DNA from: Polynucleobacter sp.
GTDB taxonomy: Bacteria; Pseudomonadota; Gammaproteobacteria; Burkholderiales; Burkholderiaceae_D
DNA: 64,000 nucleotides
Assembly: GCA_021737945.1 (NCBI GenBank)
Contig: JAIPCX010000009.1
Coordinates: forward strand, 1-64,000
Direction: 5' to 3'
The position numbers were made by a program, and so were the translations under genes. The notes under the pieces are model-generated. The model worked only from the letters and a program-made list of their open reading frames with translations. It was not told the origin of the DNA and did no database searches. Shown piece after piece: positions 1 to 64,000 of the stretch (the first letter of the stretch is position 1; the number at the start of each line of letters is the position of its first letter).

Positions 1-104
1 TGGAACTCTTTGTCCACCCATTTCTCTGCGGCTTTCATGTCAGCCCAGGACGCGCCTGAGGCTAGCATTGCTGCAATCGCAATAGCACTAAGTTTAAGTT
101 TCAT
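1..104 (-). CDS. N-terminus of an ABC transporter substrate-binding protein (signal peptide MKLKLSAIAIAAMLASGASWA...), truncated by window edge
   Basis: Minus-strand translation from ATG at 102-104 gives a classic Sec signal peptide; position fits the binding protein of the glycerol ABC operon. Confidence 0.6.
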   Translation of the reverse strand, partial: MKLKLSAIAIAAMLASGASWADMKAAEKWVDKEF

Positions 105-203
105 CTTGTCTCCTCTTCGCACCTTCCCGGACAGAACAACCGACACCGGTGGGAAGAAACCCGGTGCCAGCATGAGTCGAGGCTGACTCAAATTAGTAGC
201 TTG

Positions 204-488
204 CTAACCCCAACGCATCATTACTAACAACACTACAAAACCTAATACTGCCGCAACCCATTGCGTTAAATCAGTCAGTCCTGCCCACGCCAGATTCACA
301 TACGCAGCAGACAACAAGCCGATAAATAAACGATCACCACGCGTGGTGGAGATAGGTAGAAATCCTTTTCGCTCAATACTCGGCGAGCGTACCTGCCAGA
401 TCGTCATGCCGATCAACATCAACACCACGCTAATAAAAAATACAGCGACTTCTAAGGTCCAAGCCATCCATGAAAAGGCGTTAACCAT
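204..488 (-). CDS. Small membrane protein, DUF2160-like (GlpU-like component of glycerol ABC transporter)
   Basis: Hydrophobic small ORF between permease and binding protein; start reassigned to Met at 486-488 (MVNAFSWMAWTLEVAVFF). Confidence 0.6.
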   Translation of the reverse strand: MVNAFSWMAWTLEVAVFFISVVLMLIGMTIWQVRSPSIERKGFLPISTTRGDRLFIGLLSAAYVNLAWAGLTDLTQWVAAVLGFVVLLVMMRWG

Positions 489-489
489 G

Positions 490-1296
490 TCACACCCTCC
501 CCATAGCAAAACCTTTGGCGATGTAATGCCGTACAAACCAAATCACTAAGGCGCCCGGCACAATCGTTAGCGTGCCAGCCGCTGCGAGTACACCCCAATC
601 CATGCCGGCGGCTGAGACGGTGCGCGTCATCGTTGCAGCGATCGGCTTAGCGTTCACAGACGTTAACGTGCGCGCCAAAAGAAGTTCGACCCAGCTAAAC
701 ATGAAACAGAAAAACGCCGTCACACCGATGCCTGATTTAATTAGTGGCAAAAAGATTTTGACGAAGAATGCGGGAAAGCTGTAGCCATCAATGTAAGCGG
801 TCTCGTCGATCTCTTTCGGTATGCCCGACATGAAGCCTTCTAAAATCCATACAGCTAGCGGTACATTAAAAAGCAAGTGAGCTAATGCCACCGCGATATG
901 CGTATCCATCATGCCGAAGGTGGAATACAGCTGGAAGAAAGGCAGCAGAAAAACAGCCGGCGGCGTCATGCGGTTAGTGAGCAACCAAAAAAACAAATGC
1001 TTGTCACCCAAAAACGAATAGCGGGAGAAAGCATAGGCAGCAGGCAGTGCAAGTAGCACCGACATCACCATGTTCATCGCCACATAAATAATCGAATTAA
1101 TGTAGCCGCCGTACCATGCCTCATCCGTAAAGATAGTGCGGTAATTATCAAAGGTCAGATGCGTTGGCCAGAGCGTCATCACGCCGACGATTTCTTCATT
1201 CGTCTTGAGTGACATGTTCAGCATCCAATAGATCGGCAATAGCGATAACGCTAAAAAAGCGACCAGGAAGAAGCGTGAGAAATTTTGTCGGATCAT
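490..1296 (-). CDS. ABC sugar/glycerol transporter permease (MalG-like, GlpQ-like)
   Basis: Carbohydrate ABC permease, EAA-loop region DETAYIDGYSFPAFFVKIFLPL; overlaps upstream permease by 4 nt. Confidence 0.85.
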   Translation of the reverse strand: MIRQNFSRFFLVAFLALSLLPIYWMLNMSLKTNEEIVGVMTLWPTHLTFDNYRTIFTDEAWYGGYINSIIYVAMNMVMSVLLALPAAYAFSRYSFLGDKHLFFWLLTNRMTPPAVFLLPFFQLYSTFGMMDTHIAVALAHLLFNVPLAVWILEGFMSGIPKEIDETAYIDGYSFPAFFVKIFLPLIKSGIGVTAFFCFMFSWVELLLARTLTSVNAKPIAATMTRTVSAAGMDWGVLAAAGTLTIVPGALVIWFVRHYIAKGFAMGRV

Positions 1297-2162
1297 GTCT
1301 TGTCTCCCGTGCCCACGCGCTGCATCCAGTTGTAGAGCACAAACGAAAACAGCAAGATGATCAAGAAGTAAATCAGCGAGAACGCCGCTGCCGGACCCAG
1401 ATCAAATTGACCCACGGCTTTTTGTGTCAGGTATTGCGAAAGGAAAGTCGTTGCATTTCCGGGGCCACCGCCAGTGAGTACAAACGGCTCGGTATAAATC
1501 ATGAAGCTATCCATAAACCTCAGCAACACCGCAATCATCAGCACGTTGCGCATTTTAGGCAGCTGAATAAAACGGAAAACCGCGAAGCGTGAAGCACCAT
1601 CAATTTTTGCTGCTTGATAGTAAGCGTCAGGTATCGCGCGCAAACCGGCGTAGCACAGCAACACCACTAACGGCGTCCAATGCCACACATCCATCAGCAA
1701 TACAGTTAACCAGGCATCCCATGAGTCGCCGGTGTAGTTGTACGAGATGCCTGCATCATTAATCAGCTTGCCCATCAAACCAATATCGCCACGACCAAAA
1801 ATTTGCCAGATCGTACCGACCACGTTCCATGGAATCAGCAAAGGCAAAGCAACAAGTACCAGCGATAACGAAGCGCGCCAACCTTGAGCCGGCATCGTAA
1901 GAGCCACGCCTATGCCCAAAGGAATTTCTATCGATAGCACGGCTAAAGAAAACCATAGTTGACGCGCTAACGCGCCATGCAAATCTTCATCGCGCATCAC
2001 TTCTCTAAACCATTCCATGCCAACGAACACAGATTGGTCTGGCCCGAGGATGTCTTGCACTGAGTAATTCACTACCGTCATCAGTGGCACGATCGCAGAA
2101 AACGCGACCGATAGAATCACCGGCAACACGAACCACCACGCTTTGTTGTTGTAGGTTTTCAT
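1293..2162 (-). CDS. ABC sugar/glycerol transporter permease (MalF/UgpA-like, GlpP-like)
   Basis: EAA loop YYQAAKIDGASRFAVFRFIQLPKM and multiple TM segments. Confidence 0.85.
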   Translation of the reverse strand: MKTYNNKAWWFVLPVILSVAFSAIVPLMTVVNYSVQDILGPDQSVFVGMEWFREVMRDEDLHGALARQLWFSLAVLSIEIPLGIGVALTMPAQGWRASLSLVLVALPLLIPWNVVGTIWQIFGRGDIGLMGKLINDAGISYNYTGDSWDAWLTVLLMDVWHWTPLVVLLCYAGLRAIPDAYYQAAKIDGASRFAVFRFIQLPKMRNVLMIAVLLRFMDSFMIYTEPFVLTGGGPGNATTFLSQYLTQKAVGQFDLGPAAAFSLIYFLIILLFSFVLYNWMQRVGTGDKT

Positions 2163-3241
2163 GCGACGCGTCTCTCATTGACGTAATACAAAATGCGCTC
2201 GTCTGGCAGACGCACGCCCACTGCATCACCCGCTGCGACGGAATGCAGCGTGCGCTGTTTACACGCAACTCGATAATCACCGAGCTGGCAATCCACTAAC
2301 CAATGCGTGCCCATGTTGCGTGCGCTGATGACGCGCGCTGGCAAACTGTCTGCCGTGCCTTGCGCTACGCACTCAACAAACTCTGGGCGTATGCCTAACT
2401 TCAAACTACCTTCACCCATACGCAAACCACGGCGTGGCGGTAAAAATTCGGAGACGCCCGCAATACGAACTCCATCAGCGCTATAACCACAGGGCAGTAG
2501 ATTCGTGCCGGGATTACCGATGAAGTAACCCACAAAGGTATGCGCAGGCGCTTCGAATAATTCTTGCGCTGTACCAATTTGAACCACTTCACCATCCGTC
2601 ATCACGACGACTTTGTCGGCAAAGGTTAGCGCTTCAATTTGATCGTGCGTGACATAGATGAGCGAGAGTTTGAGTTCGTGATGAATTTCTTTGAGCTTGC
2701 GACGTAGCAGCCATTTCAGATGGGGATCAATCACGGTTAGCGGCTCATCAAACAATACCGCTGCGACATCGGGCCGCACTAGGCCGCGGCCCAAAGAAAT
2801 TTTTTGTTTAGCGTCTGCAGTAAGGCCGCTGGCGCGATTTTTTAAATCCGGCGTCAGCTCAAGAATCTCAGCAATATGCGCCACACGCTTATTAATATCG
2901 GCCGTTTTCCAGCCGCGATTTTTTAACGGAAAAGCGAGGTTTTCACCCACTGTCATCGTGTCGTAAATTACCGGGAACTGAAACACCTGCGCAATGTTGC
3001 GCGATTCCGTTGGTAAGTTAGTGATGTCTTTGCCGTCAAACAGAACCTTGCCTTGTGATGGCCGCACCAGCCCGGAAATAATATTTAGTAGCGTCGTCTT
3101 GCCACAACCCGAGGGGCCGAGTAAGGCGTATGCGCCACCATCGTTCCAGGTCATCTCCATTGGACGCAGTGCGTAGTCCGAAGGCTCCGAAGGATTTGCT
3201 TTGTAGCTGTGTGCCAGTCCGGCTAATTCTATGCGCGCCAT
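2159..3241 (-). CDS. ABC transporter ATP-binding protein (UgpC/MalK-like, GlpT-like)
   Basis: Walker A GPSGCGKTT, TOBE-like C-terminus; start set at MARIELAGLAHSY (3239-3241) rather than ORF start. Confidence 0.85.
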   Translation of the reverse strand: MARIELAGLAHSYKANPSEPSDYALRPMEMTWNDGGAYALLGPSGCGKTTLLNIISGLVRPSQGKVLFDGKDITNLPTESRNIAQVFQFPVIYDTMTVGENLAFPLKNRGWKTADINKRVAHIAEILELTPDLKNRASGLTADAKQKISLGRGLVRPDVAAVLFDEPLTVIDPHLKWLLRRKLKEIHHELKLSLIYVTHDQIEALTFADKVVVMTDGEVVQIGTAQELFEAPAHTFVGYFIGNPGTNLLPCGYSADGVRIAGVSEFLPPRRGLRMGEGSLKLGIRPEFVECVAQGTADSLPARVISARNMGTHWLVDCQLGDYRVACKQRTLHSVAAGDAVGVRLPDERILYYVNERRVA

Positions 3242-3242
3242 C

Positions 3243-4337
3243 TCACACTCCTGTCGAGTCCGGAGCGCAGAGAAGTGCGCCATCGGTACTAAAAATAAAC
3301 AAATCTTCAGGAAGGAAATACACCGTCGTCGTCGCACCTATATCTAGCGTGTGCACGCCGGTAAGTTGAGCAACCAATGACAGCTCACCGCGATGCAAGT
3401 GAACGTAGGTTTCTGAGCCGCTGATTTCAGACAGATCTACCGTTGCACCGACAGCGAAATCATTTCCTTGCGAACTCAGTCGCAAGCTGTGCGCACGCAC
3501 TCCGAGCACCACTTGATTGTGGTTTGTAGCTTTAGCACGCTGGCGTTCCGACAAAGGCATAGATAAACCATGACCTAAATCTGCCACGCCCTGCGCGTTA
3601 ATGTGCGCATTCATCAAATTGATCGGTGGATCACTAAACGTGCGCGCTGCTTGCAATGATGAAGGCGCATTAAATACAGACAGCGTAGAACCGTGCTGCA
3701 GCACGCGGCCTTCATGCATCAATAGTGTTTGTCCACCTAATTGCAAAGCTTCGAGTGGTTCGGTAGTGGCATACACCACCGTTGTACCGCCCGAGGCAAA
3801 CAGATCGGTTAATTCGCGACGAAGTTCTTCGCGGAGTTTGTAATCCAGATTGACTAGCGGCTCATCAAGTAATAACAAGCCCGCATCTTTAATCAGCGCA
3901 CGCGCTAGCGCAGTACGTTGTTGCTGGCCGCCAGAGAGTGCAGCAGGTGAACGATCGAGATAGTTGGAAATATGCAGACGCTCGGCCATCTCATGGACTT
4001 TTTTGCGAATGTCATCTTCCGATAACTTGCCGGCAATCCGTAATGGCGAGGCGATGTTTTCAAAAACACTCAGCGAGGGGTAATTAATGAACTGCTGATA
4101 AACCATGGCCAGATGCCGTTCACGCACAGGTACGCCAGTTACATCAACACCGTCGGCAATGATTTTCCCTTCGGTAGGGCGATCGAGTCCCGCCATCAAA
4201 CGCATAAGCGTGGTCTTGCCGGCCAAGGTCGGGCCGAGCAGTACGTTGATGGCTCCCGCCATCAACGAGACCGAAGTCGGATACAGATGCGTATGAGCGC
4301 CAACGCGGGCGCTTACGCCTTGTAATTCGAGACGCAA
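3243..4337 (-). CDS. ABC transporter ATP-binding protein (GlpS-like)
   Basis: Walker A GPTLAGKTT, LSGGQQQRTALARAL, LLLDEPLVNLD. Confidence 0.85.
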   Translation of the reverse strand: MRLELQGVSARVGAHTHLYPTSVSLMAGAINVLLGPTLAGKTTLMRLMAGLDRPTEGKIIADGVDVTGVPVRERHLAMVYQQFINYPSLSVFENIASPLRIAGKLSEDDIRKKVHEMAERLHISNYLDRSPAALSGGQQQRTALARALIKDAGLLLLDEPLVNLDYKLREELRRELTDLFASGGTTVVYATTEPLEALQLGGQTLLMHEGRVLQHGSTLSVFNAPSSLQAARTFSDPPINLMNAHINAQGVADLGHGLSMPLSERQRAKATNHNQVVLGVRAHSLRLSSQGNDFAVGATVDLSEISGSETYVHLHRGELSLVAQLTGVHTLDIGATTTVYFLPEDLFIFSTDGALLCAPDSTGV

Positions 4338-4367
4338 TTTATCTCCTCCGAATGTGTCGCGCCGACC

Positions 4368-5930
4368 TTAACCTGCTGCGACCATCAGTTTGTTATCGTT
4401 TTTATACCGCTTTGTTGAAAACCACTCATCAACTTTTTGTGCCGTCCCCTCTGGCACATGAAGCCCCAACTTAGTGCGACGCCACAGTATATCGGTGCTG
4501 GACGTAGCCCATTCAAAATTCATCAGATATTCCAACTCGGCTGGGTATAAACCTTCGGCCAGCGGCTCACCCATATCGTGCAACGTGTGACGATTGTTTA
4601 ACAGCACATGAATCCGCGTGCCATACGTGCGCGCATAACGCGCAATCAATTTGGGTGCGAGCCAGGAAAATTTCTTTTGCAGTTCGTGCACATACGCATC
4701 GAACTCAAGTACCGAACGATTTTGTGGTTCGCTACCAAACAAGTCACCACCAGGAAGACAGGCATCGGCAGTCCACGCTGTACGATGATTGCCTAACTTG
4801 GGCGCAATCATATCGACCGCTTCTTCAGCTAGTTTGCGGAACGTCGTAATCTTGCCGCCGAACACACTCAGCATCGGCGCGCTGTCGCCTTCAATGACTA
4901 AGTTGTAGTCGCGAGTAATTTCTGAGGCATTCGATGACGCATCTTCTAACAAAGGACGGACACCCGAATACGCCCACACCACATCTGCAGGCTTTAAAGG
5001 TTTTAAAAAATAGCGTTCAGTTAGTTTGCACAGATACTCGATTTCATCGTGATCAATCGCGACCTTATTCGTATCGCCGTTATATTCAATATCCGTGGTA
5101 CCTATCAACGTGAAATCGTGTTCATAGTCGATAGCAAACACGATACGACCATCTGGATTTTGAAAAATGTACGCGAACGGATGATCAAATAATTTTTTAA
5201 CGACGATATGACTGCCCTTAATCAAGCGCAGTGAATTTGTACTAGGGCGATGCAGTGCATCTTGCAAGAATGACGCCGCCCATGGGCCAGCGGCATTCAC
5301 CAGTCCACGTGCATTCACAGTGAGTGGTTCGCCATTGCTAGTGCGCAGTACTGCCGACCATTTATCGCCAACGCGCTTAGCTGATTCGCATAGTGTGTGC
5401 GTGAGTACCGTTGCGCCTTTTTCTTTGGCATCTAAGGCATTCAAGATAACCAGTCGTGCGTCATCAACCCAACCATCGGAATAAATAAAACCTTTAGTGA
5501 ATTCCGGTTTAAGTGGTTTGCCTGCGGCGTGTGTGCGCAAATCAAGGCTGCCGGACCCGGGCAAAATTTCGCGCTGTGCGAGATGGTCATACACCAGCAT
5601 GCCCGCACGTATTATCCAAGCAGGACGTTGGCCTTTATCGTGCGGCATAACAAAGCGCATCGGCCACATGATGTGCGGCGCCGAGCGGAGCAAGACTTCG
5701 CGTTCAATCAGCGCTTTACGCACTAATCCAAATTCGTAATGCTCGAGATAACGCAGACCACCGTGAATTAATTTTGTCGAGGCCGACGACGTGTGAGACG
5801 CTAAATCATCCTTCTCACACAACACCACCGATAAGCCGCGTCCCGCCGCATCGCGCGCAATGCCCGCGCCATTGACGCCGCCGCCGACAATCAGCAAATC
5901 GCAATCAAAGGTGGCAGGAGAGGGGCTCAT
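4368..5930 (-). CDS. glpD: Glycerol-3-phosphate dehydrogenase
   Basis: FAD-binding N-terminus CDLLIVGGGVNGAGIARDAAGRGLSVVLCEKDDLASHTSSASTKLIHGGLRYLEHYEFGLV; start reassigned to MSPSPATF at 5928-5930. Confidence 0.95.
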   Translation of the reverse strand: MSPSPATFDCDLLIVGGGVNGAGIARDAAGRGLSVVLCEKDDLASHTSSASTKLIHGGLRYLEHYEFGLVRKALIEREVLLRSAPHIMWPMRFVMPHDKGQRPAWIIRAGMLVYDHLAQREILPGSGSLDLRTHAAGKPLKPEFTKGFIYSDGWVDDARLVILNALDAKEKGATVLTHTLCESAKRVGDKWSAVLRTSNGEPLTVNARGLVNAAGPWAASFLQDALHRPSTNSLRLIKGSHIVVKKLFDHPFAYIFQNPDGRIVFAIDYEHDFTLIGTTDIEYNGDTNKVAIDHDEIEYLCKLTERYFLKPLKPADVVWAYSGVRPLLEDASSNASEITRDYNLVIEGDSAPMLSVFGGKITTFRKLAEEAVDMIAPKLGNHRTAWTADACLPGGDLFGSEPQNRSVLEFDAYVHELQKKFSWLAPKLIARYARTYGTRIHVLLNNRHTLHDMGEPLAEGLYPAELEYLMNFEWATSSTDILWRRTKLGLHVPEGTAQKVDEWFSTKRYKNDNKLMVAAG

Positions 5931-6125
5931 TAGCGAACGTAGGCAAAAGGTCGAGTTTGGGGCACCGCTGAATTGATGGTTTGACGAAAGTAGCCTACTG
6001 CAGTCAACCAATCCGGCGCCAAGGTTGTCGACGTGCGGTTTGTTGTACTCAGGATGGGTGGGTAACCTTTCCTGTTGGAATTGCCAAGCTTACGTAGACT
6101 GAAGATAATGCGATTCAAAGATAGT

Positions 6126-6180
6126 CGTTAAACGAACAAAAAGCAACACACTTGACAGCATTTGGGTTCGTTTGTTTTCA
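6126..6180. promoter_or_regulatory. Candidate GlpR/DeoR operator in the glpD-glpR divergent intergenic region
   Basis: Inverted repeat AAACGAAC (6130-6137) / GTTCGTTT (6166-6173) with a TTGACA at 6152-6157 between the arms. Confidence 0.4.
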
Positions 6181-6225
6181 TTATTTACTTTTTAACGAGG
6201 CCCGGCCTGGGGCGGGAGTATTGGT

Positions 6226-6987
6226 ATGACCCTCAACCCGCGACAACGGCGTTTGCTCGAAGTGGTCCAGAGCCAAGTCACTATTTCGGTAGAAGACCTG
6301 GCCCATCAGCTAGACGTTACGCCGCAGACAGTCCGGCGCGACGTCAAATTAATGGAAGAGTCGCGCTTGCTTGCGCGTTATCACGGTGGGGTTGGGTTGC
6401 CTTCGTCGGTCGAAAACATCGATTACACTCAACGCCAGATACTCAATATAGAAGGCAAGCGCCGCATCGCTGCCGCTGTAGCTGAACGTGTACGTCCCGG
6501 CTCTTCGCTACTGATCAATATTGGAACGACTACAGAGGAAGTGGCGCGTGCGCTGATGCATCATCAGGGTTTGCACGTCGTAACCAATAATCTCAACGTG
6601 GCGGCCATATTGGCCAGTCAGCCCAGCTGCGAAGTCATTGTGGCCGGCGGCGTGGTGCGCGGCCGCGATCGTGCGATTGTGGGTGAGGCCACGGTCGACT
6701 TCATACGGCAATTCAAGGTTGATATAGGCATTATCGGGGTTTCGAGCATTGAGCCAGACGGCACCCTGCGTGATTTTGATCCGCGCGAAGTCAAGGTGGC
6801 TCAAGCCATTGTTGAGCAGTCGCGCGAGGTGTGGCTGGTGGCCGATCAAGCCAAATTCGACAGGCAAGCTTTGGTTCGCATCACCCATCTTTCTCAAATT
6901 GATAAGTTATTTTGCGATGCGCCGCCGCCGCCCGGCTTGGCCAGTATCTTGGCTGAAGCGAAGGTGGAAGTGGTGGTTGCCCCCTAA
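6226..6987 (+). CDS. glpR: DeoR-family transcriptional regulator, GlpR-like
   Basis: DeoR HTH RQRRLLEVVQSQVTISVEDLAHQLDVTPQTVRRDVKLMEE; divergent from glpD. Confidence 0.85.
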   Translation: MTLNPRQRRLLEVVQSQVTISVEDLAHQLDVTPQTVRRDVKLMEESRLLARYHGGVGLPSSVENIDYTQRQILNIEGKRRIAAAVAERVRPGSSLLINIGTTTEEVARALMHHQGLHVVTNNLNVAAILASQPSCEVIVAGGVVRGRDRAIVGEATVDFIRQFKVDIGIIGVSSIEPDGTLRDFDPREVKVAQAIVEQSREVWLVADQAKFDRQALVRITHLSQIDKLFCDAPPPPGLASILAEAKVEVVVAP

Positions 6988-7105
6988 TTGAGAAAGCGAC
7001 AAACAATGTTTACAGACGTGAGTGTCTGAGACGCGTTAAAAACTAGGGATAAGCCGGCCCTTTGGGCGATAATACGGCCATCCGAAAACCGCACCAAGGA
7101 ACAGG

Positions 7106-8188
7106 ATGTCCAACGTCTACGCCCCACTAAAGAACGATACGTTTTTGCGCGCATTGCTGCGTCAACCCACCGATTACACGCCGCTCTGGCTGATGCGCCA
7201 AGCGGGCCGTTACCTGCCGGAGTATCGTGCAACCCGTGCTAAAGCAGGCTCGTTCATGGGGCTGGCCACCAATCCCGATTACGCTACCGAGGTCACCATA
7301 CAACCCCTCGATCGCTATCCATTAGATGCGGCGATTCTGTTTTCAGACATCTTGACCGTACCCGATGCTATGGGTCTGGGGCTGTCATTTGCCGAGGGCG
7401 AAGGCCCACGCTTTGCGCATCCACTGCGCGATGAAAAAGCCGTGTTGGCACTGCGCGAACCCGATCTCGCCAGTCTGCAATATGTGTTTGATGCGGTGAC
7501 GCAGATACGCAAAACGCTCGATGGTCGTGTGCCGCTGATTGGTTTTTCCGGCAGCCCATGGACACTTGCCTGCTATATGGTTGAAGGCGGTGGTTCCGAT
7601 GATTTCCGTCTGGTGAAGGGCATGTTGTACGACCGTCCCGATTTGATGCATCACATCTTGAATGTGAATGCGAAGGCCGTCGCCGCTTACCTAAATGCCC
7701 AAATTGATGCGGGCGCGCAAGCCGTGATGATCTTTGATACGTGGGGCGGTGCCTTAGCGGATGGCGTGTATCAGGCGTTTTCTTTGCATTACATGCGCGA
7801 AGTCATTAAGGGCTTAAAGCGCGAGCATGACGGACAAAAAATCCCGTGCATCGTCTTCACCAAGGGCGGCGGCTTGTGGCTAGACGAAATAGCCGACAGC
7901 GGTGCCGACGCCGTGGGCTTGGATTGGACGGTTAATCTCGCCAAGGCACGCCAGCAAGTCGGCCATAAAGTTGCGCTACAAGGTAACCTCGATCCGAATG
8001 TGCTGTTTGCCAAGCCAGAGCAAATTCACGCCGAAGTGGAAAAAGTCTTAGCGTCGTTTGGTAAACCCGGCCCCGGAACGGGCCATGTGTTCAACCTAGG
8101 CCATGGGATTTCTCAGTTCACTCCGCCGGAGGCGGTGACAGCCTTGGTTGAGGCCGTTCACGGCATCAGCCGCCGTATGCGGTCCTGA
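7106..8188 (+). CDS. hemE: Uroporphyrinogen decarboxylase
   Basis: N-terminal [24 protein letters not shown] and [19 protein letters not shown] signatures. Confidence 0.97.
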
Positions 8189-8239
8189 GCGGCGTTGCCC
8201 AAACGGCATGTGCGGTGAGCGGCGACTTCGACTAAAACC

Positions 8240-8945
8240 GTGCAGTTATGCACATTATGGTTAGACGAGTGTAAATCAAGGACTTGCGGAAAATAGACAG
8301 ACCTCGCCGTAGAAAAATTGGCTAAGTCCTTGATTTATAAATCCGCAAATGCCTTTTGGCAATATCCGATCACCGATCCCACATTACAGAAATAGCGCAG
8401 ATTTGTTAGAAACCGAGTTTGTTCACAAAGATATCCACAAGCTAGTGGATAACTTCTGATAGATCTGCTAGCCCTAATGGCTCCTCCAAACGGCATTCTG
8501 AAGGCGGAGTAAGGGCTATCTTGGTGCGCTGGTTAGTTCGGCTATCGGATTCCTTGCTGAGGTTGCGTAAACCGCACTTATTCACAAACCACGGGCTTGT
8601 CAAGGCGCTGAAAAATAAATTCAAATTATTTTTTTCTATTTAGCGTGAAATTCATAAGCCATTGATTTTATTGAGAACGCTCAGCTGCTTCCCCTCTGAG
8701 CAAAGTGTTTGAGGCCGCATGAATTCTGGCATTTGGCCTGTCAAGCCCCAGTTGTACACAAAGTTATCCACATATTTTGTGGATAGCCTAAAAAGCGCTT
8801 TCGAAATGGACAGTTAGCGCGCATTCTAAGGAATCACTTTAAGTGGTGACTTAAGTGGTGCGGGTTAAAAATTTTTCAGCAAACAAAAAAATATAAAATT
8901 TTTTGCGTCACAAATTTCTTACACACAGATCGTAAAAACTTTTTC
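8240..8945. other. Origin-like region: DnaA-box cluster plus AT-rich tract
   Basis: Exact TTATNCACA boxes at 8246-8254, 8578-8586, 8764-8772; single-mismatch boxes at 8419-8427, 8431-8439, 8444-8452(-), 8752-8760, 8778-8786(-); A/T-rich stretch ~8866-8945. Confidence 0.6.
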
Positions 8946-8952
8946 ATCTCAC

Positions 8953-11064
8953 GTGCACAACACAATTCTGCAAGTTGCTATCGACACACCACTCGATACA
9001 ACATTTGATTATCGATATCTTGCATCAACAGAAAAAACTGAACAGCCACAGGTTGGACAATTCGTGCGCGTGCCGTTTGGTAAACGTGAAGTGGCAGGTT
9101 TGATTGTTGGCGTAAACAAAACAAGCGACATTGATCCACAAAAAATGCGCGACGTAATTGAACTGCGTCATCAGATGACAGCTCTGTCATCTCACTGGAT
9201 GCAATTATGTGAATTCGCTGCGGAGTATTATCAGCGTCCGTTTGGTGAGGTCGCTTTACCTGCTGTGCCAAAAGCTCTGCGTGAGGGCAAAGTTGCGTCA
9301 ATAGAGCGTGCATTAAAAAAAATATCAGGGCTGACGAAGCCGAAAGACGAAGAGACAAAAGAAAAAAATAACGAAAAAACTAACGAAAGAACTAAAACAG
9401 CCGACGCCGCCACCGCTTCAGAAACCACACATCACGTAACGCACACACTCAACGAGCAGCAACAACACGCCGTAGATTCGATTGCCGCAACCACAGACTA
9501 TGCCTGTCATTTATTGTTTGGCATTACCGGTAGTGGCAAGACGCAAGTGTATTTGCAGGCCGCGAAAGCCTTGCTAGAAAAAACAAATGCAACTGGCCAG
9601 CGCGCGCAAATATTGATACTGGTTCCAGAAATTAATCTCACGCCTCAGTTAGAAAATCAGGTACGTGCATCGTTCCCTCGTTTGAATGTCGTTTCCATGC
9701 ATAGCCAGTTGTCAGAGGGTGAGCGACTGCGAAACTGGTTAGCCGCGCATGAAGGGCAGGCCGATATCGTCTTGGGGACGCGACTCGCTGTGTTGGCATC
9801 GATGCCGCATCTAAAACTTATCATCGTTGATGAAGAACACGATCCATCCTACAAACAGCAAGAAGGATTGCGCTATTCCGCGCGCGATCTGGCGATCTGG
9901 CGTGCGCGTCAGTTAGCGATACCTGTCGTGTTAGGTTCCGCCACGCCGTCAATAGAAAGCTGGCAGCACGCAGAGACAGGTCGTTATAAGCGACTCATAC
10001 TCAACCAACGGGCCGCAGCACTAGCCACCGTGCCCAGAGTTGGATTGATCGATATGGAGCGCGACAAAGCCGTAGAAGGTATATGTCCATCGCTACTAAA
10101 GGCATTACGTGAACGACTCGCGCGTGGCGAACAATCATTACTCTTTTTAAATCGACGAGGTTACGCACCCGTGATGCATTGCGATGCCTGTGGTTGGATC
10201 AGCAATTGCCGACGCTGTACCGCTTTCATGGTGCTACACAAACCTGAGCGTCGTTTGCGTTGCCATCACTGCAGTCTCGAGTTGCGTGTACCGCAATCGT
10301 GTCCTACGTGTGGCAATGTCGACATACAACCTTTAGGGCGTGGCACGCAACGTGTAGAAGAGCATCTGCACGCACTGTTTCCCGAAGCGCGCATCTTGCG
10401 TATCGATGCCGACTCCACACGCCGTAAAGGCAGCGCACAAGAAGCCTTTGATTCCGTGCATCGTGGTGACGTCGATATTCTGCTAGGTACTCAAATGGTC
10501 GCGAAGGGCCATGATTTTCAGCGATTAACATTAGTGGGCGTGATCAATCCCGACACCGCATTGTTTTCACAAGACTACCGCGCCAGTGAACGATTATTTG
10601 CACAGCTAATGCAAGTGGCAGGGCGCGCAGGTCGCGCTGCGAGTGGTGTGGGTAGCGTGAGCGAAGTGTTGGTACAAACGCGTTATCCTCAGCATCCGTT
10701 GTATCGCGCGTTGATGAATCAGGATTACACCGGTTTTGCGGCCAGCGTTTTAGAAGAACGCCAAAGCGCAGGCTTGCCACCTTTTGTATTTCAGGCGTTG
10801 TTGCGAGCTGAAGCCAAGACACTAGATAAAGCCTTAGAGTTTTTAACGACCGCTAAAACTTTGTTAGAGCACGAAGGCATCGTCATTAATGACCCTGTGC
10901 CGATGACTATCACACGTGTAGCAGGAGTAGAGCGCGCGCAACTATTACTCGAGTCATCATCGCGCGCCGTATTGCAAGCATTTTTAAAACCATGGATGCA
11001 AGCATTGCGTGAATCAAAATCTCGCCTGCGCTGGTCGTTAGAAGTAGACCCAGTCGATATTTAA
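8953..11064 (+). CDS. priA: Primosomal protein N' (replication restart helicase PriA)
   Basis: GTG start; Walker A FGITGSGKTQVYL, DEEHD, zinc-binding cysteines CDACGWISNCRRCTAFM...CHHCSLE. Confidence 0.97.
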   Translation: MHNTILQVAIDTPLDTTFDYRYLASTEKTEQPQVGQFVRVPFGKREVAGLIVGVNKTSDIDPQKMRDVIELRHQMTALSSHWMQLCEFAAEYYQRPFGEVALPAVPKALREGKVASIERALKKISGLTKPKDEETKEKNNEKTNERTKTADAATASETTHHVTHTLNEQQQHAVDSIAATTDYACHLLFGITGSGKTQVYLQAAKALLEKTNATGQRAQILILVPEINLTPQLENQVRASFPRLNVVSMHSQLSEGERLRNWLAAHEGQADIVLGTRLAVLASMPHLKLIIVDEEHDPSYKQQEGLRYSARDLAIWRARQLAIPVVLGSATPSIESWQHAETGRYKRLILNQRAAALATVPRVGLIDMERDKAVEGICPSLLKALRERLARGEQSLLFLNRRGYAPVMHCDACGWISNCRRCTAFMVLHKPERRLRCHHCSLELRVPQSCPTCGNVDIQPLGRGTQRVEEHLHALFPEARILRIDADSTRRKGSAQEAFDSVHRGDVDILLGTQMVAKGHDFQRLTLVGVINPDTALFSQDYRASERLFAQLMQVAGRAGRAASGVGSVSEVLVQTRYPQHPLYRALMNQDYTGFAASVLEERQSAGLPPFVFQALLRAEAKTLDKALEFLTTAKTLLEHEGIVINDPVPMTITRVAGVERAQLLLESSSRAVLQAFLKPWMQALRESKSRLRWSLEVDPVDI

Positions 11065-11089
11065 AGACGAGTACGTTCTTACAAAACGA

Positions 11090-11572
11090 TTACTGTAGCG
11101 GTGCGTCCAGCTGACCTTCCATCGCTAACTCGCGAATCTTGCGGACCGTATCAATGTCTGATTCTTTGTAGGCATCGCGCCTAAAGTTGTTGTAAAACTC
11201 TGCTTCAGCATCATTACCTGATTCTTGGTGATCGTCGTATTCGAAACGTACAAATAAAGCGCCTGCAGCGGGCTCTTCTATTGTCATCGTCAAATCCGAG
11301 GCTGGAATTTCATTTTGTTGGGGTACGTGATACCGCACAAACTGTTGCGGAACAAAATGCACCTCATCATGAATAATGAGTTTGCCAAATTGCAGTGTGC
11401 GTGAGATGCCGTTTTCAGAGCGACTGGTGATTTCGCAAGCATCAAGAGCCAGCACAAACAGCGTTGGCCGCTCAGCACGCAGCACTAAACCACGCCAAAG
11501 CTGATCACGACTCAGTGGGTCAATCAAAGGATTGTCAGCGGCGTTAATTTCTATCAGATGAACAAATTTCAT
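11090..11572 (-). CDS. DUF1857-like (SRPBCC fold) protein
   Basis: MKFVHLIEINAADNPLIDPLSRDQLWRGLVLRAERPTLFV; start reassigned to Met at 11570-11572. Confidence 0.65.
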   Translation of the reverse strand: MKFVHLIEINAADNPLIDPLSRDQLWRGLVLRAERPTLFVLALDACEITSRSENGISRTLQFGKLIIHDEVHFVPQQFVRYHVPQQNEIPASDLTMTIEEPAAGALFVRFEYDDHQESGNDAEAEFYNNFRRDAYKESDIDTVRKIRELAMEGQLDAPLQ

Positions 11573-11706
11573 AAGTCGAATAGTATCAATCAGCAAATCA
11601 CTTTACCATGGACATCGAATTGCTCGCGCGGATTCGTTACAATGAGGGCTGCGCACGAAACTCGTGCAAACCCAGTGCAATTAATTCCACTTTTTCTGTT
11701 TTCTGA

Positions 11707-13758
11707 ATGCCGTCTGGCTTAAATACGCCGCAGCGCGCCGCTGTTAATTACATCGATGGTCCATGCTTGGTGCTGGCCGGCGCAGGCTCAGGGAAAACGC
11801 GCGTCATTACGCAAAAAATCGCGCACCTGATTCAATCCTGCGGCTACGAAGCTAAAAATATCGCTGCACTCACCTTCACCAACAAAGCCGCGCTTGAAAT
11901 GCGCGAGCGCGTTGCCAAACTACTGCAAGAGCCTGGCCACGCAAAACAATTAACCGTCTCCACCTTTCACTCGCTAGGCGTACACATATTGCGGCGCGAA
12001 GCGGCAAGTTTGAAATTGAAAGATCACTTTTCCATCATGGATAGCAATGATTGTTATTCCGTCATACAAGATCTCTCAGCCACCACCGACAAAGCGCTGA
12101 TACGAAAATTGCAGCAAGCGATATCCTTATGGAAGAACGCCTTACTCACACCCGAGCAAGCGCTAAATATCGCCAAAGATGAAAACGAAGTGCAAGCTGC
12201 TCGTCTGTATCGAAATTACGTTGCCACCTTATCCAGTTATCAAGCCGTTGACTTTGATGATTTGATTCGTTTGCCGGTTGAGCTGTTTCGCACTGATGAA
12301 GCCGCGCGCGATCGCTGGCAACGCAAGCTGCGTTATCTACTGCTCGACGAATACCAAGACACCAACACCTGCCAGTACGAAATGGTGAAGCTGTTAGTCA
12401 CCGGCCCCGGTAAAAAACCCATGTTCACCGCGGTGGGTGATGATGATCAGGCGATTTATGCGTGGCGTGGCGCGAGTATGGAAAACCTGCGCACACTACA
12501 AACGGATTTTCCCGATTTAAAACTCATTAAGCTCGAGCAAAATTACCGCTCGAGTACACGCATCTTGCAAGCCGCAAATGCTGTCATAGGAAACAATCCT
12601 AAATTATTTGAAAAAGCCTTGTGGTCAGAGCATGGCGCGGGCGACCCCGTCAAAGTGCTGGCGATGGAAGATGATGAAGCCGAAGCTGATCAAGTCGTCA
12701 TGATGTTATCGGCGCATAAATTTGAGCGGCGCGCAAAGTTTTCTGACTACGCCATTCTGTATCGCGGTAATCATCAATCACGCAGTATAGAAAAAGCCTT
12801 GCGGCGTGAGCGCATACCGTATGTGATGTCGGGTGGCCAAAGTTTTTTTGAGCGCGCAGAAATCAAAGACATCGTGAGTTATTTGCGTTTGATCGCGAAT
12901 GCCGATGATGATCCCGCGTTTATTCGTGCAGCGACCACACCGCGCCGCGGCATCGGTCAGGCAACACTAGAAGCACTGGGAGAATTTTCTGGCCAATGGC
13001 AGTGCTCCTTATTTGAAGCGGTATTCAAAGGCGGCATCGAAGCACGCTTGAGTGAACGACAGTTATTTCCATTGCGCGAATTTTGCGAATTCATCAATCA
13101 ACTCGAATCACGCGCGTCGCGAGTGGGCCCATCCGGCACCGGAGAAAATGCCGCTGCCGTACTCGACGACATGATGAAAGCCATCGATTACGAACCGTAT
13201 TTGTATGGCGCCTTTGATGATAGACAGGCACAAGAAAAATGGCAGAACGTGCTCGATTTCATTGGCTGGTTAAAAGAAAAAGGGAATGGCGGCCGTGAAG
13301 GTGCCGACGGAGAAAAATCACTGCTCGAATTAACCCAGATGGTTGCGTTAATGAGCATGCTAGAAGGGCGCGATCAAGATCCCGATGCCGTTCGCATGTC
13401 TACCCTTCATGCGGCCAAAGGTTTGGAGTTTGGGCACGTCTTTATGGTAGGCGTAGAAGAGGGTATCTTGCCGCATAAAGGCGATCCCGATGCGCCACCC
13501 GAGGTATTTGCTCAGCGCATAGAAGAAGAGCGGCGCTTAATGTATGTAGGCATCACGCGTGCGCAGCGCAGCTTGACGTTGACGTGGTGTAAAAAACGTA
13601 AGCGCGTGCGTGAAAATATAGCATGCGAACCTTCGCGCTTTATTAAAGAGATGCGCATAGAAGAAGGCGATGCCTTGCCCGATCAAGAAGCAGAAGTCAC
13701 ACCACAAGACAGGCTAGCCAATTTAAAAGCTCTGCTGCAAAAACCGAAAGCCGCGTAA
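11707..13758 (+). CDS. rep: ATP-dependent DNA helicase Rep
   Basis: UvrD/Rep motifs: LNTPQRAAVNYIDGPCLVLAGAGSGKTRVITQKIAHLI, LLLDEYQDTNTCQYEMVKLL, GDDDQAIYAWRGA. Confidence 0.93.
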   Translation: MPSGLNTPQRAAVNYIDGPCLVLAGAGSGKTRVITQKIAHLIQSCGYEAKNIAALTFTNKAALEMRERVAKLLQEPGHAKQLTVSTFHSLGVHILRREAASLKLKDHFSIMDSNDCYSVIQDLSATTDKALIRKLQQAISLWKNALLTPEQALNIAKDENEVQAARLYRNYVATLSSYQAVDFDDLIRLPVELFRTDEAARDRWQRKLRYLLLDEYQDTNTCQYEMVKLLVTGPGKKPMFTAVGDDDQAIYAWRGASMENLRTLQTDFPDLKLIKLEQNYRSSTRILQAANAVIGNNPKLFEKALWSEHGAGDPVKVLAMEDDEAEADQVVMMLSAHKFERRAKFSDYAILYRGNHQSRSIEKALRRERIPYVMSGGQSFFERAEIKDIVSYLRLIANADDDPAFIRAATTPRRGIGQATLEALGEFSGQWQCSLFEAVFKGGIEARLSERQLFPLREFCEFINQLESRASRVGPSGTGENAAAVLDDMMKAIDYEPYLYGAFDDRQAQEKWQNVLDFIGWLKEKGNGGREGADGEKSLLELTQMVALMSMLEGRDQDPDAVRMSTLHAAKGLEFGHVFMVGVEEGILPHKGDPDAPPEVFAQRIEEERRLMYVGITRAQRSLTLTWCKKRKRVRENIACEPSRFIKEMRIEEGDALPDQEAEVTPQDRLANLKALLQKPKAA

Positions 13759-13810
13759 AAATAGAAAGCTGTATAAATTTTTAAGCCTGCCGCCGTTAGA
13801 CAATTCATGC

Positions 13811-13999
13811 ATGAGTACTCACACAGTGAAGCCTTTTCGTAACCCACACAATTTGCCCGTAAAACAGTGCGAAGCCTGCCAGCGCCCCTACACCTGGCGA
13901 AAAAAATGGGCTTTAAATTGGGAGCAAGTGCGTTATTGTTCCGATGCGTGCCGCAAGTCGGGTGCACCTTCACAAACATCCACCTCTAAAACATCATGA
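13811..13999 (+). CDS. DUF2256 small protein
   Basis: NLPVKQCEACQRPYTWRKKWALNWEQVRYCSDACR Cys-rich motif. Confidence 0.8.
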   Translation: MSTHTVKPFRNPHNLPVKQCEACQRPYTWRKKWALNWEQVRYCSDACRKSGAPSQTSTSKTS

Positions 14000-14205
14000 A
14001 CATAGACGAACAATTGATTGCCATCGAAAGCAAACTCGCGCATCAAGAGTATTTGCTCGATGTATTGAATCAAACGGCCTATCAACAGCAAAAACAAATC
14101 GATGAGCTAGATAATCTATGCAAAGCACTAGCAAAACGCTTAGGTGATTTGCAGGCACGTGAGTCAGACGCCATGCTGCCACATGAAAAACCACCCCATT
14201 ACTAA
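13996..14205 (+). CDS. slyX: SlyX-family coiled-coil protein
   Basis: Short coiled coil IESKLAHQEYLLDVLNQTAYQQQKQIDEL; 4 nt overlap with upstream ORF. Confidence 0.75.
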   Translation: MNIDEQLIAIESKLAHQEYLLDVLNQTAYQQQKQIDELDNLCKALAKRLGDLQARESDAMLPHEKPPHY

Positions 14206-14253
14206 TGCGCTTTAACGCGCCGAACCTAAACAAAACTAAGCTCTGAGCCGCCC

Positions 14254-14583
14254 ATGACTCACGAAAAAATTCTTGCTTCATTACGCAGCGAACTGAACGA
14301 ACAAACCGCACAAATGCGCTGGACCGAACTCGAGCGATTTTTCGCCAGCGGAAGCGTAATCAGCATCGCGCCTGAACTCGATTTAATCGACGTGGGTGCG
14401 CATATCGCAGCCGATGACAAAGACAGTGTTCAACGCTGGATGGATGCCGGCTTGCTGCACAAGACCAGTGATGACCAAGCGACCGAATGGATGAAGAACG
14501 ATGCCTTGTTATGGGTCGTCGTCGTCAAACCCTGGATATTGGTTCAACACGAGCGCATGACGCCCACCGCTGCTAAGCAGTGA
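14254..14583 (+). CDS. DUF2288 protein
   Basis: MRWTELERFFASGSVISIAPELDLIDVG... ALLWVVVVKPWILVQ. Confidence 0.7.
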   Translation: MTHEKILASLRSELNEQTAQMRWTELERFFASGSVISIAPELDLIDVGAHIAADDKDSVQRWMDAGLLHKTSDDQATEWMKNDALLWVVVVKPWILVQHERMTPTAAKQ

Positions 14584-14628
14584 GCAAATGCTCAAAGATT
14601 TATCTGGGTATCGCGTGAGCGCTCGACG

Positions 14629-14650
14629 ATGTAAGGATATTTACTTACAT
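14629..14650. promoter_or_regulatory. Inverted-repeat operator candidate upstream of prlF-like antitoxin
   Basis: ATGTAAG (14629-14635) GATATTTA CTTACAT (14644-14650). Confidence 0.5.
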
Positions 14651-14675
14651 TAAGCCCATATTTAGGAGAAAAACC

Positions 14676-14996
14676 ATGGCAGCCATACGTGAATTAGCCA
14701 CCATTACTTCAAAAGGCCAGATCACCTTGCCGAAACTCATACGTCAAGCACTGGGGGTGGACTATGGTGACAAAGTTGCGTTCGATTTACGCGGCTCACA
14801 AGTTATCGTTAGTCGCGCCGATGAGGCGCCGCATGAGGATCCGGCCATTGGTTCTTTTTTGGCATTGCTGAAAGCAGATAGTAGATCAGGCCAAAACCTG
14901 AGCGGTTTGCCCGATGAACTTGTGCAGGCCATATTGACCAACCTGAATCAGCCTGTTGATCTAGGTGCTGACATAGAAGGCGATGTGTCCCTGTGA
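14676..14996 (+). CDS. prlF: PrlF/SohA-type AbrB-fold antitoxin
   Basis: SpoVT/AbrB domain LATITSKGQITLPKLIRQALGVDYGDKVAFDL with PrlF-like C-terminus. Confidence 0.75.
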   Translation: MAAIRELATITSKGQITLPKLIRQALGVDYGDKVAFDLRGSQVIVSRADEAPHEDPAIGSFLALLKADSRSGQNLSGLPDELVQAILTNLNQPVDLGADIEGDVSL

Positions 14997-15052
14997 TCCA
15001 ATGTCACGATTGTTTATCTGACCAACTAAAAAAATTGCATACGTCCGTGTAG
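14993..15052 (+). pseudogene. Possible 19-codon remnant of a YhaV-type toxin
   Basis: GTG overlapping the prlF stop opens VIQCHDCLSDQLKKLHTSV*, resembling the N-terminus of YhaV-family toxins (...HPCF.DQL..L...V). Confidence 0.4.
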
Positions 15053-15170
15053 CGGGCAAAGAAACTTAATAATCAGACCCATTCACCTTCCTAAAAGATT
15101 ACTAAAATATTGTGTGCCGTACTCACAAGCGCATGAAATTTCCATGCAGATAAAATGTTAGACACATGTC

Positions 15171-15944
15171 ATGTCCACCTACTGGCTGATCACTAACGCA
15201 CTCACAGCGCTACTATTGCCGCCGACTATTTTCGTCGTGTTGGGTATCAGCGGTCTGTTGATTGCACGGCGCTATCGTTATCTTGGCCGCACGGTAATAA
15301 TTGTATCCATCACTTCACTACTGGCCTTATCAACCGACGCAGGTTCAGCGTGGTTGATTCGTCCGCTCGAGCAGCAATCACCACAAGCCACCTCAACTGA
15401 AAAAAATAAATCACAAGCCATCGTCGTGTTGGGTGGTGGCAGGGCGCGTGTAGCCTCGGGTGAAGGCGATTATGATCAGGTCGGTCCAATCACACTCATG
15501 CGATTGCGCGCTGCTGCATATTTGCAGCGTCAAACACATTTGCCTTTGCTGGTTACCGGCGGTGCGCCAGATGGTCAGGGCGAAAGTGAAGCGGTATTGA
15601 TGGCGCGCAGCTTGAAAGACGATTTTGGTGTCGAAGCACGTTGGGTTGAAAGTAACGCTATCAACACCAATCAAAACGCCATTCTGTCAGCACAGCTTTT
15701 ACGACAAGAAAATATTCAACAGATTCTTTTAGTGACCGATGCCATTCACATGCCGCGCGCTCGTTGGGCCTTTGAGCATGCTGGGTTGCGTGTGGTACCA
15801 GTGCCTAGCCACTTTGTTGCTAGTGGTGATTTCCACCTTGCGAGCTTTATTCCTAACGCTCAATCGCTCAAGAATAGTCATTACGCAATACATGAATGGC
15901 TGGGTTTGTTAGGGTATAGCCTGCGGTACTCGGTAGCTGACTGA
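15171..15944 (+). CDS. YdcF/ElyC-like DUF218 membrane protein
   Basis: AIVVLGGGRARV...GPITLMRLRAAAYLQRQTHLPLLVTGG...E...NTNQNA. Confidence 0.8.
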   Translation: MSTYWLITNALTALLLPPTIFVVLGISGLLIARRYRYLGRTVIIVSITSLLALSTDAGSAWLIRPLEQQSPQATSTEKNKSQAIVVLGGGRARVASGEGDYDQVGPITLMRLRAAAYLQRQTHLPLLVTGGAPDGQGESEAVLMARSLKDDFGVEARWVESNAINTNQNAILSAQLLRQENIQQILLVTDAIHMPRARWAFEHAGLRVVPVPSHFVASGDFHLASFIPNAQSLKNSHYAIHEWLGLLGYSLRYSVAD

Positions 15945-16035
15945 AATTCTCAGGCATTGCTCAGATCACTCGAGCTTGGTCTATGATCAGCAAGTACCTG
16001 CTAGCGCCCGATCACCCTTTCACAGGAGACCCACC

Positions 16036-16338
16036 ATGCACGACGCTAATATGCACGCCGTTCGTTCCGACCTCAAAAACCTCATGCGTGAAGCGCAAAA
16101 TTTATTCTCAGAAGCCACGTCTGCCAGCGGCGGTAAGGCTGATGAGTTGCGCGCCAAAGCCATGAAAATGCTCGACAGCGCGATTGATCATGCCCATGAG
16201 ATTCAACATATCTCTATCGAAAAAGGCAAAAAAATTGCCCATGAAACCGATGCCTATGTACATGAGCATCCATGGCGCGCGATTGGTCTTTCTGCAGCGG
16301 TGGGCTTAGTGATTGGTATGTTGATTGCGCGTCGCTGA
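16036..16338 (+). CDS. DUF883/ElaB-YqjD family ribosome-associated membrane protein
   Basis: Amphipathic helix plus C-terminal HEHPWRAIGLSAAVGLVIGMLIARR; RBS-like AGGAG before ATG 16036. Confidence 0.85.
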   Translation: MHDANMHAVRSDLKNLMREAQNLFSEATSASGGKADELRAKAMKMLDSAIDHAHEIQHISIEKGKKIAHETDAYVHEHPWRAIGLSAAVGLVIGMLIARR

Positions 16339-16358
16339 TCGCGAACTCATACGCCGTC

Positions 16359-16847
16359 ATGACTGATCAATCTTCACAGCCAAGGCCTCAGGCAACGGCG
16401 CAGGAATCATCACAGCAATCGACGCATCAATCAACCCAACAGACCTCAACTGATCAAGGTTTAGGCTCAACTACACGCGACCTGATTCAAAACATCATCG
16501 GCTTGATTGCTGCACGGTTGTCATTAGCCGCGCTGGAACTTTCTGAAGCACGGGATGCAGCACTGTTGGTGATTGCACTCGCGCTGGGCGCCTTTATGGC
16601 GGCGAGTTTTGCGGTGATTGCCTTGTCTGCTTTGTTGGTGGTGTTGACGTGGGATGCATTAGGTTGGCGCATCGTGCTGATACTCACACTCGCGTATGCC
16701 GGCATTGCAATCGTGTTGGTTAAGCAGATACGGCGCATTATTTACGCGGGTCGTTTGGGTTTGCCCGCTACCGTCGCCGAGCTCAAACAAGATAGTGAAG
16801 TCTTGATGCGTAAAACTCGCACGGGAGGTAGCCATGACGCGAGATGA
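16359..16847 (+). CDS. Phage holin family / YqjE-like membrane protein
   Basis: Two TM segments, ARLSLAALELSEARDAALLVIALALGAFMAASFAVIALSALLVVL. Confidence 0.7.
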   Translation: MTDQSSQPRPQATAQESSQQSTHQSTQQTSTDQGLGSTTRDLIQNIIGLIAARLSLAALELSEARDAALLVIALALGAFMAASFAVIALSALLVVLTWDALGWRIVLILTLAYAGIAIVLVKQIRRIIYAGRLGLPATVAELKQDSEVLMRKTRTGGSHDAR

Positions 16848-17145
16848 GCAAAAAAAATTACTCATCGTTCAAGGGGTGGTGCATAGATTAGAGATAGCGC
16901 ACGCCCTAGATCAACTCAAATCGCACACTAAGCCAACAGCCCTGTTTAGCAAACTGCCTAGCCTGATGAAATTAATCATGGCTAGCAATGCCGTGCCGCT
17001 GATTAGTACGTTATTGCCGCTCGTGTTTGGTCAAAGCAAAGTGTCGCGCGTACTACGGCGAGTGATGGTGATGGTGAGTGCGGGTGCTGCACTAAGAGCG
17101 TTCATACAGCGGTGGAAATCGCCGCGCGGTGAATCGCGTAGCTAA
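16834..17145 (+). CDS. YqjK-like hypothetical protein
   Basis: 14-nt overlap with YqjE-like ORF; conserved gene order DUF883-YqjE-YqjK. Confidence 0.5.
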   Translation: MTRDEQKKLLIVQGVVHRLEIAHALDQLKSHTKPTALFSKLPSLMKLIMASNAVPLISTLLPLVFGQSKVSRVLRRVMVMVSAGAALRAFIQRWKSPRGESRS

Positions 17146-17198
17146 GATCAGCACGTCCTACCTCAAAAACTAACTAACTAACGAGTCATTTTTAAGTA

Positions 17199-17238
17199 AA
17201 AAATCCCGGTCGCTTTGCAGCCACCGGGATTTTTTTAA
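17199..17238. terminator. Bidirectional rho-independent terminator
   Basis: AAAAATCCCGGT-cgctttgcagcc-ACCGGGATTTTTTT between convergent genes. Confidence 0.85.
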
Positions 17239-17265
17239 ATCCAAGCAAGAAATTAATTACTCGAA

Positions 17266-17769
17266 TTATTTTTTCTCAGCGGGTTCTTTAAATGAAGCGC
17301 CACCTGCATTCGCCATGTGCACCACTGCACGTGCAACTTCAATATCATCTAAATCAGGATTGCCGCCTTTAGCAGGCATAGCGCGTATGCCTTTAACTGC
17401 ATGCGATACCAGAGTGTCGTAGCCTTGTTTATTACGTGCGCCCCAAGCAGCTTTGTCGCCAAACTTCGGAGCACCTGCAACACCTGCGCCATGACACGCT
17501 ACGCAGGCTGCGTTGTAAACCTCACCGCCGGCTTTCAATGTTCTGGGTGCGCTGGCATCGACCAAGGTGTAGCCTTCATCAGCCACAGGTTTTAAGCGAG
17601 CTGCAATTGCTTCAGGTGATTGCGCGTTCGAACCCGCAGCAGGTTTTGGGCTGGCGCCGACATACACAACCAACAACCAAATAATGATGATGGGTACTAA
17701 AAAACCAGCCACAACAGCGGCGATTAATTGGCCAGGGGTTTTGATTGCGGTTTCGTGTGCGTCACTCAT
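17266..17769 (-). CDS. c-type cytochrome (cytochrome c5-like)
   Basis: N-terminal TM anchor and CVACHG haem motif (AACVACHGAGVAGAPKFGD); start at MSDAHETAIKT. Confidence 0.9.
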   Translation of the reverse strand: MSDAHETAIKTPGQLIAAVVAGFLVPIIIIWLLVVYVGASPKPAAGSNAQSPEAIAARLKPVADEGYTLVDASAPRTLKAGGEVYNAACVACHGAGVAGAPKFGDKAAWGARNKQGYDTLVSHAVKGIRAMPAKGGNPDLDDIEVARAVVHMANAGGASFKEPAEKK

Positions 17770-17912
17770 AGTTTCCTCGGGAATCAAGCATATTTTGTCA
17801 AGCCAAAGATTATAGAGTAAACAGCGGCAACTGACCTCAAAACACCCGCAGTTACATGGACTGGCTGACTGAAACCCGGTATCCTTGCGCGGCCTTCATG
17901 GTCTAGACCCGC

Positions 17913-17988
17913 GCGGCTGTAGCTCAGTGGATAGAGTATTGGCCTCCGAAGCCAAGGGTCGTGGGTTCGATCCCCGCCAGCCGCGCCA
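17913..17988 (+). tRNA. tRNA-Arg(CCG)
   Basis: Cloverleaf GCGGCTG..GCTCAGTGGATAGAGT..TTGGC CTCCGAA GCCAA..GTGGGTTCGATCCCCGC CAGCCGC G CCA; anticodon CCG; CCA encoded. Confidence 0.93.
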
Positions 17989-18145
17989 AATCCTAAGTCC
18001 CCAAGTTTTGCCGTTGATTTCTTTGTTTCGGCGGCCTTCACGTCCAATTAAGTAAACGGCAAATCGCACAAATTTCATTATTGCTAATGAATGTGCAATC
18101 TAACCTTCAGCCGTGCTTTAGCAGAAAAATACGGTGGCAATTTTT

Positions 18146-18730
18146 TTAAATAAGTTCGATCGCATCAGCGAGTCTCGCGGCAGTGCCGACTAACGAAGCC
18201 CGTTCTAGTCGCCTTAGAAATTCGTCTGGGGTGAAAGGCGGATTTTTTAAGCGCGCCCGAACATGTTTGATAGCAGTGAGTGCATGAAAGGGCTCAAGGG
18301 AGAGTTGTAGTGGAATGAACTCATCAGGATGAATAACTTCGACGCCATGAATCTCTAGCGTGTCGGATGGAAAATCTTTTAAATTCGACGTGATAATGCA
18401 GTCAGCTTGCCCGATGATTGCCGCGGCCAGTACGTGGCGATCATTTAAATCAGGAAGTGTGAGATTCGCAATTAAATACTGGTACTTGTCCTGATCAATT
18501 TCCCAATCCGGTATAGCTTTATGCAAATTTTGCTGACGATAAGTTATTTGTTCATCAGTTAGATCAGGCCGATCTTTCTTTAATGATGTTGTCCATTCAC
18601 GATCTATGTCGGCAGACCATTTCGCTGTAAAAAGACCCTCAATAGAAAGTTGAATAAGTATGTCTGCAATGGTTACTGGGTACAAAACACAGGCGTCAAG
18701 AACGGCGGTGTATTTGGCCGTACCCGCCAT
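18146..18730 (-). CDS. PIN-domain toxin (VapC-like)
   Basis: TAVLDACVLYP ... LPDLNDRHVLAAAIIGQADCIITSNLKDFP acidic PIN motifs. Confidence 0.85.
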   Translation of the reverse strand: MAGTAKYTAVLDACVLYPVTIADILIQLSIEGLFTAKWSADIDREWTTSLKKDRPDLTDEQITYRQQNLHKAIPDWEIDQDKYQYLIANLTLPDLNDRHVLAAAIIGQADCIITSNLKDFPSDTLEIHGVEVIHPDEFIPLQLSLEPFHALTAIKHVRARLKNPPFTPDEFLRRLERASLVGTAARLADAIELI

Positions 18731-19209
18731 TAAAGCAGCCCTAATTCCTGCGCTTGATTTGCTAGCGCATCCATCGCCTCGTCTTGCGCCATACGGATTT
18801 TGTTTTTGTAATTAACGAGGTCTTCATAGACGATTCTTCTGTGTGAGCCGACCATAACGAACGGTATCTTTCCTTCTTTTAGAAGCTTGGTTAAAAAGGG
18901 TCTTGAAACATTTAAGAATTGTGCCGCTTGAACCGTTGTTAGTGTTTGCCCTTTGGGCAATAACACAACAGTTTTACCTTCTGCCATCGCGCCTAAAATG
19001 GTTGCTACAAAACGCAGCACTTTCGGAGGCAGTTCCAGGATAGGAGTTTCTGCAGTAATTTTTTTTGCGTCATCTGAAAGCAGGGCAATTTTGTTTGCTC
19101 GCGAATGGTCCAGAGCGCTGACAATGCATCGTTGTGCCGCACGAACAAGCACACTTTCCGTGTCCGTCAGGGCAGCGTCTTTGCTGTCGATATCGATAGT
19201 TTCATGCAT
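18730..19209 (-). CDS. Excisionase-type HTH antitoxin partner of PIN toxin
   Basis: LTTVQAAQFLNVSRPFLTKLLKEGKIPFVMVGSHRRIVYEDL; shares one base with downstream toxin ORF. Confidence 0.8.
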   Translation of the reverse strand: MHETIDIDSKDAALTDTESVLVRAAQRCIVSALDHSRANKIALLSDDAKKITAETPILELPPKVLRFVATILGAMAEGKTVVLLPKGQTLTTVQAAQFLNVSRPFLTKLLKEGKIPFVMVGSHRRIVYEDLVNYKNKIRMAQDEAMDALANQAQELGLL

Positions 19210-19398
19210 AAAAAATCACCTCGATTTCAATAATCACAATGCAAAAGTGGGTAGAGCTCACACATCATAAGTGAAATAACTGAAACGAGCGTCAAATTTT
19301 ACGAGGGTACTGATAGTTTTGACCGTGATCAGATCCAGACTATCTTGAGCCTTGCCAATCAGGCTGCTTACAAATACAGGGGTTTCCAAAATCAAATT

Positions 19399-19450
19399 AA
19401 AGAATGCTTTATTTTGATTTCCTTATTTAAAGCATTCTTTGAATGGGGCG
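19399..19450. repeat. Perfect 13-bp inverted repeat, AAAGAATGCTTTA / TAAAGCATTCTTT, 26-nt loop
   Basis: Arms at 19399-19411 and 19438-19450. Confidence 0.85.
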
Positions 19451-19522
19451 TTCCCCTGGTTGGTAATTGATTTAGACAACTTTTGCCAAGAAATTACTTA
19501 AGGCAAACCAAGCTATTTCATT

Positions 19523-21181
19523 ATGCGCATAGCGACGGTTTCCCCACTGGAACGCTCCTTGCTATCAGTCCCTGCTGTACAGATTTCCAACAGCGTGCAT
19601 CGGGACCCTATGCCCAGCAATAACAACCCAAGTTTTTTCGCCAAAGCCAGCCTAGTGCTGATGCTTTGCGTGATGTTTTTGCACGCGCATTCATCACAGG
19701 CAATGAGCTTGATGGAGGCCTATCGGTCCGCGCTAAGTCACGACCCTATTTATCGATCAGCCCAACATGAAAACGCCGCCGGCCAAGAGTCACGCGAAAT
19801 TGGCCGCTCCGCCATATTGCCGTCTGCAGGTTTGAGCTATGGCTATGCCAGTAATTCAGCTGAACTCACGCGCAATGGCAGCACCGACCCCTATCGCTAT
19901 GACAGCAAAATGTTGTCCGTCATCCTAAGACAACCCTTGTTCAGCCCAGAAGCATTGGCGCGCTACAAACAAGGCGCCATTCAATCCGATTACAGCGACG
20001 CCGTCTTTACAGCCAAATCACAAGAACTCATGGTGCGATTAGTTAGCGCCTATTTAGAAACGCTCGCTGCAGGCGATCAGGTGCGCTTACTCATCGCCCA
20101 ACGCGATGCCTTAATTGAGCTGCAAGAAGTTAATCGTCGCCGTTTGGATAAAGGCGAAGGCACCAAAACCGAAGTACTCGAAACTCGCGCTCGTGCCGAA
20201 CTCGCACAAGCGCAATTACTCGAAGCGAAAGATACCCACGACAACGCCATGCGTAAGCTGCGCGCCATCATAGGTAAAGATATTGATAGCGTTCGCACAC
20301 TACCCAAAACCATGTCCGTGTTTGCCTTGCAGCCCGTGACCATTCAAGAATGGGAAGCACTCGCCCGCGAAAACAATCCATTCGTAAGAGCGCGACGCTT
20401 TCTAGTTGCATCGTCAGAGCAGGATGTCAAAAAGAATCAAGCCGGCCATTTGCCGCGCATAGAACTCGTCGCATCACATAGCCGCAGCATTTCCGATTCT
20501 GTTCTTATGTATAACCAGCAAAATGTCGTTAACTCTGTTGGCATACAACTCAACTTACCGATTTTTTCAGGTGGTGCTACATCCGCCGGTGTGCGTCAAG
20601 GCGCAGATTTATTAAGTAAGTCGCGTGCAGATTTAGATGAAAGTATCAGCAACGTACTCATAGAAATACGACGTCAATATAATTTATTAGTGAGTAGCCA
20701 GGCCCGCATAGAAGCCTTGTTCAATGCCGAGAGTTCAGCGCAAGAAGCATTAATCGCTATGCGCAAAAGTATTATTGGTGGCTTGCGTATCAATGTCGAT
20801 TTGCTCAATGCACAGCAGCAGTTATATTCAACCCAGCGCGATCTCGCGCAAGCGCGTTATGGCTATTTACTCGCGTATATGCGCTTGCATGATGCAGCGG
20901 GTTTGCTCACCGAAGACTCATTGCAAAAAATCGATCGTGAATTTTTAGTCGCAGCAGATGCAACCGTCGAAGTACCCGCAACCGCATGCACCGGTGCGCG
21001 ACATGCACACTGCAAATCAAAACCATCCGAAGTTTTTACTAGTGCTGCTTTAGAAAAAGAACAGTCACTGTTAGTAGTGGCCGATCCCAATGCAATTGGA
21101 GATGAAGCGGTGTTGTGGCGCGAAACTAAGAGCGGCAAGAAAAAATCGTCGCGTAAAGCCAAAAAGCCAAATTTAAACTAG
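19523..21181 (+). CDS. TolC-family outer membrane protein (T1SS)
   Basis: SLMEAYRSALSHDPIYRSAQHENAAGQE, AYLETLAA.., DLLNAQQQLYSTQRDLAQARYGYLLAYMRLHDAAGLL; true start may be downstream (MPSNNN or later). Confidence 0.9.
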   Translation: MRIATVSPLERSLLSVPAVQISNSVHRDPMPSNNNPSFFAKASLVLMLCVMFLHAHSSQAMSLMEAYRSALSHDPIYRSAQHENAAGQESREIGRSAILPSAGLSYGYASNSAELTRNGSTDPYRYDSKMLSVILRQPLFSPEALARYKQGAIQSDYSDAVFTAKSQELMVRLVSAYLETLAAGDQVRLLIAQRDALIELQEVNRRRLDKGEGTKTEVLETRARAELAQAQLLEAKDTHDNAMRKLRAIIGKDIDSVRTLPKTMSVFALQPVTIQEWEALARENNPFVRARRFLVASSEQDVKKNQAGHLPRIELVASHSRSISDSVLMYNQQNVVNSVGIQLNLPIFSGGATSAGVRQGADLLSKSRADLDESISNVLIEIRRQYNLLVSSQARIEALFNAESSAQEALIAMRKSIIGGLRINVDLLNAQQQLYSTQRDLAQARYGYLLAYMRLHDAAGLLTEDSLQKIDREFLVAADATVEVPATACTGARHAHCKSKPSEVFTSAALEKEQSLLVVADPNAIGDEAVLWRETKSGKKKSSRKAKKPNLN

Positions 21182-21252
21182 CAATTTGGCACCCCATTGC
21201 ACTAGCAGCTTGATAATCCCATCACACTGACACCTTTGATAAGGGCTTTGCT

Positions 21253-21552
21253 ATGGGATTCATTCGCAAAACTATTACCCTGACCGATCTACAAGACCGC
21301 AGCGTAAAAACTAAAATCGACGCAGGGCATTACTCCAACGATAGTGAGCGCAGTGCTGAAATGGAATCTATACGCACAGCACTAATTAAAGGCGAGGCTA
21401 GCGGAAAGGCCAAGCATTTTGATACTGAATCGTTCATGCGAAAAATGCGTGCAAGACTCCCTTCAAATAAGCTTGAAGACCTAGAACTCAATGCTATCGC
21501 CGATTCACGCGCCAATGATTTAGTAATTAAGGTCAGCCTGGATGACCTATGA
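21253..21552 (+). pseudogene. Chimeric/degenerate antitoxin: ParD-like N-terminal part plus RelB-type C-terminal tail
   Basis: GHYSNDSE...IRTALIKGEASGKAKHFDTESFMRKMRA is ParD-like; NAIADSRANDLVIKVSLDDL looks like a RelB-type tail. Confidence 0.5.
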
Positions 21553-21583
21553 GCTTGCATTCTTCGGGGGGGTGTCGAGCTAG
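21542..21583 (+). pseudogene. Truncated RelE-like toxin start (MTYELAFFGGVSS*)
   Basis: ATG overlaps end of antitoxin ORF in typical relBE arrangement; MTYELAF matches the usual start of RelE-family toxins. Confidence 0.45.
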
Positions 21584-21671
21584 CCTAAATAGGCTAAAAC
21601 GCATCGAAATAAGAATATTTACTGCGCAGTGAATATTACGTTTTCACTGAATATTGGCAAGTCGGATTTAA

Positions 21672-21755
21672 ACTTATCACGAACCGACGACGTTGAAATT
21701 ACACGCGGCGCGGTATTCGCATGCGCCTAGAAACGTTTAGCTATGTACAACCTTG
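21672..21755 (+). repeat. Imperfect direct repeat, copy A
   Basis: ACTTATCACGAACCGACGACGTTGAAATTAC...CGC ATGCGCCTAGAAACGTTTAGCTATGTACAACCTTG; matches copy B at 22572-22654. Confidence 0.8.
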
Positions 21756-21782
21756 CCTTGATGCTAGATTTTCTTCTTGGTT

Positions 21783-22145
21783 TTAGCTGTCGCCGATTAG
21801 ACTTTCAGCAGGAATCCCAAGCCCTTTGTGCAACCTTCGAATCATTGGCAACGTCAGCGGACGTCTCTTGGAAAGCACTTCATAAACTCTGTTTGACCTT
21901 CCTATCATGGGTTCGAGGTCTTTTACTCCCAGACCTGCTTGCTCCATTCTGAATTTGATAGCTTCTATCGGATCGGGCGGATCGATGCTGTAATGTTTGG
22001 CTTCATACGCTTCGATCAGCATCACCATGATCTCGAAGCGATCTGCTTCGATCGAGCCCGGCTCTGGTTCAGCATCAAAATAGGGAGCGACCGCCGCCAA
22101 GGCAGCCTCATAATCTTGCTCAGTTCGAATTGGCTTAATTTCCAT
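21783..22145 (-). CDS. higA: HigA-type antitoxin (XRE HTH)
   Basis: QAGLGVKDLEPMIGRSNRVYEVLSKRRPLTLPMIRRLHKGLGIPAESLI. Confidence 0.88.
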   Translation of the reverse strand: MEIKPIRTEQDYEAALAAVAPYFDAEPEPGSIEADRFEIMVMLIEAYEAKHYSIDPPDPIEAIKFRMEQAGLGVKDLEPMIGRSNRVYEVLSKRRPLTLPMIRRLHKGLGIPAESLIGDS

Positions 22146-22149
22146 CTGA

Positions 22150-22449
22150 TTAACCTCCTACCTTAGTGGCGTCGATCCTGTCGTATTCAGCATGAGTGCC
22201 GACAAACTTGATGTACACAACGCCCAACTTATACGCAACGGCGACAATCAGTCGATGTTGGTTGCCTTTTATGTTGAATACCACGCGATTGCCAGCTACA
22301 AAACTGGCGGTCACGAACTGTCTTTTAATGTCCTGAGAGTTTAGCCACTTGGCATTCCTAACCTCGTCGTACCATGCGCGTAATGCTTGCTCGGCATTTG
22401 GATGCTTTTCCCAGTAGGCGATAAGTGTCTTTTTTGAAATCACTCTCAT
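22150..22449 (-). CDS. higB: HigB-type mRNA interferase toxin
   Basis: MRVISKKTLIAYWEKHPNAEQALRAWYDEVRNAKW...NRVVFNIKGNQHRLIVAVAYKLGVVYIKFVGTHAEYDRID. Confidence 0.9.
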   Translation of the reverse strand: MRVISKKTLIAYWEKHPNAEQALRAWYDEVRNAKWLNSQDIKRQFVTASFVAGNRVVFNIKGNQHRLIVAVAYKLGVVYIKFVGTHAEYDRIDATKVGG

Positions 22450-22571
22450 GCTCACATGGTAGTCCCAAAATGGGACTATATCAAGTAGGCCTCCTGCAAA
22501 ACCGATCCGTGCCCTGATCTATTAAATTGCGCATGTACCGAAAGGAATGGACGCAGCAGCCCACCTCTTAG

Positions 22572-22654
22572 CCCTATCGCAAACCGACGACGTTAAAATT
22601 ACCTGGGACACGTTCTTGGCATGCACCTAGAAAGGTTAGCTATGCACAAGCTTG
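22572..22654 (+). repeat. Imperfect direct repeat, copy B
   Basis: CCTATCGCAAACCGACGACGTTAAAATTACC...GGCATGCACCTAGAAAGGTTAGCTATGCACAAGCTTG. Confidence 0.8.
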
Positions 22655-23175
22655 CGCGAACTCGCCAGCATCGCATCTAGGTGTTCAATTAGTTGGCCCG
22701 CATATAAATTGAGATCGGCTTCATTCTCTTGCGGCGGCGTAGAGTCAACACCATCAGGTGGTTGATGCCACCAGAGTCGGTCGCTAGCCGAAATATTGTA
22801 TTGACCCAAAATTTGTGAGGGGCGGTTGAATCGTTGCACCAGCAACGAATCTGGAAAGGCTACGCCAGCCGCTTCATGAAAGTGATAAACGGATGCATCA
22901 ATAAAGTAGTCGCCAACGCGGCAAGCGACATGACCATCCCAGCCACCACCAGGCTCTGGTTTGCTGCCTAAAAAGCCCAGCACAATGCTGTCAGCCGGGC
23001 GCGATAGCCAAATTTGGCAGGGCATGAGTTCACTTCGGATACGGTAGTGAGTTAGTACTCGTTGTAGCAAGCGCGCATTAAACACGCAAAAGGTTCTGTA
23101 CTTCTCCGGCACGACTTCGTAATACTGTCGAGTGACGAGTTGCAAAAATCTTAATTCAAGCTCGAGTGCATTCAT
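22636..23175 (-). CDS. Hypothetical protein, possible transglutaminase/N-acetyltransferase-like Cys-His-Asp fold
   Basis: CVFNARLLQRVL ... GGWDGHVACRVGDYFIDAS; start at MNALELEL. Confidence 0.4.
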   Translation of the reverse strand: MNALELELRFLQLVTRQYYEVVPEKYRTFCVFNARLLQRVLTHYRIRSELMPCQIWLSRPADSIVLGFLGSKPEPGGGWDGHVACRVGDYFIDASVYHFHEAAGVAFPDSLLVQRFNRPSQILGQYNISASDRLWWHQPPDGVDSTPPQENEADLNLYAGQLIEHLDAMLASSRKLVHS

Positions 23176-23584
23176 ATACTTGCAAAAGGGCTTACAAATC
23201 AGCCTGTCAGGCAGGGAACGCAAAACACCTAGTCATAGTATTTACATGTCTGAAAAGAGAAAGTTAAATATCCATAATTATTGATAAATAGTAAATTCTT
23301 TGAATTATGAAAGCTGATGTCGCATACGCAATTAGACTTTGGATATTTTGAGAGTAAGTATCAGCCTAACGCGTAGGCATTCAGCAAAATCTCAGCATTG
23401 CTAGGCAAATCCTCTCCCCCTGTCACCGGCTCGACGAAACACCGGGTATCAAACTTGCTAAAGAAGCCGTGTAAAAGAAAAAACGCCGGTATCCGACGTT
23501 CTTTCGACATGGGCTGTGCGCAGTAGTTGCGCAGTCGTAGCACTAACCAGCAAAAAATTAATCGACGTGAATCGGAGCAGTGGC

Positions 23585-25414
23585 ATGACCCGACCAAGCG
23601 ATGCACCCGCAACCTCACTACTAGAAAACGTAGTCAGGGCGCAGTCGCGCTATTTCAAATGGGCCGCGCTGATCAGTATCTTGACCAGCCTGCTAGCAAT
23701 TACACCCACCATCTACATGATGGTGGTGTACAACCGCGTCGTCACCAGTCGTAACGAAACCACCTTAATGATGTTTTTAATCTGCGCGATCGGCTTATAC
23801 GCGTTGATGGAAATCTTAGAACTCGTCCGTACACGATTACTGCATGTCGCCGGTTGGCGCATCGATCATGCTTTGCGTGATCGCATCCATGATCAAACCT
23901 ACTCCGCAAGCCGATTACAAAAACCGGTAGGCACGCAAGCCTTTACCGACATGCGCATGATTCGCGAATTCATGGGTTCACCCGCATTGGGCGCCATACT
24001 CGATAGTCCATCGTCAATCTTATTTTTAGTGGCGATTAGTGTCATGAATCCTTGGTTGGCTGTTACATCGCTTTTAATCGCACTGGTGCAAACCTTCATC
24101 GGTGTACGCACCGAGAAAAAAACTTTACCCGCATTAGCCGCCGCTACGCGCGCGCACATGCAGGCACAAACCAATTTGTCGGGCGTGCTGCGCAATGCGC
24201 AAGTCGTCTCGGCAATGGGTATGAAAGACGCGCTCTATAAACGCTGGGTGACATTGCAACGCGTATTTTTAATCAGGCAAGCACAAGCCTCAGATATGGC
24301 CGGCAGCAACAGCGCCACCTCAAAATTTATTCAAACACTACAAGGCTCATTGTTATTGGGCTTGTCATGTTGGCTCACACTCAAAGGCGTATTAATGGGT
24401 GGTGGCGCCATGATGATCGTGGCTTCGATGTTGGGTGGTCGAGTACTTGCGCCATTAGTAACCGTCATAGGATCCTGGCGCCAAGTCGTGTATGCGCGCC
24501 AAGCGTGGTATCGCTTAGATGACTTTTTAGGAAACGACCATCAACCAACCCGCAACATGTCCTTACCTCAACCCGAAGGTGTTCTCACCGTTGAAGGTTT
24601 GCATGTACAAGCACCGAATAGCGAAACGCTGCTGATTAAAAACGTCAGCTTTGCAGCGCTACCCGGTGAAACTTTATTAATTGCCGGACCCTCAGCGGCA
24701 GGTAAAACTACACTCGCACGAACCCTCGTAGGAGCATGGCCCGCAACCGCCGGCAAAGTGCGACTCGATGGCGCTGATTTGCATGCCTGGAATAAAACCG
24801 AGCTCGGTCCGCACATAGGTTACTTGCCACAAAGCGTAGAACTCTTTGATGGCACACTCGCAGAAAACATCGCACGCTTTGAAGCGCCCGCTAGCGAATT
24901 AAATAAAGAAAAAATCCAAACAGCGATTGATTTATGCGGCCTCACTGAGTTTGTAAACAGCCTGTCTAACGGCATGCATACCCGCATTGGTGACGACGGT
25001 GCGTTCTTATCAGGCGGTCAACGCCAACGCGTAGGCATCGCACGAGCAATTTATGGCGATCCAAAATTCGTGGTTTTAGATGAACCCAATTCCAACTTAG
25101 ACGAAGCCGGCGAGCAAGCACTCAACAACACGCTTCAAGCCTTAAAAGAGCGGCAGTGCACAACCATCGTTATATCGCATCGCACTAGCATTTTGCCCGC
25201 GATCGATCACATACTGATATTGCGAGATGGCATAGCGCGCTTATACGGCACGCGTGATGAAGTACTCAGTCGCCTCGACGCACCGCGCTCCATAACGCCA
25301 GAGCAAAGACATTTAGAAAACGAAGCTGAACAACAAGCGCAACAACAATCGCAGCTGAATGCCAGCGTTGCTAGTCATCGCGCAGCAAATCCTGTTTTAG
25401 CAGGTGCCGCATGA
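23585..25414 (+). CDS. T1SS ABC transporter, PrtD-like (permease/ATPase)
   Basis: Walker A GPSAAGKTT, LSGGQRQRVGIARAIYGDPKFVVLDEPNSNLD; start at MTRPSDAPATS. Confidence 0.92.
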   Translation: MTRPSDAPATSLLENVVRAQSRYFKWAALISILTSLLAITPTIYMMVVYNRVVTSRNETTLMMFLICAIGLYALMEILELVRTRLLHVAGWRIDHALRDRIHDQTYSASRLQKPVGTQAFTDMRMIREFMGSPALGAILDSPSSILFLVAISVMNPWLAVTSLLIALVQTFIGVRTEKKTLPALAAATRAHMQAQTNLSGVLRNAQVVSAMGMKDALYKRWVTLQRVFLIRQAQASDMAGSNSATSKFIQTLQGSLLLGLSCWLTLKGVLMGGGAMMIVASMLGGRVLAPLVTVIGSWRQVVYARQAWYRLDDFLGNDHQPTRNMSLPQPEGVLTVEGLHVQAPNSETLLIKNVSFAALPGETLLIAGPSAAGKTTLARTLVGAWPATAGKVRLDGADLHAWNKTELGPHIGYLPQSVELFDGTLAENIARFEAPASELNKEKIQTAIDLCGLTEFVNSLSNGMHTRIGDDGAFLSGGQRQRVGIARAIYGDPKFVVLDEPNSNLDEAGEQALNNTLQALKERQCTTIVISHRTSILPAIDHILILRDGIARLYGTRDEVLSRLDAPRSITPEQRHLENEAEQQAQQQSQLNASVASHRAANPVLAGAA

Positions 25415-27252
25415 CGACGATGAGCGCCACGCAAGTCACACAAACTGCACACGCCACATTAGTTGGCGCAGCTACTTCGGCAGCTCCCACTGACAATCAC
25501 ATACAGAAGCCATCAGCAAAGCGTACCTCGCTGAACCACATGCTGCATGACTTTAAAACCGAATTACTCTGGGTTGCGATTTTTAGCTTAATCGCCAATC
25601 TGCTCACGCTCACACCTACGTTGTACATGTTGCAGGTGTTTGATCGCGTCATGCAAAGCCAAAACGAATTCACCCTCATCGCCTTAACAGTAATTTTGGT
25701 GATGTTTTTGTTGGTGATGGCCTTTGCCGAATTTATACGTTCTCGCTTGTTAGTGCGTGCCGGTATGCGGTTTGACGAATTAATGAATCGCCGCGTTTTC
25801 GCTGCCAGTTTTGATGCGCACACAGCGCATTCATCGCGCGATGGTTTGCAGGTATTTAACGAGCTCACACGCTTTCGGCAATTCGTCACCGGCAGCGGCA
25901 TCATCGCGCTGAGCGATATGCCGTGGTCAATCATTTATGTAGGTGTACTGTTTTTAATGCATCCGGTGTTGGGGTGGTTTGCTAGTGCCTTCACACTATT
26001 TCTTGCGGTGCAAGCGTGGGTGACACATCACACGAGTACGGCAGTGTTAGATGATGCCGTTAAACGCGAATCAGACAATCATCAATGGCTGGGTAGCAAA
26101 CTACGCAATGCCGATACCGTAGAAGCCATGGGCATGCTGCATTCATTGCGCAAGCAGTGGCAGCGCCGCTATCAGCAGTGGGTGCGTGTGCAAGAAGAGG
26201 CACAACATCGCCAAAGCACCATGGCAGCGGTTGCTAAATTTACTCAGTACACACAACAATCATTAATTTTGTCGGTCGGTGCATGGTTAGTCATTCATGG
26301 CGAGTTAAGCATCGGTGCCATGGTCGCGTCCAATCTGTTAATGGGCAACGCACTGCGCCCGATAGCTACGCTCGTCAAAACGTGGAAAGAATTCGCGCAT
26401 GCTCGTCATGCGTTAAATGAAGTCACCCATTTGCTCGATAACCATGCGCTGCATTCAACAACCCATAAAGCGAAGCACAATGCAGACAGCATACAAGGCC
26501 AGATCACGCTCCATCAATTCAGCGCTTACAAACCGCGGGTAGAAACAGACTGGGTTGATGCTCAGTTAGTTTTATCTTCAGAACATGACCCAAGCAAACG
26601 GCTACTGCACGAACTCGATATTGAATTTAACAGCGGCGAAATCGTCGCCATCATCGGCCCATCCGGCGCAGGTAAATCTACGCTCTTGCGCTGCATGTTA
26701 GGCATATGGCCAATCACCACCGGTAGCATCAAACTTGATGGCATACCTGTCGAAGACTGGTCTCGCACAGAGTTAGGTGCATGCATCGGTTACTTGCCGC
26801 AAGAGCCCGAGCTGTTCAACGGCAGCATCGCAGAAAACATTTGTAGGTTTTCAAACAACGATCAGGCGTTTGATTCAGCCGCCATTGTTGAAGCCGCACA
26901 GCGCGCCGATATTCATCAAATAATTTTGCGCTTACCGAATGGCTACGACACTTCGATAGGTGTCGCAGGTCAGTTGCTATCCGCCGGTCAACGACAACGC
27001 TTAGCATTAGCGCGTGCTTTGTATAACTCGCCCGATCTTATTTTGCTGGATGAGCCCAACGCTAATTTAGACGATGCCGGTGAAGCCGCGCTCGCAAAAA
27101 GCTTATGCGCTTTAAAAGCCCTAGGTAAAACCGTATTCATGGTTTTGCATCAGCGCAGCTTGCTGCAATTAGCCGATCGCGTGTTGGTACTTGAAGCCGG
27201 GCACGTTAAAGCCTTCGGTAAATTTGAAATCACTTCTGCAACGGCGAGCTAA
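25411..27252 (+). CDS. T1SS ABC transporter, second PrtD-like subunit
   Basis: Walker A GPSGAGKST, signature LSAGQRQRLALARAL, LILLDEPNANLD; 4-nt overlap with upstream ABC gene. Confidence 0.92.
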   Translation: MTTMSATQVTQTAHATLVGAATSAAPTDNHIQKPSAKRTSLNHMLHDFKTELLWVAIFSLIANLLTLTPTLYMLQVFDRVMQSQNEFTLIALTVILVMFLLVMAFAEFIRSRLLVRAGMRFDELMNRRVFAASFDAHTAHSSRDGLQVFNELTRFRQFVTGSGIIALSDMPWSIIYVGVLFLMHPVLGWFASAFTLFLAVQAWVTHHTSTAVLDDAVKRESDNHQWLGSKLRNADTVEAMGMLHSLRKQWQRRYQQWVRVQEEAQHRQSTMAAVAKFTQYTQQSLILSVGAWLVIHGELSIGAMVASNLLMGNALRPIATLVKTWKEFAHARHALNEVTHLLDNHALHSTTHKAKHNADSIQGQITLHQFSAYKPRVETDWVDAQLVLSSEHDPSKRLLHELDIEFNSGEIVAIIGPSGAGKSTLLRCMLGIWPITTGSIKLDGIPVEDWSRTELGACIGYLPQEPELFNGSIAENICRFSNNDQAFDSAAIVEAAQRADIHQIILRLPNGYDTSIGVAGQLLSAGQRQRLALARALYNSPDLILLDEPNANLDDAGEAALAKSLCALKALGKTVFMVLHQRSLLQLADRVLVLEAGHVKAFGKFEITSATAS

Positions 27253-27258
27253 CTCATC

Positions 27259-28659
27259 ATGAACCAGCCCATCGTTCAACAACCCACCTCTAGCCAGCTA
27301 TTAGCGCGGCCTGGAGATAAACCAAACACAAGCATTGACGAAGACAGCGTCGCATTTAGCGCGGCGCTCCAAGCCGATACACGATCCATCATTCGTTTAG
27401 GGTTTTGGACTCTTATCGTTGGTCTGAGTGCATTTTTTGTATGGGCCGGTTTTGCGCCGCTGGATGAAGGCGTGCCTATCTCTGCCACCGTATCCATCGA
27501 AACCAAACGTAAAACCATTCAGCATTTAAATGGCGGCATCGTAGAAAAAGTCGTCGTGCAAGAAGGTCAGCAAGTCAAAGCCGGCGATTTACTCGTCGAG
27601 CTCAATGAAGGCAACACTCGCGCCAACTTTGAATCCATCCGCCAAAACTATCTTGCTCAGCGCGCTGCAGAAAGCCGCTTACAAGCAGAAGTGTCCGGCC
27701 ACCCACAAATCGAATTTCATCCTGATTTGATGGTCGCTGCAAACGATCCTATCGTCAAACAGCACATCAACACACAAACACAATTATTTACTGCTCGCAG
27801 AAATGCGCTGCAAAGCGAACTCAGCGCCATCAAAGAAAATATCGCGGCAATGAATGCGCAATTAGCCGGTATTGATTCGCAACTGATTAGCCGCAAACTG
27901 CAAGCCGATAAACAATCCGAGCAATTAAAAAACATTCGTGAATTAGCGCGGGAAGGCTATGCACCAGCCAACAATGTTTTGCAGATGGAGCAAACACAAG
28001 CCGAGTTACGTGCACTGTTTGCTGATCTCAAAGCCAGTAAATTAAAAACTCAGCGCGCCATCGCTGAAATGCACATGCGTGAAGCGCAGCGTACACAAGA
28101 GTCGTTAAAAGAATCTGCTGCGCAACTCGCCGAGGTGAGAAAAGAAGTTCAAGCCGGAAAAGAAAAACTTTCTGCATCGGGTGACGAACTCGCCCGCGTA
28201 AAAATCACCGCACCGGTCGATGGCCAAGTCGTAGGCATCACCATTGCATCAGTGGGTGGAGTAGTTACCCCCGGGCAAAAGCTTATGGATATCGTGCCCG
28301 ATAGCGAAGGTGTGGTACTAGATGCCAAGATACAACCACAATTAATTGATCGAGTGAAACCTGGCGACACAGCCAGCGTGCGTTTCTCTTCCTTTGCGCA
28401 TTCACCGCAATTAGTGGTGGATGCAAACGTTCGTTCAATCTCTAAAGACGCGGTAATGGAAACTACTCCAGCAGGTAATGTCGCGTATTACACCGCGCGT
28501 GTACAAATTACTGCCGAGGGATTAAAACAATTAGGCCAACATAATCTACAGCCCGGTATGCCGGCTGAGATAGTAATTAAAACTGGAGAGCGGTCGTTAT
28601 TAACTTATTTGCTGCACCCGCTATTAAAGCGGGTGGCAGGGGCGATGACGGAGGAGTGA
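27259..28659 (+). CDS. HlyD-family T1SS periplasmic adaptor
   Basis: RKTIQHLNGGIVEKVVVQEGQQVKAGDLLVELNE ... ARVKITAPVDGQVVGITIASVGGVVTPGQKLMDIVP. Confidence 0.93.
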   Translation: MNQPIVQQPTSSQLLARPGDKPNTSIDEDSVAFSAALQADTRSIIRLGFWTLIVGLSAFFVWAGFAPLDEGVPISATVSIETKRKTIQHLNGGIVEKVVVQEGQQVKAGDLLVELNEGNTRANFESIRQNYLAQRAAESRLQAEVSGHPQIEFHPDLMVAANDPIVKQHINTQTQLFTARRNALQSELSAIKENIAAMNAQLAGIDSQLISRKLQADKQSEQLKNIRELAREGYAPANNVLQMEQTQAELRALFADLKASKLKTQRAIAEMHMREAQRTQESLKESAAQLAEVRKEVQAGKEKLSASGDELARVKITAPVDGQVVGITIASVGGVVTPGQKLMDIVPDSEGVVLDAKIQPQLIDRVKPGDTASVRFSSFAHSPQLVVDANVRSISKDAVMETTPAGNVAYYTARVQITAEGLKQLGQHNLQPGMPAEIVIKTGERSLLTYLLHPLLKRVAGAMTEE

Positions 28660-29241
28660 TTACGTCTTAACGCTGTCGAACAAGGCGCGTTTATTGAGAT
28701 TCATGGCAACCACTACGCGACGTCCTTCGGTTTCTGGAACTTCATGCACCAAAATACCCGGGAATAACACCAACATGTTGGGCTTAGGCTTCACATGCAT
28801 TTTTTTAGCAAAAATAATCGGTGCGCTGTCTTCGTGGGCTTCCAGATAAATCACTGCACTAAACTCAGACGGAAAATGATTATGAATTTGCGTGTAATTA
28901 GATTTGTCGTAAATCGCGCCCCAGCAATCAGTAACCACCAACTCTAGATTCAGTGATTGAAGGTTGGCTGATAAATGCGATTTACTCACTTCCTGTGCAA
29001 TGGTCACGACCGAATCAGTTAAGGGTGAAAATTTAGGATTCAGTAAATGGCTATGCCACGGACTCATGTACGCCGATTTGACATTTGAAAAGGTAGATTC
29101 TGGGTGCGAGATTCGTAGCTCTTCAATGCCTTCGCGCGCGCGGTCAAGCTGCGGCTTAATCAGAGTGAGATCGCATATAAACACAGGAAGTTCTGCGCTG
29201 ACTTCCACGGTACGGATTTGGACTTTATCGGAGGGTGACAT
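28660..29241 (-). CDS. Putative 2-oxoglutarate/Fe(II)-dependent oxygenase (TIGR02466-like)
   Basis: IHNHFPSEFSAVIYLEAHEDSAPIIFAKKM...NMLVLFPGILVHEVPETEGRRVVVAMNL (H..., H, R positions). Confidence 0.65.
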   Translation of the reverse strand: MSPSDKVQIRTVEVSAELPVFICDLTLIKPQLDRAREGIEELRISHPESTFSNVKSAYMSPWHSHLLNPKFSPLTDSVVTIAQEVSKSHLSANLQSLNLELVVTDCWGAIYDKSNYTQIHNHFPSEFSAVIYLEAHEDSAPIIFAKKMHVKPKPNMLVLFPGILVHEVPETEGRRVVVAMNLNKRALFDSVKT

Positions 29242-29435
29242 TGCGTGAATTAACTAAACTAAAAAAAGAGGGAAAGATTGTAATTCGAAAAAATGCTTAC
29301 TTGCCTGTTTGTAGACAGATTTTGCGATTTAGTGTCAAAAAATCAAATAGCAATTCAATAATTACGTTTTTGTAATTCATGGCCAACTACAACTGGCTTG
29401 ATAATTGCAAAACATTGCTTACGTTGAACAAAGAA

Positions 29436-29758
29436 TGACCAATAAAGTGCTTTATTTACCAAATTAGCTATATTTATTGATTTATTCTGGCGCAACATAA
29501 AGAAGCCAGATTAATTCGTTGTTTTTACGCTGTTTATTGGTGCGATCTACGTTAGATCGCATTAGATAAGGGCGAAAGGCAGGAAACAGGTGAAAAATCA
29601 GAAAAAGTTGATTTTTTATATATATGAATAATTTAATAATACTGAAATATTATGTCGATAAAATTCAAGGAACTAACCGAAGACCGATCATTCAATTATT
29701 AATCAATGAATTACATAGTCTCAATTTACACACAAACTGACCGATAAAGCGATTTACT
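29436..29758 (+). repeat. Pair of ~21-nt imperfect direct repeats upstream of the giant gene
   Basis: TGACCAATAAAGTGCTTTATTTA (29436-29458) and TGACCGATAAAGCGATTTACTA (29738-29758). Confidence 0.55.
29541..29561. promoter_or_regulatory. Palindrome TGCGATCT-acgtt-AGATCGCA
   Basis: Perfect 8-bp arms, 5-nt spacer, in AT-rich leader of the giant gene. Confidence 0.5.
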
Positions 29759-29930
29759 AGTTGCGTGATGAAATTCATGTTGCTATAGTGCAAGTTGGAG
29801 GGATGCCCTCCGGCTTTGATATTGGGCGTCTCTATTTGCTTTACCTAAAAATTTGAATACTTTGCAGTAAGAATTAGCAGTCCCGAATAGCTGAACATCA
29901 TTAAAAAATAACTCTTTAAGCGAGAAACAA

Positions 29931-32900
29931 ATGGCTACTACATCAACGTCAATTTCGAACCTGACGCAAGCGCTAATCACCGCATTAACAACGGCTGATA
30001 TCGTGGATTTAACAGCAGTTCAGGCAGGAACTTTCTCGGCTACTCAAGCGAGTTACCTGTCAGCAACTCAGATTGCTGCATTCGAAAATGACGACATTGC
30101 GAAATTAACGCTGTCGAATCTGTCAGCCTCGCAAGTAGCTGGCATTACCAAAGATCAGTCGCCAGTCCTTTCCGCGGCTCAAGTTGCTGCGATTGGCGCA
30201 AGCGCCATCAGCGGTATGGTTACCGCAGCATTCTCAACATTGACCACCACGCAAACCGTGGCGTTGACGACAGCGCAAATCGCTGGTCTGTCCGCTACGC
30301 AAATGGGCGTGATGACGGAAGATCAACTCGGCAAAATCACTGCAGCGCAAATCGCTAGGGTTCCAGTCGCTTCATTGCAGGCAATGAGCACAGCGCAAAT
30401 CAGCTTCCTGAACACAGCATCTGTATCGGGTCTGACTACTGCGCAAGTTAAAGGTATCTACACAAACCAGATCGGTGCACTCGATACACGTATCGTCGCT
30501 GCGTTGACAACGGCGCAAATCACCGCGCTATCGAATGACAACATCGCCGCGGGTTTAAGCACAGCGCAAATCGTTTCGATGGCGGCCACGCAAATCGCTA
30601 GCTTGGCGACAGCGCAACTATCGAAATTCACTACGTTGCAAATGTTGGCGCTGGAAACAACGGACCTCAATGCGTTGACCACAGCCCAAGTAATCGCGCT
30701 GGCAACTGACCAAACGCGCGCGCTGGCAACCAACCAAGTTGCTGCGCTCAACACCAAGCAAGTCAACACGCTGGCTACCAAAAACATCTACACACTAACA
30801 ACTGATCAAGTCGCTGCATTGACTACAGTCCAGGTGCTTGGTTTGGCTACGTCACAAATAGCAGCATTTGAAACGCATCAAGTGGCGGCAATTTCCGACG
30901 CAGACATTGCTATTCTGACTACAGCTCAAGTATCTGCGTTCGAAACGAAAGACATCGCTGGTGGTTTGGTTACTAGCCAAATCGCTGCACTTTTGACTTC
31001 GCAAATCGCTGCTATGAGCACAGCGCAAGTCACTAGACTGACAACAATACAAGTTCAAACACTCGCCGCAGCCGATATCGCTGCCATGAGTACAGCCCAA
31101 GTCGCCTCGCTCGGCACCGATCACTTCGTCGCTATGACCACTGACCAAGTGGCAGCGATTACTACACTGGGTGTTGTAAATCTTCAGACAGCCGACGTTG
31201 CTGCCTTGACTACCTCTTCTATTGTTGCACTGAGCTCATCGCAAGTCGCTGTGTTGACAACCGCGGGTCTGGGTGTTTTGAGCACAGCTCAAACGGCTGC
31301 CATAGAAACACGTGATATTGCTGTTTTGAATACAGCACAAATCGCTGCACTCAGAACTTTCAACGTTTCTACGTTGACCACTGATCAATTAGTTGCACTG
31401 ACTACGTCGCAGATTTCTTCTGTTACAACAGCGGCGCTGATTTCAATTGCGACTGCAAACATTTCGGCGATTGATGCGGCAGATGTCGCAAGAATGACTA
31501 CCGCACAAATCGCGGCTTTAACTACAAACCAAGCTGCTGCTATGTCAACGGCGCAATTCGCTGCGTTGACCACAGTGCAAATTAGCAGAGTAACCACCGC
31601 TGACTTAGCTCAGTTTGGTACTGACGACGTTGCTGTTCTCGCATCGAGCCAAATCGCTAATCTGACTACAGCACAAATAACGTCAATGTCATCAACCCAA
31701 GTCAGCAATTTTGTTGATTCGGGCATTTCGTCATTGAATACACTGCAAATCGCTTCACTCGCCACGACTCAAATGTCGGGCCTGACAACGTCACAAATCG
31801 TTGCGCTGAGCACAGCGCAAGTGGCTTCAGTAAGTACGCTCAACATATCGTTGCTGCAAACCAGCCAGATCGCTTCGATTGAAACTCGCGATGTGGCTCA
31901 GTTAACGACAAGACAGATTCAAAGTTTGGGCAGTGCTCAAATCAATGTTATGTCGACCGCTCAAGTCGGTGCTCTTAAAACTGCGCAGGTAAGAGCGATC
32001 GAAACAGTTGATGTCAATGGATTCTCTACAGCCCAGATGGTGGCGTTGTCGACTGCTCAAGTCACTGCCCTGGCAACTTCGCAACTTCTGTTGTTGAACA
32101 CATTGCAGATCTCAGCAATGGAAACCCGTGATGTAGCTGCCATGGGTACAGCGCAAATTTCGCGTATCAGTTCGTTGCAGTTGTCTTCTATGACAACCGA
32201 TCAGTTGAACTCACTCAGCACTCTCAGCCTGTCAGTGCTGCAAACAGCCGCTACTTCAGGCATGACAACAGCTCAGGTTTCTGCGTTTACAACTACACAA
32301 GTTAGAGCCCTGACCACCATTCAAATCGCGACCTTTGGCTCGGCGCAATACGCTGCATTGCCAACCGCATCGTTGTCGTTGTTTGGTACAGCTCAGTTAG
32401 CAACGGTTACTACGGCAAATATCGCTGGTCTGACCACCGACCAAATCGCTGCATTGTCGGCTACACAAGTCGCCAACTTGACTACTAGTCAGTTAAATGC
32501 AATGTCCACGAGCCAGATTCGTGCGATTGAAACAGCTGACTTCACGTCATTAACAACCCGTCAAATCGCCAGCTTATCAACGGACGACGTTGTCGCCCTC
32601 AGAACTAACCAAATTAGCTTGCTCAACACCGCCCAGATCGGTCTGTTGGCAACTAATGGTATCGCAAACTTAACGACCGACCAGTTGGTAGCACTGAGCG
32701 CCACTCAGTTCGCTAATTTGGCAACCAAGCAAATCGTCACTTTGGCCTCAAACCAAGTCGCTGCGATTGAAACAGCCGATATCGGTTCGGTAACTACCGC
32801 AGGCATCTCCACCATTACAACCGCAGCTATCGTTGGTTTGACAACGGCGCAAATGGTTGCGATGACAGCAGCTCAACTCAGCGCACTCAAAACAGCTCAG

Positions 32901-35900
32901 TTCTCACTGCTAACAACGGACGATTTAGTCGCGATTGAAACAGCTGATATTTCTAGCCTGACTACAGCGCAACTGCGTACACTGGGTTCCGCTTCAGTGA
33001 GCGTATTGTCGGTTGAGCAGATCGCTAAAGTAACAACAGCGCAAGTTTCTGGCCTTACAACGGCAGCATTGCAGGGATTGACCACTGCGGGCGCATCAAC
33101 ATTGACAGCGGCGCAAGTAGGAGTAATGTCAACCGCGCAGTTCATCTACATGACCAGCGCTCAAGGTAACGCGTTGGGTACAGCGGCAATAGCTGGATTG
33201 ACTACGGCCCAAATGTCGGCTTTCTTATTAAATACAACCTCAACGATTGCTTTAGCTACGGCTCAATTTTCGTCGATTACAACAGCCAACATGGCTTTGT
33301 TCAGTACGTTGAACTTGACGAACATGACAACGGCGCCGTTGAATTCGCTGACTAATTACGGCACGAATCAGGTAGCTGCAATCAATACCTTTGCAATGTC
33401 GGCCATTAGTAGCGGTGCCATGAACACCATGACTACCGCGCAAGTGGGTACTTTATCTACAGCACAAGTTGCAGTGCTGAATACTGCAGCGATCAGCTTC
33501 GGTGTAACAACAGCCCAATTGGCATCGTTGTCTGCAACACAAGTAGCTAACTTGTCTACCGCAACTATCGCTACCCTGGCTTCGAACCAAGTTGCAGGTA
33601 TCGAAACAGCTGACATTGGTAGCTTGACTACCCGTCAACTCGCTGCGTTGACAACAGCAACAGCGCTGGGCTTGACCACAGACCAAATCGTTAACCTGAC
33701 CACGGATCAATTCGGCGCCCTCAAAACAGCGCAAATGATCGCGTTGACTACAGCACAAATCCGCGCATTAGAAACGCGTGATGTGGCTGCTTTGTCCACA
33801 GCTCAGATCGTCGCATTTAGTTCCGGTCAAATGGTGCTGGGCTTGAGTACTGCTCAACTGGGTGTGCTCTCAGCGTCGCAAATCGCAGTAATCACTACCG
33901 ACGACATCAGTGTTATGACGACTACTCAGTTCGCTGGCTTCTCGGCAGCGCAAGTGGGCTCGTTGGTAACTGCAGAAATCAACGTGATGGCTTCAGCGCA
34001 GATCGGTGCCTTGGCAACATCTGCAATCAGCAGCCTGACAACAGCAGCGATGACATTCATCTCAACTGATTCGCTCAAGGGCCTGACAACAGACCAAGTG
34101 GTCGCCTTGAATACGACGCAGATTGGTTCGATCACCACAGCGCAAGTAACCTTCCTGACCTCAGCGCAAATCGGCGCGATCGAAACAGCCGATATCGTTG
34201 GTTTGGAAACAAGAGACATCGCAGCACTCACGTCTAACCAGGTTGCTGGTCTGACCACATCGCAGTTCGTGGGCATGGCAGCAGGTCAAATCTCGGCAAT
34301 CACTACCGATGACATCAACCTATCGTTCACCACACTTCAGGTCGCAGGTTTGTCAGCTGCTCAAGTAGCTAGCTTGTCGACAGCGCAGTTTTCAGCGATG
34401 ACGTCGTCGCAGTTCCGTGCAATCGAAACAATCGACTTCTCCAGCCTGACCACAGCGCAGATCAGCACATTTAGCTCGTTCGCACTCGCTAACTTAGTTA
34501 CAGACCAGTTAAGGGTGATGACAACGGCGCAGATCGCTAGCTTGGGTACAGCAGTAGTAAGTGCATTGACTTCGGATGAAGCGGTTGCACTGTCAACGGC
34601 TCAGCTGTCGTCATTAACCACTGCACAAGTTGTTGCTATTGGTTCATATCCAATCTCGTGGTTCAACACAGCTAATATGTCTAGCCTGACTACTGCTCAA
34701 ATCGGGGTGTTGACTACACAGCAAATTAACAATCTGACCACCGAGCAAATTGCTCAGTTAAGCGCAACACAGGCAGGTGTGATTACTACTGTCCAAACCA
34801 CAGGTATTACAAGTCGTGAAGTGTCAGTAATGAACACTGCTCAGATTTCCGCGCTTACAACAGCTGCAATAAGCGCTGTGTCAAGCTACGGTATCTCGGG
34901 CATTACAACCACTCAGGTTGGTGGAATAAATACTGCTCAGATCGGCGCCTTGACCACGTATCAGTTCAGCCTTGTCAACACTGCGCAATTCGCTGCATTA
35001 GGTACCGCTCAGATGAGTGTCCTGTCGACAGCGGCTATCACAGTCATTGATTCGGTAGACTTTGCAGCCTTGTCTTCCGCGCAGATTAGTGCGCTAAGTG
35101 TTGGTGCAATCGCAGCGATGACCACACAGCAAGTGTTTGGTTTGAGTAGTGACATCATTGGCCTTACAACAGCCCAAATCGTTGCCTTAACCACTGCAGC
35201 AGCAGCTAACTTGACGACTGATCAGTTCAACCAGTTCGGTACTGCTCAAATCGCAGCATTTGAAACTCGCGATCTGATACAAATTGCCTCAGCCGCAATC
35301 ACTGTGTTGGAAAGCGTGCAGTTCGGCGTTTTGAACACTGCACAAGTGGCAATATTGACTACACAACAAGTGTTTAGCATTAGTAGTGCTGAAGTTGTTG
35401 GCTTAACAACTGATGCCATCGTAACATTGAGTACAGCGCAGTTTGCTGGCATGTCAACTAATCAGTTCTTAAGCCTGACTACTGCGCAGCTGGCCGCAAT
35501 CGAAACACGCGATTTGGTTCAAGTCCTAAGTAGCGGTATTGCTGGTTTAACTAGCTCGCAGTTGTCCGTGCTGACTACAGATCAAGTTTCGCGCTTGACG
35601 TCTATTCAAGTTTCAGCAATTGAAAGCGCTGATATAGTTGGCATGACGACAGCTCAGTTGGCATCCCTAACGACTGTTAACGTCAGTGGGATTGCAACGC
35701 AAAATATCCAGAATTTGACGACAGCTCAGATCTCTGGCTTCAGCACTACAGCCATCGCTGGAATGTTGGTGAGTCAGATTGCTGCGATCGAATCAATCGA
35801 TGCTGCCAAGTTAACTACTGACCAGTTGGTAGCATTGACTACAGCTCAGTTCTCCGCTGTTGTGTCTCAGGCTATCTATGGTTTCACAACGAATCAGATA

Positions 35901-38900
35901 ACAGCAATAGAAACACGTGATCTGGTGGTGTTGGGTTCAGAGAACGTCAACTTTATGAATAGCGTTCAGATTGCTGCATTAACGACAACACAGATTGCAA
36001 TAATGACTAGCCAGCAACTGTCAGCTATTAATAGTGATGATGTTCGCGGCTTCACTACTGATCAATTGGGTGCCTTGTTAACAACGCAAATCTACGGTCT
36101 GGCAAGTCAGAACATAGACAACTTATCTTCAGCGCAAGTGAGTGGTTTTTCAACGCTATTTATTGCTGCATTGACAACGGATCAGTTGAATGCGATTAGC
36201 TCAGAAGATATTAAGGGTCTGACAACTACGCAAATTATTGCATTGACTACGACTCAAGTTGCTGCATTGGATTCTCAGTCATTGGGCGGATTGTTAACTA
36301 ACCAGTGGGCAGCATTTGAAACCCGTGATGTTGCAGCTTTGACGTCTGATCAGTTCACCCTTGGTGCATCTTCGGTTCAGTTGGCAGCCTTGACTACCGA
36401 TCAGATAGTTGCAATGACATCCCAGCAGCTATCAGGATTGTCAGCAGTTCAAGTTTCTGGATTGACTACAAATCAAGTTTCGGCGATCGAAACTCGTGAT
36501 TTGATTTTTGGATTCGCATCTAACCAGATAACTGCATTGGGTTCAGCTCAAGTTATTGCATTAACTACTGATACTGTTAGTAGGTTTAACTCTCTGCAGC
36601 TGCAAGGTATTGACAGCATCGATCTTTCGGTAATGACAACTAACCAGATTGCAGTGCTGTCCACCGCAGCTGCGGCTTACATTACATCGGTTCAGGTTGA
36701 TGCTTTAACGACCGCGCAAGTTAGCGTACTTTCTGCAAACACTATTGATTTGTGGACTACTGCTCAAGTGTCGATGCTGGCTAGCGCTGAGATGGTTGCG
36801 CTTACTACTGCATCCATGGCCGTCTTTGATTCGTTGCAACTTCTGGCTGTTTCAAGCGATGAGATATCAGTTTTGACAACGGCGCAGATTGCTTCTATAT
36901 CAACTGCTGCAATGGCGTACATAAATTCAACCCAGGTCGACGGATTGACGACAGCACAAGTTGCTGTGTTGTCTGCAAACACTATCGATTTATTGACTTC
37001 TGCCCAGGTGTCGATGTTGACTAGTGCTGAAATGCTTGCGTTGACTACGGCACAATTGGCGGTGTTTGATTCGCTGCAACTCTTGGCTGTGACAAGCGAT
37101 GAATTGGCGGTGTTGACAACGGCTCAGATTGCTTCGATACCTACTGCAGCAATGGGTTACCTCGTATCATTCCAAGTCGATGCATTGACAACGGCACAAA
37201 TTTCCGCGCTGTCTGCGAACACAATCGACTTGTGGTCTACGCAAAACATCTCGGTTTTACTTAGCTCCGAGATGATTGCGCTGACTACAGCTCAGCTAGC
37301 GGTATTTGATTCAATGCAGCTCTTGGCTGTTACCAGCGATGAATTGGCGGTCTTGACGACTGCCCAGATCGCTTCGATATCGACTGCTGCACTGGGTTAT
37401 ATTGTCTCAACTCAGGTTGATGGATTGTCTGCAGCTCAATTAGCGGTGGTGTCGGCGAACACGATCGACTTGTGGACTTCACAAAACATTTCAGTGTTGA
37501 CAAGTACTGATATGGCTTCAATGACTACAGCTCAGTTTGCGGTATTTGATTCATTGCAACTCTTAGCTATCTCAAGTCTTACATTATCGACTTTGACCAC
37601 GGCCCAGATTGCCGCGATACCTACTGCTGCAATGGGTTACCTGACTTCAATCCAAGTCGACGGTTTAACTGCGACCCAAATTGCAGTACTGTCAGCAAAC
37701 ACAATTGACATGTTTGATTCAGTAACTATATCGATGTTGTTGAGTTCCGAAATGGTTGCTCTAACAACAGCGCAGTTAGCAGTATTTGATTCATTGCAAC
37801 TCCAGGCGGTCGCTAGTGATGAACTGACGGTCTTGACGACTGCCCAGATCGCTGCGATACCTACTGCTGCACTGGGTTATATTGTCTCAACTCAGGTTGA
37901 TGGATTGTCTGCAACTCAATTAGCGGTGGTGTCGGCGAACACGATCGACTTGTGGACTTCACAAAACATTTCAGTTTTGACAAGTACTGATATGGCTTCA
38001 ATGACTACAGCTCAGTTTGCGGTATTTGATTCATTGCAACTCTTAGCTATCTCAAGTCTTACATTATCGACTTTGACCACGGCCCAGGTTGCTGCTTTAC
38101 CGACCGCTGCAATGGGTTATCTGAGTTCTACGCAGGTTGATGGTTTAACTTCTTCGCAGGTTGCTGTCCTGTCAGCGAACACTATTGATTTGTGGACAAG
38201 TAACAATGTGTCTATGTTGACAAGTGTAGAGCTTGCTGTACTGACAACGGCTCAGATTGCAGTATTTGATTCGTTGCAGCTCCAGTCGCTGACAAGTACT
38301 GAGTTGAGCTATCTGACTACATTCCAAGTTAGTGCGTTGACTTCATCAGTCTTCCAGAACCTAACTTCTGTTACGTTAACTGGATTGGGATCAGCTCAGA
38401 TTGCTGCATTAGGTGACCAGTACGGTAACTTGTCTTCAACTGCTCTCGATTACATTTTCAGTCAACAGATCAGGGCGCTTGGATTACAAAGTGCTTTAAC
38501 TAAATGGGGCTTTGTCACTCCAGTTGTATTAGATCTGGACGGTAACGGCATCCAAACCACAACCGCTGAAAACGGCGTAACTTTCGACATCAATAACGAT
38601 GGCAAGGCTGACCAGACAGCATGGGTTGCACGTGGTGATGGCTTGCTAGTCCGTGACATCAACAAAGACGGTCAGATCAACAACGGTAGTGAGTTGTTCG
38701 GTTCGGCAACGTCCTTGGGTAAGGGTATGACAGCAGCGGATGGTTACGTAGCGATGCGTGCCTTGGATACCAATAACGATGGTGTCTTGGATGCAAACGA
38801 TGCAGCCTTCGGTGAGTTAATGGTCTGGACTGATATCGATGGTAACGGTATTACTGGTTCTAACGAGTTGACTAACTTGTCTGATCTGGGAATCAACTCG

Positions 38901-39347
38901 ATCTCCTTGAATGCGACTAAGTCGACACAGACCAACAACGGTAACTTGATTGGATTGATGGGTAGCTACACAACGACCGATGGCAAAACACATACCATGG
39001 GCGACGTGTGGTTCCAGACCGATGCAGCAGGTGATCGCGTGTTTGATCTGGCGGCCATCGCTAAAGCAGCGGGCACATCGAAGGTTGATATGTCCAACGC
39101 ACAAGCCGATACGCTGAAAGTGACTCTGGCTGATGTCTTGGCAGTGGGCACACCGGATATCCTGAGCGGCACCTCAACGGTGACCATCACGGGTGATTCG
39201 GGAGACGTGGTCCAACTGACAGGTTCGGCTGGTGCAGGATGGAGCTTGGCTGGAACGCAGACCGATGGAGCAGATACCTACATGGTCTACGTGAACCAGA
39301 ATGCTCACCTGATGGTTAACGACAAGATTCACCTGATCATTAACTAA
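29931..39347 (+). CDS. Giant (3138 aa) octapeptide-repeat T1SS exoprotein with EF-hand-like C-terminal domain
   Basis: Near-continuous LxTxQ[IV]x[AG] repeats; C-terminal DLDGNGIQTT, DINNDGKAD, DINKDGQINNGSELFG, DTNNDGVLDANDAAF, DIDGNGITGSNEL; C-terminus DTYMVYVNQNAHLMVNDKIHLIIN; followed directly by T1SS genes. Confidence 0.9.
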   Translation: MATTSTSISNLTQALITALTTADIVDLTAVQAGTFSATQASYLSATQIAAFENDDIAKLTLSNLSASQVAGITKDQSPVLSAAQVAAIGASAISGMVTAAFSTLTTTQTVALTTAQIAGLSATQMGVMTEDQLGKITAAQIARVPVASLQAMSTAQISFLNTASVSGLTTAQVKGIYTNQIGALDTRIVAALTTAQITALSNDNIAAGLSTAQIVSMAATQIASLATAQLSKFTTLQMLALETTDLNALTTAQVIALATDQTRALATNQVAALNTKQVNTLATKNIYTLTTDQVAALTTVQVLGLATSQIAAFETHQVAAISDADIAILTTAQVSAFETKDIAGGLVTSQIAALLTSQIAAMSTAQVTRLTTIQVQTLAAADIAAMSTAQVASLGTDHFVAMTTDQVAAITTLGVVNLQTADVAALTTSSIVALSSSQVAVLTTAGLGVLSTAQTAAIETRDIAVLNTAQIAALRTFNVSTLTTDQLVALTTSQISSVTTAALISIATANISAIDAADVARMTTAQIAALTTNQAAAMSTAQFAALTTVQISRVTTADLAQFGTDDVAVLASSQIANLTTAQITSMSSTQVSNFVDSGISSLNTLQIASLATTQMSGLTTSQIVALSTAQVASVSTLNISLLQTSQIASIETRDVAQLTTRQIQSLGSAQINVMSTAQVGALKTAQVRAIETVDVNGFSTAQMVALSTAQVTALATSQLLLLNTLQISAMETRDVAAMGTAQISRISSLQLSSMTTDQLNSLSTLSLSVLQTAATSGMTTAQVSAFTTTQVRALTTIQIATFGSAQYAALPTASLSLFGTAQLATVTTANIAGLTTDQIAALSATQVANLTTSQLNAMSTSQIRAIETADFTSLTTRQIASLSTDDVVALRTNQISLLNTAQIGLLATNGIANLTTDQLVALSATQFANLATKQIVTLASNQVAAIETADIGSVTTAGISTITTAAIVGLTTAQMVAMTAAQLSALKTAQFSLLTTDDLVAIETADISSLTTAQLRTLGSASVSVLSVEQIAKVTTAQVSGLTTAALQGLTTAGASTLTAAQVGVMSTAQFIYMTSAQGNALGTAAIAGLTTAQMSAFLLNTTSTIALATAQFSSITTANMALFSTLNLTNMTTAPLNSLTNYGTNQVAAINTFAMSAISSGAMNTMTTAQVGTLSTAQVAVLNTAAISFGVTTAQLASLSATQVANLSTATIATLASNQVAGIETADIGSLTTRQLAALTTATALGLTTDQIVNLTTDQFGALKTAQMIALTTAQIRALETRDVAALSTAQIVAFSSGQMVLGLSTAQLGVLSASQIAVITTDDISVMTTTQFAGFSAAQVGSLVTAEINVMASAQIGALATSAISSLTTAAMTFISTDSLKGLTTDQVVALNTTQIGSITTAQVTFLTSAQIGAIETADIVGLETRDIAALTSNQVAGLTTSQFVGMAAGQISAITTDDINLSFTTLQVAGLSAAQVASLSTAQFSAMTSSQFRAIETIDFSSLTTAQISTFSSFALANLVTDQLRVMTTAQIASLGTAVVSALTSDEAVALSTAQLSSLTTAQVVAIGSYPISWFNTANMSSLTTAQIGVLTTQQINNLTTEQIAQLSATQAGVITTVQTTGITSREVSVMNTAQISALTTAAISAVSSYGISGITTTQVGGINTAQIGALTTYQFSLVNTAQFAALGTAQMSVLSTAAITVIDSVDFAALSSAQISALSVGAIAAMTTQQVFGLSSDIIGLTTAQIVALTTAAAANLTTDQFNQFGTAQIAAFETRDLIQIASAAITVLESVQFGVLNTAQVAILTTQQVFSISSAEVVGLTTDAIVTLSTAQFAGMSTNQFLSLTTAQLAAIETRDLVQVLSSGIAGLTSSQLSVLTTDQVSRLTSIQVSAIESADIVGMTTAQLASLTTVNVSGIATQNIQNLTTAQISGFSTTAIAGMLVSQIAAIESIDAAKLTTDQLVALTTAQFSAVVSQAIYGFTTNQITAIETRDLVVLGSENVNFMNSVQIAALTTTQIAIMTSQQLSAINSDDVRGFTTDQLGALLTTQIYGLASQNIDNLSSAQVSGFSTLFIAALTTDQLNAISSEDIKGLTTTQIIALTTTQVAALDSQSLGGLLTNQWAAFETRDVAALTSDQFTLGASSVQLAALTTDQIVAMTSQQLSGLSAVQVSGLTTNQVSAIETRDLIFGFASNQITALGSAQVIALTTDTVSRFNSLQLQGIDSIDLSVMTTNQIAVLSTAAAAYITSVQVDALTTAQVSVLSANTIDLWTTAQVSMLASAEMVALTTASMAVFDSLQLLAVSSDEISVLTTAQIASISTAAMAYINSTQVDGLTTAQVAVLSANTIDLLTSAQVSMLTSAEMLALTTAQLAVFDSLQLLAVTSDELAVLTTAQIASIPTAAMGYLVSFQVDALTTAQISALSANTIDLWSTQNISVLLSSEMIALTTAQLAVFDSMQLLAVTSDELAVLTTAQIASISTAALGYIVSTQVDGLSAAQLAVVSANTIDLWTSQNISVLTSTDMASMTTAQFAVFDSLQLLAISSLTLSTLTTAQIAAIPTAAMGYLTSIQVDGLTATQIAVLSANTIDMFDSVTISMLLSSEMVALTTAQLAVFDSLQLQAVASDELTVLTTAQIAAIPTAALGYIVSTQVDGLSATQLAVVSANTIDLWTSQNISVLTSTDMASMTTAQFAVFDSLQLLAISSLTLSTLTTAQVAALPTAAMGYLSSTQVDGLTSSQVAVLSANTIDLWTSNNVSMLTSVELAVLTTAQIAVFDSLQLQSLTSTELSYLTTFQVSALTSSVFQNLTSVTLTGLGSAQIAALGDQYGNLSSTALDYIFSQQIRALGLQSALTKWGFVTPVVLDLDGNGIQTTTAENGVTFDINNDGKADQTAWVARGDGLLVRDINKDGQINNGSELFGSATSLGKGMTAADGYVAMRALDTNNDGVLDANDAAFGELMVWTDIDGNGITGSNELTNLSDLGINSISLNATKSTQTNNGNLIGLMGSYTTTDGKTHTMGDVWFQTDAAGDRVFDLAAIAKAAGTSKVDMSNAQADTLKVTLADVLAVGTPDILSGTSTVTITGDSGDVVQLTGSAGAGWSLAGTQTDGADTYMVYVNQNAHLMVNDKIHLIIN
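29960..38480 (+). repeat. Coding array of ~24-nt (8-aa) degenerate repeats, roughly 350 units
   Basis: Octad register can be read by eye through nearly the whole array, e.g. LTTDQVAA LTTVQVLG LATSQIAA FETHQVAA. Confidence 0.93.
36541..38340 (+). repeat. Higher-order tandem repeat of 240 nt (80 aa, 10 octads), about 7 units
   Basis: [GC]TNTTTGATTCNNTGCA(A/G)CT recurs exactly every 240 nt in rows 36781, 37021, 37261, 37501, 37741, 37981, 38221; protein unit LSANTIDLW...FDSLQLLAV...PTAAMGYL. Confidence 0.95.
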
Positions 39348-39357
39348 GGAAAGCATC

Positions 39358-41559
39358 ATGAATCACCCTGGCGGCTCTCGCTTTGAAGCGAGGCCGGCAG
39401 AAACGGATAGTCTGTTGCAAACCCTACTTGGGGTTTGCAACAGATACGGAGTCCAGAAGTCAGCTGCCTCATTTTTGGCAGGTTTACCGAGTACAGAACG
39501 GCTGTCTGTAGAGCACGGAACTCGTGCAATGCATGCGGCCGGTTTTGCTGTAAAACTGGTTAAACGCGATCCATCCACTCTGCCTAATGAATTACTGCCT
39601 GCTGTATTATTAAACAAAGACGGTACGGCTTTCACGCTACTCAGCATCGACCATGGCCGCTCTGGCCCACGCTTTGAAATTCATGAAGCGGGACCGTCGG
39701 AACAAATAAAAGTGATGACCTTGGCTGAACTACGCCAGCATCATGGTGGTCATTGCATGCTGATCAAACAGCTTCCCAAAGCAGGCGAAGCCGGCGGAGA
39801 AGACGAAAAAGAAGAAGTCGGTTCGAAATGGCTGTGGCAAGCCGTTTGGCGCTACCGCCGTTATTACTACGACAGTATTCTTGCGGCAGTACTTATCAAC
39901 GTGTTGTCCACGTTTGCTGGATTGTTCGCAATCCATGTCTACGACCGCGTAATTCCATTAAAAGCGTATTCCACATTGTGGACTTTAGTGGTCGGTGTAG
40001 TTATTGCTTTGTTGTTCGAAGCAGCCACCCGACAAATACGTGATTACCTAATGGATTTGGCGGCTCGTAAAGCTGATATCACTCTTTCGACCACATTGTT
40101 TCGACAAGCGCTCGGTTTGCGTTTAGAAAACGCACCGCCGAACTCAGGCGCGTTTGCCCATCAAGTGCGGCAATTTGAAACCGTAAGAGATTTTGGTACA
40201 TCGGCCTGTATGGGCATCGTGACCGACTTGCCGTTTGGTTTGCTATTCATTTCTATGATCTTCATAGTGGCTGGACAACTTGCGATAGTGCCGTTGGTTG
40301 GCATTATGGTATCGATGCTGTTTGCGTTGTTAACGCAGCCCGCTCTGTATCGTTATATGTTGCTCACCTACCGTGATCAGGCACAGATGATGGGCGTGCT
40401 GATCGAATCAATCGAAGGTATTGAGACTCTCCGCGTTACAGGTGCATCCGGCATCATGACCAAGCGTTATGAAGATTTAGCCGCTACATCGGCGTTTTCA
40501 GGTATGCGGTTCCGCATCTTGTCCAATATCGTTGGCACATTAGCCAGCATGATCCAACAAGCGCAAAACATTATTTTGTTGGTGTGGGGCGTTTACCTGA
40601 TTCACTCGGGAGAAATTACCACCGGTGCGCTAGTAGGTAGCATTATGTTTGCCGGTCGTGCAACGGCACCATTCATGCAATTCATCGGTTTGGCCACGCA
40701 ATGGCAAAGCGCTAAAACAGCGATGGATGGCCTAAACACGTTAATGAATGCACCGCAAGAGCGAGATCCAGCGCGCTCGTATTTGCAAAAACCAACCATG
40801 GATGGCCGCATTGAGGTGAGTAAGTTGGGCTTTGCGTACCCATCCACCGGTAGCCACACTGCGCCGATCGCACTCAAAGATGTCAGTCTAAAAATTGATG
40901 AAGGCGAGCGCGTGGCCTTCGTCGGAAAAATCGGTAGTGGCAAATCAACGCTGTTGCGAATGATCGCTGGCTTGTATTTGCCTATCGAAGGCCAAGTCAA
41001 AATGGATGGCATCGATATACGCCAGATTGACCCCGTTGATTTTCGAAATCAAATTGGCTATGTGACGCAAGATCTCAGATTATTCCGCGGCACGTTAAGA
41101 GAAAACATTTTCTTAGGTCGACCAGCAGCAACGATGGAAGCGTTTTTAGAAGTGGTCGCATTGACTGGTTTAGATAAAATCGCCGACGCCCATCCGATGG
41201 GATTTGATATGCCGATTCTGGCGGGGGGTATTGGTTTGTCGGGTGGTCAGCGTCAGTTAGTGGCGTTGGCACGCGCTTTGGTAACCAGTCCTAAGGTATT
41301 ACTGATGGATGAACCAACCAGTGCGATGGACATGCAATCCGAGGCCCAATTTACTCAACGACTGGATGCCATCGTTAACAACCGTACTGTCATTATCGTG
41401 ACTCACCGTCCGTCATTGTTAAAAGTAGTGGATCGTATTGTGGTGATGGATAACGCTCGCTTAGTGGCTGACGGCCCTAAAGAAAAAATTCTAGCGATGT
41501 TGTCCGGATCAACGGCGATTAGCCAAGAAGGCACGGCACTGGAGCGGGGAGAGCATTAA
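39358..41559 (+). CDS. T1SS permease/ATPase with C39-like (non-catalytic) N-terminal domain, LapB-like
   Basis: N-terminal C39-like region without the ECG catalytic motif; GKIGSGKSTLLR, LSGGQRQLVALARALVTSPKVLLMDEPTSAMD. Confidence 0.93.
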   Translation: MNHPGGSRFEARPAETDSLLQTLLGVCNRYGVQKSAASFLAGLPSTERLSVEHGTRAMHAAGFAVKLVKRDPSTLPNELLPAVLLNKDGTAFTLLSIDHGRSGPRFEIHEAGPSEQIKVMTLAELRQHHGGHCMLIKQLPKAGEAGGEDEKEEVGSKWLWQAVWRYRRYYYDSILAAVLINVLSTFAGLFAIHVYDRVIPLKAYSTLWTLVVGVVIALLFEAATRQIRDYLMDLAARKADITLSTTLFRQALGLRLENAPPNSGAFAHQVRQFETVRDFGTSACMGIVTDLPFGLLFISMIFIVAGQLAIVPLVGIMVSMLFALLTQPALYRYMLLTYRDQAQMMGVLIESIEGIETLRVTGASGIMTKRYEDLAATSAFSGMRFRILSNIVGTLASMIQQAQNIILLVWGVYLIHSGEITTGALVGSIMFAGRATAPFMQFIGLATQWQSAKTAMDGLNTLMNAPQERDPARSYLQKPTMDGRIEVSKLGFAYPSTGSHTAPIALKDVSLKIDEGERVAFVGKIGSGKSTLLRMIAGLYLPIEGQVKMDGIDIRQIDPVDFRNQIGYVTQDLRLFRGTLRENIFLGRPAATMEAFLEVVALTGLDKIADAHPMGFDMPILAGGIGLSGGQRQLVALARALVTSPKVLLMDEPTSAMDMQSEAQFTQRLDAIVNNRTVIIVTHRPSLLKVVDRIVVMDNARLVADGPKEKILAMLSGSTAISQEGTALERGEH

Positions 41560-42842
41560 TGAAACCCAAATCCCTGCACGACCTCGACAAAATTTCGCCG
41601 TGGTATGTTGATTTTGCCTTTTGGCGTAAATGGAAAAAACGCATCAGCGGCTCCGATCTTGAGTACATGGATAACGTCAGCGAGGCGTTGTTAGCGCAAT
41701 CGACTCCTGCATCGTCTGCATTTTTGTATTTAATGATTGCGCTCACTGTGATTGCCGTGACTTGGGCGAGCACTTCCAAAGTAGATGAAGTCACACAAGC
41801 CGAAGCTAGAGTAATAACGTCTAACCGTGATCAGGTCGTTAACAGTTTAGAGGGCGGTCTACTTGCTGCCATGCTGGTCTCAGAAGGTGACACAGTCACT
41901 AAAGGACAAGCCATCGTTCAACTTGAACCAACACGGTTTGAGAGTCAGTACGCGGAAGGTATGTCAAAGCAAATAGCGCTGAAAGCTGCTTTATCAAGAG
42001 CCCGATCTGAGGCACTGAATCAGACATTAAGTTTTCCGCCCGAGGTACTCGCTTATCGAGCCATCGTAGAAAACGAAACGCGCAACCACTTGGCGAAGAA
42101 AAAAATGATGGATGAATCGGTGGTGTCTTTACGCAAAAGCGTGGACATGATTTCGAATGAAATTCAAATTTCGCAAAAGCTGTCAGAGCAGGGTTTGTTT
42201 TCGGTTGTGGAATTATCGCGCTTACGTCGCCAAGAAAACGATCTCAACCAGCAAATTACAGAGCGCTTAAATAAATTTCGTGCAGACGCTAATGCTGAAG
42301 TAGTGCGTATTGAGAACGAGCTCTCACAATTAAAACCAAATCTAAATGCGCGTCGTGACACCTACGATCGTACAACCTTACGCGCACCGGTTAATGGCAT
42401 AGTAAAAAACATACGCATGACTACTCTGGGCGCGGCAGTACCAGGCGGCGCGCCAATATTAGATATTGTTCCTGTCGATGCTAAACTGTTGCTAGATGCA
42501 CGCCTAGATCCAAAAGACATCTCTTACATAAAACAGGGATTGCCAGTAACTATAAAAATGGCCGCATTTGACACAGCCATTTATGGTGAATTAAAAGGCA
42601 GCGTGGTGTTGATCAGTCCAGATACATTTAGGGAAGATGCACGGAGCGCGGATGGCCAATCGGCTGCGTACTACCGCGTGTTGATTGAGAGCGAAATCGA
42701 TAAAAATGATCCTCGTCAAAAAAAGATGGTGATTATTCCTGGGATGACCGCCACCGCGCAAATTAAGACAGGTGCTAAAACCGTTATGCAGTATTTGATC
42801 AAACCGATCTACAAAGCAAAAGAAGCGTTCCGCGAACGTTAA
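41559..42842 (+). CDS. HlyD-family T1SS periplasmic adaptor
   Basis: VVNSLEGGLLAAMLVSEGDTVTKGQAIVQLEPTRFES ... YDRTTLRAPVNGIVKNIRMTTLGAAVPGGAPILDIVP; start overlaps preceding stop. Confidence 0.93.
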   Translation: MKPKSLHDLDKISPWYVDFAFWRKWKKRISGSDLEYMDNVSEALLAQSTPASSAFLYLMIALTVIAVTWASTSKVDEVTQAEARVITSNRDQVVNSLEGGLLAAMLVSEGDTVTKGQAIVQLEPTRFESQYAEGMSKQIALKAALSRARSEALNQTLSFPPEVLAYRAIVENETRNHLAKKKMMDESVVSLRKSVDMISNEIQISQKLSEQGLFSVVELSRLRRQENDLNQQITERLNKFRADANAEVVRIENELSQLKPNLNARRDTYDRTTLRAPVNGIVKNIRMTTLGAAVPGGAPILDIVPVDAKLLLDARLDPKDISYIKQGLPVTIKMAAFDTAIYGELKGSVVLISPDTFREDARSADGQSAAYYRVLIESEIDKNDPRQKKMVIIPGMTATAQIKTGAKTVMQYLIKPIYKAKEAFRER

Positions 42843-42867
42843 GATCTGGTCTCACATTCTGTGCACA

Positions 42868-44259
42868 ATGAAAACATTCAAGCGTACCGCGTGGTTAGCA
42901 GCATTCATATCAACAGCTTTGTTGTCGCCCTTGGCAACGAACGCTGCAAGCACCGACGACAAAGCCGATGCTGCACCAATGCAGATGACAGATTATCTGC
43001 AATTAAAAAGGTTTAAGGAGATTCCTTCTGCAGGCCGCATAGTCGAATCGAATTTACGCCAAAAAGAAATCATTATTGCTGCCTTAAACTACAGCCCTAC
43101 AGGGCGTGAAGTACTTGCTAGCTTATTGGCAGCAGGACTCGATACCACCGCAGCAAAAGGTGCCAAGTTACCTCAAGTAACTGCAACGGTTCAATCGGCA
43201 ATGACTGAAGGCGATCTTCCGATGGCATCAAAGAATCGCGGAAGCCCTGGCGCTACCTTTCAAGCGTCCTATGTTGTGTACGACTGGGGCCGACTAGATG
43301 CAAATGTAAGAGTTCGTAAAGAAGCAGAAAATTCACTTAGCGCTCGTCAAAATTTGGTAGCACGTCAAGTGGCTTTGGATGCCGTAACCACCTGCCTAGA
43401 GCTAAGCAAACAGCGAGCGCTACTAACCGCGAATATCGATTATGTCGATAAGATCAAAGATTTAGTAAGGCGATTAAATCGAGTAGTTGAATCAGACCCC
43501 GGCCGTGCCGGTGAACTAGTGCAAACAAAATCAAGAATGCTGCAAGCGGATTCATCGATAGAAACGGTCCGCACCAAAGTAACTGAAATTAAGTATCGTT
43601 TAGACCGAATACTCGGATCGAATCAATCGCACCAATGCGATGGTCTTGGACCCAGCCTATTGAATGCGCCTGATCGAAACGATGTACTCGACAGTTTAAA
43701 AATTCATCCGCAAGTCCGAATTGTAGAAGCGGATTATCGACTAAATTTAAACCTTGTCGATCAACTAGCCGCAACACGTAAACCACAAGCCTCGGTCATT
43801 GCAGCGCATGCGCCGGTGTCTTTGGGATTTACGCAAGACTATGCACAATCTGTTACGTTATCCGTAACAGCACCTCTGTATGATGGCAATACACTTAAAT
43901 CATCAGAGCGAGCTTCACTAGAACGCGCCAACGCAGCTCTCGAAAGAAAAGAAGAAACCCTTCGCCAGCTCACCGATGACGTAAAGCAGCGCCATTCACA
44001 AGCCGTGCGTAACTTGGCGCGCGCTGAAGAATATGTCAGCCTGCTAGAGATCAACAAAAAAGTTCGTGATGATTTTTTTGTGCAATGGGTTTCGTTAGGC
44101 CGTCGTTCTTTATTTGAATTGCTAGCCATTGAAGCGGAACAATTTTCTTTAGACACCGGTTATTTCACTACGCTATACGACGGCATGATTGGCGTGGCCT
44201 TTCTGCGCACGACTGCGGGTGAATTGACTATGGATACATTTACGACGAATACACCATGA
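42868..44259 (+). CDS. TolC-family outer membrane protein
   Basis: Signal peptide; ALDAVTTCLELSKQRALL, VTLSVTAPLYDGNTLKSSERASLERANAALERKEETLRQL. Confidence 0.85.
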   Translation: MKTFKRTAWLAAFISTALLSPLATNAASTDDKADAAPMQMTDYLQLKRFKEIPSAGRIVESNLRQKEIIIAALNYSPTGREVLASLLAAGLDTTAAKGAKLPQVTATVQSAMTEGDLPMASKNRGSPGATFQASYVVYDWGRLDANVRVRKEAENSLSARQNLVARQVALDAVTTCLELSKQRALLTANIDYVDKIKDLVRRLNRVVESDPGRAGELVQTKSRMLQADSSIETVRTKVTEIKYRLDRILGSNQSHQCDGLGPSLLNAPDRNDVLDSLKIHPQVRIVEADYRLNLNLVDQLAATRKPQASVIAAHAPVSLGFTQDYAQSVTLSVTAPLYDGNTLKSSERASLERANAALERKEETLRQLTDDVKQRHSQAVRNLARAEEYVSLLEINKKVRDDFFVQWVSLGRRSLFELLAIEAEQFSLDTGYFTTLYDGMIGVAFLRTTAGELTMDTFTTNTP

Positions 44260-46151
44260 GCACCAAAGCCAAGGCTAAAAAACATACACCAAACGCCGTT
44301 GCCGCTGCGCCTGAACAAAACTGGTTAGCGACACTAGGACAGATTAAAAGCGATAAGTTTTCTATCGATCAGATTATTCAGTTAGCCGATACTTTGCTGA
44401 AAGCAGGTAAACAGGACCTAACCGATATCGCGTATCAAACATGGATAGCGAGCTCGACCTCGCCGATGAAATTTGTCGCCGCGTTTAATTACGGTGTGAT
44501 GCTGGCGAATTGGAATCGAACCGATGATGCGATTCGTTATTACAACCTCGCTGTACAAATAAATCCTAGCTTTGGTCACCCGCGTATCAATCTTGGCTTA
44601 GCCTTTGAGCGGCAAAACAAACAAGAAGAAGCAGTCGCCCAATGGCAGCTCATCGAAGCAGATCCAGTAATTAAAGCGGCGGCACCGATAGAGATTCGCA
44701 CGACTGCGTTAAATCACATTGGACGTTTACGTGAGATTCAGCGAAATTTCGTTGCCGCGGAAGTGGCGTTGACAGAGAGTTTGTCGATAAATCCGAACCA
44801 AAAAGACGCTCTACATCACTGGTTTCATTTACGCCAAAAGCAATGCGACTGGCCAGTGCTAAAAGAATTTGCTGAAGTTACTAAAAATAGAATAGTGACT
44901 TCCATGTCACCGCTAGCGTGCTTAGCGCATGATGATGACTTGGGTTTTCAGATGTTTATTGGTGAGCGTATCGTGCGTGAAAAATTCACCTTTAACCATC
45001 AGCCTATGGCCGAGCGTAAAAGCTATGGTCATCAGAAAATCCGAATTGGTTATCTCTCAGGGGATTTGTGTACACATGCCATCGGCCTGATCATGCCTGA
45101 GCTGTTTGAATTGCATGATCGCTCACGGTATGAAGTGTATTTATACGATTACGGTCGTGAAGATGGCACCGGCTTGCGCGCGCGTTACAAACAAAATATT
45201 GAAAATTTCGTATCCATTGCTGCGATGACTGATGTGCAGGCCGCCGCCAAAATCCGCATGGATGAGATTGATATCCTGATTGATTTGCATGGCCTCAGCT
45301 TAGGCATACGCGCTGAAATTCTTGCGTACAGGCCAGCGCCGATTCAAATGACGTATTTGGGTTACATCGGTACAACCATGTTGCCGTATGTTGATTACGT
45401 CATCACCGATGAATACAGTTTTACTGAGCCAATGGAACAGTACTACAGTGAAAAACCACTGAAGCTCAAGCATTGCTGTTTGCCGACCGATCGAAAAAAG
45501 CATGTCGACCCGACGCCAACCCGTGAAGAAGCGGGATTGCCTAGCGATAAATTCATTTTTGCGACATTCAACAATGCCTATAAGTTGAATGAAAAAATGT
45601 TTGGCACGTGGCTAAACATCATGAAGCGCGTGCCTAACAGCGTGTTATGGATTGTGGATGACAATCCGTGGGCAACGGCGAATATTCGTCGCTTCACACA
45701 ACAAAACGGCGTTGATCCAGCGCGGTTGATATTTACGCCGCGCGTCATGCCACCGGCCTACTTAGGTCGTATGCCCTTAGCGGATGTTTTCTTGGATAAC
45801 CATCCGTATAACGCCGGCTCAACCGCCAGCGATATTCTTTGGATGGGTGTGCCTATGGTGACCTTGTCGGGCAATACCTTTGTGTCGCGTATGGCAGGCA
45901 GCATGCTGCACTACGCAGGCCTTGATGAACTGATCGCTCACAATCACACCGACTATGAAAACCTCGCGGTGGCTTTATCTGCTGACCCTGAGCGTTTAGC
46001 GCGTATCAAAGCGCAGATGCTCAATCAACGTAATCCGGGTGGATCGTTCGATATGAGCCATTTCACCAAAGAGATGGAAAGAAATTACGAAGAGGCTTAT
46101 ACAAAAATAGCCACTTTCGAGATTCCGCATCATGAACTGGTAATGATCTGA
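44256..46151 (+). CDS. TPR + GT41 (OGT/SPINDLY-type) glycosyltransferase
   Basis: IRIGYLSGDLCTHAIGLIMPELFELHDRSRYEVYLYDYG ... PIQMTYLGYIGTTMLPYVDYVITDEYS ... FLDNHPYNAGSTASDILWMGVPMVTLSGNTFVSRMAGSML; 4-nt overlap with tolC. Confidence 0.9.
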   Translation: MSTKAKAKKHTPNAVAAAPEQNWLATLGQIKSDKFSIDQIIQLADTLLKAGKQDLTDIAYQTWIASSTSPMKFVAAFNYGVMLANWNRTDDAIRYYNLAVQINPSFGHPRINLGLAFERQNKQEEAVAQWQLIEADPVIKAAAPIEIRTTALNHIGRLREIQRNFVAAEVALTESLSINPNQKDALHHWFHLRQKQCDWPVLKEFAEVTKNRIVTSMSPLACLAHDDDLGFQMFIGERIVREKFTFNHQPMAERKSYGHQKIRIGYLSGDLCTHAIGLIMPELFELHDRSRYEVYLYDYGREDGTGLRARYKQNIENFVSIAAMTDVQAAAKIRMDEIDILIDLHGLSLGIRAEILAYRPAPIQMTYLGYIGTTMLPYVDYVITDEYSFTEPMEQYYSEKPLKLKHCCLPTDRKKHVDPTPTREEAGLPSDKFIFATFNNAYKLNEKMFGTWLNIMKRVPNSVLWIVDDNPWATANIRRFTQQNGVDPARLIFTPRVMPPAYLGRMPLADVFLDNHPYNAGSTASDILWMGVPMVTLSGNTFVSRMAGSMLHYAGLDELIAHNHTDYENLAVALSADPERLARIKAQMLNQRNPGGSFDMSHFTKEMERNYEEAYTKIATFEIPHHELVMI

Positions 46152-46153
46152 TC

Positions 46154-46978
46154 ATGGCTATTCATATTTACCAAATTTATTATGATCAAGCGACTAAGCA
46201 AGCGCTGGATCCGGGATTTATACCGCTAGATAACAGTAATACTGAGCGGCCTGATTGGTATGAGTTTTGGCCGATTCGCAAATTCTTAAAAGAAAACCAG
46301 CTACAAGAAGATTCTTGGTATGGTTTTTTGTCGCCTAAATTCGCGGGCAAAACAGGCTTTAACAGTAAGACCATCAAAGAGCTAATCACACAGTACGATC
46401 GTGTGATGGATGTGGCATTGTTTTCATCGACCTGGGATTTCATCGCGTATTACAAGAACTGCTTTGAGCAGGGCGAGGTTTGGCATGAAAACATCACGCA
46501 AGTCGCGCAGATGTTTTTTAACGTGGTGGGCTATGAAGTCAATTGTGCCGAGCTAGTAAACCACACGCAAAACTCCGTCACTAGTAATTACGTGATTGCT
46601 AAGCCGATTTACTGGCGCCGTTGGATGGATTTGGCAGACAAACTTTTCGCCGTATCGGAATCCAACACCCCCTTAGGTAACATATTGTCCGGGCAAACTA
46701 CTTACGGGCCGAAACTTTTACCGTTTAAAGTGTTCATACAAGAACGTTTGGCGCCGGTACTACTAGCGAATGAAAAATTCAAAGTGCTCTCGCCTGATCA
46801 AAGCCAGTATCGGCCACTGTTCAGTCACCTGTTCCATGAAAATCTGCGCACGCGTCGTACTTTGCAAACGCTTGATTTGTTAAAGGAGCGGTTCTGTGCC
46901 ACTGGAGATAGGCAGTATCTCGATACCTATAGCAAATTGAAGGCAGAAATCCCTATCAAGCCGACGCGCTTCCGTTAA
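46154..46978 (+). CDS. Conserved hypothetical protein, possible glycan-modifying enzyme
   Basis: Starts 3 nt after the GT41 stop; IYQIYYDQATKQALDPGFIPLDNSNTERPDWYEFWPIRKFL. Confidence 0.6.
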   Translation: MAIHIYQIYYDQATKQALDPGFIPLDNSNTERPDWYEFWPIRKFLKENQLQEDSWYGFLSPKFAGKTGFNSKTIKELITQYDRVMDVALFSSTWDFIAYYKNCFEQGEVWHENITQVAQMFFNVVGYEVNCAELVNHTQNSVTSNYVIAKPIYWRRWMDLADKLFAVSESNTPLGNILSGQTTYGPKLLPFKVFIQERLAPVLLANEKFKVLSPDQSQYRPLFSHLFHENLRTRRTLQTLDLLKERFCATGDRQYLDTYSKLKAEIPIKPTRFR

Positions 46979-47002
46979 TACCCGCGGCGACTTTCGCGGC
47001 GT

Positions 47003-47023
47003 ATTACGGAGACGATCCGTAAT
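47003..47023. repeat. Palindrome ATTACGGA-gacga-TCCGTAAT
   Basis: Perfect 8-bp arms between two ORFs, preceded by CCGCGgcgactttCGCGG. Confidence 0.7.
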
Positions 47024-47075
47024 CACAGCTATCTTGCAACCTCACTAAAGTATTTACTGTCAGGCCGGTCCCACG

Positions 47076-47777
47076 ATGAAAAAGCTTAGCTTGATTTCGC
47101 ATTACTACAATTCGCACGACAAAGCGCAAGACCTGATCGACCATTTGGCGCAAGCCAAGCCCGAGACATTAGAATATCTCGAGTTAATCATTGTGGATGA
47201 TTGCTCGGATGAAGAGCGCATGCTGACCGCGCCTAACTTCAGCCTCAAGTATTTACGCATTATTGATGATATCCCTTGGAACCAATCCGGTGCGCGCAAC
47301 CTCGGGGCCTTGACGTCGGAAGGGAGCTGGCAATTATTTTTTGATATTGACCAGCGTATTTCTTACGAAGGATTAGATTATGTCGTAGAGCATTGCGAAG
47401 GTCTGGCCGACACCGTGATGCATTATTTTTTAGTGAATAATTTCATCGACAGTAATACCAATGAGCAGCTGACGGTTCATCCGAATACGTTTTTAGTCAA
47501 TGCGAACAAATTTCGTCTCAATGGTCTGTACGACGAAGACTTTGCAGGAAACTATGGCTATGAAGATCTGTACTTACCATATTTGTGGGAGCGTAATGGT
47601 GGGACACGCGCAATTATGGGTAATGAGTTTTACTTTACTGATCAGCACTTCAAAACAACAACTTTAAATCGCGATCTCGAACCGAACAAGATAATATCCA
47701 CCCGCAAATTAATGACTGGATTGCCGCGGCCTAAAAGCCTATTGCGCTTTGAGTGGAAAATTCAAAGCATGTCGTAA
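47076..47777 (+). CDS. Family 2-like glycosyltransferase
   Basis: LSLISHYYNSHDKAQDLIDHL...IIVDDCSDE...NQSGARNLGALTSEGSWQLFFDIDQ...GYEDLYLPYLW. Confidence 0.8.
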   Translation: MKKLSLISHYYNSHDKAQDLIDHLAQAKPETLEYLELIIVDDCSDEERMLTAPNFSLKYLRIIDDIPWNQSGARNLGALTSEGSWQLFFDIDQRISYEGLDYVVEHCEGLADTVMHYFLVNNFIDSNTNEQLTVHPNTFLVNANKFRLNGLYDEDFAGNYGYEDLYLPYLWERNGGTRAIMGNEFYFTDQHFKTTTLNRDLEPNKIISTRKLMTGLPRPKSLLRFEWKIQSMS

Positions 47778-47849
47778 GCGATAGCAAGTGCAAGATTAGA
47801 CAAATTAATTCAATTAATTCAAATTGATTCAACTTCATTCCGTGCTTCC

Positions 47850-48809
47850 ATGACTATCGCCTCTATCTCTGGCATCAAAAATGAATCAGATGTCATCGAA
47901 TCCTTCGTGCGCCATAACGCCAAATTCATTGATGATTTTTATTTTATTGATGACTCGGCCGACAAAACGCCCGCGATATTGGCGCAGTTAGCGGGCGAAG
48001 GCTTTCGTATCTTTACGATTAAGTTTGACACGCGTGACTATCAGCATAGCAAGATCATGACGAATGCTACGCGCCACATCAATCAAGAGCGCAAGTACGA
48101 CTGGATTTTTTATCTCGACGCAGATGAGATTTTGTACTACCCGACCAAAGAGCAATTTCTGCAAACGCTGGCAGCTAATCAGCAGCATCAAGTCGGGGTA
48201 CTGCATCACTATGAAATGGCGGCCAATCAAACGCCGTATTTCAACTCGCTTAATCCGCTTAAAGATTGCTTTAATGTTAGAACGCTTCAGAGTCAGACGA
48301 ATAAGATTTTTATACGCGGCGACATGTTTGATAAAGTCATGATCGGCCCTGGCCAGCATGATGTACTGGCGCTCGATGGCAAACGCTGTGATTATTTTGA
48401 ATCGGGCATGCAGTTAGCGCATTTTCCAGTTCGCAGCGCATCGCAGTATGTGACGCGCACCATCATTATTTATACGAGTTTGCTCGCGAAGTTAAACAAA
48501 ATACCTGGCGAAGGCAATCACGCGATTCGTCAGTATGAATGGTTAAAGCAAAATGATTTTGTGGCGAGTGATGCCAAGGTCACCGAATGGGGCTTGCAGT
48601 TTGGCTTGGACGACAATACCCGCCATCAGTGCAAACTAACTGCTGATCGTCCAGTGCTTCTGGACGATATCGTGTGCAAGTACCACGAGCTGGCGCGCCG
48701 CAATGACACCTTATTACTTGGCTTAGAGCTTGAGCGCGTAGCAGGCTTGCTGAGTGACTTCCGACATAAAACCCATCAATCCGTTGAGCAACTGAAATCC
48801 CTGTTTTGA
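47850..48809 (+). CDS. Family 2-like glycosyltransferase
   Basis: ISGIKNESDVIESFVRHNAKFIDDFYFIDDSADKT...YDWIFYLDADEIL. Confidence 0.85.
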   Translation: MTIASISGIKNESDVIESFVRHNAKFIDDFYFIDDSADKTPAILAQLAGEGFRIFTIKFDTRDYQHSKIMTNATRHINQERKYDWIFYLDADEILYYPTKEQFLQTLAANQQHQVGVLHHYEMAANQTPYFNSLNPLKDCFNVRTLQSQTNKIFIRGDMFDKVMIGPGQHDVLALDGKRCDYFESGMQLAHFPVRSASQYVTRTIIIYTSLLAKLNKIPGEGNHAIRQYEWLKQNDFVASDAKVTEWGLQFGLDDNTRHQCKLTADRPVLLDDIVCKYHELARRNDTLLLGLELERVAGLLSDFRHKTHQSVEQLKSLF

Positions 48810-48824
48810 AAGCGCTATGGGCGC

Positions 48825-49622
48825 TTAAATAAACGGCCAGTTGGGCAGATGGGCTTCCGCAAAATGCTTTTTCTTTTCTGCAAACCCATCAATCGGCAAA
48901 TCATAGTGGTACATATGCAGCGGCTGAATGTCGAAATGCGCGATACGGGTTTTGTGCTTGTATAAAGCTTTATGAAATATATCCGGACCCATTTCTATAT
49001 AGTCCAAGGGATAATTAGAAACAGAGCCATCAGGAAGGACTTTGTTTAAATAGTCTTTTTGAGTGCGACTGGGGTTTTCTTTTAGCTCGGGTAGTTTCTC
49101 ATCCAAGAATTCATGCAACATATTTAGCATGTCTTCAGTCAAGATGGTTTTTCGTTTGAAAATGAAAGCCACGTGCCCAATCCCAAACGGCACATAATTC
49201 TGTTTGTAATCTTCAAGCTCAGCCGAGCCATCAAATTTTTTGCTTAGTCCAAACTCGGTAGGACTAGTCAGCGGATAACCCAAAGCCAGCGCATCGGGAT
49301 TATTTCTTAAAGTGGCAAATGCATCCACCCAAGATTTGTAGGTGAACTTAATATCGGAATAACCACCACCGAAATGGTGCATCAGATAGACCCGTAGATA
49401 ATCTGACATGTGGCATTCGCTAATGTACTGCGTAGCGGGGTGAAACGGCGCCGAGGGAAGCTCCCATAGCTTGTAAGAGCGCGGTGTTAAAAAAATAACC
49501 GGGCGCTGGGTATTGGCGAGAATAGAAAATACTTCGGTGGCGCGATCCGGTGTGAGCTTATCTTCACCTGGCCACATGCAAAAAATATATTCTCTTTCAA
49601 ATCCGTCAACATCCTCGCCCAC
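48825..49622 (-). CDS. DXD-type glycosyltransferase (capsular polysaccharide synthesis/Gly_transf_sug-like)
   Basis: YLRVYLMHHFGGGYSDIKFTYKSWVDAF. Confidence 0.7.
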   Translation of the reverse strand: MGEDVDGFEREYIFCMWPGEDKLTPDRATEVFSILANTQRPVIFLTPRSYKLWELPSAPFHPATQYISECHMSDYLRVYLMHHFGGGYSDIKFTYKSWVDAFATLRNNPDALALGYPLTSPTEFGLSKKFDGSAELEDYKQNYVPFGIGHVAFIFKRKTILTEDMLNMLHEFLDEKLPELKENPSRTQKDYLNKVLPDGSVSNYPLDYIEMGPDIFHKALYKHKTRIAHFDIQPLHMYHYDLPIDGFAEKKKHFAEAHLPNWPFI

Positions 49623-49964
49623 AAAGCTACCCCTGAATGATTAAGTGCCTCTTATTATAAAGATTGCTGGTCATGATTCGGTGACAGTTGGCAAAATTTT
49701 TATGCAAACTCATTTGTTCTGAACCAAAACCCTCTGTAGGCCATCAAATAAACGCCACGATTATCATGCCATTATAAAAACAGCAGTTTACTTGTGGATG
49801 CTAGTTTAGCAATGATGAGAATAGACCTTGGTTTTACGCTTTAACTTCGATAAAAACCAGCTGGTCCAAAGATATAATAGAAGGATTTTCTTACTCATTG
49901 GGGATGTGAACTGTCATTTCCCCAAGCATTCAGCCAATTTTAGTATTTGCATTTAAGGCAAGCC

Positions 49965-50921
49965 ATGAAATTCATCATAACCGGCTGTGCCGGTTTTATT
50001 GGAAGTAGTTTGACTGACAGATTATTGTCTATGGACCATGATGTGGTGGGCGTCGATAATTTTTCATCAGGACAGCGCCGGTTTTTAGAGTCGGCTCTGA
50101 CGAATAAAAATTTCAAACTAGTCGAAGCCGATTTGCTCGATCCTGAGCATCTAAACCCCGCTTTTGCCGGCGGTGATGTGGTGTTTCACTTTGCTGCCAA
50201 CGCCGATGTGCGTTTTGGCACCGATCACCCGCGTCGCGACCTTGAGCAAAACACCATTGCGACATACAACGTACTTGAAGCTATGCGCGCCAATGGCGTG
50301 AAAAAAATTCTGTTCTCTTCCACGGGCTCGGTGTATGGCGAAGCGAAGGTTATACCTACGCCTGAAGATGGCCCGTTTCCGATTCAAACCTCGCTGTATG
50401 GTGCCTCTAAATTAGCCGGTGAAGGTTTGATCGCGGCGTATTGCGAAGGCTTTGGTTTTCAGTCGTGGATATTTAGGTTTGTATCGATACTCGGCGAGCG
50501 TTACACACACGGCCACGTATTTGATTTTTATCGTAAGCTCAAAGAAGACACAACTGTATTGCCGGTGCTGGGCAATGGGCAGCAAAAAAAATCCTACCTG
50601 TACATACAAGATTGTCTAGACGCGATGTTGCTGGCTTTAGAAAAAGCCACCGACAAAGTCAACGTGCTGAATTTAGGTGTGGATGGCTATTGCCAAGTGA
50701 ATGACTCTATCGGTTGGATTTGTGAATCATTAAAAGTTAAACCGACGATGCAATATTCAGGCGGCGACCGTGGTTGGATAGGTGATAACCCGTTTATTTT
50801 TCTTGAGACTAAACGTATACAAGCACTAGGTTGGAAGCCGAAGCACACCATACAAGAAGGCGTACTTAAAACCATTGAATTCTTAAAGAATAACGAATGG
50901 GTTTTCGATGAGCGTGATTAA
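49965..50921 (+). CDS. NAD-dependent sugar epimerase/dehydratase
   Basis: MKFIITGCAGFIGSSLTDRLL Rossmann motif; YGASK catalytic motif. Confidence 0.9.
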   Translation: MKFIITGCAGFIGSSLTDRLLSMDHDVVGVDNFSSGQRRFLESALTNKNFKLVEADLLDPEHLNPAFAGGDVVFHFAANADVRFGTDHPRRDLEQNTIATYNVLEAMRANGVKKILFSSTGSVYGEAKVIPTPEDGPFPIQTSLYGASKLAGEGLIAAYCEGFGFQSWIFRFVSILGERYTHGHVFDFYRKLKEDTTVLPVLGNGQQKKSYLYIQDCLDAMLLALEKATDKVNVLNLGVDGYCQVNDSIGWICESLKVKPTMQYSGGDRGWIGDNPFIFLETKRIQALGWKPKHTIQEGVLKTIEFLKNNEWVFDERD

Positions 50922-50961
50922 TAGCAGTCACGTCACTCACAACTCGAAAAACTGATAATTA

Positions 50962-51837
50962 ATGACCTTACCACTTCAACACAAAACAGCAATCATCACT
51001 GGCGCAAGCCAAGGCTTAGGTGCGCACATGGCACATCGCTTTGTCGCTGCCGGTGCCAACGTAATGCTATGCGCGCGTGATAGCAAAGCATTACAAAGCC
51101 TGGCTGATGAGTTGCGTGCTATTGCCGCACCTGAACAAAAAATTGCCTTTCATGCGTGCGATATCACACACGAAGCCAGCCCACGTGAATTAGTAGCGGC
51201 CACCGTAAAACAACTTGGTGGTTTGCATGTGTTGGTAAACAACGCAGGCATTTGGGGCCCTAAAGGCGAGGTTGAAGAAAACGACTGGTCGGAGTGGGTT
51301 TACACCGTACAAATTAATTTACTTGCATCTGTGATGATGTGTCGTGAAGTGCTGCCTGCAATGAAACAGCAAGGCTATGGAAAAATCATTCAGCTATCCG
51401 GTGGTGGTGCAACTAAGCCTATGCCACGCACTAGTGCGTATGCAGCCACCAAAGCAGCCATAGTGCGGTTTGCAGAGACCTTGGCTGAAGAAGTGCGCGG
51501 TAGCGGTATAACCGTGAATTCAATTGCCCCCGGTGCGATGAATACGCGCATGCTAGATGAAATGCTCGCTGCTGGCCCCGAAAAACTCGGTGAAGCGCAC
51601 TACGCTAATTTGTTAAAACAGCAGCAAAGCGGTGGTGATTCACCTGAAGATGCTGCTGACTTAGCCGTGTTTCTGGCATCTGCCGCAGGCGATAGCATTA
51701 CCGCGAAACTAATCAGTGCGAAGTGGGATAACTGGAGAGATTTTCCAGCGCATAGCGATGAATTAAACAAAAGCGATGTCTATACATTGCGCCGCATTGC
51801 AGGCCGCGAGCGTGACATGAATTGGGGTGATAAATGA
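50962..51837 (+). CDS. SDR-family oxidoreductase
   Basis: TAIITGASQGLGAHMA, NNAGIWG, YAATKAA. Confidence 0.9.
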   Translation: MTLPLQHKTAIITGASQGLGAHMAHRFVAAGANVMLCARDSKALQSLADELRAIAAPEQKIAFHACDITHEASPRELVAATVKQLGGLHVLVNNAGIWGPKGEVEENDWSEWVYTVQINLLASVMMCREVLPAMKQQGYGKIIQLSGGGATKPMPRTSAYAATKAAIVRFAETLAEEVRGSGITVNSIAPGAMNTRMLDEMLAAGPEKLGEAHYANLLKQQQSGGDSPEDAADLAVFLASAAGDSITAKLISAKWDNWRDFPAHSDELNKSDVYTLRRIAGRERDMNWGDK

Positions 51838-52856
51838 CAAACTCCACAGCAGCATCAAGCAAAGTGCTGAACATCGGCATTATTGGTTGTGGCCTGATCG
51901 GGCAAAAGCGTGCGGCAGCTTTAGGCGCAGGCGGTAAATTGGTAGCTTGTGCTGATACCAACTTAGCGCGAGCAGAATCACTCGCTAAAAAATTTAATGC
52001 CGAGGCTTACGACACTTGGCAGGCGCTGATAGCAAGAAAAGATATCGATGCCGTTGTTATCGCAACATTGCATGATTCATTAGCTGAGATAACGTTGGCG
52101 GCGGTTGAATCAGGCAAGCATGTGTTGGTAGAAAAGCCCGCTGCACGCAACCCAGCCGAACTAGAGCCAGTGATTGCCGCTGCAAAAAAGCTTAATCGCA
52201 AAGTACACGTAGGTTTTAATCATCGCTATCACCGCGCGCTGCAAAAAGCGAAAGAAATTATCGATAGCGGAGCCATCGGTGAATTGATGTTTATCCGCGC
52301 ACGCTACGGTCATGGTGCGCGCGTCGGCTACGATAAAGAGTGGCGTTCTGATCCCAAACTATCCGGTGGTGGTGAGCTGATTGATCAAGGACCACACGTG
52401 ATTGATTTGTCGCGTTGGTTTATGGGTGAATTTACGGAAGTCGACGGCTATGCGCATACTTATTACTGGGATATGCCTGTTGATGACAATGCCTTTCTCA
52501 CACTCAAGACAGCTAAAAAACAAGTCGCGTTTTTGCAAGTGTCCTGCACCGAATGGAAAAACACCTTTTCCATGGAAATCTATGGCAAAACCGGCAAGCT
52601 GGATCTTAACGGCTTGGGCGGTAGCTACGGAGTAGAGAGACTCACTTGGTACAAGATGCTGCCTGAAATGGGCCCGCCTGAAACCACTGCGTGGGAATAC
52701 CCCATGGGTGATAACTCATGGGCGTTAGAGATGGCTGAATTTTATGAAGATATCCACCTCAATCGCGATCCGGCAGCGGGTTTGAATGATGCCTTAGCAG
52801 CGTTGACCGTTATACAAAAAATTTACAAGGAGTCTGGTTATGATTTTAGTGCGTAG
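51834..52856 (+). CDS. Gfo/Idh/MocA-family oxidoreductase
   Basis: NIGIIGCGLIGQKRAAALGAGGKLVACAD ... VLVEKPAARN. Confidence 0.92.
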   Translation: MTNSTAASSKVLNIGIIGCGLIGQKRAAALGAGGKLVACADTNLARAESLAKKFNAEAYDTWQALIARKDIDAVVIATLHDSLAEITLAAVESGKHVLVEKPAARNPAELEPVIAAAKKLNRKVHVGFNHRYHRALQKAKEIIDSGAIGELMFIRARYGHGARVGYDKEWRSDPKLSGGGELIDQGPHVIDLSRWFMGEFTEVDGYAHTYYWDMPVDDNAFLTLKTAKKQVAFLQVSCTEWKNTFSMEIYGKTGKLDLNGLGGSYGVERLTWYKMLPEMGPPETTAWEYPMGDNSWALEMAEFYEDIHLNRDPAAGLNDALAALTVIQKIYKESGYDFSA

Positions 52857-53823
52857 CCCATTGCGAATTTCATTGGGCGGTGGCGGCACGGATCTGCCTT
52901 CCTACTATCGCGACTATGAAGGCTTTTTAGTTTCAGCTGCCATCGACAAGTACGTGTACGTGAGTGTGATGCGGCCTTTTACTGAAGGTATCTATTTAAA
53001 GTATTCGCAGCTCGAGCATGTGAATCGTATTTCTGATGTTAAGCATCCGATTATTCGTGAAGCGCTCGACATCATGAAATTTAAAACACCGCAAATCGAA
53101 ATCACCACACTGGCAGATATACCTGCAGGTACAGGCTTGGGATCGTCAGGCAGTTTTACAACGGCCTTAATGAAGGCCTTGTATACGCACCGCAAACGTC
53201 ACATCCATCAAGAAGAGCTCGCTGAGTTAGCGTGTCATATTGAGATAGATCGTTTGGGTGAGCCTGTCGGCAAACAAGATCAATACATCGCAGCGTATGG
53301 TGGCGTGACGTGTTTAACGTTTCAAAAAAATGGCAAGGTCGTTGCAGAGCCGCTGGCGATGAGCATACCAACCATGCACGAGTTAGAAGATAACTTACTG
53401 TTATTTTTTACGGGGTTTTCAAGAAGTGCGAGTGGCATTTTGGCCGATCAAAACACGCGCTCGCAACAGCATGATGCAGAGATGCTAAAAAATCTGCATT
53501 ACGTCAAAGAGCTGGGCTTGCGCAGTAAGCAAGCACTTGAGGCGGGTGACACCACGCAGTTTGGTGAAATCATGCACGAGCATTGGGAACATAAAAAACG
53601 TCGTTCAGGTGGTATGAGTAACCCGCGCATTGATGAGTGGTATGACCTAGGAATGAAGCATGGCGCTATCGGTGGCAAGTTAGTAGGCGCGGGCGGTGGT
53701 GGATTCTTGATGTTTTTAGCGAAAGACCGAACTGAGCTGCGTAGAGCGATGACGATCGCAGGCCTAGAAGAAGTGCGCTTCAAGTTTGATTTTGAAGGCA
53801 CTAAGGTAGTGACTTCCTCGTGA
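52840..53823 (+). CDS. hddA: D-glycero-D-manno-heptose 7-phosphate kinase (GHMP family)
   Basis: RSPLRISLGGGGTDLPSYY ... PAGTGLGSSGSFTTALMKAL ... GGKLVGAGGGGFLMF. Confidence 0.85.
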   Translation: MILVRSPLRISLGGGGTDLPSYYRDYEGFLVSAAIDKYVYVSVMRPFTEGIYLKYSQLEHVNRISDVKHPIIREALDIMKFKTPQIEITTLADIPAGTGLGSSGSFTTALMKALYTHRKRHIHQEELAELACHIEIDRLGEPVGKQDQYIAAYGGVTCLTFQKNGKVVAEPLAMSIPTMHELEDNLLLFFTGFSRSASGILADQNTRSQQHDAEMLKNLHYVKELGLRSKQALEAGDTTQFGEIMHEHWEHKKRRSGGMSNPRIDEWYDLGMKHGAIGGKLVGAGGGGFLMFLAKDRTELRRAMTIAGLEEVRFKFDFEGTKVVTSS

Positions 53824-54524
53824 TGCTGCCGGTGGCGATTTTAGCGGGCGGCTTGGCCACACGCTTGAGGCCGATTACGACCAGCATACCCAAAGCATTG
53901 GTTGAGGTGGCGGGTGAGCCGTTTATAGCGCATCAGCTGCGCTACCTCAAAGCGCAAGGGATTAGCGAGGTGGTGCTATGTACAGGCTATCTGGGCGAGA
54001 TGATAGAAGCAGTAGTGAAGGATGGCGCAGCGTTTGGAGTGCTGGTGAAGTATTCACCGGACGGCGAGAAACTGCTCGGCACCGGCGGTGCATTGAGACA
54101 GGCGCTGCCTTTACTTAGCGATGAATTTTTTGTGTTGTACGGCGATTCATTTTTGCCCGTGGACTTTAAGGCAGTTGAAACTGACTTTTATCAAAGCACT
54201 CAACCTGCTTTGATGACGGTATTAAAAAATGAGGATCGCTGGGATAAAAGCAATGTGATCTTTAAAGAAGGTCAGATTGTTGAATACAACAAAGCGGAGA
54301 CCAAGCCCGATATGCACTTCATAGACTATGGTTTGGGCGTGTTAAAAAAATCAGTGCTGCAAGCTTACCCAGCAAATGAAGTATTTGATTTGGCTGCTGT
54401 GTATCACCAGTTATCAATCGCTGGTCAGCTTGCCGGCCATGAAGTGCATGAGCGGTTTTATGAAATTGGGTCTTTCGAAGGTTTGAAAGAGACCGAAGAA
54501 TTTTTGAATCTAATTAAATCCTAA
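53820..54524 (+). CDS. hddC: Sugar-1-phosphate nucleotidyltransferase, HddC-like
   Basis: VAILAGGLATRLRPITTSIPKALVEVAGEPFIAHQL. Confidence 0.85.
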   Translation: MMLPVAILAGGLATRLRPITTSIPKALVEVAGEPFIAHQLRYLKAQGISEVVLCTGYLGEMIEAVVKDGAAFGVLVKYSPDGEKLLGTGGALRQALPLLSDEFFVLYGDSFLPVDFKAVETDFYQSTQPALMTVLKNEDRWDKSNVIFKEGQIVEYNKAETKPDMHFIDYGLGVLKKSVLQAYPANEVFDLAAVYHQLSIAGQLAGHEVHERFYEIGSFEGLKETEEFLNLIKS

Positions 54525-54556
54525 GTAGTAAATCAAGATCACGTCGGAGCGAAACC

Positions 54557-55168
54557 ATGAGTTATGCAAAACAGCATTTAGATGAAGCCGTAGAAATCAT
54601 TCACCAAATAGATACCAACGCCATAGAAAAAATGGCTGACTTATTAGCCGACGTTAAACACGATGGTGGTCGGATTTTTTTCCTGGGTGTAGGTGGCAGC
54701 GCAGGTAACTGCGGCCATGCAGTGAATGATTTCCGCAAAATTGTAGGTATTGAATCCTATGCGCCAACCGACAATGTGTCTGAGCTAACTGCTCGTACGA
54801 ACGACGAAGGTTGGCATACGATTTTTTCAGAATGGCTCAAGATCAGCAAACTGACGACGAAAGATGCGTTGTTTATTTTTTCAGTCGGTGGCGGCAACTT
54901 AGAAAAAAATATCAGCCCGAATTTGGTTGAGGCACTCAAATACGGTAAAGAGATTGGTTGCAAAGTAATGGGTGTCGTAGGCCGTGATGGCGGCTACACC
55001 GCTAAAGTAGCGGATGCTTGCGTAATTATCCCTACCGTGAATCCAGAGAATGTGACGCCGCATTCTGAAGCGTTTCAGGCGGTGGTGTGGCACTTGCTGG
55101 TATCGCACCCTAAGCTCAAAGCGAATCAAACCAAGTGGGAATCTGCCAGTAACGTGGCAATGAAATAA
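54557..55168 (+). CDS. gmhA: Sedoheptulose-7-phosphate isomerase (SIS domain)
   Basis: GGRIFFLGVGGSAGNCGHAVNDFRKIVGIESYAPTDNVSELTARTNDEGW. Confidence 0.85.
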   Translation: MSYAKQHLDEAVEIIHQIDTNAIEKMADLLADVKHDGGRIFFLGVGGSAGNCGHAVNDFRKIVGIESYAPTDNVSELTARTNDEGWHTIFSEWLKISKLTTKDALFIFSVGGGNLEKNISPNLVEALKYGKEIGCKVMGVVGRDGGYTAKVADACVIIPTVNPENVTPHSEAFQAVVWHLLVSHPKLKANQTKWESASNVAMK

Positions 55169-55189
55169 ACAAGAAGAGACAAACTCGAA

Positions 55190-55720
55190 ATGCATAAAGC
55201 AGTCTTTTTGGATAGGGATGGTGTGATTAATCGCGCCATGGTGCGCGATGGCAAACCGTACCCGCCGAAAGATCTGCAGGAGCTAGAAATACTGCCCGGT
55301 GTGTCTGAAGCGTTGACATTACTAAAGCAAGCAGGTTACCAATTGATCGTAGTGACCAATCAGCCCGATGTGGCGAGAGGCACCACATCAAAAGAAACCG
55401 TGGAAAGCATCAATCAGTATCTGAGAGATCGCTTGCCTTTGGATGAATTTAGAACCTGCTATCACGATGATCATGAAGCCTGTGATTGCAGAAAGCCTGA
55501 GCCAGGTGCATTGATTGCAGCAGCACAGCAGCATGACATTGCTTTAAACAAGAGTTATATGGTGGGTGACCGTTGGCGCGATATAGAAGCAGGAAGTCGC
55601 GCGGGATGCCAAACCGTATTTATTGATTACGGATACAACGAGAAGCAGCCAGAGCATGTTGATTACAGAGTTCATTCTTTGCATGAGGCGGTACTGGCTA
55701 TATTAGGAGAAGCAAGTTGA
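55190..55720 (+). CDS. gmhB: D-glycero-D-manno-heptose 1,7-bisphosphate phosphatase (HAD)
   Basis: AVFLDRDGVINR ... VVTNQPDVARG ... CYHDDHEACDCRKPEPG. Confidence 0.9.
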   Translation: MHKAVFLDRDGVINRAMVRDGKPYPPKDLQELEILPGVSEALTLLKQAGYQLIVVTNQPDVARGTTSKETVESINQYLRDRLPLDEFRTCYHDDHEACDCRKPEPGALIAAAQQHDIALNKSYMVGDRWRDIEAGSRAGCQTVFIDYGYNEKQPEHVDYRVHSLHEAVLAILGEAS

Positions 55721-56433
55721 AAACGCTGAACGATTTAAAAGTAAAGATTTTTGCTGATGGTGCTGAGAAAGCCAGCATGATGGAAATGCACAGCAAACCC
55801 TTTGTGCAAGGTCTCACCACCAACCCTACGTTGATGGCTAAAGCGGGTATCAAAGATTACCGCGCGTTTTGCAAAGACATACTCACCGAGATCAAACACA
55901 AATCCTTATCGTTTGAAGTCTTTACTGATGACTTAAACGAGATGGAGCGCCAAGCGCTAGAGATCGCTAGCTGGGGCGATAACGTTTACGTAAAAATCCC
56001 TGTCACCAACACCAAGCAACAGACTTGCTACGAGCTGGTAAAAAAACTAGCCAAACAAAAAGTCAAACTCAACGTAACCGCTTTAATGACACTCGCCCAA
56101 GTGCGTGATGTGGTTGCATCGCTAGAGCCTAACGTACCCAGTTACGTATCCGTTTTCGCTGGCCGTATCGCTGATACTGGCCGCGACCCGGTGCCGGTAA
56201 TGGCTGCTGCTGTAGAGATATTAAAACTCGCGCCGGCATCAGAGCTGATTTGGGCTAGTCCGCGTGAACTGTTGAACATCTATCAGGCCGATGAAGTTGG
56301 CTGCCAAATTATTACCGTAACGCCCGACGTGATTAAGAAGCTGTCATTGATCGGCTATGACTTAGATACCTTCTCGCTAGATACCGTGAAGATGTTTTAT
56401 AAGGATGCGACTGAAGCGGGTTATAAGCTGTAA
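55717..56433 (+). CDS. Transaldolase-family protein
   Basis: KIFADGAEKASM...VQGLTTNPTLMAKAGIKDY ... VYVKIPVTNT ... VSVFAGRIADTG. Confidence 0.88.
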   Translation: MKTLNDLKVKIFADGAEKASMMEMHSKPFVQGLTTNPTLMAKAGIKDYRAFCKDILTEIKHKSLSFEVFTDDLNEMERQALEIASWGDNVYVKIPVTNTKQQTCYELVKKLAKQKVKLNVTALMTLAQVRDVVASLEPNVPSYVSVFAGRIADTGRDPVPVMAAAVEILKLAPASELIWASPRELLNIYQADEVGCQIITVTPDVIKKLSLIGYDLDTFSLDTVKMFYKDATEAGYKL

Positions 56434-56462
56434 CCGAAAAATAAAAATTACTAGGAAGAGTT

Positions 56463-57872
56463 ATGGGACAAGTAACCGTCATTATTAACAACCGCGATTT
56501 ACTCGAATGGCCGAAACAAATGTGCGCCGACATCGAGCGCATGACCGGCCTACATGAGATCATCATCGTAGATAACGGATCGAGTAACCGCCAGCTTTTG
56601 CAATGGTACAAAGACTGCAAATACAAAGTGGTGTTTTTGGATAACCTGGGCCACACCGCGCCGTGGGATTGTGGCTTGACTGGCCGTATTGAAACGGATT
56701 TATATGTTGTGACTGATCCTGATTTGGATTTAAGTGGCGTTCCAGAAAACGCGCTTATCCACATGGCCAACATACTTTATAAAAACCCGGCCTTGGGTAA
56801 AGTGGGCTTGCTATTGGAAACCAACGGCATTCCACCTGCATCACCGTATTTTGACCATGTGAATAACTACGAAAAAAGTATCTTGTCATCTGGCACCGTA
56901 GATAACCTGTACATCAACGCACCTGTCGATACCACCTTTGCTATTTACGATCGACGCATACTGAACAAATACCAAATTTGTGGCGTTAGAACACTAGCGC
57001 CTTATATGGCAAAACACATCCCTTGGCATGTTATCGAGCCAGAAGGTGAATTTAAATATTATTTGGACAATGCCAGTAGCAAGTCATCCAGCTATAAATG
57101 GTTTACTAAGTACGAGAGCGAAGGCCCCCTCAGAAAACTCTATCGCGAGCACAAGGTTGGTAAAGTATCGTCCAAGTGGAGCTCGTACTTTCCAATCTAC
57201 GATAAATGGTTTGCTCCATACCGTGAGCAATCGATCAAGATGCTAGAGATTGGTGTGCAAAATGGCGGATCACTGGAAATGTGGGCGCGCTATTTCAAGC
57301 AGGCTGAGACCATTGTTGGCTGTGACGTTAACCCAGCGGTCGCTAATCTTGTTTATCAAGATCCACGCGTTAAAGTGGTTGTGGGTGCAGCATCCCAACA
57401 GCCAGCTTTTGATGTGATTAACGCGCACGGTGCAGGAGGATTTGATTTGATTATTGACGATGGTTCGCATCGCTCAATAGACACGATATCGAATTTCCTG
57501 ATGTTTTTCCCCATGATAAAACCAGGTGGATTATTTGTAATTGAAGATATGCACTGCGCCTACTGGCCAGAATATGAAGGCGGCTATTTTAACCAGAGAT
57601 CAATGGCAAGTTTTTTCAAAGCGATGGTTGATCTAGTTAATATCGAGCATTGTAGAAACGACTTTAGTGCGCAGCAGTTATTCCAGACGTTTTTCACGAA
57701 CACCCGTGTGCCAGACATTTTCACCAATGGCTCAATCGCAGGCGTAACGGCTTATAACTCAGTCTACGTAATAGAGAAATCCACAGAGACTTTCAAACCT
57801 TTCTGCGGTGATGTGATTATTGCGGGAGATGACTCGACGATTGAGCCGAGGGCGGTTGGTAAGTCTAGATAG
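56463..57872 (+). CDS. Fusion: GT2-like glycosyltransferase + class I SAM methyltransferase
   Basis: N-term IIIVDNGSSNRQLLQWY / DPDLDLSGVPENAL; C-term MLEIGVQNGGSLEMWARYFKQAETIVGCDVNP ... DLIIDDGSHRSIDT. Confidence 0.8.
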   Translation: MGQVTVIINNRDLLEWPKQMCADIERMTGLHEIIIVDNGSSNRQLLQWYKDCKYKVVFLDNLGHTAPWDCGLTGRIETDLYVVTDPDLDLSGVPENALIHMANILYKNPALGKVGLLLETNGIPPASPYFDHVNNYEKSILSSGTVDNLYINAPVDTTFAIYDRRILNKYQICGVRTLAPYMAKHIPWHVIEPEGEFKYYLDNASSKSSSYKWFTKYESEGPLRKLYREHKVGKVSSKWSSYFPIYDKWFAPYREQSIKMLEIGVQNGGSLEMWARYFKQAETIVGCDVNPAVANLVYQDPRVKVVVGAASQQPAFDVINAHGAGGFDLIIDDGSHRSIDTISNFLMFFPMIKPGGLFVIEDMHCAYWPEYEGGYFNQRSMASFFKAMVDLVNIEHCRNDFSAQQLFQTFFTNTRVPDIFTNGSIAGVTAYNSVYVIEKSTETFKPFCGDVIIAGDDSTIEPRAVGKSR

Positions 57873-57960
57873 CAGGTCTTCTAGATAGATTTAAATTGAT
57901 GACAGCTATGCGCTTGGATATAAAATAAAAACACCATTATATTAATGGATAGCCATTTAA

Positions 57961-58596
57961 ATGATCAATATAGACACGTTTATTATTAGTTTGAAGTATA
58001 GAGAAGATAGACGCCTTGGTGCGTTGAATCAACTTGCTAAAATTAAATTGAACCCAGATCGGGTGCAGTTTCAAGACGCAAAATATACTTTGCGAAATGG
58101 AGCGATTGGGTGTGCAATGTCTCAAGCCTATGCTTTAAGTCGATTCTTGTTCGAATCGAATGCAGAATACTGCCTTATCTTTGAGGATGATTTTGAGGTT
58201 CTAAATCCGGATAATTTTTCAGACACGTTGGCAAATTTTTTAAGCAGTAACAACGACTGGGATGTATTGATGCTGGCATCCAATGTGGCTGTCCCTATTT
58301 CAGCCCCAAAACATCCCAATGTTTTTCGTGTGGTTCATGCCCAAACAGCCTCAGCCTACTTAGTAAAGCGGCACTATGCGCCAACACTAGTAAAAACATT
58401 CTATGAGGCAGCAGATTACCTATCAAGTCGTTATCTGACCATGGACACAAAAACTCAAAATTATTTCTATGCGATAGATATGATCTGGAAGCCACTGCAA
58501 CTAGAGGCAAATTTTTATGCTTTTTTGCCTCAATTGGTTAGGCAGCGCGAGTCGTATTCAGATATTGAAAATAAGCTCGTGTCTTACGGAGTTTGA
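57961..58596 (+). CDS. GT25-like glycosyltransferase
   Basis: IDTFIISLKYREDRRLGALNQL...GAIGCAMSQAYALSRFL...YCLIFEDDFEVLN. Confidence 0.75.
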   Translation: MINIDTFIISLKYREDRRLGALNQLAKIKLNPDRVQFQDAKYTLRNGAIGCAMSQAYALSRFLFESNAEYCLIFEDDFEVLNPDNFSDTLANFLSSNNDWDVLMLASNVAVPISAPKHPNVFRVVHAQTASAYLVKRHYAPTLVKTFYEAADYLSSRYLTMDTKTQNYFYAIDMIWKPLQLEANFYAFLPQLVRQRESYSDIENKLVSYGV

Positions 58597-58599
58597 GTA

Positions 58600-59433
58600 A
58601 TGATTTTTCTCTGTCTAAAAGGACGCTTTGGAAATCAGCTTTATCAGCTGGGTGCTGCTTTACGGCTGGCTAAAAAAAATATTAATTTAATCAAAATAAA
58701 TTTGAGGTACCTACCTAATCCAGGCGACTTTCGATTAAACGAACTTTTAAGTAAGGCCGACTTGCCGGAATTTATTACCGATGCTGAAATGCAGCTAAAC
58801 CCTGTTAACGGTAAAACTTATTCTCTGGGAGACACCCCTAAAGGTGCATTTTTTGATCAACCATTATTGGACGCACAAATAGATCTAAGTTCTGATCATG
58901 TCGTTTTGGATGGTTATTATCAGTCTGGGAAAAACTTAGCGGTGCTGCGCGAGTTTGTATATCAAGCTCCTGTGTTATCCAGATCTACATTGCTTAGCCA
59001 AATCAAGCCTTTGCCTAAAGAGACTCTTGTAGCCCATTACCGGATGGGAGATTATTTAAAGCCTGATGTGCAAAGAGAAATTGGCTTAATAAATCTTTCT
59101 TATCTTGATAGTTCTATAGAGAAATTATGGGATAAGAAAAATGAGTTGATTATTTTTTCAGACGGCGATGAAGTCCGAAAAAGATATGAAAATAAAAATG
59201 GCATAAGAGTAGAAACGGGCGGCAGTGATATAGATACTTACAGGACAATGATGGCCGCTACTACTCTCATAGTTCCTAACTCAACATTTTCACTAAGTGC
59301 AGGATTTTTATCCCCCGTTACAAAAAAAATATGCAGGCCTTTAATTTGGTCTCGAAAATACTTATCTGATGACCTTACACAAGGGATTCAACCAGAGGTT
59401 GAATGCATATCAAACACGTTCTATGGATTTTAA
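58600..59433 (+). CDS. GT11-like alpha-1,2-fucosyltransferase family protein
   Basis: LKGRFGNQLYQLGAALRLA ... VAHYRMGDYL ... VPNSTFSLSAGFLS. Confidence 0.75.
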   Translation: MIFLCLKGRFGNQLYQLGAALRLAKKNINLIKINLRYLPNPGDFRLNELLSKADLPEFITDAEMQLNPVNGKTYSLGDTPKGAFFDQPLLDAQIDLSSDHVVLDGYYQSGKNLAVLREFVYQAPVLSRSTLLSQIKPLPKETLVAHYRMGDYLKPDVQREIGLINLSYLDSSIEKLWDKKNELIIFSDGDEVRKRYENKNGIRVETGGSDIDTYRTMMAATTLIVPNSTFSLSAGFLSPVTKKICRPLIWSRKYLSDDLTQGIQPEVECISNTFYGF

Positions 59434-59477
59434 AATTTTTTAGTTAAACAAGGCCAATAATAGAGTGTTACTAAATC

Positions 59478-60176
59478 ATGGACAGTGAAAAATACAAAGC
59501 ACAGCTATCGCAATTTATGGCCGATAGCAGCAAGCAAAGGCCCGAATTTTCTACATATTATTCTTATCCTTGCCTTGAGGATGACACAAAACAAACAGGA
59601 TTCGATAGTCACTATCTTTACCATGTTGCTTGGGCGGTAAGGAAGTTATTAACAGCTACTCCAGAAACTCACTGCGATGTTGGTTCTTCACTGAATTTTT
59701 GCTCAATTGCTAGCGCAATCGTCCCGACAACATTCATAGATATTAGGCCGGCAAATATTTACTTAAATAACCTATTAGTAGAACCGAGAGACTTAACAGT
59801 TGATGAATCATGGAAAAATGAGGAGTTTGGCTCGCTGTCGTGTATGCATGTAATTGAACACATAGGCTTGGGGCGCTATGGCGATAATTTGGACGTTAGT
59901 GGTGATCTCAAGGCAATAAATAATTTATTGCGCGCAGTAAAGAAAAATGGGCAGTTATTTTTTGTGGTGCCAGTTGGAAAGCCTGAAATTTACTTCAATG
60001 CGCATAGAGTTTATTCATCAAAATGGATAATTGAATATTTCTCATCAAAATGTACATTAAATGAATTTTATTTTATTCCTGCACAAAATGACATGGCACC
60101 AGTAGAAAATTGTGATCCAGAATATGCTGATAAATTTACATATGGTTGTGGTTGTTTTCATTTCATAAAAAAATAA
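59478..60176 (+). CDS. DUF268-like (methyltransferase-fold) protein
   Basis: CDVGSSLNFCSIASAIVPTTFIDIRP ... SCMHVIEHIGLGRYGD. Confidence 0.7.
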   Translation: MDSEKYKAQLSQFMADSSKQRPEFSTYYSYPCLEDDTKQTGFDSHYLYHVAWAVRKLLTATPETHCDVGSSLNFCSIASAIVPTTFIDIRPANIYLNNLLVEPRDLTVDESWKNEEFGSLSCMHVIEHIGLGRYGDNLDVSGDLKAINNLLRAVKKNGQLFFVVPVGKPEIYFNAHRVYSSKWIIEYFSSKCTLNEFYFIPAQNDMAPVENCDPEYADKFTYGCGCFHFIKK

Positions 60177-60204
60177 TAAAATCCACATGGGATAAAGAGA
60201 TAAA

Positions 60205-61059
60205 TTAGTTAATGTCATCCATTATCTTTCTGAATAACACGTCATCAGATTTTTCATGAAGTAAGCAGCGGTCGAAATTCTCTTTTATGGCATGACTTTT
60301 TGATTGATAAAGATCTTCACTAAGATCGTTCGGGTCAAAATATTGATCGAGAATAATTACCCCTTCTTTGTTAAACATGTCGGAAAGTTTGGGTGTACCG
60401 TGATACACAGGAATAGTTCCGGTGGCGAAGCAATCCATCAACTTTTCGGTGTAATAATTTGAGTAAGATTCATTTTCCATTGTTATCGAAAACCTAAAAT
60501 CAGCTAAGGCTTCTTCTTTAGTTAAAAAAGGTTTGAAGCCTCTACCAAAGAAATTAATCCAAGGATTAAGGTGCATTTGTTTATTCATAAAAGTGTTTCG
60601 AAAACGATGACCTTCAGTAAAGCCCTTGCCAGAAGATATCATTGATAACATCTTGGATTTTTTGTAGATTTTTCGATTTTTTATCCAGGTAAAATTTGCA
60701 GCAGGCGGAACATACTCAAAAATTGACCCTAGATTAAGAAGGTTTTCGTCGTGAACAAAAATTTTTCTAAATGTTTCCGCTAGAAAATCAATATTATTTC
60801 TAACAAAATCATTTTCCTGCGGAACAATTGTTTTTGACTCGCACAACCAAAGGTATTTGAATTTATTACTTGAATTTAGCGCGTGACGAATACCATAGTC
60901 CATATAAACTTCGATGCCACTAGAACTTGGTCTATCAAATACCCAATTAAAATGTAAAGGAATTTCGCCGGTACAGGAGCACACATCGTGGCTAAAGGGA
61001 CTTCCGTAGCCAGAAATTTCTATTTTTTTGCTAATGCTATTCATTTTCTGATGCGTCAA
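60205..61059 (-). CDS. GT10-like (alpha-1,3-fucosyltransferase-like) glycosyltransferase
   Basis: FRFSITMENESYSNYYTEKLMDCFATGTIPVYHGTPKLSDMFNKEGVIILD. Confidence 0.7.
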   Translation of the reverse strand: MTHQKMNSISKKIEISGYGSPFSHDVCSCTGEIPLHFNWVFDRPSSSGIEVYMDYGIRHALNSSNKFKYLWLCESKTIVPQENDFVRNNIDFLAETFRKIFVHDENLLNLGSIFEYVPPAANFTWIKNRKIYKKSKMLSMISSGKGFTEGHRFRNTFMNKQMHLNPWINFFGRGFKPFLTKEEALADFRFSITMENESYSNYYTEKLMDCFATGTIPVYHGTPKLSDMFNKEGVIILDQYFDPNDLSEDLYQSKSHAIKENFDRCLLHEKSDDVLFRKIMDDIN

Positions 61060-61181
61060 CTGTTTAAAGAGAGCGCTGTGATGCTGAGCTAAATGTAAAA
61101 TCCTGTAAACGATGTTGAAAGAGGAAGTTAAAGCAAATTAACATAGACTATGCAAATTATATATTCAGTGAGAAATTTCAA

Positions 61182-61919
61182 GTGAAAACAATAACGATAA
61201 ATCAGCCAGCAGGTTTGGGAGACATAATATGGATACAGCCGATATTGCAAATGTTTGTTGACAAAGGATTTACTATAATTTATCCGATTATCGACCGTTA
61301 CCTTGAATTGGCGACCAAATACCTACCGCGCGAAGGGGTAACTTACGTGTCTATTGAGTCAGAATTTCATTTTAAAGATTGTTTTGATAATCCAAACGTT
61401 ATTCACAACAACAATGGATATTATCTTCCTTTGACATACAGTCATCGCCATTTTCCAGCAAGCTCGCTTATGATGAGCAAATATTTGATGACACAAACTC
61501 CTTTGCAGGATTGGAGGCGTTTCATACCAAGGATAAGAGATAAACAACGTGAAATCTCTCTCTGGGAAAAAATTAATCCCAATAATGAAGAATTTATTCT
61601 CACAAATAAATATTTCGGAACGCCCCCACAAACCAAAGAAAGAGAAATAAATTTAACAAATCATTCTTTTAAAATTATTGATATTGATTACAGAGATCAG
61701 GATCTAATAGAATTTCATCCGTTTGATTGGGTGTACGTGATTGAGAAAGCAAAAGAAATACATTTTGTACAAACAGCTTTTTCTTTTATTGCAGATCTCT
61801 ATGCATCACCAACTGCTGTTATGCATTTATACGACCGAATTGGTAAAGATGACCAACCAAGATATCTTAAGGACTTTGAATATGTGCAACGACATCCCAA
61901 TTGGGTATATCACACGTAA
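61182..61919 (+). CDS. Hypothetical protein, GT9-like N-terminus
   Basis: ITINQPAGLGDIIWIQPILQMFVDKGFTIIYPI. Confidence 0.5.
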   Translation: MKTITINQPAGLGDIIWIQPILQMFVDKGFTIIYPIIDRYLELATKYLPREGVTYVSIESEFHFKDCFDNPNVIHNNNGYYLPLTYSHRHFPASSLMMSKYLMTQTPLQDWRRFIPRIRDKQREISLWEKINPNNEEFILTNKYFGTPPQTKEREINLTNHSFKIIDIDYRDQDLIEFHPFDWVYVIEKAKEIHFVQTAFSFIADLYASPTAVMHLYDRIGKDDQPRYLKDFEYVQRHPNWVYHT

Positions 61920-61924
61920 AAAGT

Positions 61925-62902
61925 TCAAGAAGAAGTCTTGGTAAACTTTTCTGCGTGTTCTTTTGCCATTTGTTTCGCAACTTCCTTCATTTTGAATTTC
62001 GGCGTCCATCCTAAAATTTTTGAGGTTTCCGTTGGGTCGCCGTAAATGACGTTCAATTCGGAAGGACGAAAAAGAATTTTTTCCTGCACAACATAATCTT
62101 GCCACTTTAATCCAAATGATTTGAAAACCTCATCTACGAATGATTCAAGTGAATTTGGCTCACCAGTAGCAAATATATAGTCACCAGCCTGCGGTTGTTG
62201 AAGAGAAAGCCACATACCTTCGACATATTCTGGTGCCCAACCCCAATCACGAATGATATCTAGACGACCTAACGAGAGAGTTGTTTCCTTTCCAACAGAT
62301 ATTGCATAAGCACGTTCGACAATTTTTTGAGTCACAAAGCGTGATGGTCTAAGTACAGACTCGTGATTGAAAAGTATGCCGTTGCAAGCAAAAACATTGT
62401 AAGCAAGACGGTAATTGATAACTAAAAAGTGAGCAGCTGCTTTAGCCACTCCATATGGGCTAACCGGATTAAAGGGGGTGTGAATTGTTGCTGGGAGTTG
62501 TTCAACATTGCCAAAACATTCACTTGAACTTGGGTGAAAAAATTTGGAATTTAGCTTAAGAATACGGATTGCCTCGAGAAAATTCAGAACCCCATTTAGG
62601 ATGCTTTCAATAGTTTCCGCGGGGAGTACAAAAGAAAGACTTACAGAGCTTTGGCTACCAAGAAAATAAACTTCATCTGGCGTTGATTGTGCCAAAACAT
62701 TCAAAACACTCCTAAAATCAGAAGGAATGACAGACCTAAGAACTACAGCGTCTTTGATCCCAAGCCGAGAGATATTTTTATGTTCAGGAACTTCCGCATC
62801 ACGAGATGTACCCCAAACCTCATAATCTTTATTAATCAAGAATTTGGCCAGTAAAGCACCATCTTGCCCAGTAATTCCACAAATGAGAGCGCGTTTTTTC
62901 AT
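61925..62902 (-). CDS. GDP-mannose 4,6-dehydratase-like NAD-dependent epimerase/dehydratase
   Basis: RALICGITGQDGALLAKFLINKDYEVWGTSRD ... SPYGVAKAAAHFLVINYR. Confidence 0.85.
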   Translation of the reverse strand: MKKRALICGITGQDGALLAKFLINKDYEVWGTSRDAEVPEHKNISRLGIKDAVVLRSVIPSDFRSVLNVLAQSTPDEVYFLGSQSSVSLSFVLPAETIESILNGVLNFLEAIRILKLNSKFFHPSSSECFGNVEQLPATIHTPFNPVSPYGVAKAAAHFLVINYRLAYNVFACNGILFNHESVLRPSRFVTQKIVERAYAISVGKETTLSLGRLDIIRDWGWAPEYVEGMWLSLQQPQAGDYIFATGEPNSLESFVDEVFKSFGLKWQDYVVQEKILFRPSELNVIYGDPTETSKILGWTPKFKMKEVAKQMAKEHAEKFTKTSS

Positions 62903-62950
62903 CGCAATATTTTAAAATTATGGGTATTGTGGCGTGATTAAAATAAAAGA

Positions 62951-63355
62951 TCAATATGACTCATGAGACTTGACTTCTATAAGTTTCGATTTAAGAATCA
63001 AATCAATTTCGCGCTTATATTGAGCTCTAATATCATTATTTATATATACCGACCTAGCTAAGTTTACAAATTCTGAACTGAAATCTTTTCTGCGCTCACA
63101 GTCGCGTTTTCCATCTTCAATATCCCAGAGTGAGCTATTGATGTTTTTTAAATTTAAGTAAAGGGATTGTATATTTTCAGGAAAATCAGATATGGTCATT
63201 CCGCATCTAATAAGAGAATTTAAGCTTGCCTGTATATTATTTCGCTTAACTGGATCAGAAATTTTTTCCAGTTTAATCTCAAGGATACTAAGACGGTCAA
63301 AAAACTCACCCCAAGAAATTTCAACTTGAGGTAAAGCAGAGAATTTAAAAGTCAT
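62951..63355 (-). CDS. DUF6165-like protein
   Basis: EISWGEFFDRLSILEIKLEKISDP. Confidence 0.6.
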   Translation of the reverse strand: MTFKFSALPQVEISWGEFFDRLSILEIKLEKISDPVKRNNIQASLNSLIRCGMTISDFPENIQSLYLNLKNINSSLWDIEDGKRDCERRKDFSSEFVNLARSVYINNDIRAQYKREIDLILKSKLIEVKSHESY

Positions 63356-63393
63356 AAATAAAAATTAAAAATGTATCGCAAAATAAAAATCAA

Positions 63394-63987
63394 TTATTCG
63401 GGAAAAATCATCATGTACCCCTGATGTTCATAAAAGCGCCTAAACTTTCTACGTGGACCAAAAAATAACTTTAAAACGGCTGTGAAAGATCCAGCTAAAA
63501 ACATATCACGCTGCCGGAGAACGGCACGTACCGATTCTGCACTTTCAGGATGTTCTCGATCGAAGGCAAACTCTCCAGAATCAAACAAGAAAAGGTCATC
63601 GATAATTATCAAATCATTTTTGGCGCCATCGCGTGAATTGGAAATTTCTGCAAGTTCAAGAAGAAGAGGGAGGCCTGCTGTGTTGTTATTATCGATTGAA
63701 TCGCCATAAGAAGTATCAAAAAAATCAGCTCCAGGAAAATGCGCATCTAAAAAAAATAAAGTTGGGGAGCTATCGACTTTGTTTTGCAGAAGACCGCGTA
63801 GACCATGAAGGGAATTTGAATTTACAATTGATACACTTTGATGGTTCGATTGAGCTGAATTTATATTTTGGTGTAAAGATACAGAATTTGCTAATTTTTC
63901 ATCAATCTCAATTGAATATAAATGGCGAAAAGATTTATTTTGTATCGCATGACAAAGTGAGACGCCAAGACCAGTTCCTGTCTCCAC
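63394..63987 (-). CDS. Possible SAM-dependent methyltransferase; may extend beyond window
   Basis: METGTGLGVSLCHAIQNKSFRHLYSIEIDEKLA ... PTLFFLDAHFPGADF; ORF lies at window end. Confidence 0.5.
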   Translation of the reverse strand: METGTGLGVSLCHAIQNKSFRHLYSIEIDEKLANSVSLHQNINSAQSNHQSVSIVNSNSLHGLRGLLQNKVDSSPTLFFLDAHFPGADFFDTSYGDSIDNNNTAGLPLLLELAEISNSRDGAKNDLIIIDDLFLFDSGEFAFDREHPESAESVRAVLRQRDMFLAGSFTAVLKLFFGPRRKFRRFYEHQGYMMIFPE

Positions 63988-64000
63988 ATAATTTTTTAGA

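Follow-up and report, generated by a model that had tools for sequence, protein, structure and literature searches.

The hemE–priA intergenic region

The DNA considered here (the window) is a stretch of 64,000 nucleotides that forms the start of contig C2 in a genome of 2.97 Mb and 50 contigs (G000), whose nearest named relatives are Oxalobacteraceae metagenome genomes. The region of interest is the gap of 764 bp (8189–8952) between hemE and priA. It contains three exact DnaA boxes (TTATNCACA), and nine boxes if at most one mismatch is permitted. A first-order Markov null for the gap predicts 0.03 exact boxes, or 0.8 boxes when one mismatch is allowed; none of 2000 draws reached the observed counts. 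Nowhere else in the window does a stretch of this length approach such a box density. The number of exact boxes in the window as a whole, six, is unremarkable (shuffle mean 2.5; 4 of 100 shuffles reach 6). The following features were located:

7106–8188, plus strand: hemE, uroporphyrinogen decarboxylase (TIGR01464, 419 bits), upstream neighbour
8246–8254, plus strand: module 1, lone DnaA box TTATGCACA, exact, in the position of datA box 2
8323–8335, minus strand: module 1, perfect IHF consensus (plus-strand text TAAGTCCTTGATT), 77 bp past the lone box and 96 bp ahead of the next box
8419–8427, plus strand: module 1, DnaA box III TTGTTCACA, one mismatch, in the position of datA box 3
8431–8439, plus strand: module 1, DnaA box II ATATCCACA, one mismatch, 12 bp past box III
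8444–8452, minus strand: module 1, inverted box TTATCCACT, one mismatch, 13 bp past box II, which is the DARS spacing off by one bp
8578–8586, plus strand: module 2, lone DnaA box TTATTCACA, exact
8655–8667, minus strand: module 2, perfect IHF consensus (plus-strand text TAAGCCATTGATT), 77 bp past the lone box and 97 bp ahead of the next box
8752–8760, plus strand: module 2, DnaA box III TTGTACACA, one mismatch
8764–8772, plus strand: module 2, DnaA box II TTATCCACA, exact, 12 bp past box III
8778–8786, minus strand: module 2, inverted box I CTATCCACA, one mismatch, 14 bp past box II, completing a DARS-type I-II-III core on the minus strand
8866–8905, no strand: AT-rich run upstream of priA, kept solely in the nearest relatives
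8953–11064, plus strand: priA, primosomal protein N', GTG start (PRK05580/TIGR00595), downstream neighbour

A preliminary description of this DNA had reported three exact boxes and five one-mismatch boxes on both strands within about 540 bp. These counts are reproduced: the three exact boxes start at 8246, 8578 and 8764, all on the plus strand, and the five others at 8419(+), 8431(+), 8444(-), 8752(+) and 8778(-), within the 541 bp from 8246 to 8786. The sequence TTATCCACATATTTTGTGGATAG that it quoted lies at 8764–8786, and its AT-rich run at about 8866–8905. A sixth one-mismatch box at 8919(+) falls outside this interval. What the preliminary description missed is that the boxes belong to a module that occurs twice and includes a perfect IHF consensus site in both copies; the two copies align with 100 identities over 226 columns.

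The AT content of the final 100 bp before priA varies from 0.35 to 0.73 across the genus. The AT-rich run is not preserved beyond the nearest relatives; it therefore does not qualify as a conserved unwinding element and is more likely to be the promoter or leader of priA.

Two further observations concern other parts of the window. Two exact DnaA boxes on opposite strands, 103 bp apart, are found within a glycosyltransferase-like reading frame (56755–56866); this pair is probably due to chance. A reading frame of 3138 aa (29931–39347) is built from a short degenerate repeat (..TTAQIAALTT..) and is followed by ABC transporter and HlyD-like genes; its product resembles repeat proteins secreted by the type I route.

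Conservation and geometry of the module

An alignment of the hemE–priA gaps across relatives yields a consensus module that consists of a lone box TTATGCACA, a perfect IHF consensus YAANNNNTTGATW, and a box pair TTGTCCACA-AAG-TTATCCACA; in many copies an inverted CTATCCACA comes next. The perfect IHF 13-mer is present on the same strand in 91 of the 98 gaps, where 1.55 would be expected. Among 122 pairs from these gaps, 94 have the first box of the pair 97 or 98 bp from the IHF site, and 112 have it at 96–99 bp. The distances from the lone box to the IHF site are confined to 56–57, 66–69 and 75–79 bp, that is, to steps of one helical turn (about 10.5 bp). A scan of 2.49 Mb of other genome stretches for the composite geometry returned matches solely at hemE–priA loci.

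By a looser count, 52 gaps hold one module, 40 hold two, and three and four modules are found in one gap each. The gap of 1269 bp in G024, a genome of the same family (L033), contains four triplet cores and at least three perfect IHF sites, which suggests that the module was amplified in tandem. A box with at most two mismatches occupies the position of the inverted box I in 54% of cores, compared with 0–4% at shifted positions, and box I is degenerate or lost in many Burkholderiales lineages that keep the other elements intact. As judged by this comparison of sequences, the hemE–priA box cluster is genuine and very old.

Distribution and gene neighbourhood

Of 298 genomes of the order, 146 carry the two-box pattern TTATGCACA-N(153-183)-TTATCCACA; a reversed-pattern control matched once. 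A strict search of 370 genomes of the class for the pair plus an IHF site gave 34 positive genomes, and its control gave none. The number of copies ranges from one to four across Burkholderiales. In most Burkholderiales examined, and in 7 of the 19 gammaproteobacterial genomes with the motif, the module is located upstream of priA. One gammaproteobacterial genome (G402) carries four dispersed pair-plus-IHF copies, one of them upstream of priA. In G206 the module accompanies priA while hemE is elsewhere, in G171 and G222 it adjoins hemE with priA far away, and the genomes checked of family f25 and genus g84 have it at a long distance from priA. Because its placement varies in this way, the module is not simply part of the promoter of either gene. 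We found no description in the open-licence literature of datA or DARS in Burkholderia, Ralstonia or Burkholderiales, or of DnaA boxes at hemE–priA, and novelty is claimed provisionally.

The replication origin

The first choice of the preliminary description was that the gap is oriC, with a neighbouring hemE as in Caulobacter. The gap does share clustered DnaA boxes, IHF sites and nearby AT-rich DNA with bacterial origins and their basal unwinding system, and in two contigs of the same genus the module lies about 35–55 kb from dnaA. Nevertheless, we regard this assignment as very improbable, as it is not borne out by GC skew, by DnaA-trios, or by the existence of a structurally complete oriC candidate elsewhere. 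Cumulative GC skew, which the preliminary description had named as a check, is weak in this family and the contigs are short; wherever the minimum can be located, it is not at hemE–priA. Sampled skew was used for G118 and G232. The module of G118 lies at 336 kb, where the skew is positive to either side, the flip being at 18.1 kb, and that of G232 lies at 1.85 Mb within a mostly positive arc. Cumulative minima on contigs were used for G015, G022 and C2 itself, and lie 27–38 kb from the module. In 20-kb samples of G024, G051 and G206 the skew is too weak to place an origin by itself. A DnaA box with an adjoining DnaA-trio, the hallmark of bacterial unwinding regions (PMC8287927), is found in none of the 98 hemE–priA gaps. 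The adjacency to hemE looks coincidental, given that the module occurs with priA without hemE (G206) and with hemE without priA (G171, G222). A Caulobacter-type hemE origin was rejected on the basis of GC skew and of this independence from hemE.

The probable oriC of G000 is instead found on another contig, C48, which also carries dnaA (C48:33136). A second box cluster at C48:19265–19676, 13 kb from dnaA, has four exact boxes and seven with at most one mismatch, and contains a DnaA box, a spacer and a DnaA-trio run (TTATCCACAGAAAAGGGTCATCCTTATCTATTACTACTA) together with AT-rich DNA. Its neighbour is mmsA, encoding methylmalonate-semialdehyde dehydrogenase (TIGR01722, 681 bits), and the skew minimum of the contig (22.3 kb) is 2.6 kb from the cluster. 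An ordinary rpmH-dnaA origin was rejected, as only a single exact box is located upstream of dnaA. The same structure is found next to an apparent gene for this dehydrogenase in G015, of the same genus (C41:85863–86170), and in G024 (5.4174–5.4183 Mb, with two trio runs). The G024 site was identified by its DnaA-trios, and 130 bp separate its first box from the cumulative skew minimum of the surrounding 20-kb stretch; the skew minimum of G015 (66 kb) is also 20 kb from its mmsA cluster. In the more distant G118 the skew minimum of the first 60 kb (18,122) falls inside a DnaA-box/trio region at 17.83–18.45 kb. In all four genomes, the DnaA-trio is beside genes other than hemE and priA. Further coordinates for the probable mmsA-type oriC are L154:17371–18315.

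An origin at a distance from dnaA is also known from chromosome 1 of Cupriavidus metallidurans CH34, whose GC-skew origin is about 90 kb from dnaA and next to a DnaA-box cluster (PMC2864759). That cluster, of 213 nt, might correspond to either the mmsA-type or the hemE–priA locus, although its description is a poor fit to the Cupriavidus module (188 bp, two exact boxes).

Comparison with datA and DARS of Escherichia coli

The module was compared with the regulatory elements datA and DARS of E. coli MG1655, with datA box numbers assigned here from the published layout. In E. coli, datA gathers ATP-DnaA and promotes ATP hydrolysis after initiation (the DDAH system). It consists of box 7 (TTGTAAACA), 12 bp, box 2 (TTATCCACA), 65 bp, an IHF site (TAACCTATTGATA), 97 bp, and box 3 (TTATTCACA), with boxes 2, 3 and 7 on one strand. 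The essential boxes of datA are described as having one direction and flanking a single IHF binding site, with the spacing being important (PMC5742627, PMC10380432). Each module likewise has boxes of the same direction flanking a single IHF site (the locus as a whole having two modules) and a fixed distance from the IHF site to the following box. The order box–IHF–box, the strands and the orientation of the IHF site are the same, and both elements are located outside oriC. The IHF-to-box distance is 97 bp in E. coli and 97±1 bp in the modules; the box-to-IHF distance is 65 bp in E. coli and belongs to a 56/67/77 series in the modules, of which the 67 class is close.

There are also differences. 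An equivalent of box 7, 12 bp upstream of the lone box, is absent in every relative (at least 4 mismatches). The 12-bp pair instead takes the flank where E. coli has box 3; in E. coli the pair is formed by box 7 and box 2, across the IHF site. The module often has an inverted box I and occurs in tandem copies (two here, up to four). It is located at hemE–priA and datA of E. coli at glyVXY-queG, and no sequence aligns beyond the motifs.

The effect of DARS on DnaA is opposite to that of datA, and box I is essential to DARS. The cores of both DARS1 and DARS2 consist of box I (+), 14 bp, box II (-), 12 bp, and box III (-). Read on the other strand, the triplet of the module has identical 14 and 12 bp offsets and identical orientations, exactly so in module 2 and off by one bp in module 1. 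The head-to-head arrangement of boxes I and II is considered the hallmark of DARS (PMC10380432). The IHF site is on the box III side in the module as in DARS2, but is further from the core, with the IHF sites of DARS2 taken as the best consensus pair, 3 bp apart. Unlike in DARS1 and DARS2, box I is not universal in the modules, a further distal box that points the same way as II and III is conserved, and the locus is not near uvrB or mutH.

Proposed function and alternative explanations

We suggest that the gap comprises two tandem copies of a datA-like DnaA-regulatory element that inactivates or titrates DnaA, possibly with DARS activity in addition; we put the chance that this is right at about even. 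The preliminary description had named a DnaA-titration or reactivation site as its fallback, and the evidence is in favour of this reading. In each copy, a lone box and a head-to-tail box pair on one strand flank the IHF site. The sharp bend imposed by IHF would allow DnaA bound on both sides to meet in a loop, and the looped module would collect ATP-DnaA and stimulate hydrolysis of its ATP once initiation has taken place, as at datA of E. coli, or at least titrate DnaA. Either would prevent re-initiation. Where the inverted box I is kept, as in module 2, the triplet amounts to a DARS core and might reactivate ADP-DnaA as a second activity. Binding by DnaA and IHF, loop formation and the direction in which DnaA would be affected are predictions from anatomy. 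The genes for IHF-alpha and Hda are both encoded in G000, which makes a DnaA cycle for these sites to act in plausible.

The datA-like reading is ranked first because nearly all lineages keep same-strand boxes around a phased IHF site, which datA needs, and many lose box I, which DARS needs. Three points count against it. The match rests on geometry, with neither alignable sequence nor shared neighbours; the adjacent boxes lie on the opposite flank of the IHF site from box 7 and box 2 of E. coli; and the 12 + 14 bp triplet is the exact arrangement of DARS, whose effect on DnaA is opposite. The locus might instead be a DARS-like site in which the I-II-III triplet would catalyze ADP release and the IHF site and distal box would serve as a regulatory arm as in DARS2. 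Triplet spacing and orientations, the head-to-head boxes I and II, the side of the IHF site and the enrichment of box I at its position all speak for this possibility, which we nonetheless consider rather doubtful, as box I is degenerate in many Burkholderiales with the other elements intact and the IHF distance fits datA and not the IHF pair of DARS2 as placed by consensus.

An explanation as plain titration, with high-affinity boxes near the origin soaking up DnaA and its nucleotide state unchanged, is unlikely. It would account for a box cluster near the origin and for copy numbers from one to four, and recent experiments support DnaA titration for the chromosome of E. coli (PMC12371093), but titration alone leaves the fixed 97-bp IHF spacing and the helical phasing unexplained. 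Less probable still is that DnaA and IHF control transcription of priA and/or hemE. The frequent position upstream of priA, in Burkholderiales and in the seven gammaproteobacterial genomes, and the association with priA rather than hemE in G206 agree with promoter control; the modules that adjoin hemE at a distance from priA (G171, G222) or lie far from priA (f25, g84), the widely varying distance from module to priA, and the presence of up to four copies do not.

Implications

The locus calls for caution when origins are called from clusters of DnaA boxes: the densest cluster of the window does not mark the origin, which probably lies beside mmsA, about 13 kb from dnaA. Known examples of datA and DARS come mainly from E. 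coli and its relatives. If a motif with the same geometry works alike in Burkholderiales, and upstream of priA in some other gammaproteobacteria, DNA-encoded control of the nucleotide state of DnaA would be far older. The natural variants, with one to four copies and with or without box I, would then separate datA-like from DARS-like function. As a tentative and more far-reaching proposal, which we hold to be possible rather than likely, the module may descend from an ancient switch operated by DnaA and IHF that originally lay upstream of priA, was common to beta- and gammaproteobacteria, and was the source of datA of E. coli and perhaps of DARS. In Oxalobacteraceae this switch would have been tandemly duplicated, with the geometry of datA and the core of DARS in one element, and a single locus could then both inactivate and reactivate DnaA.
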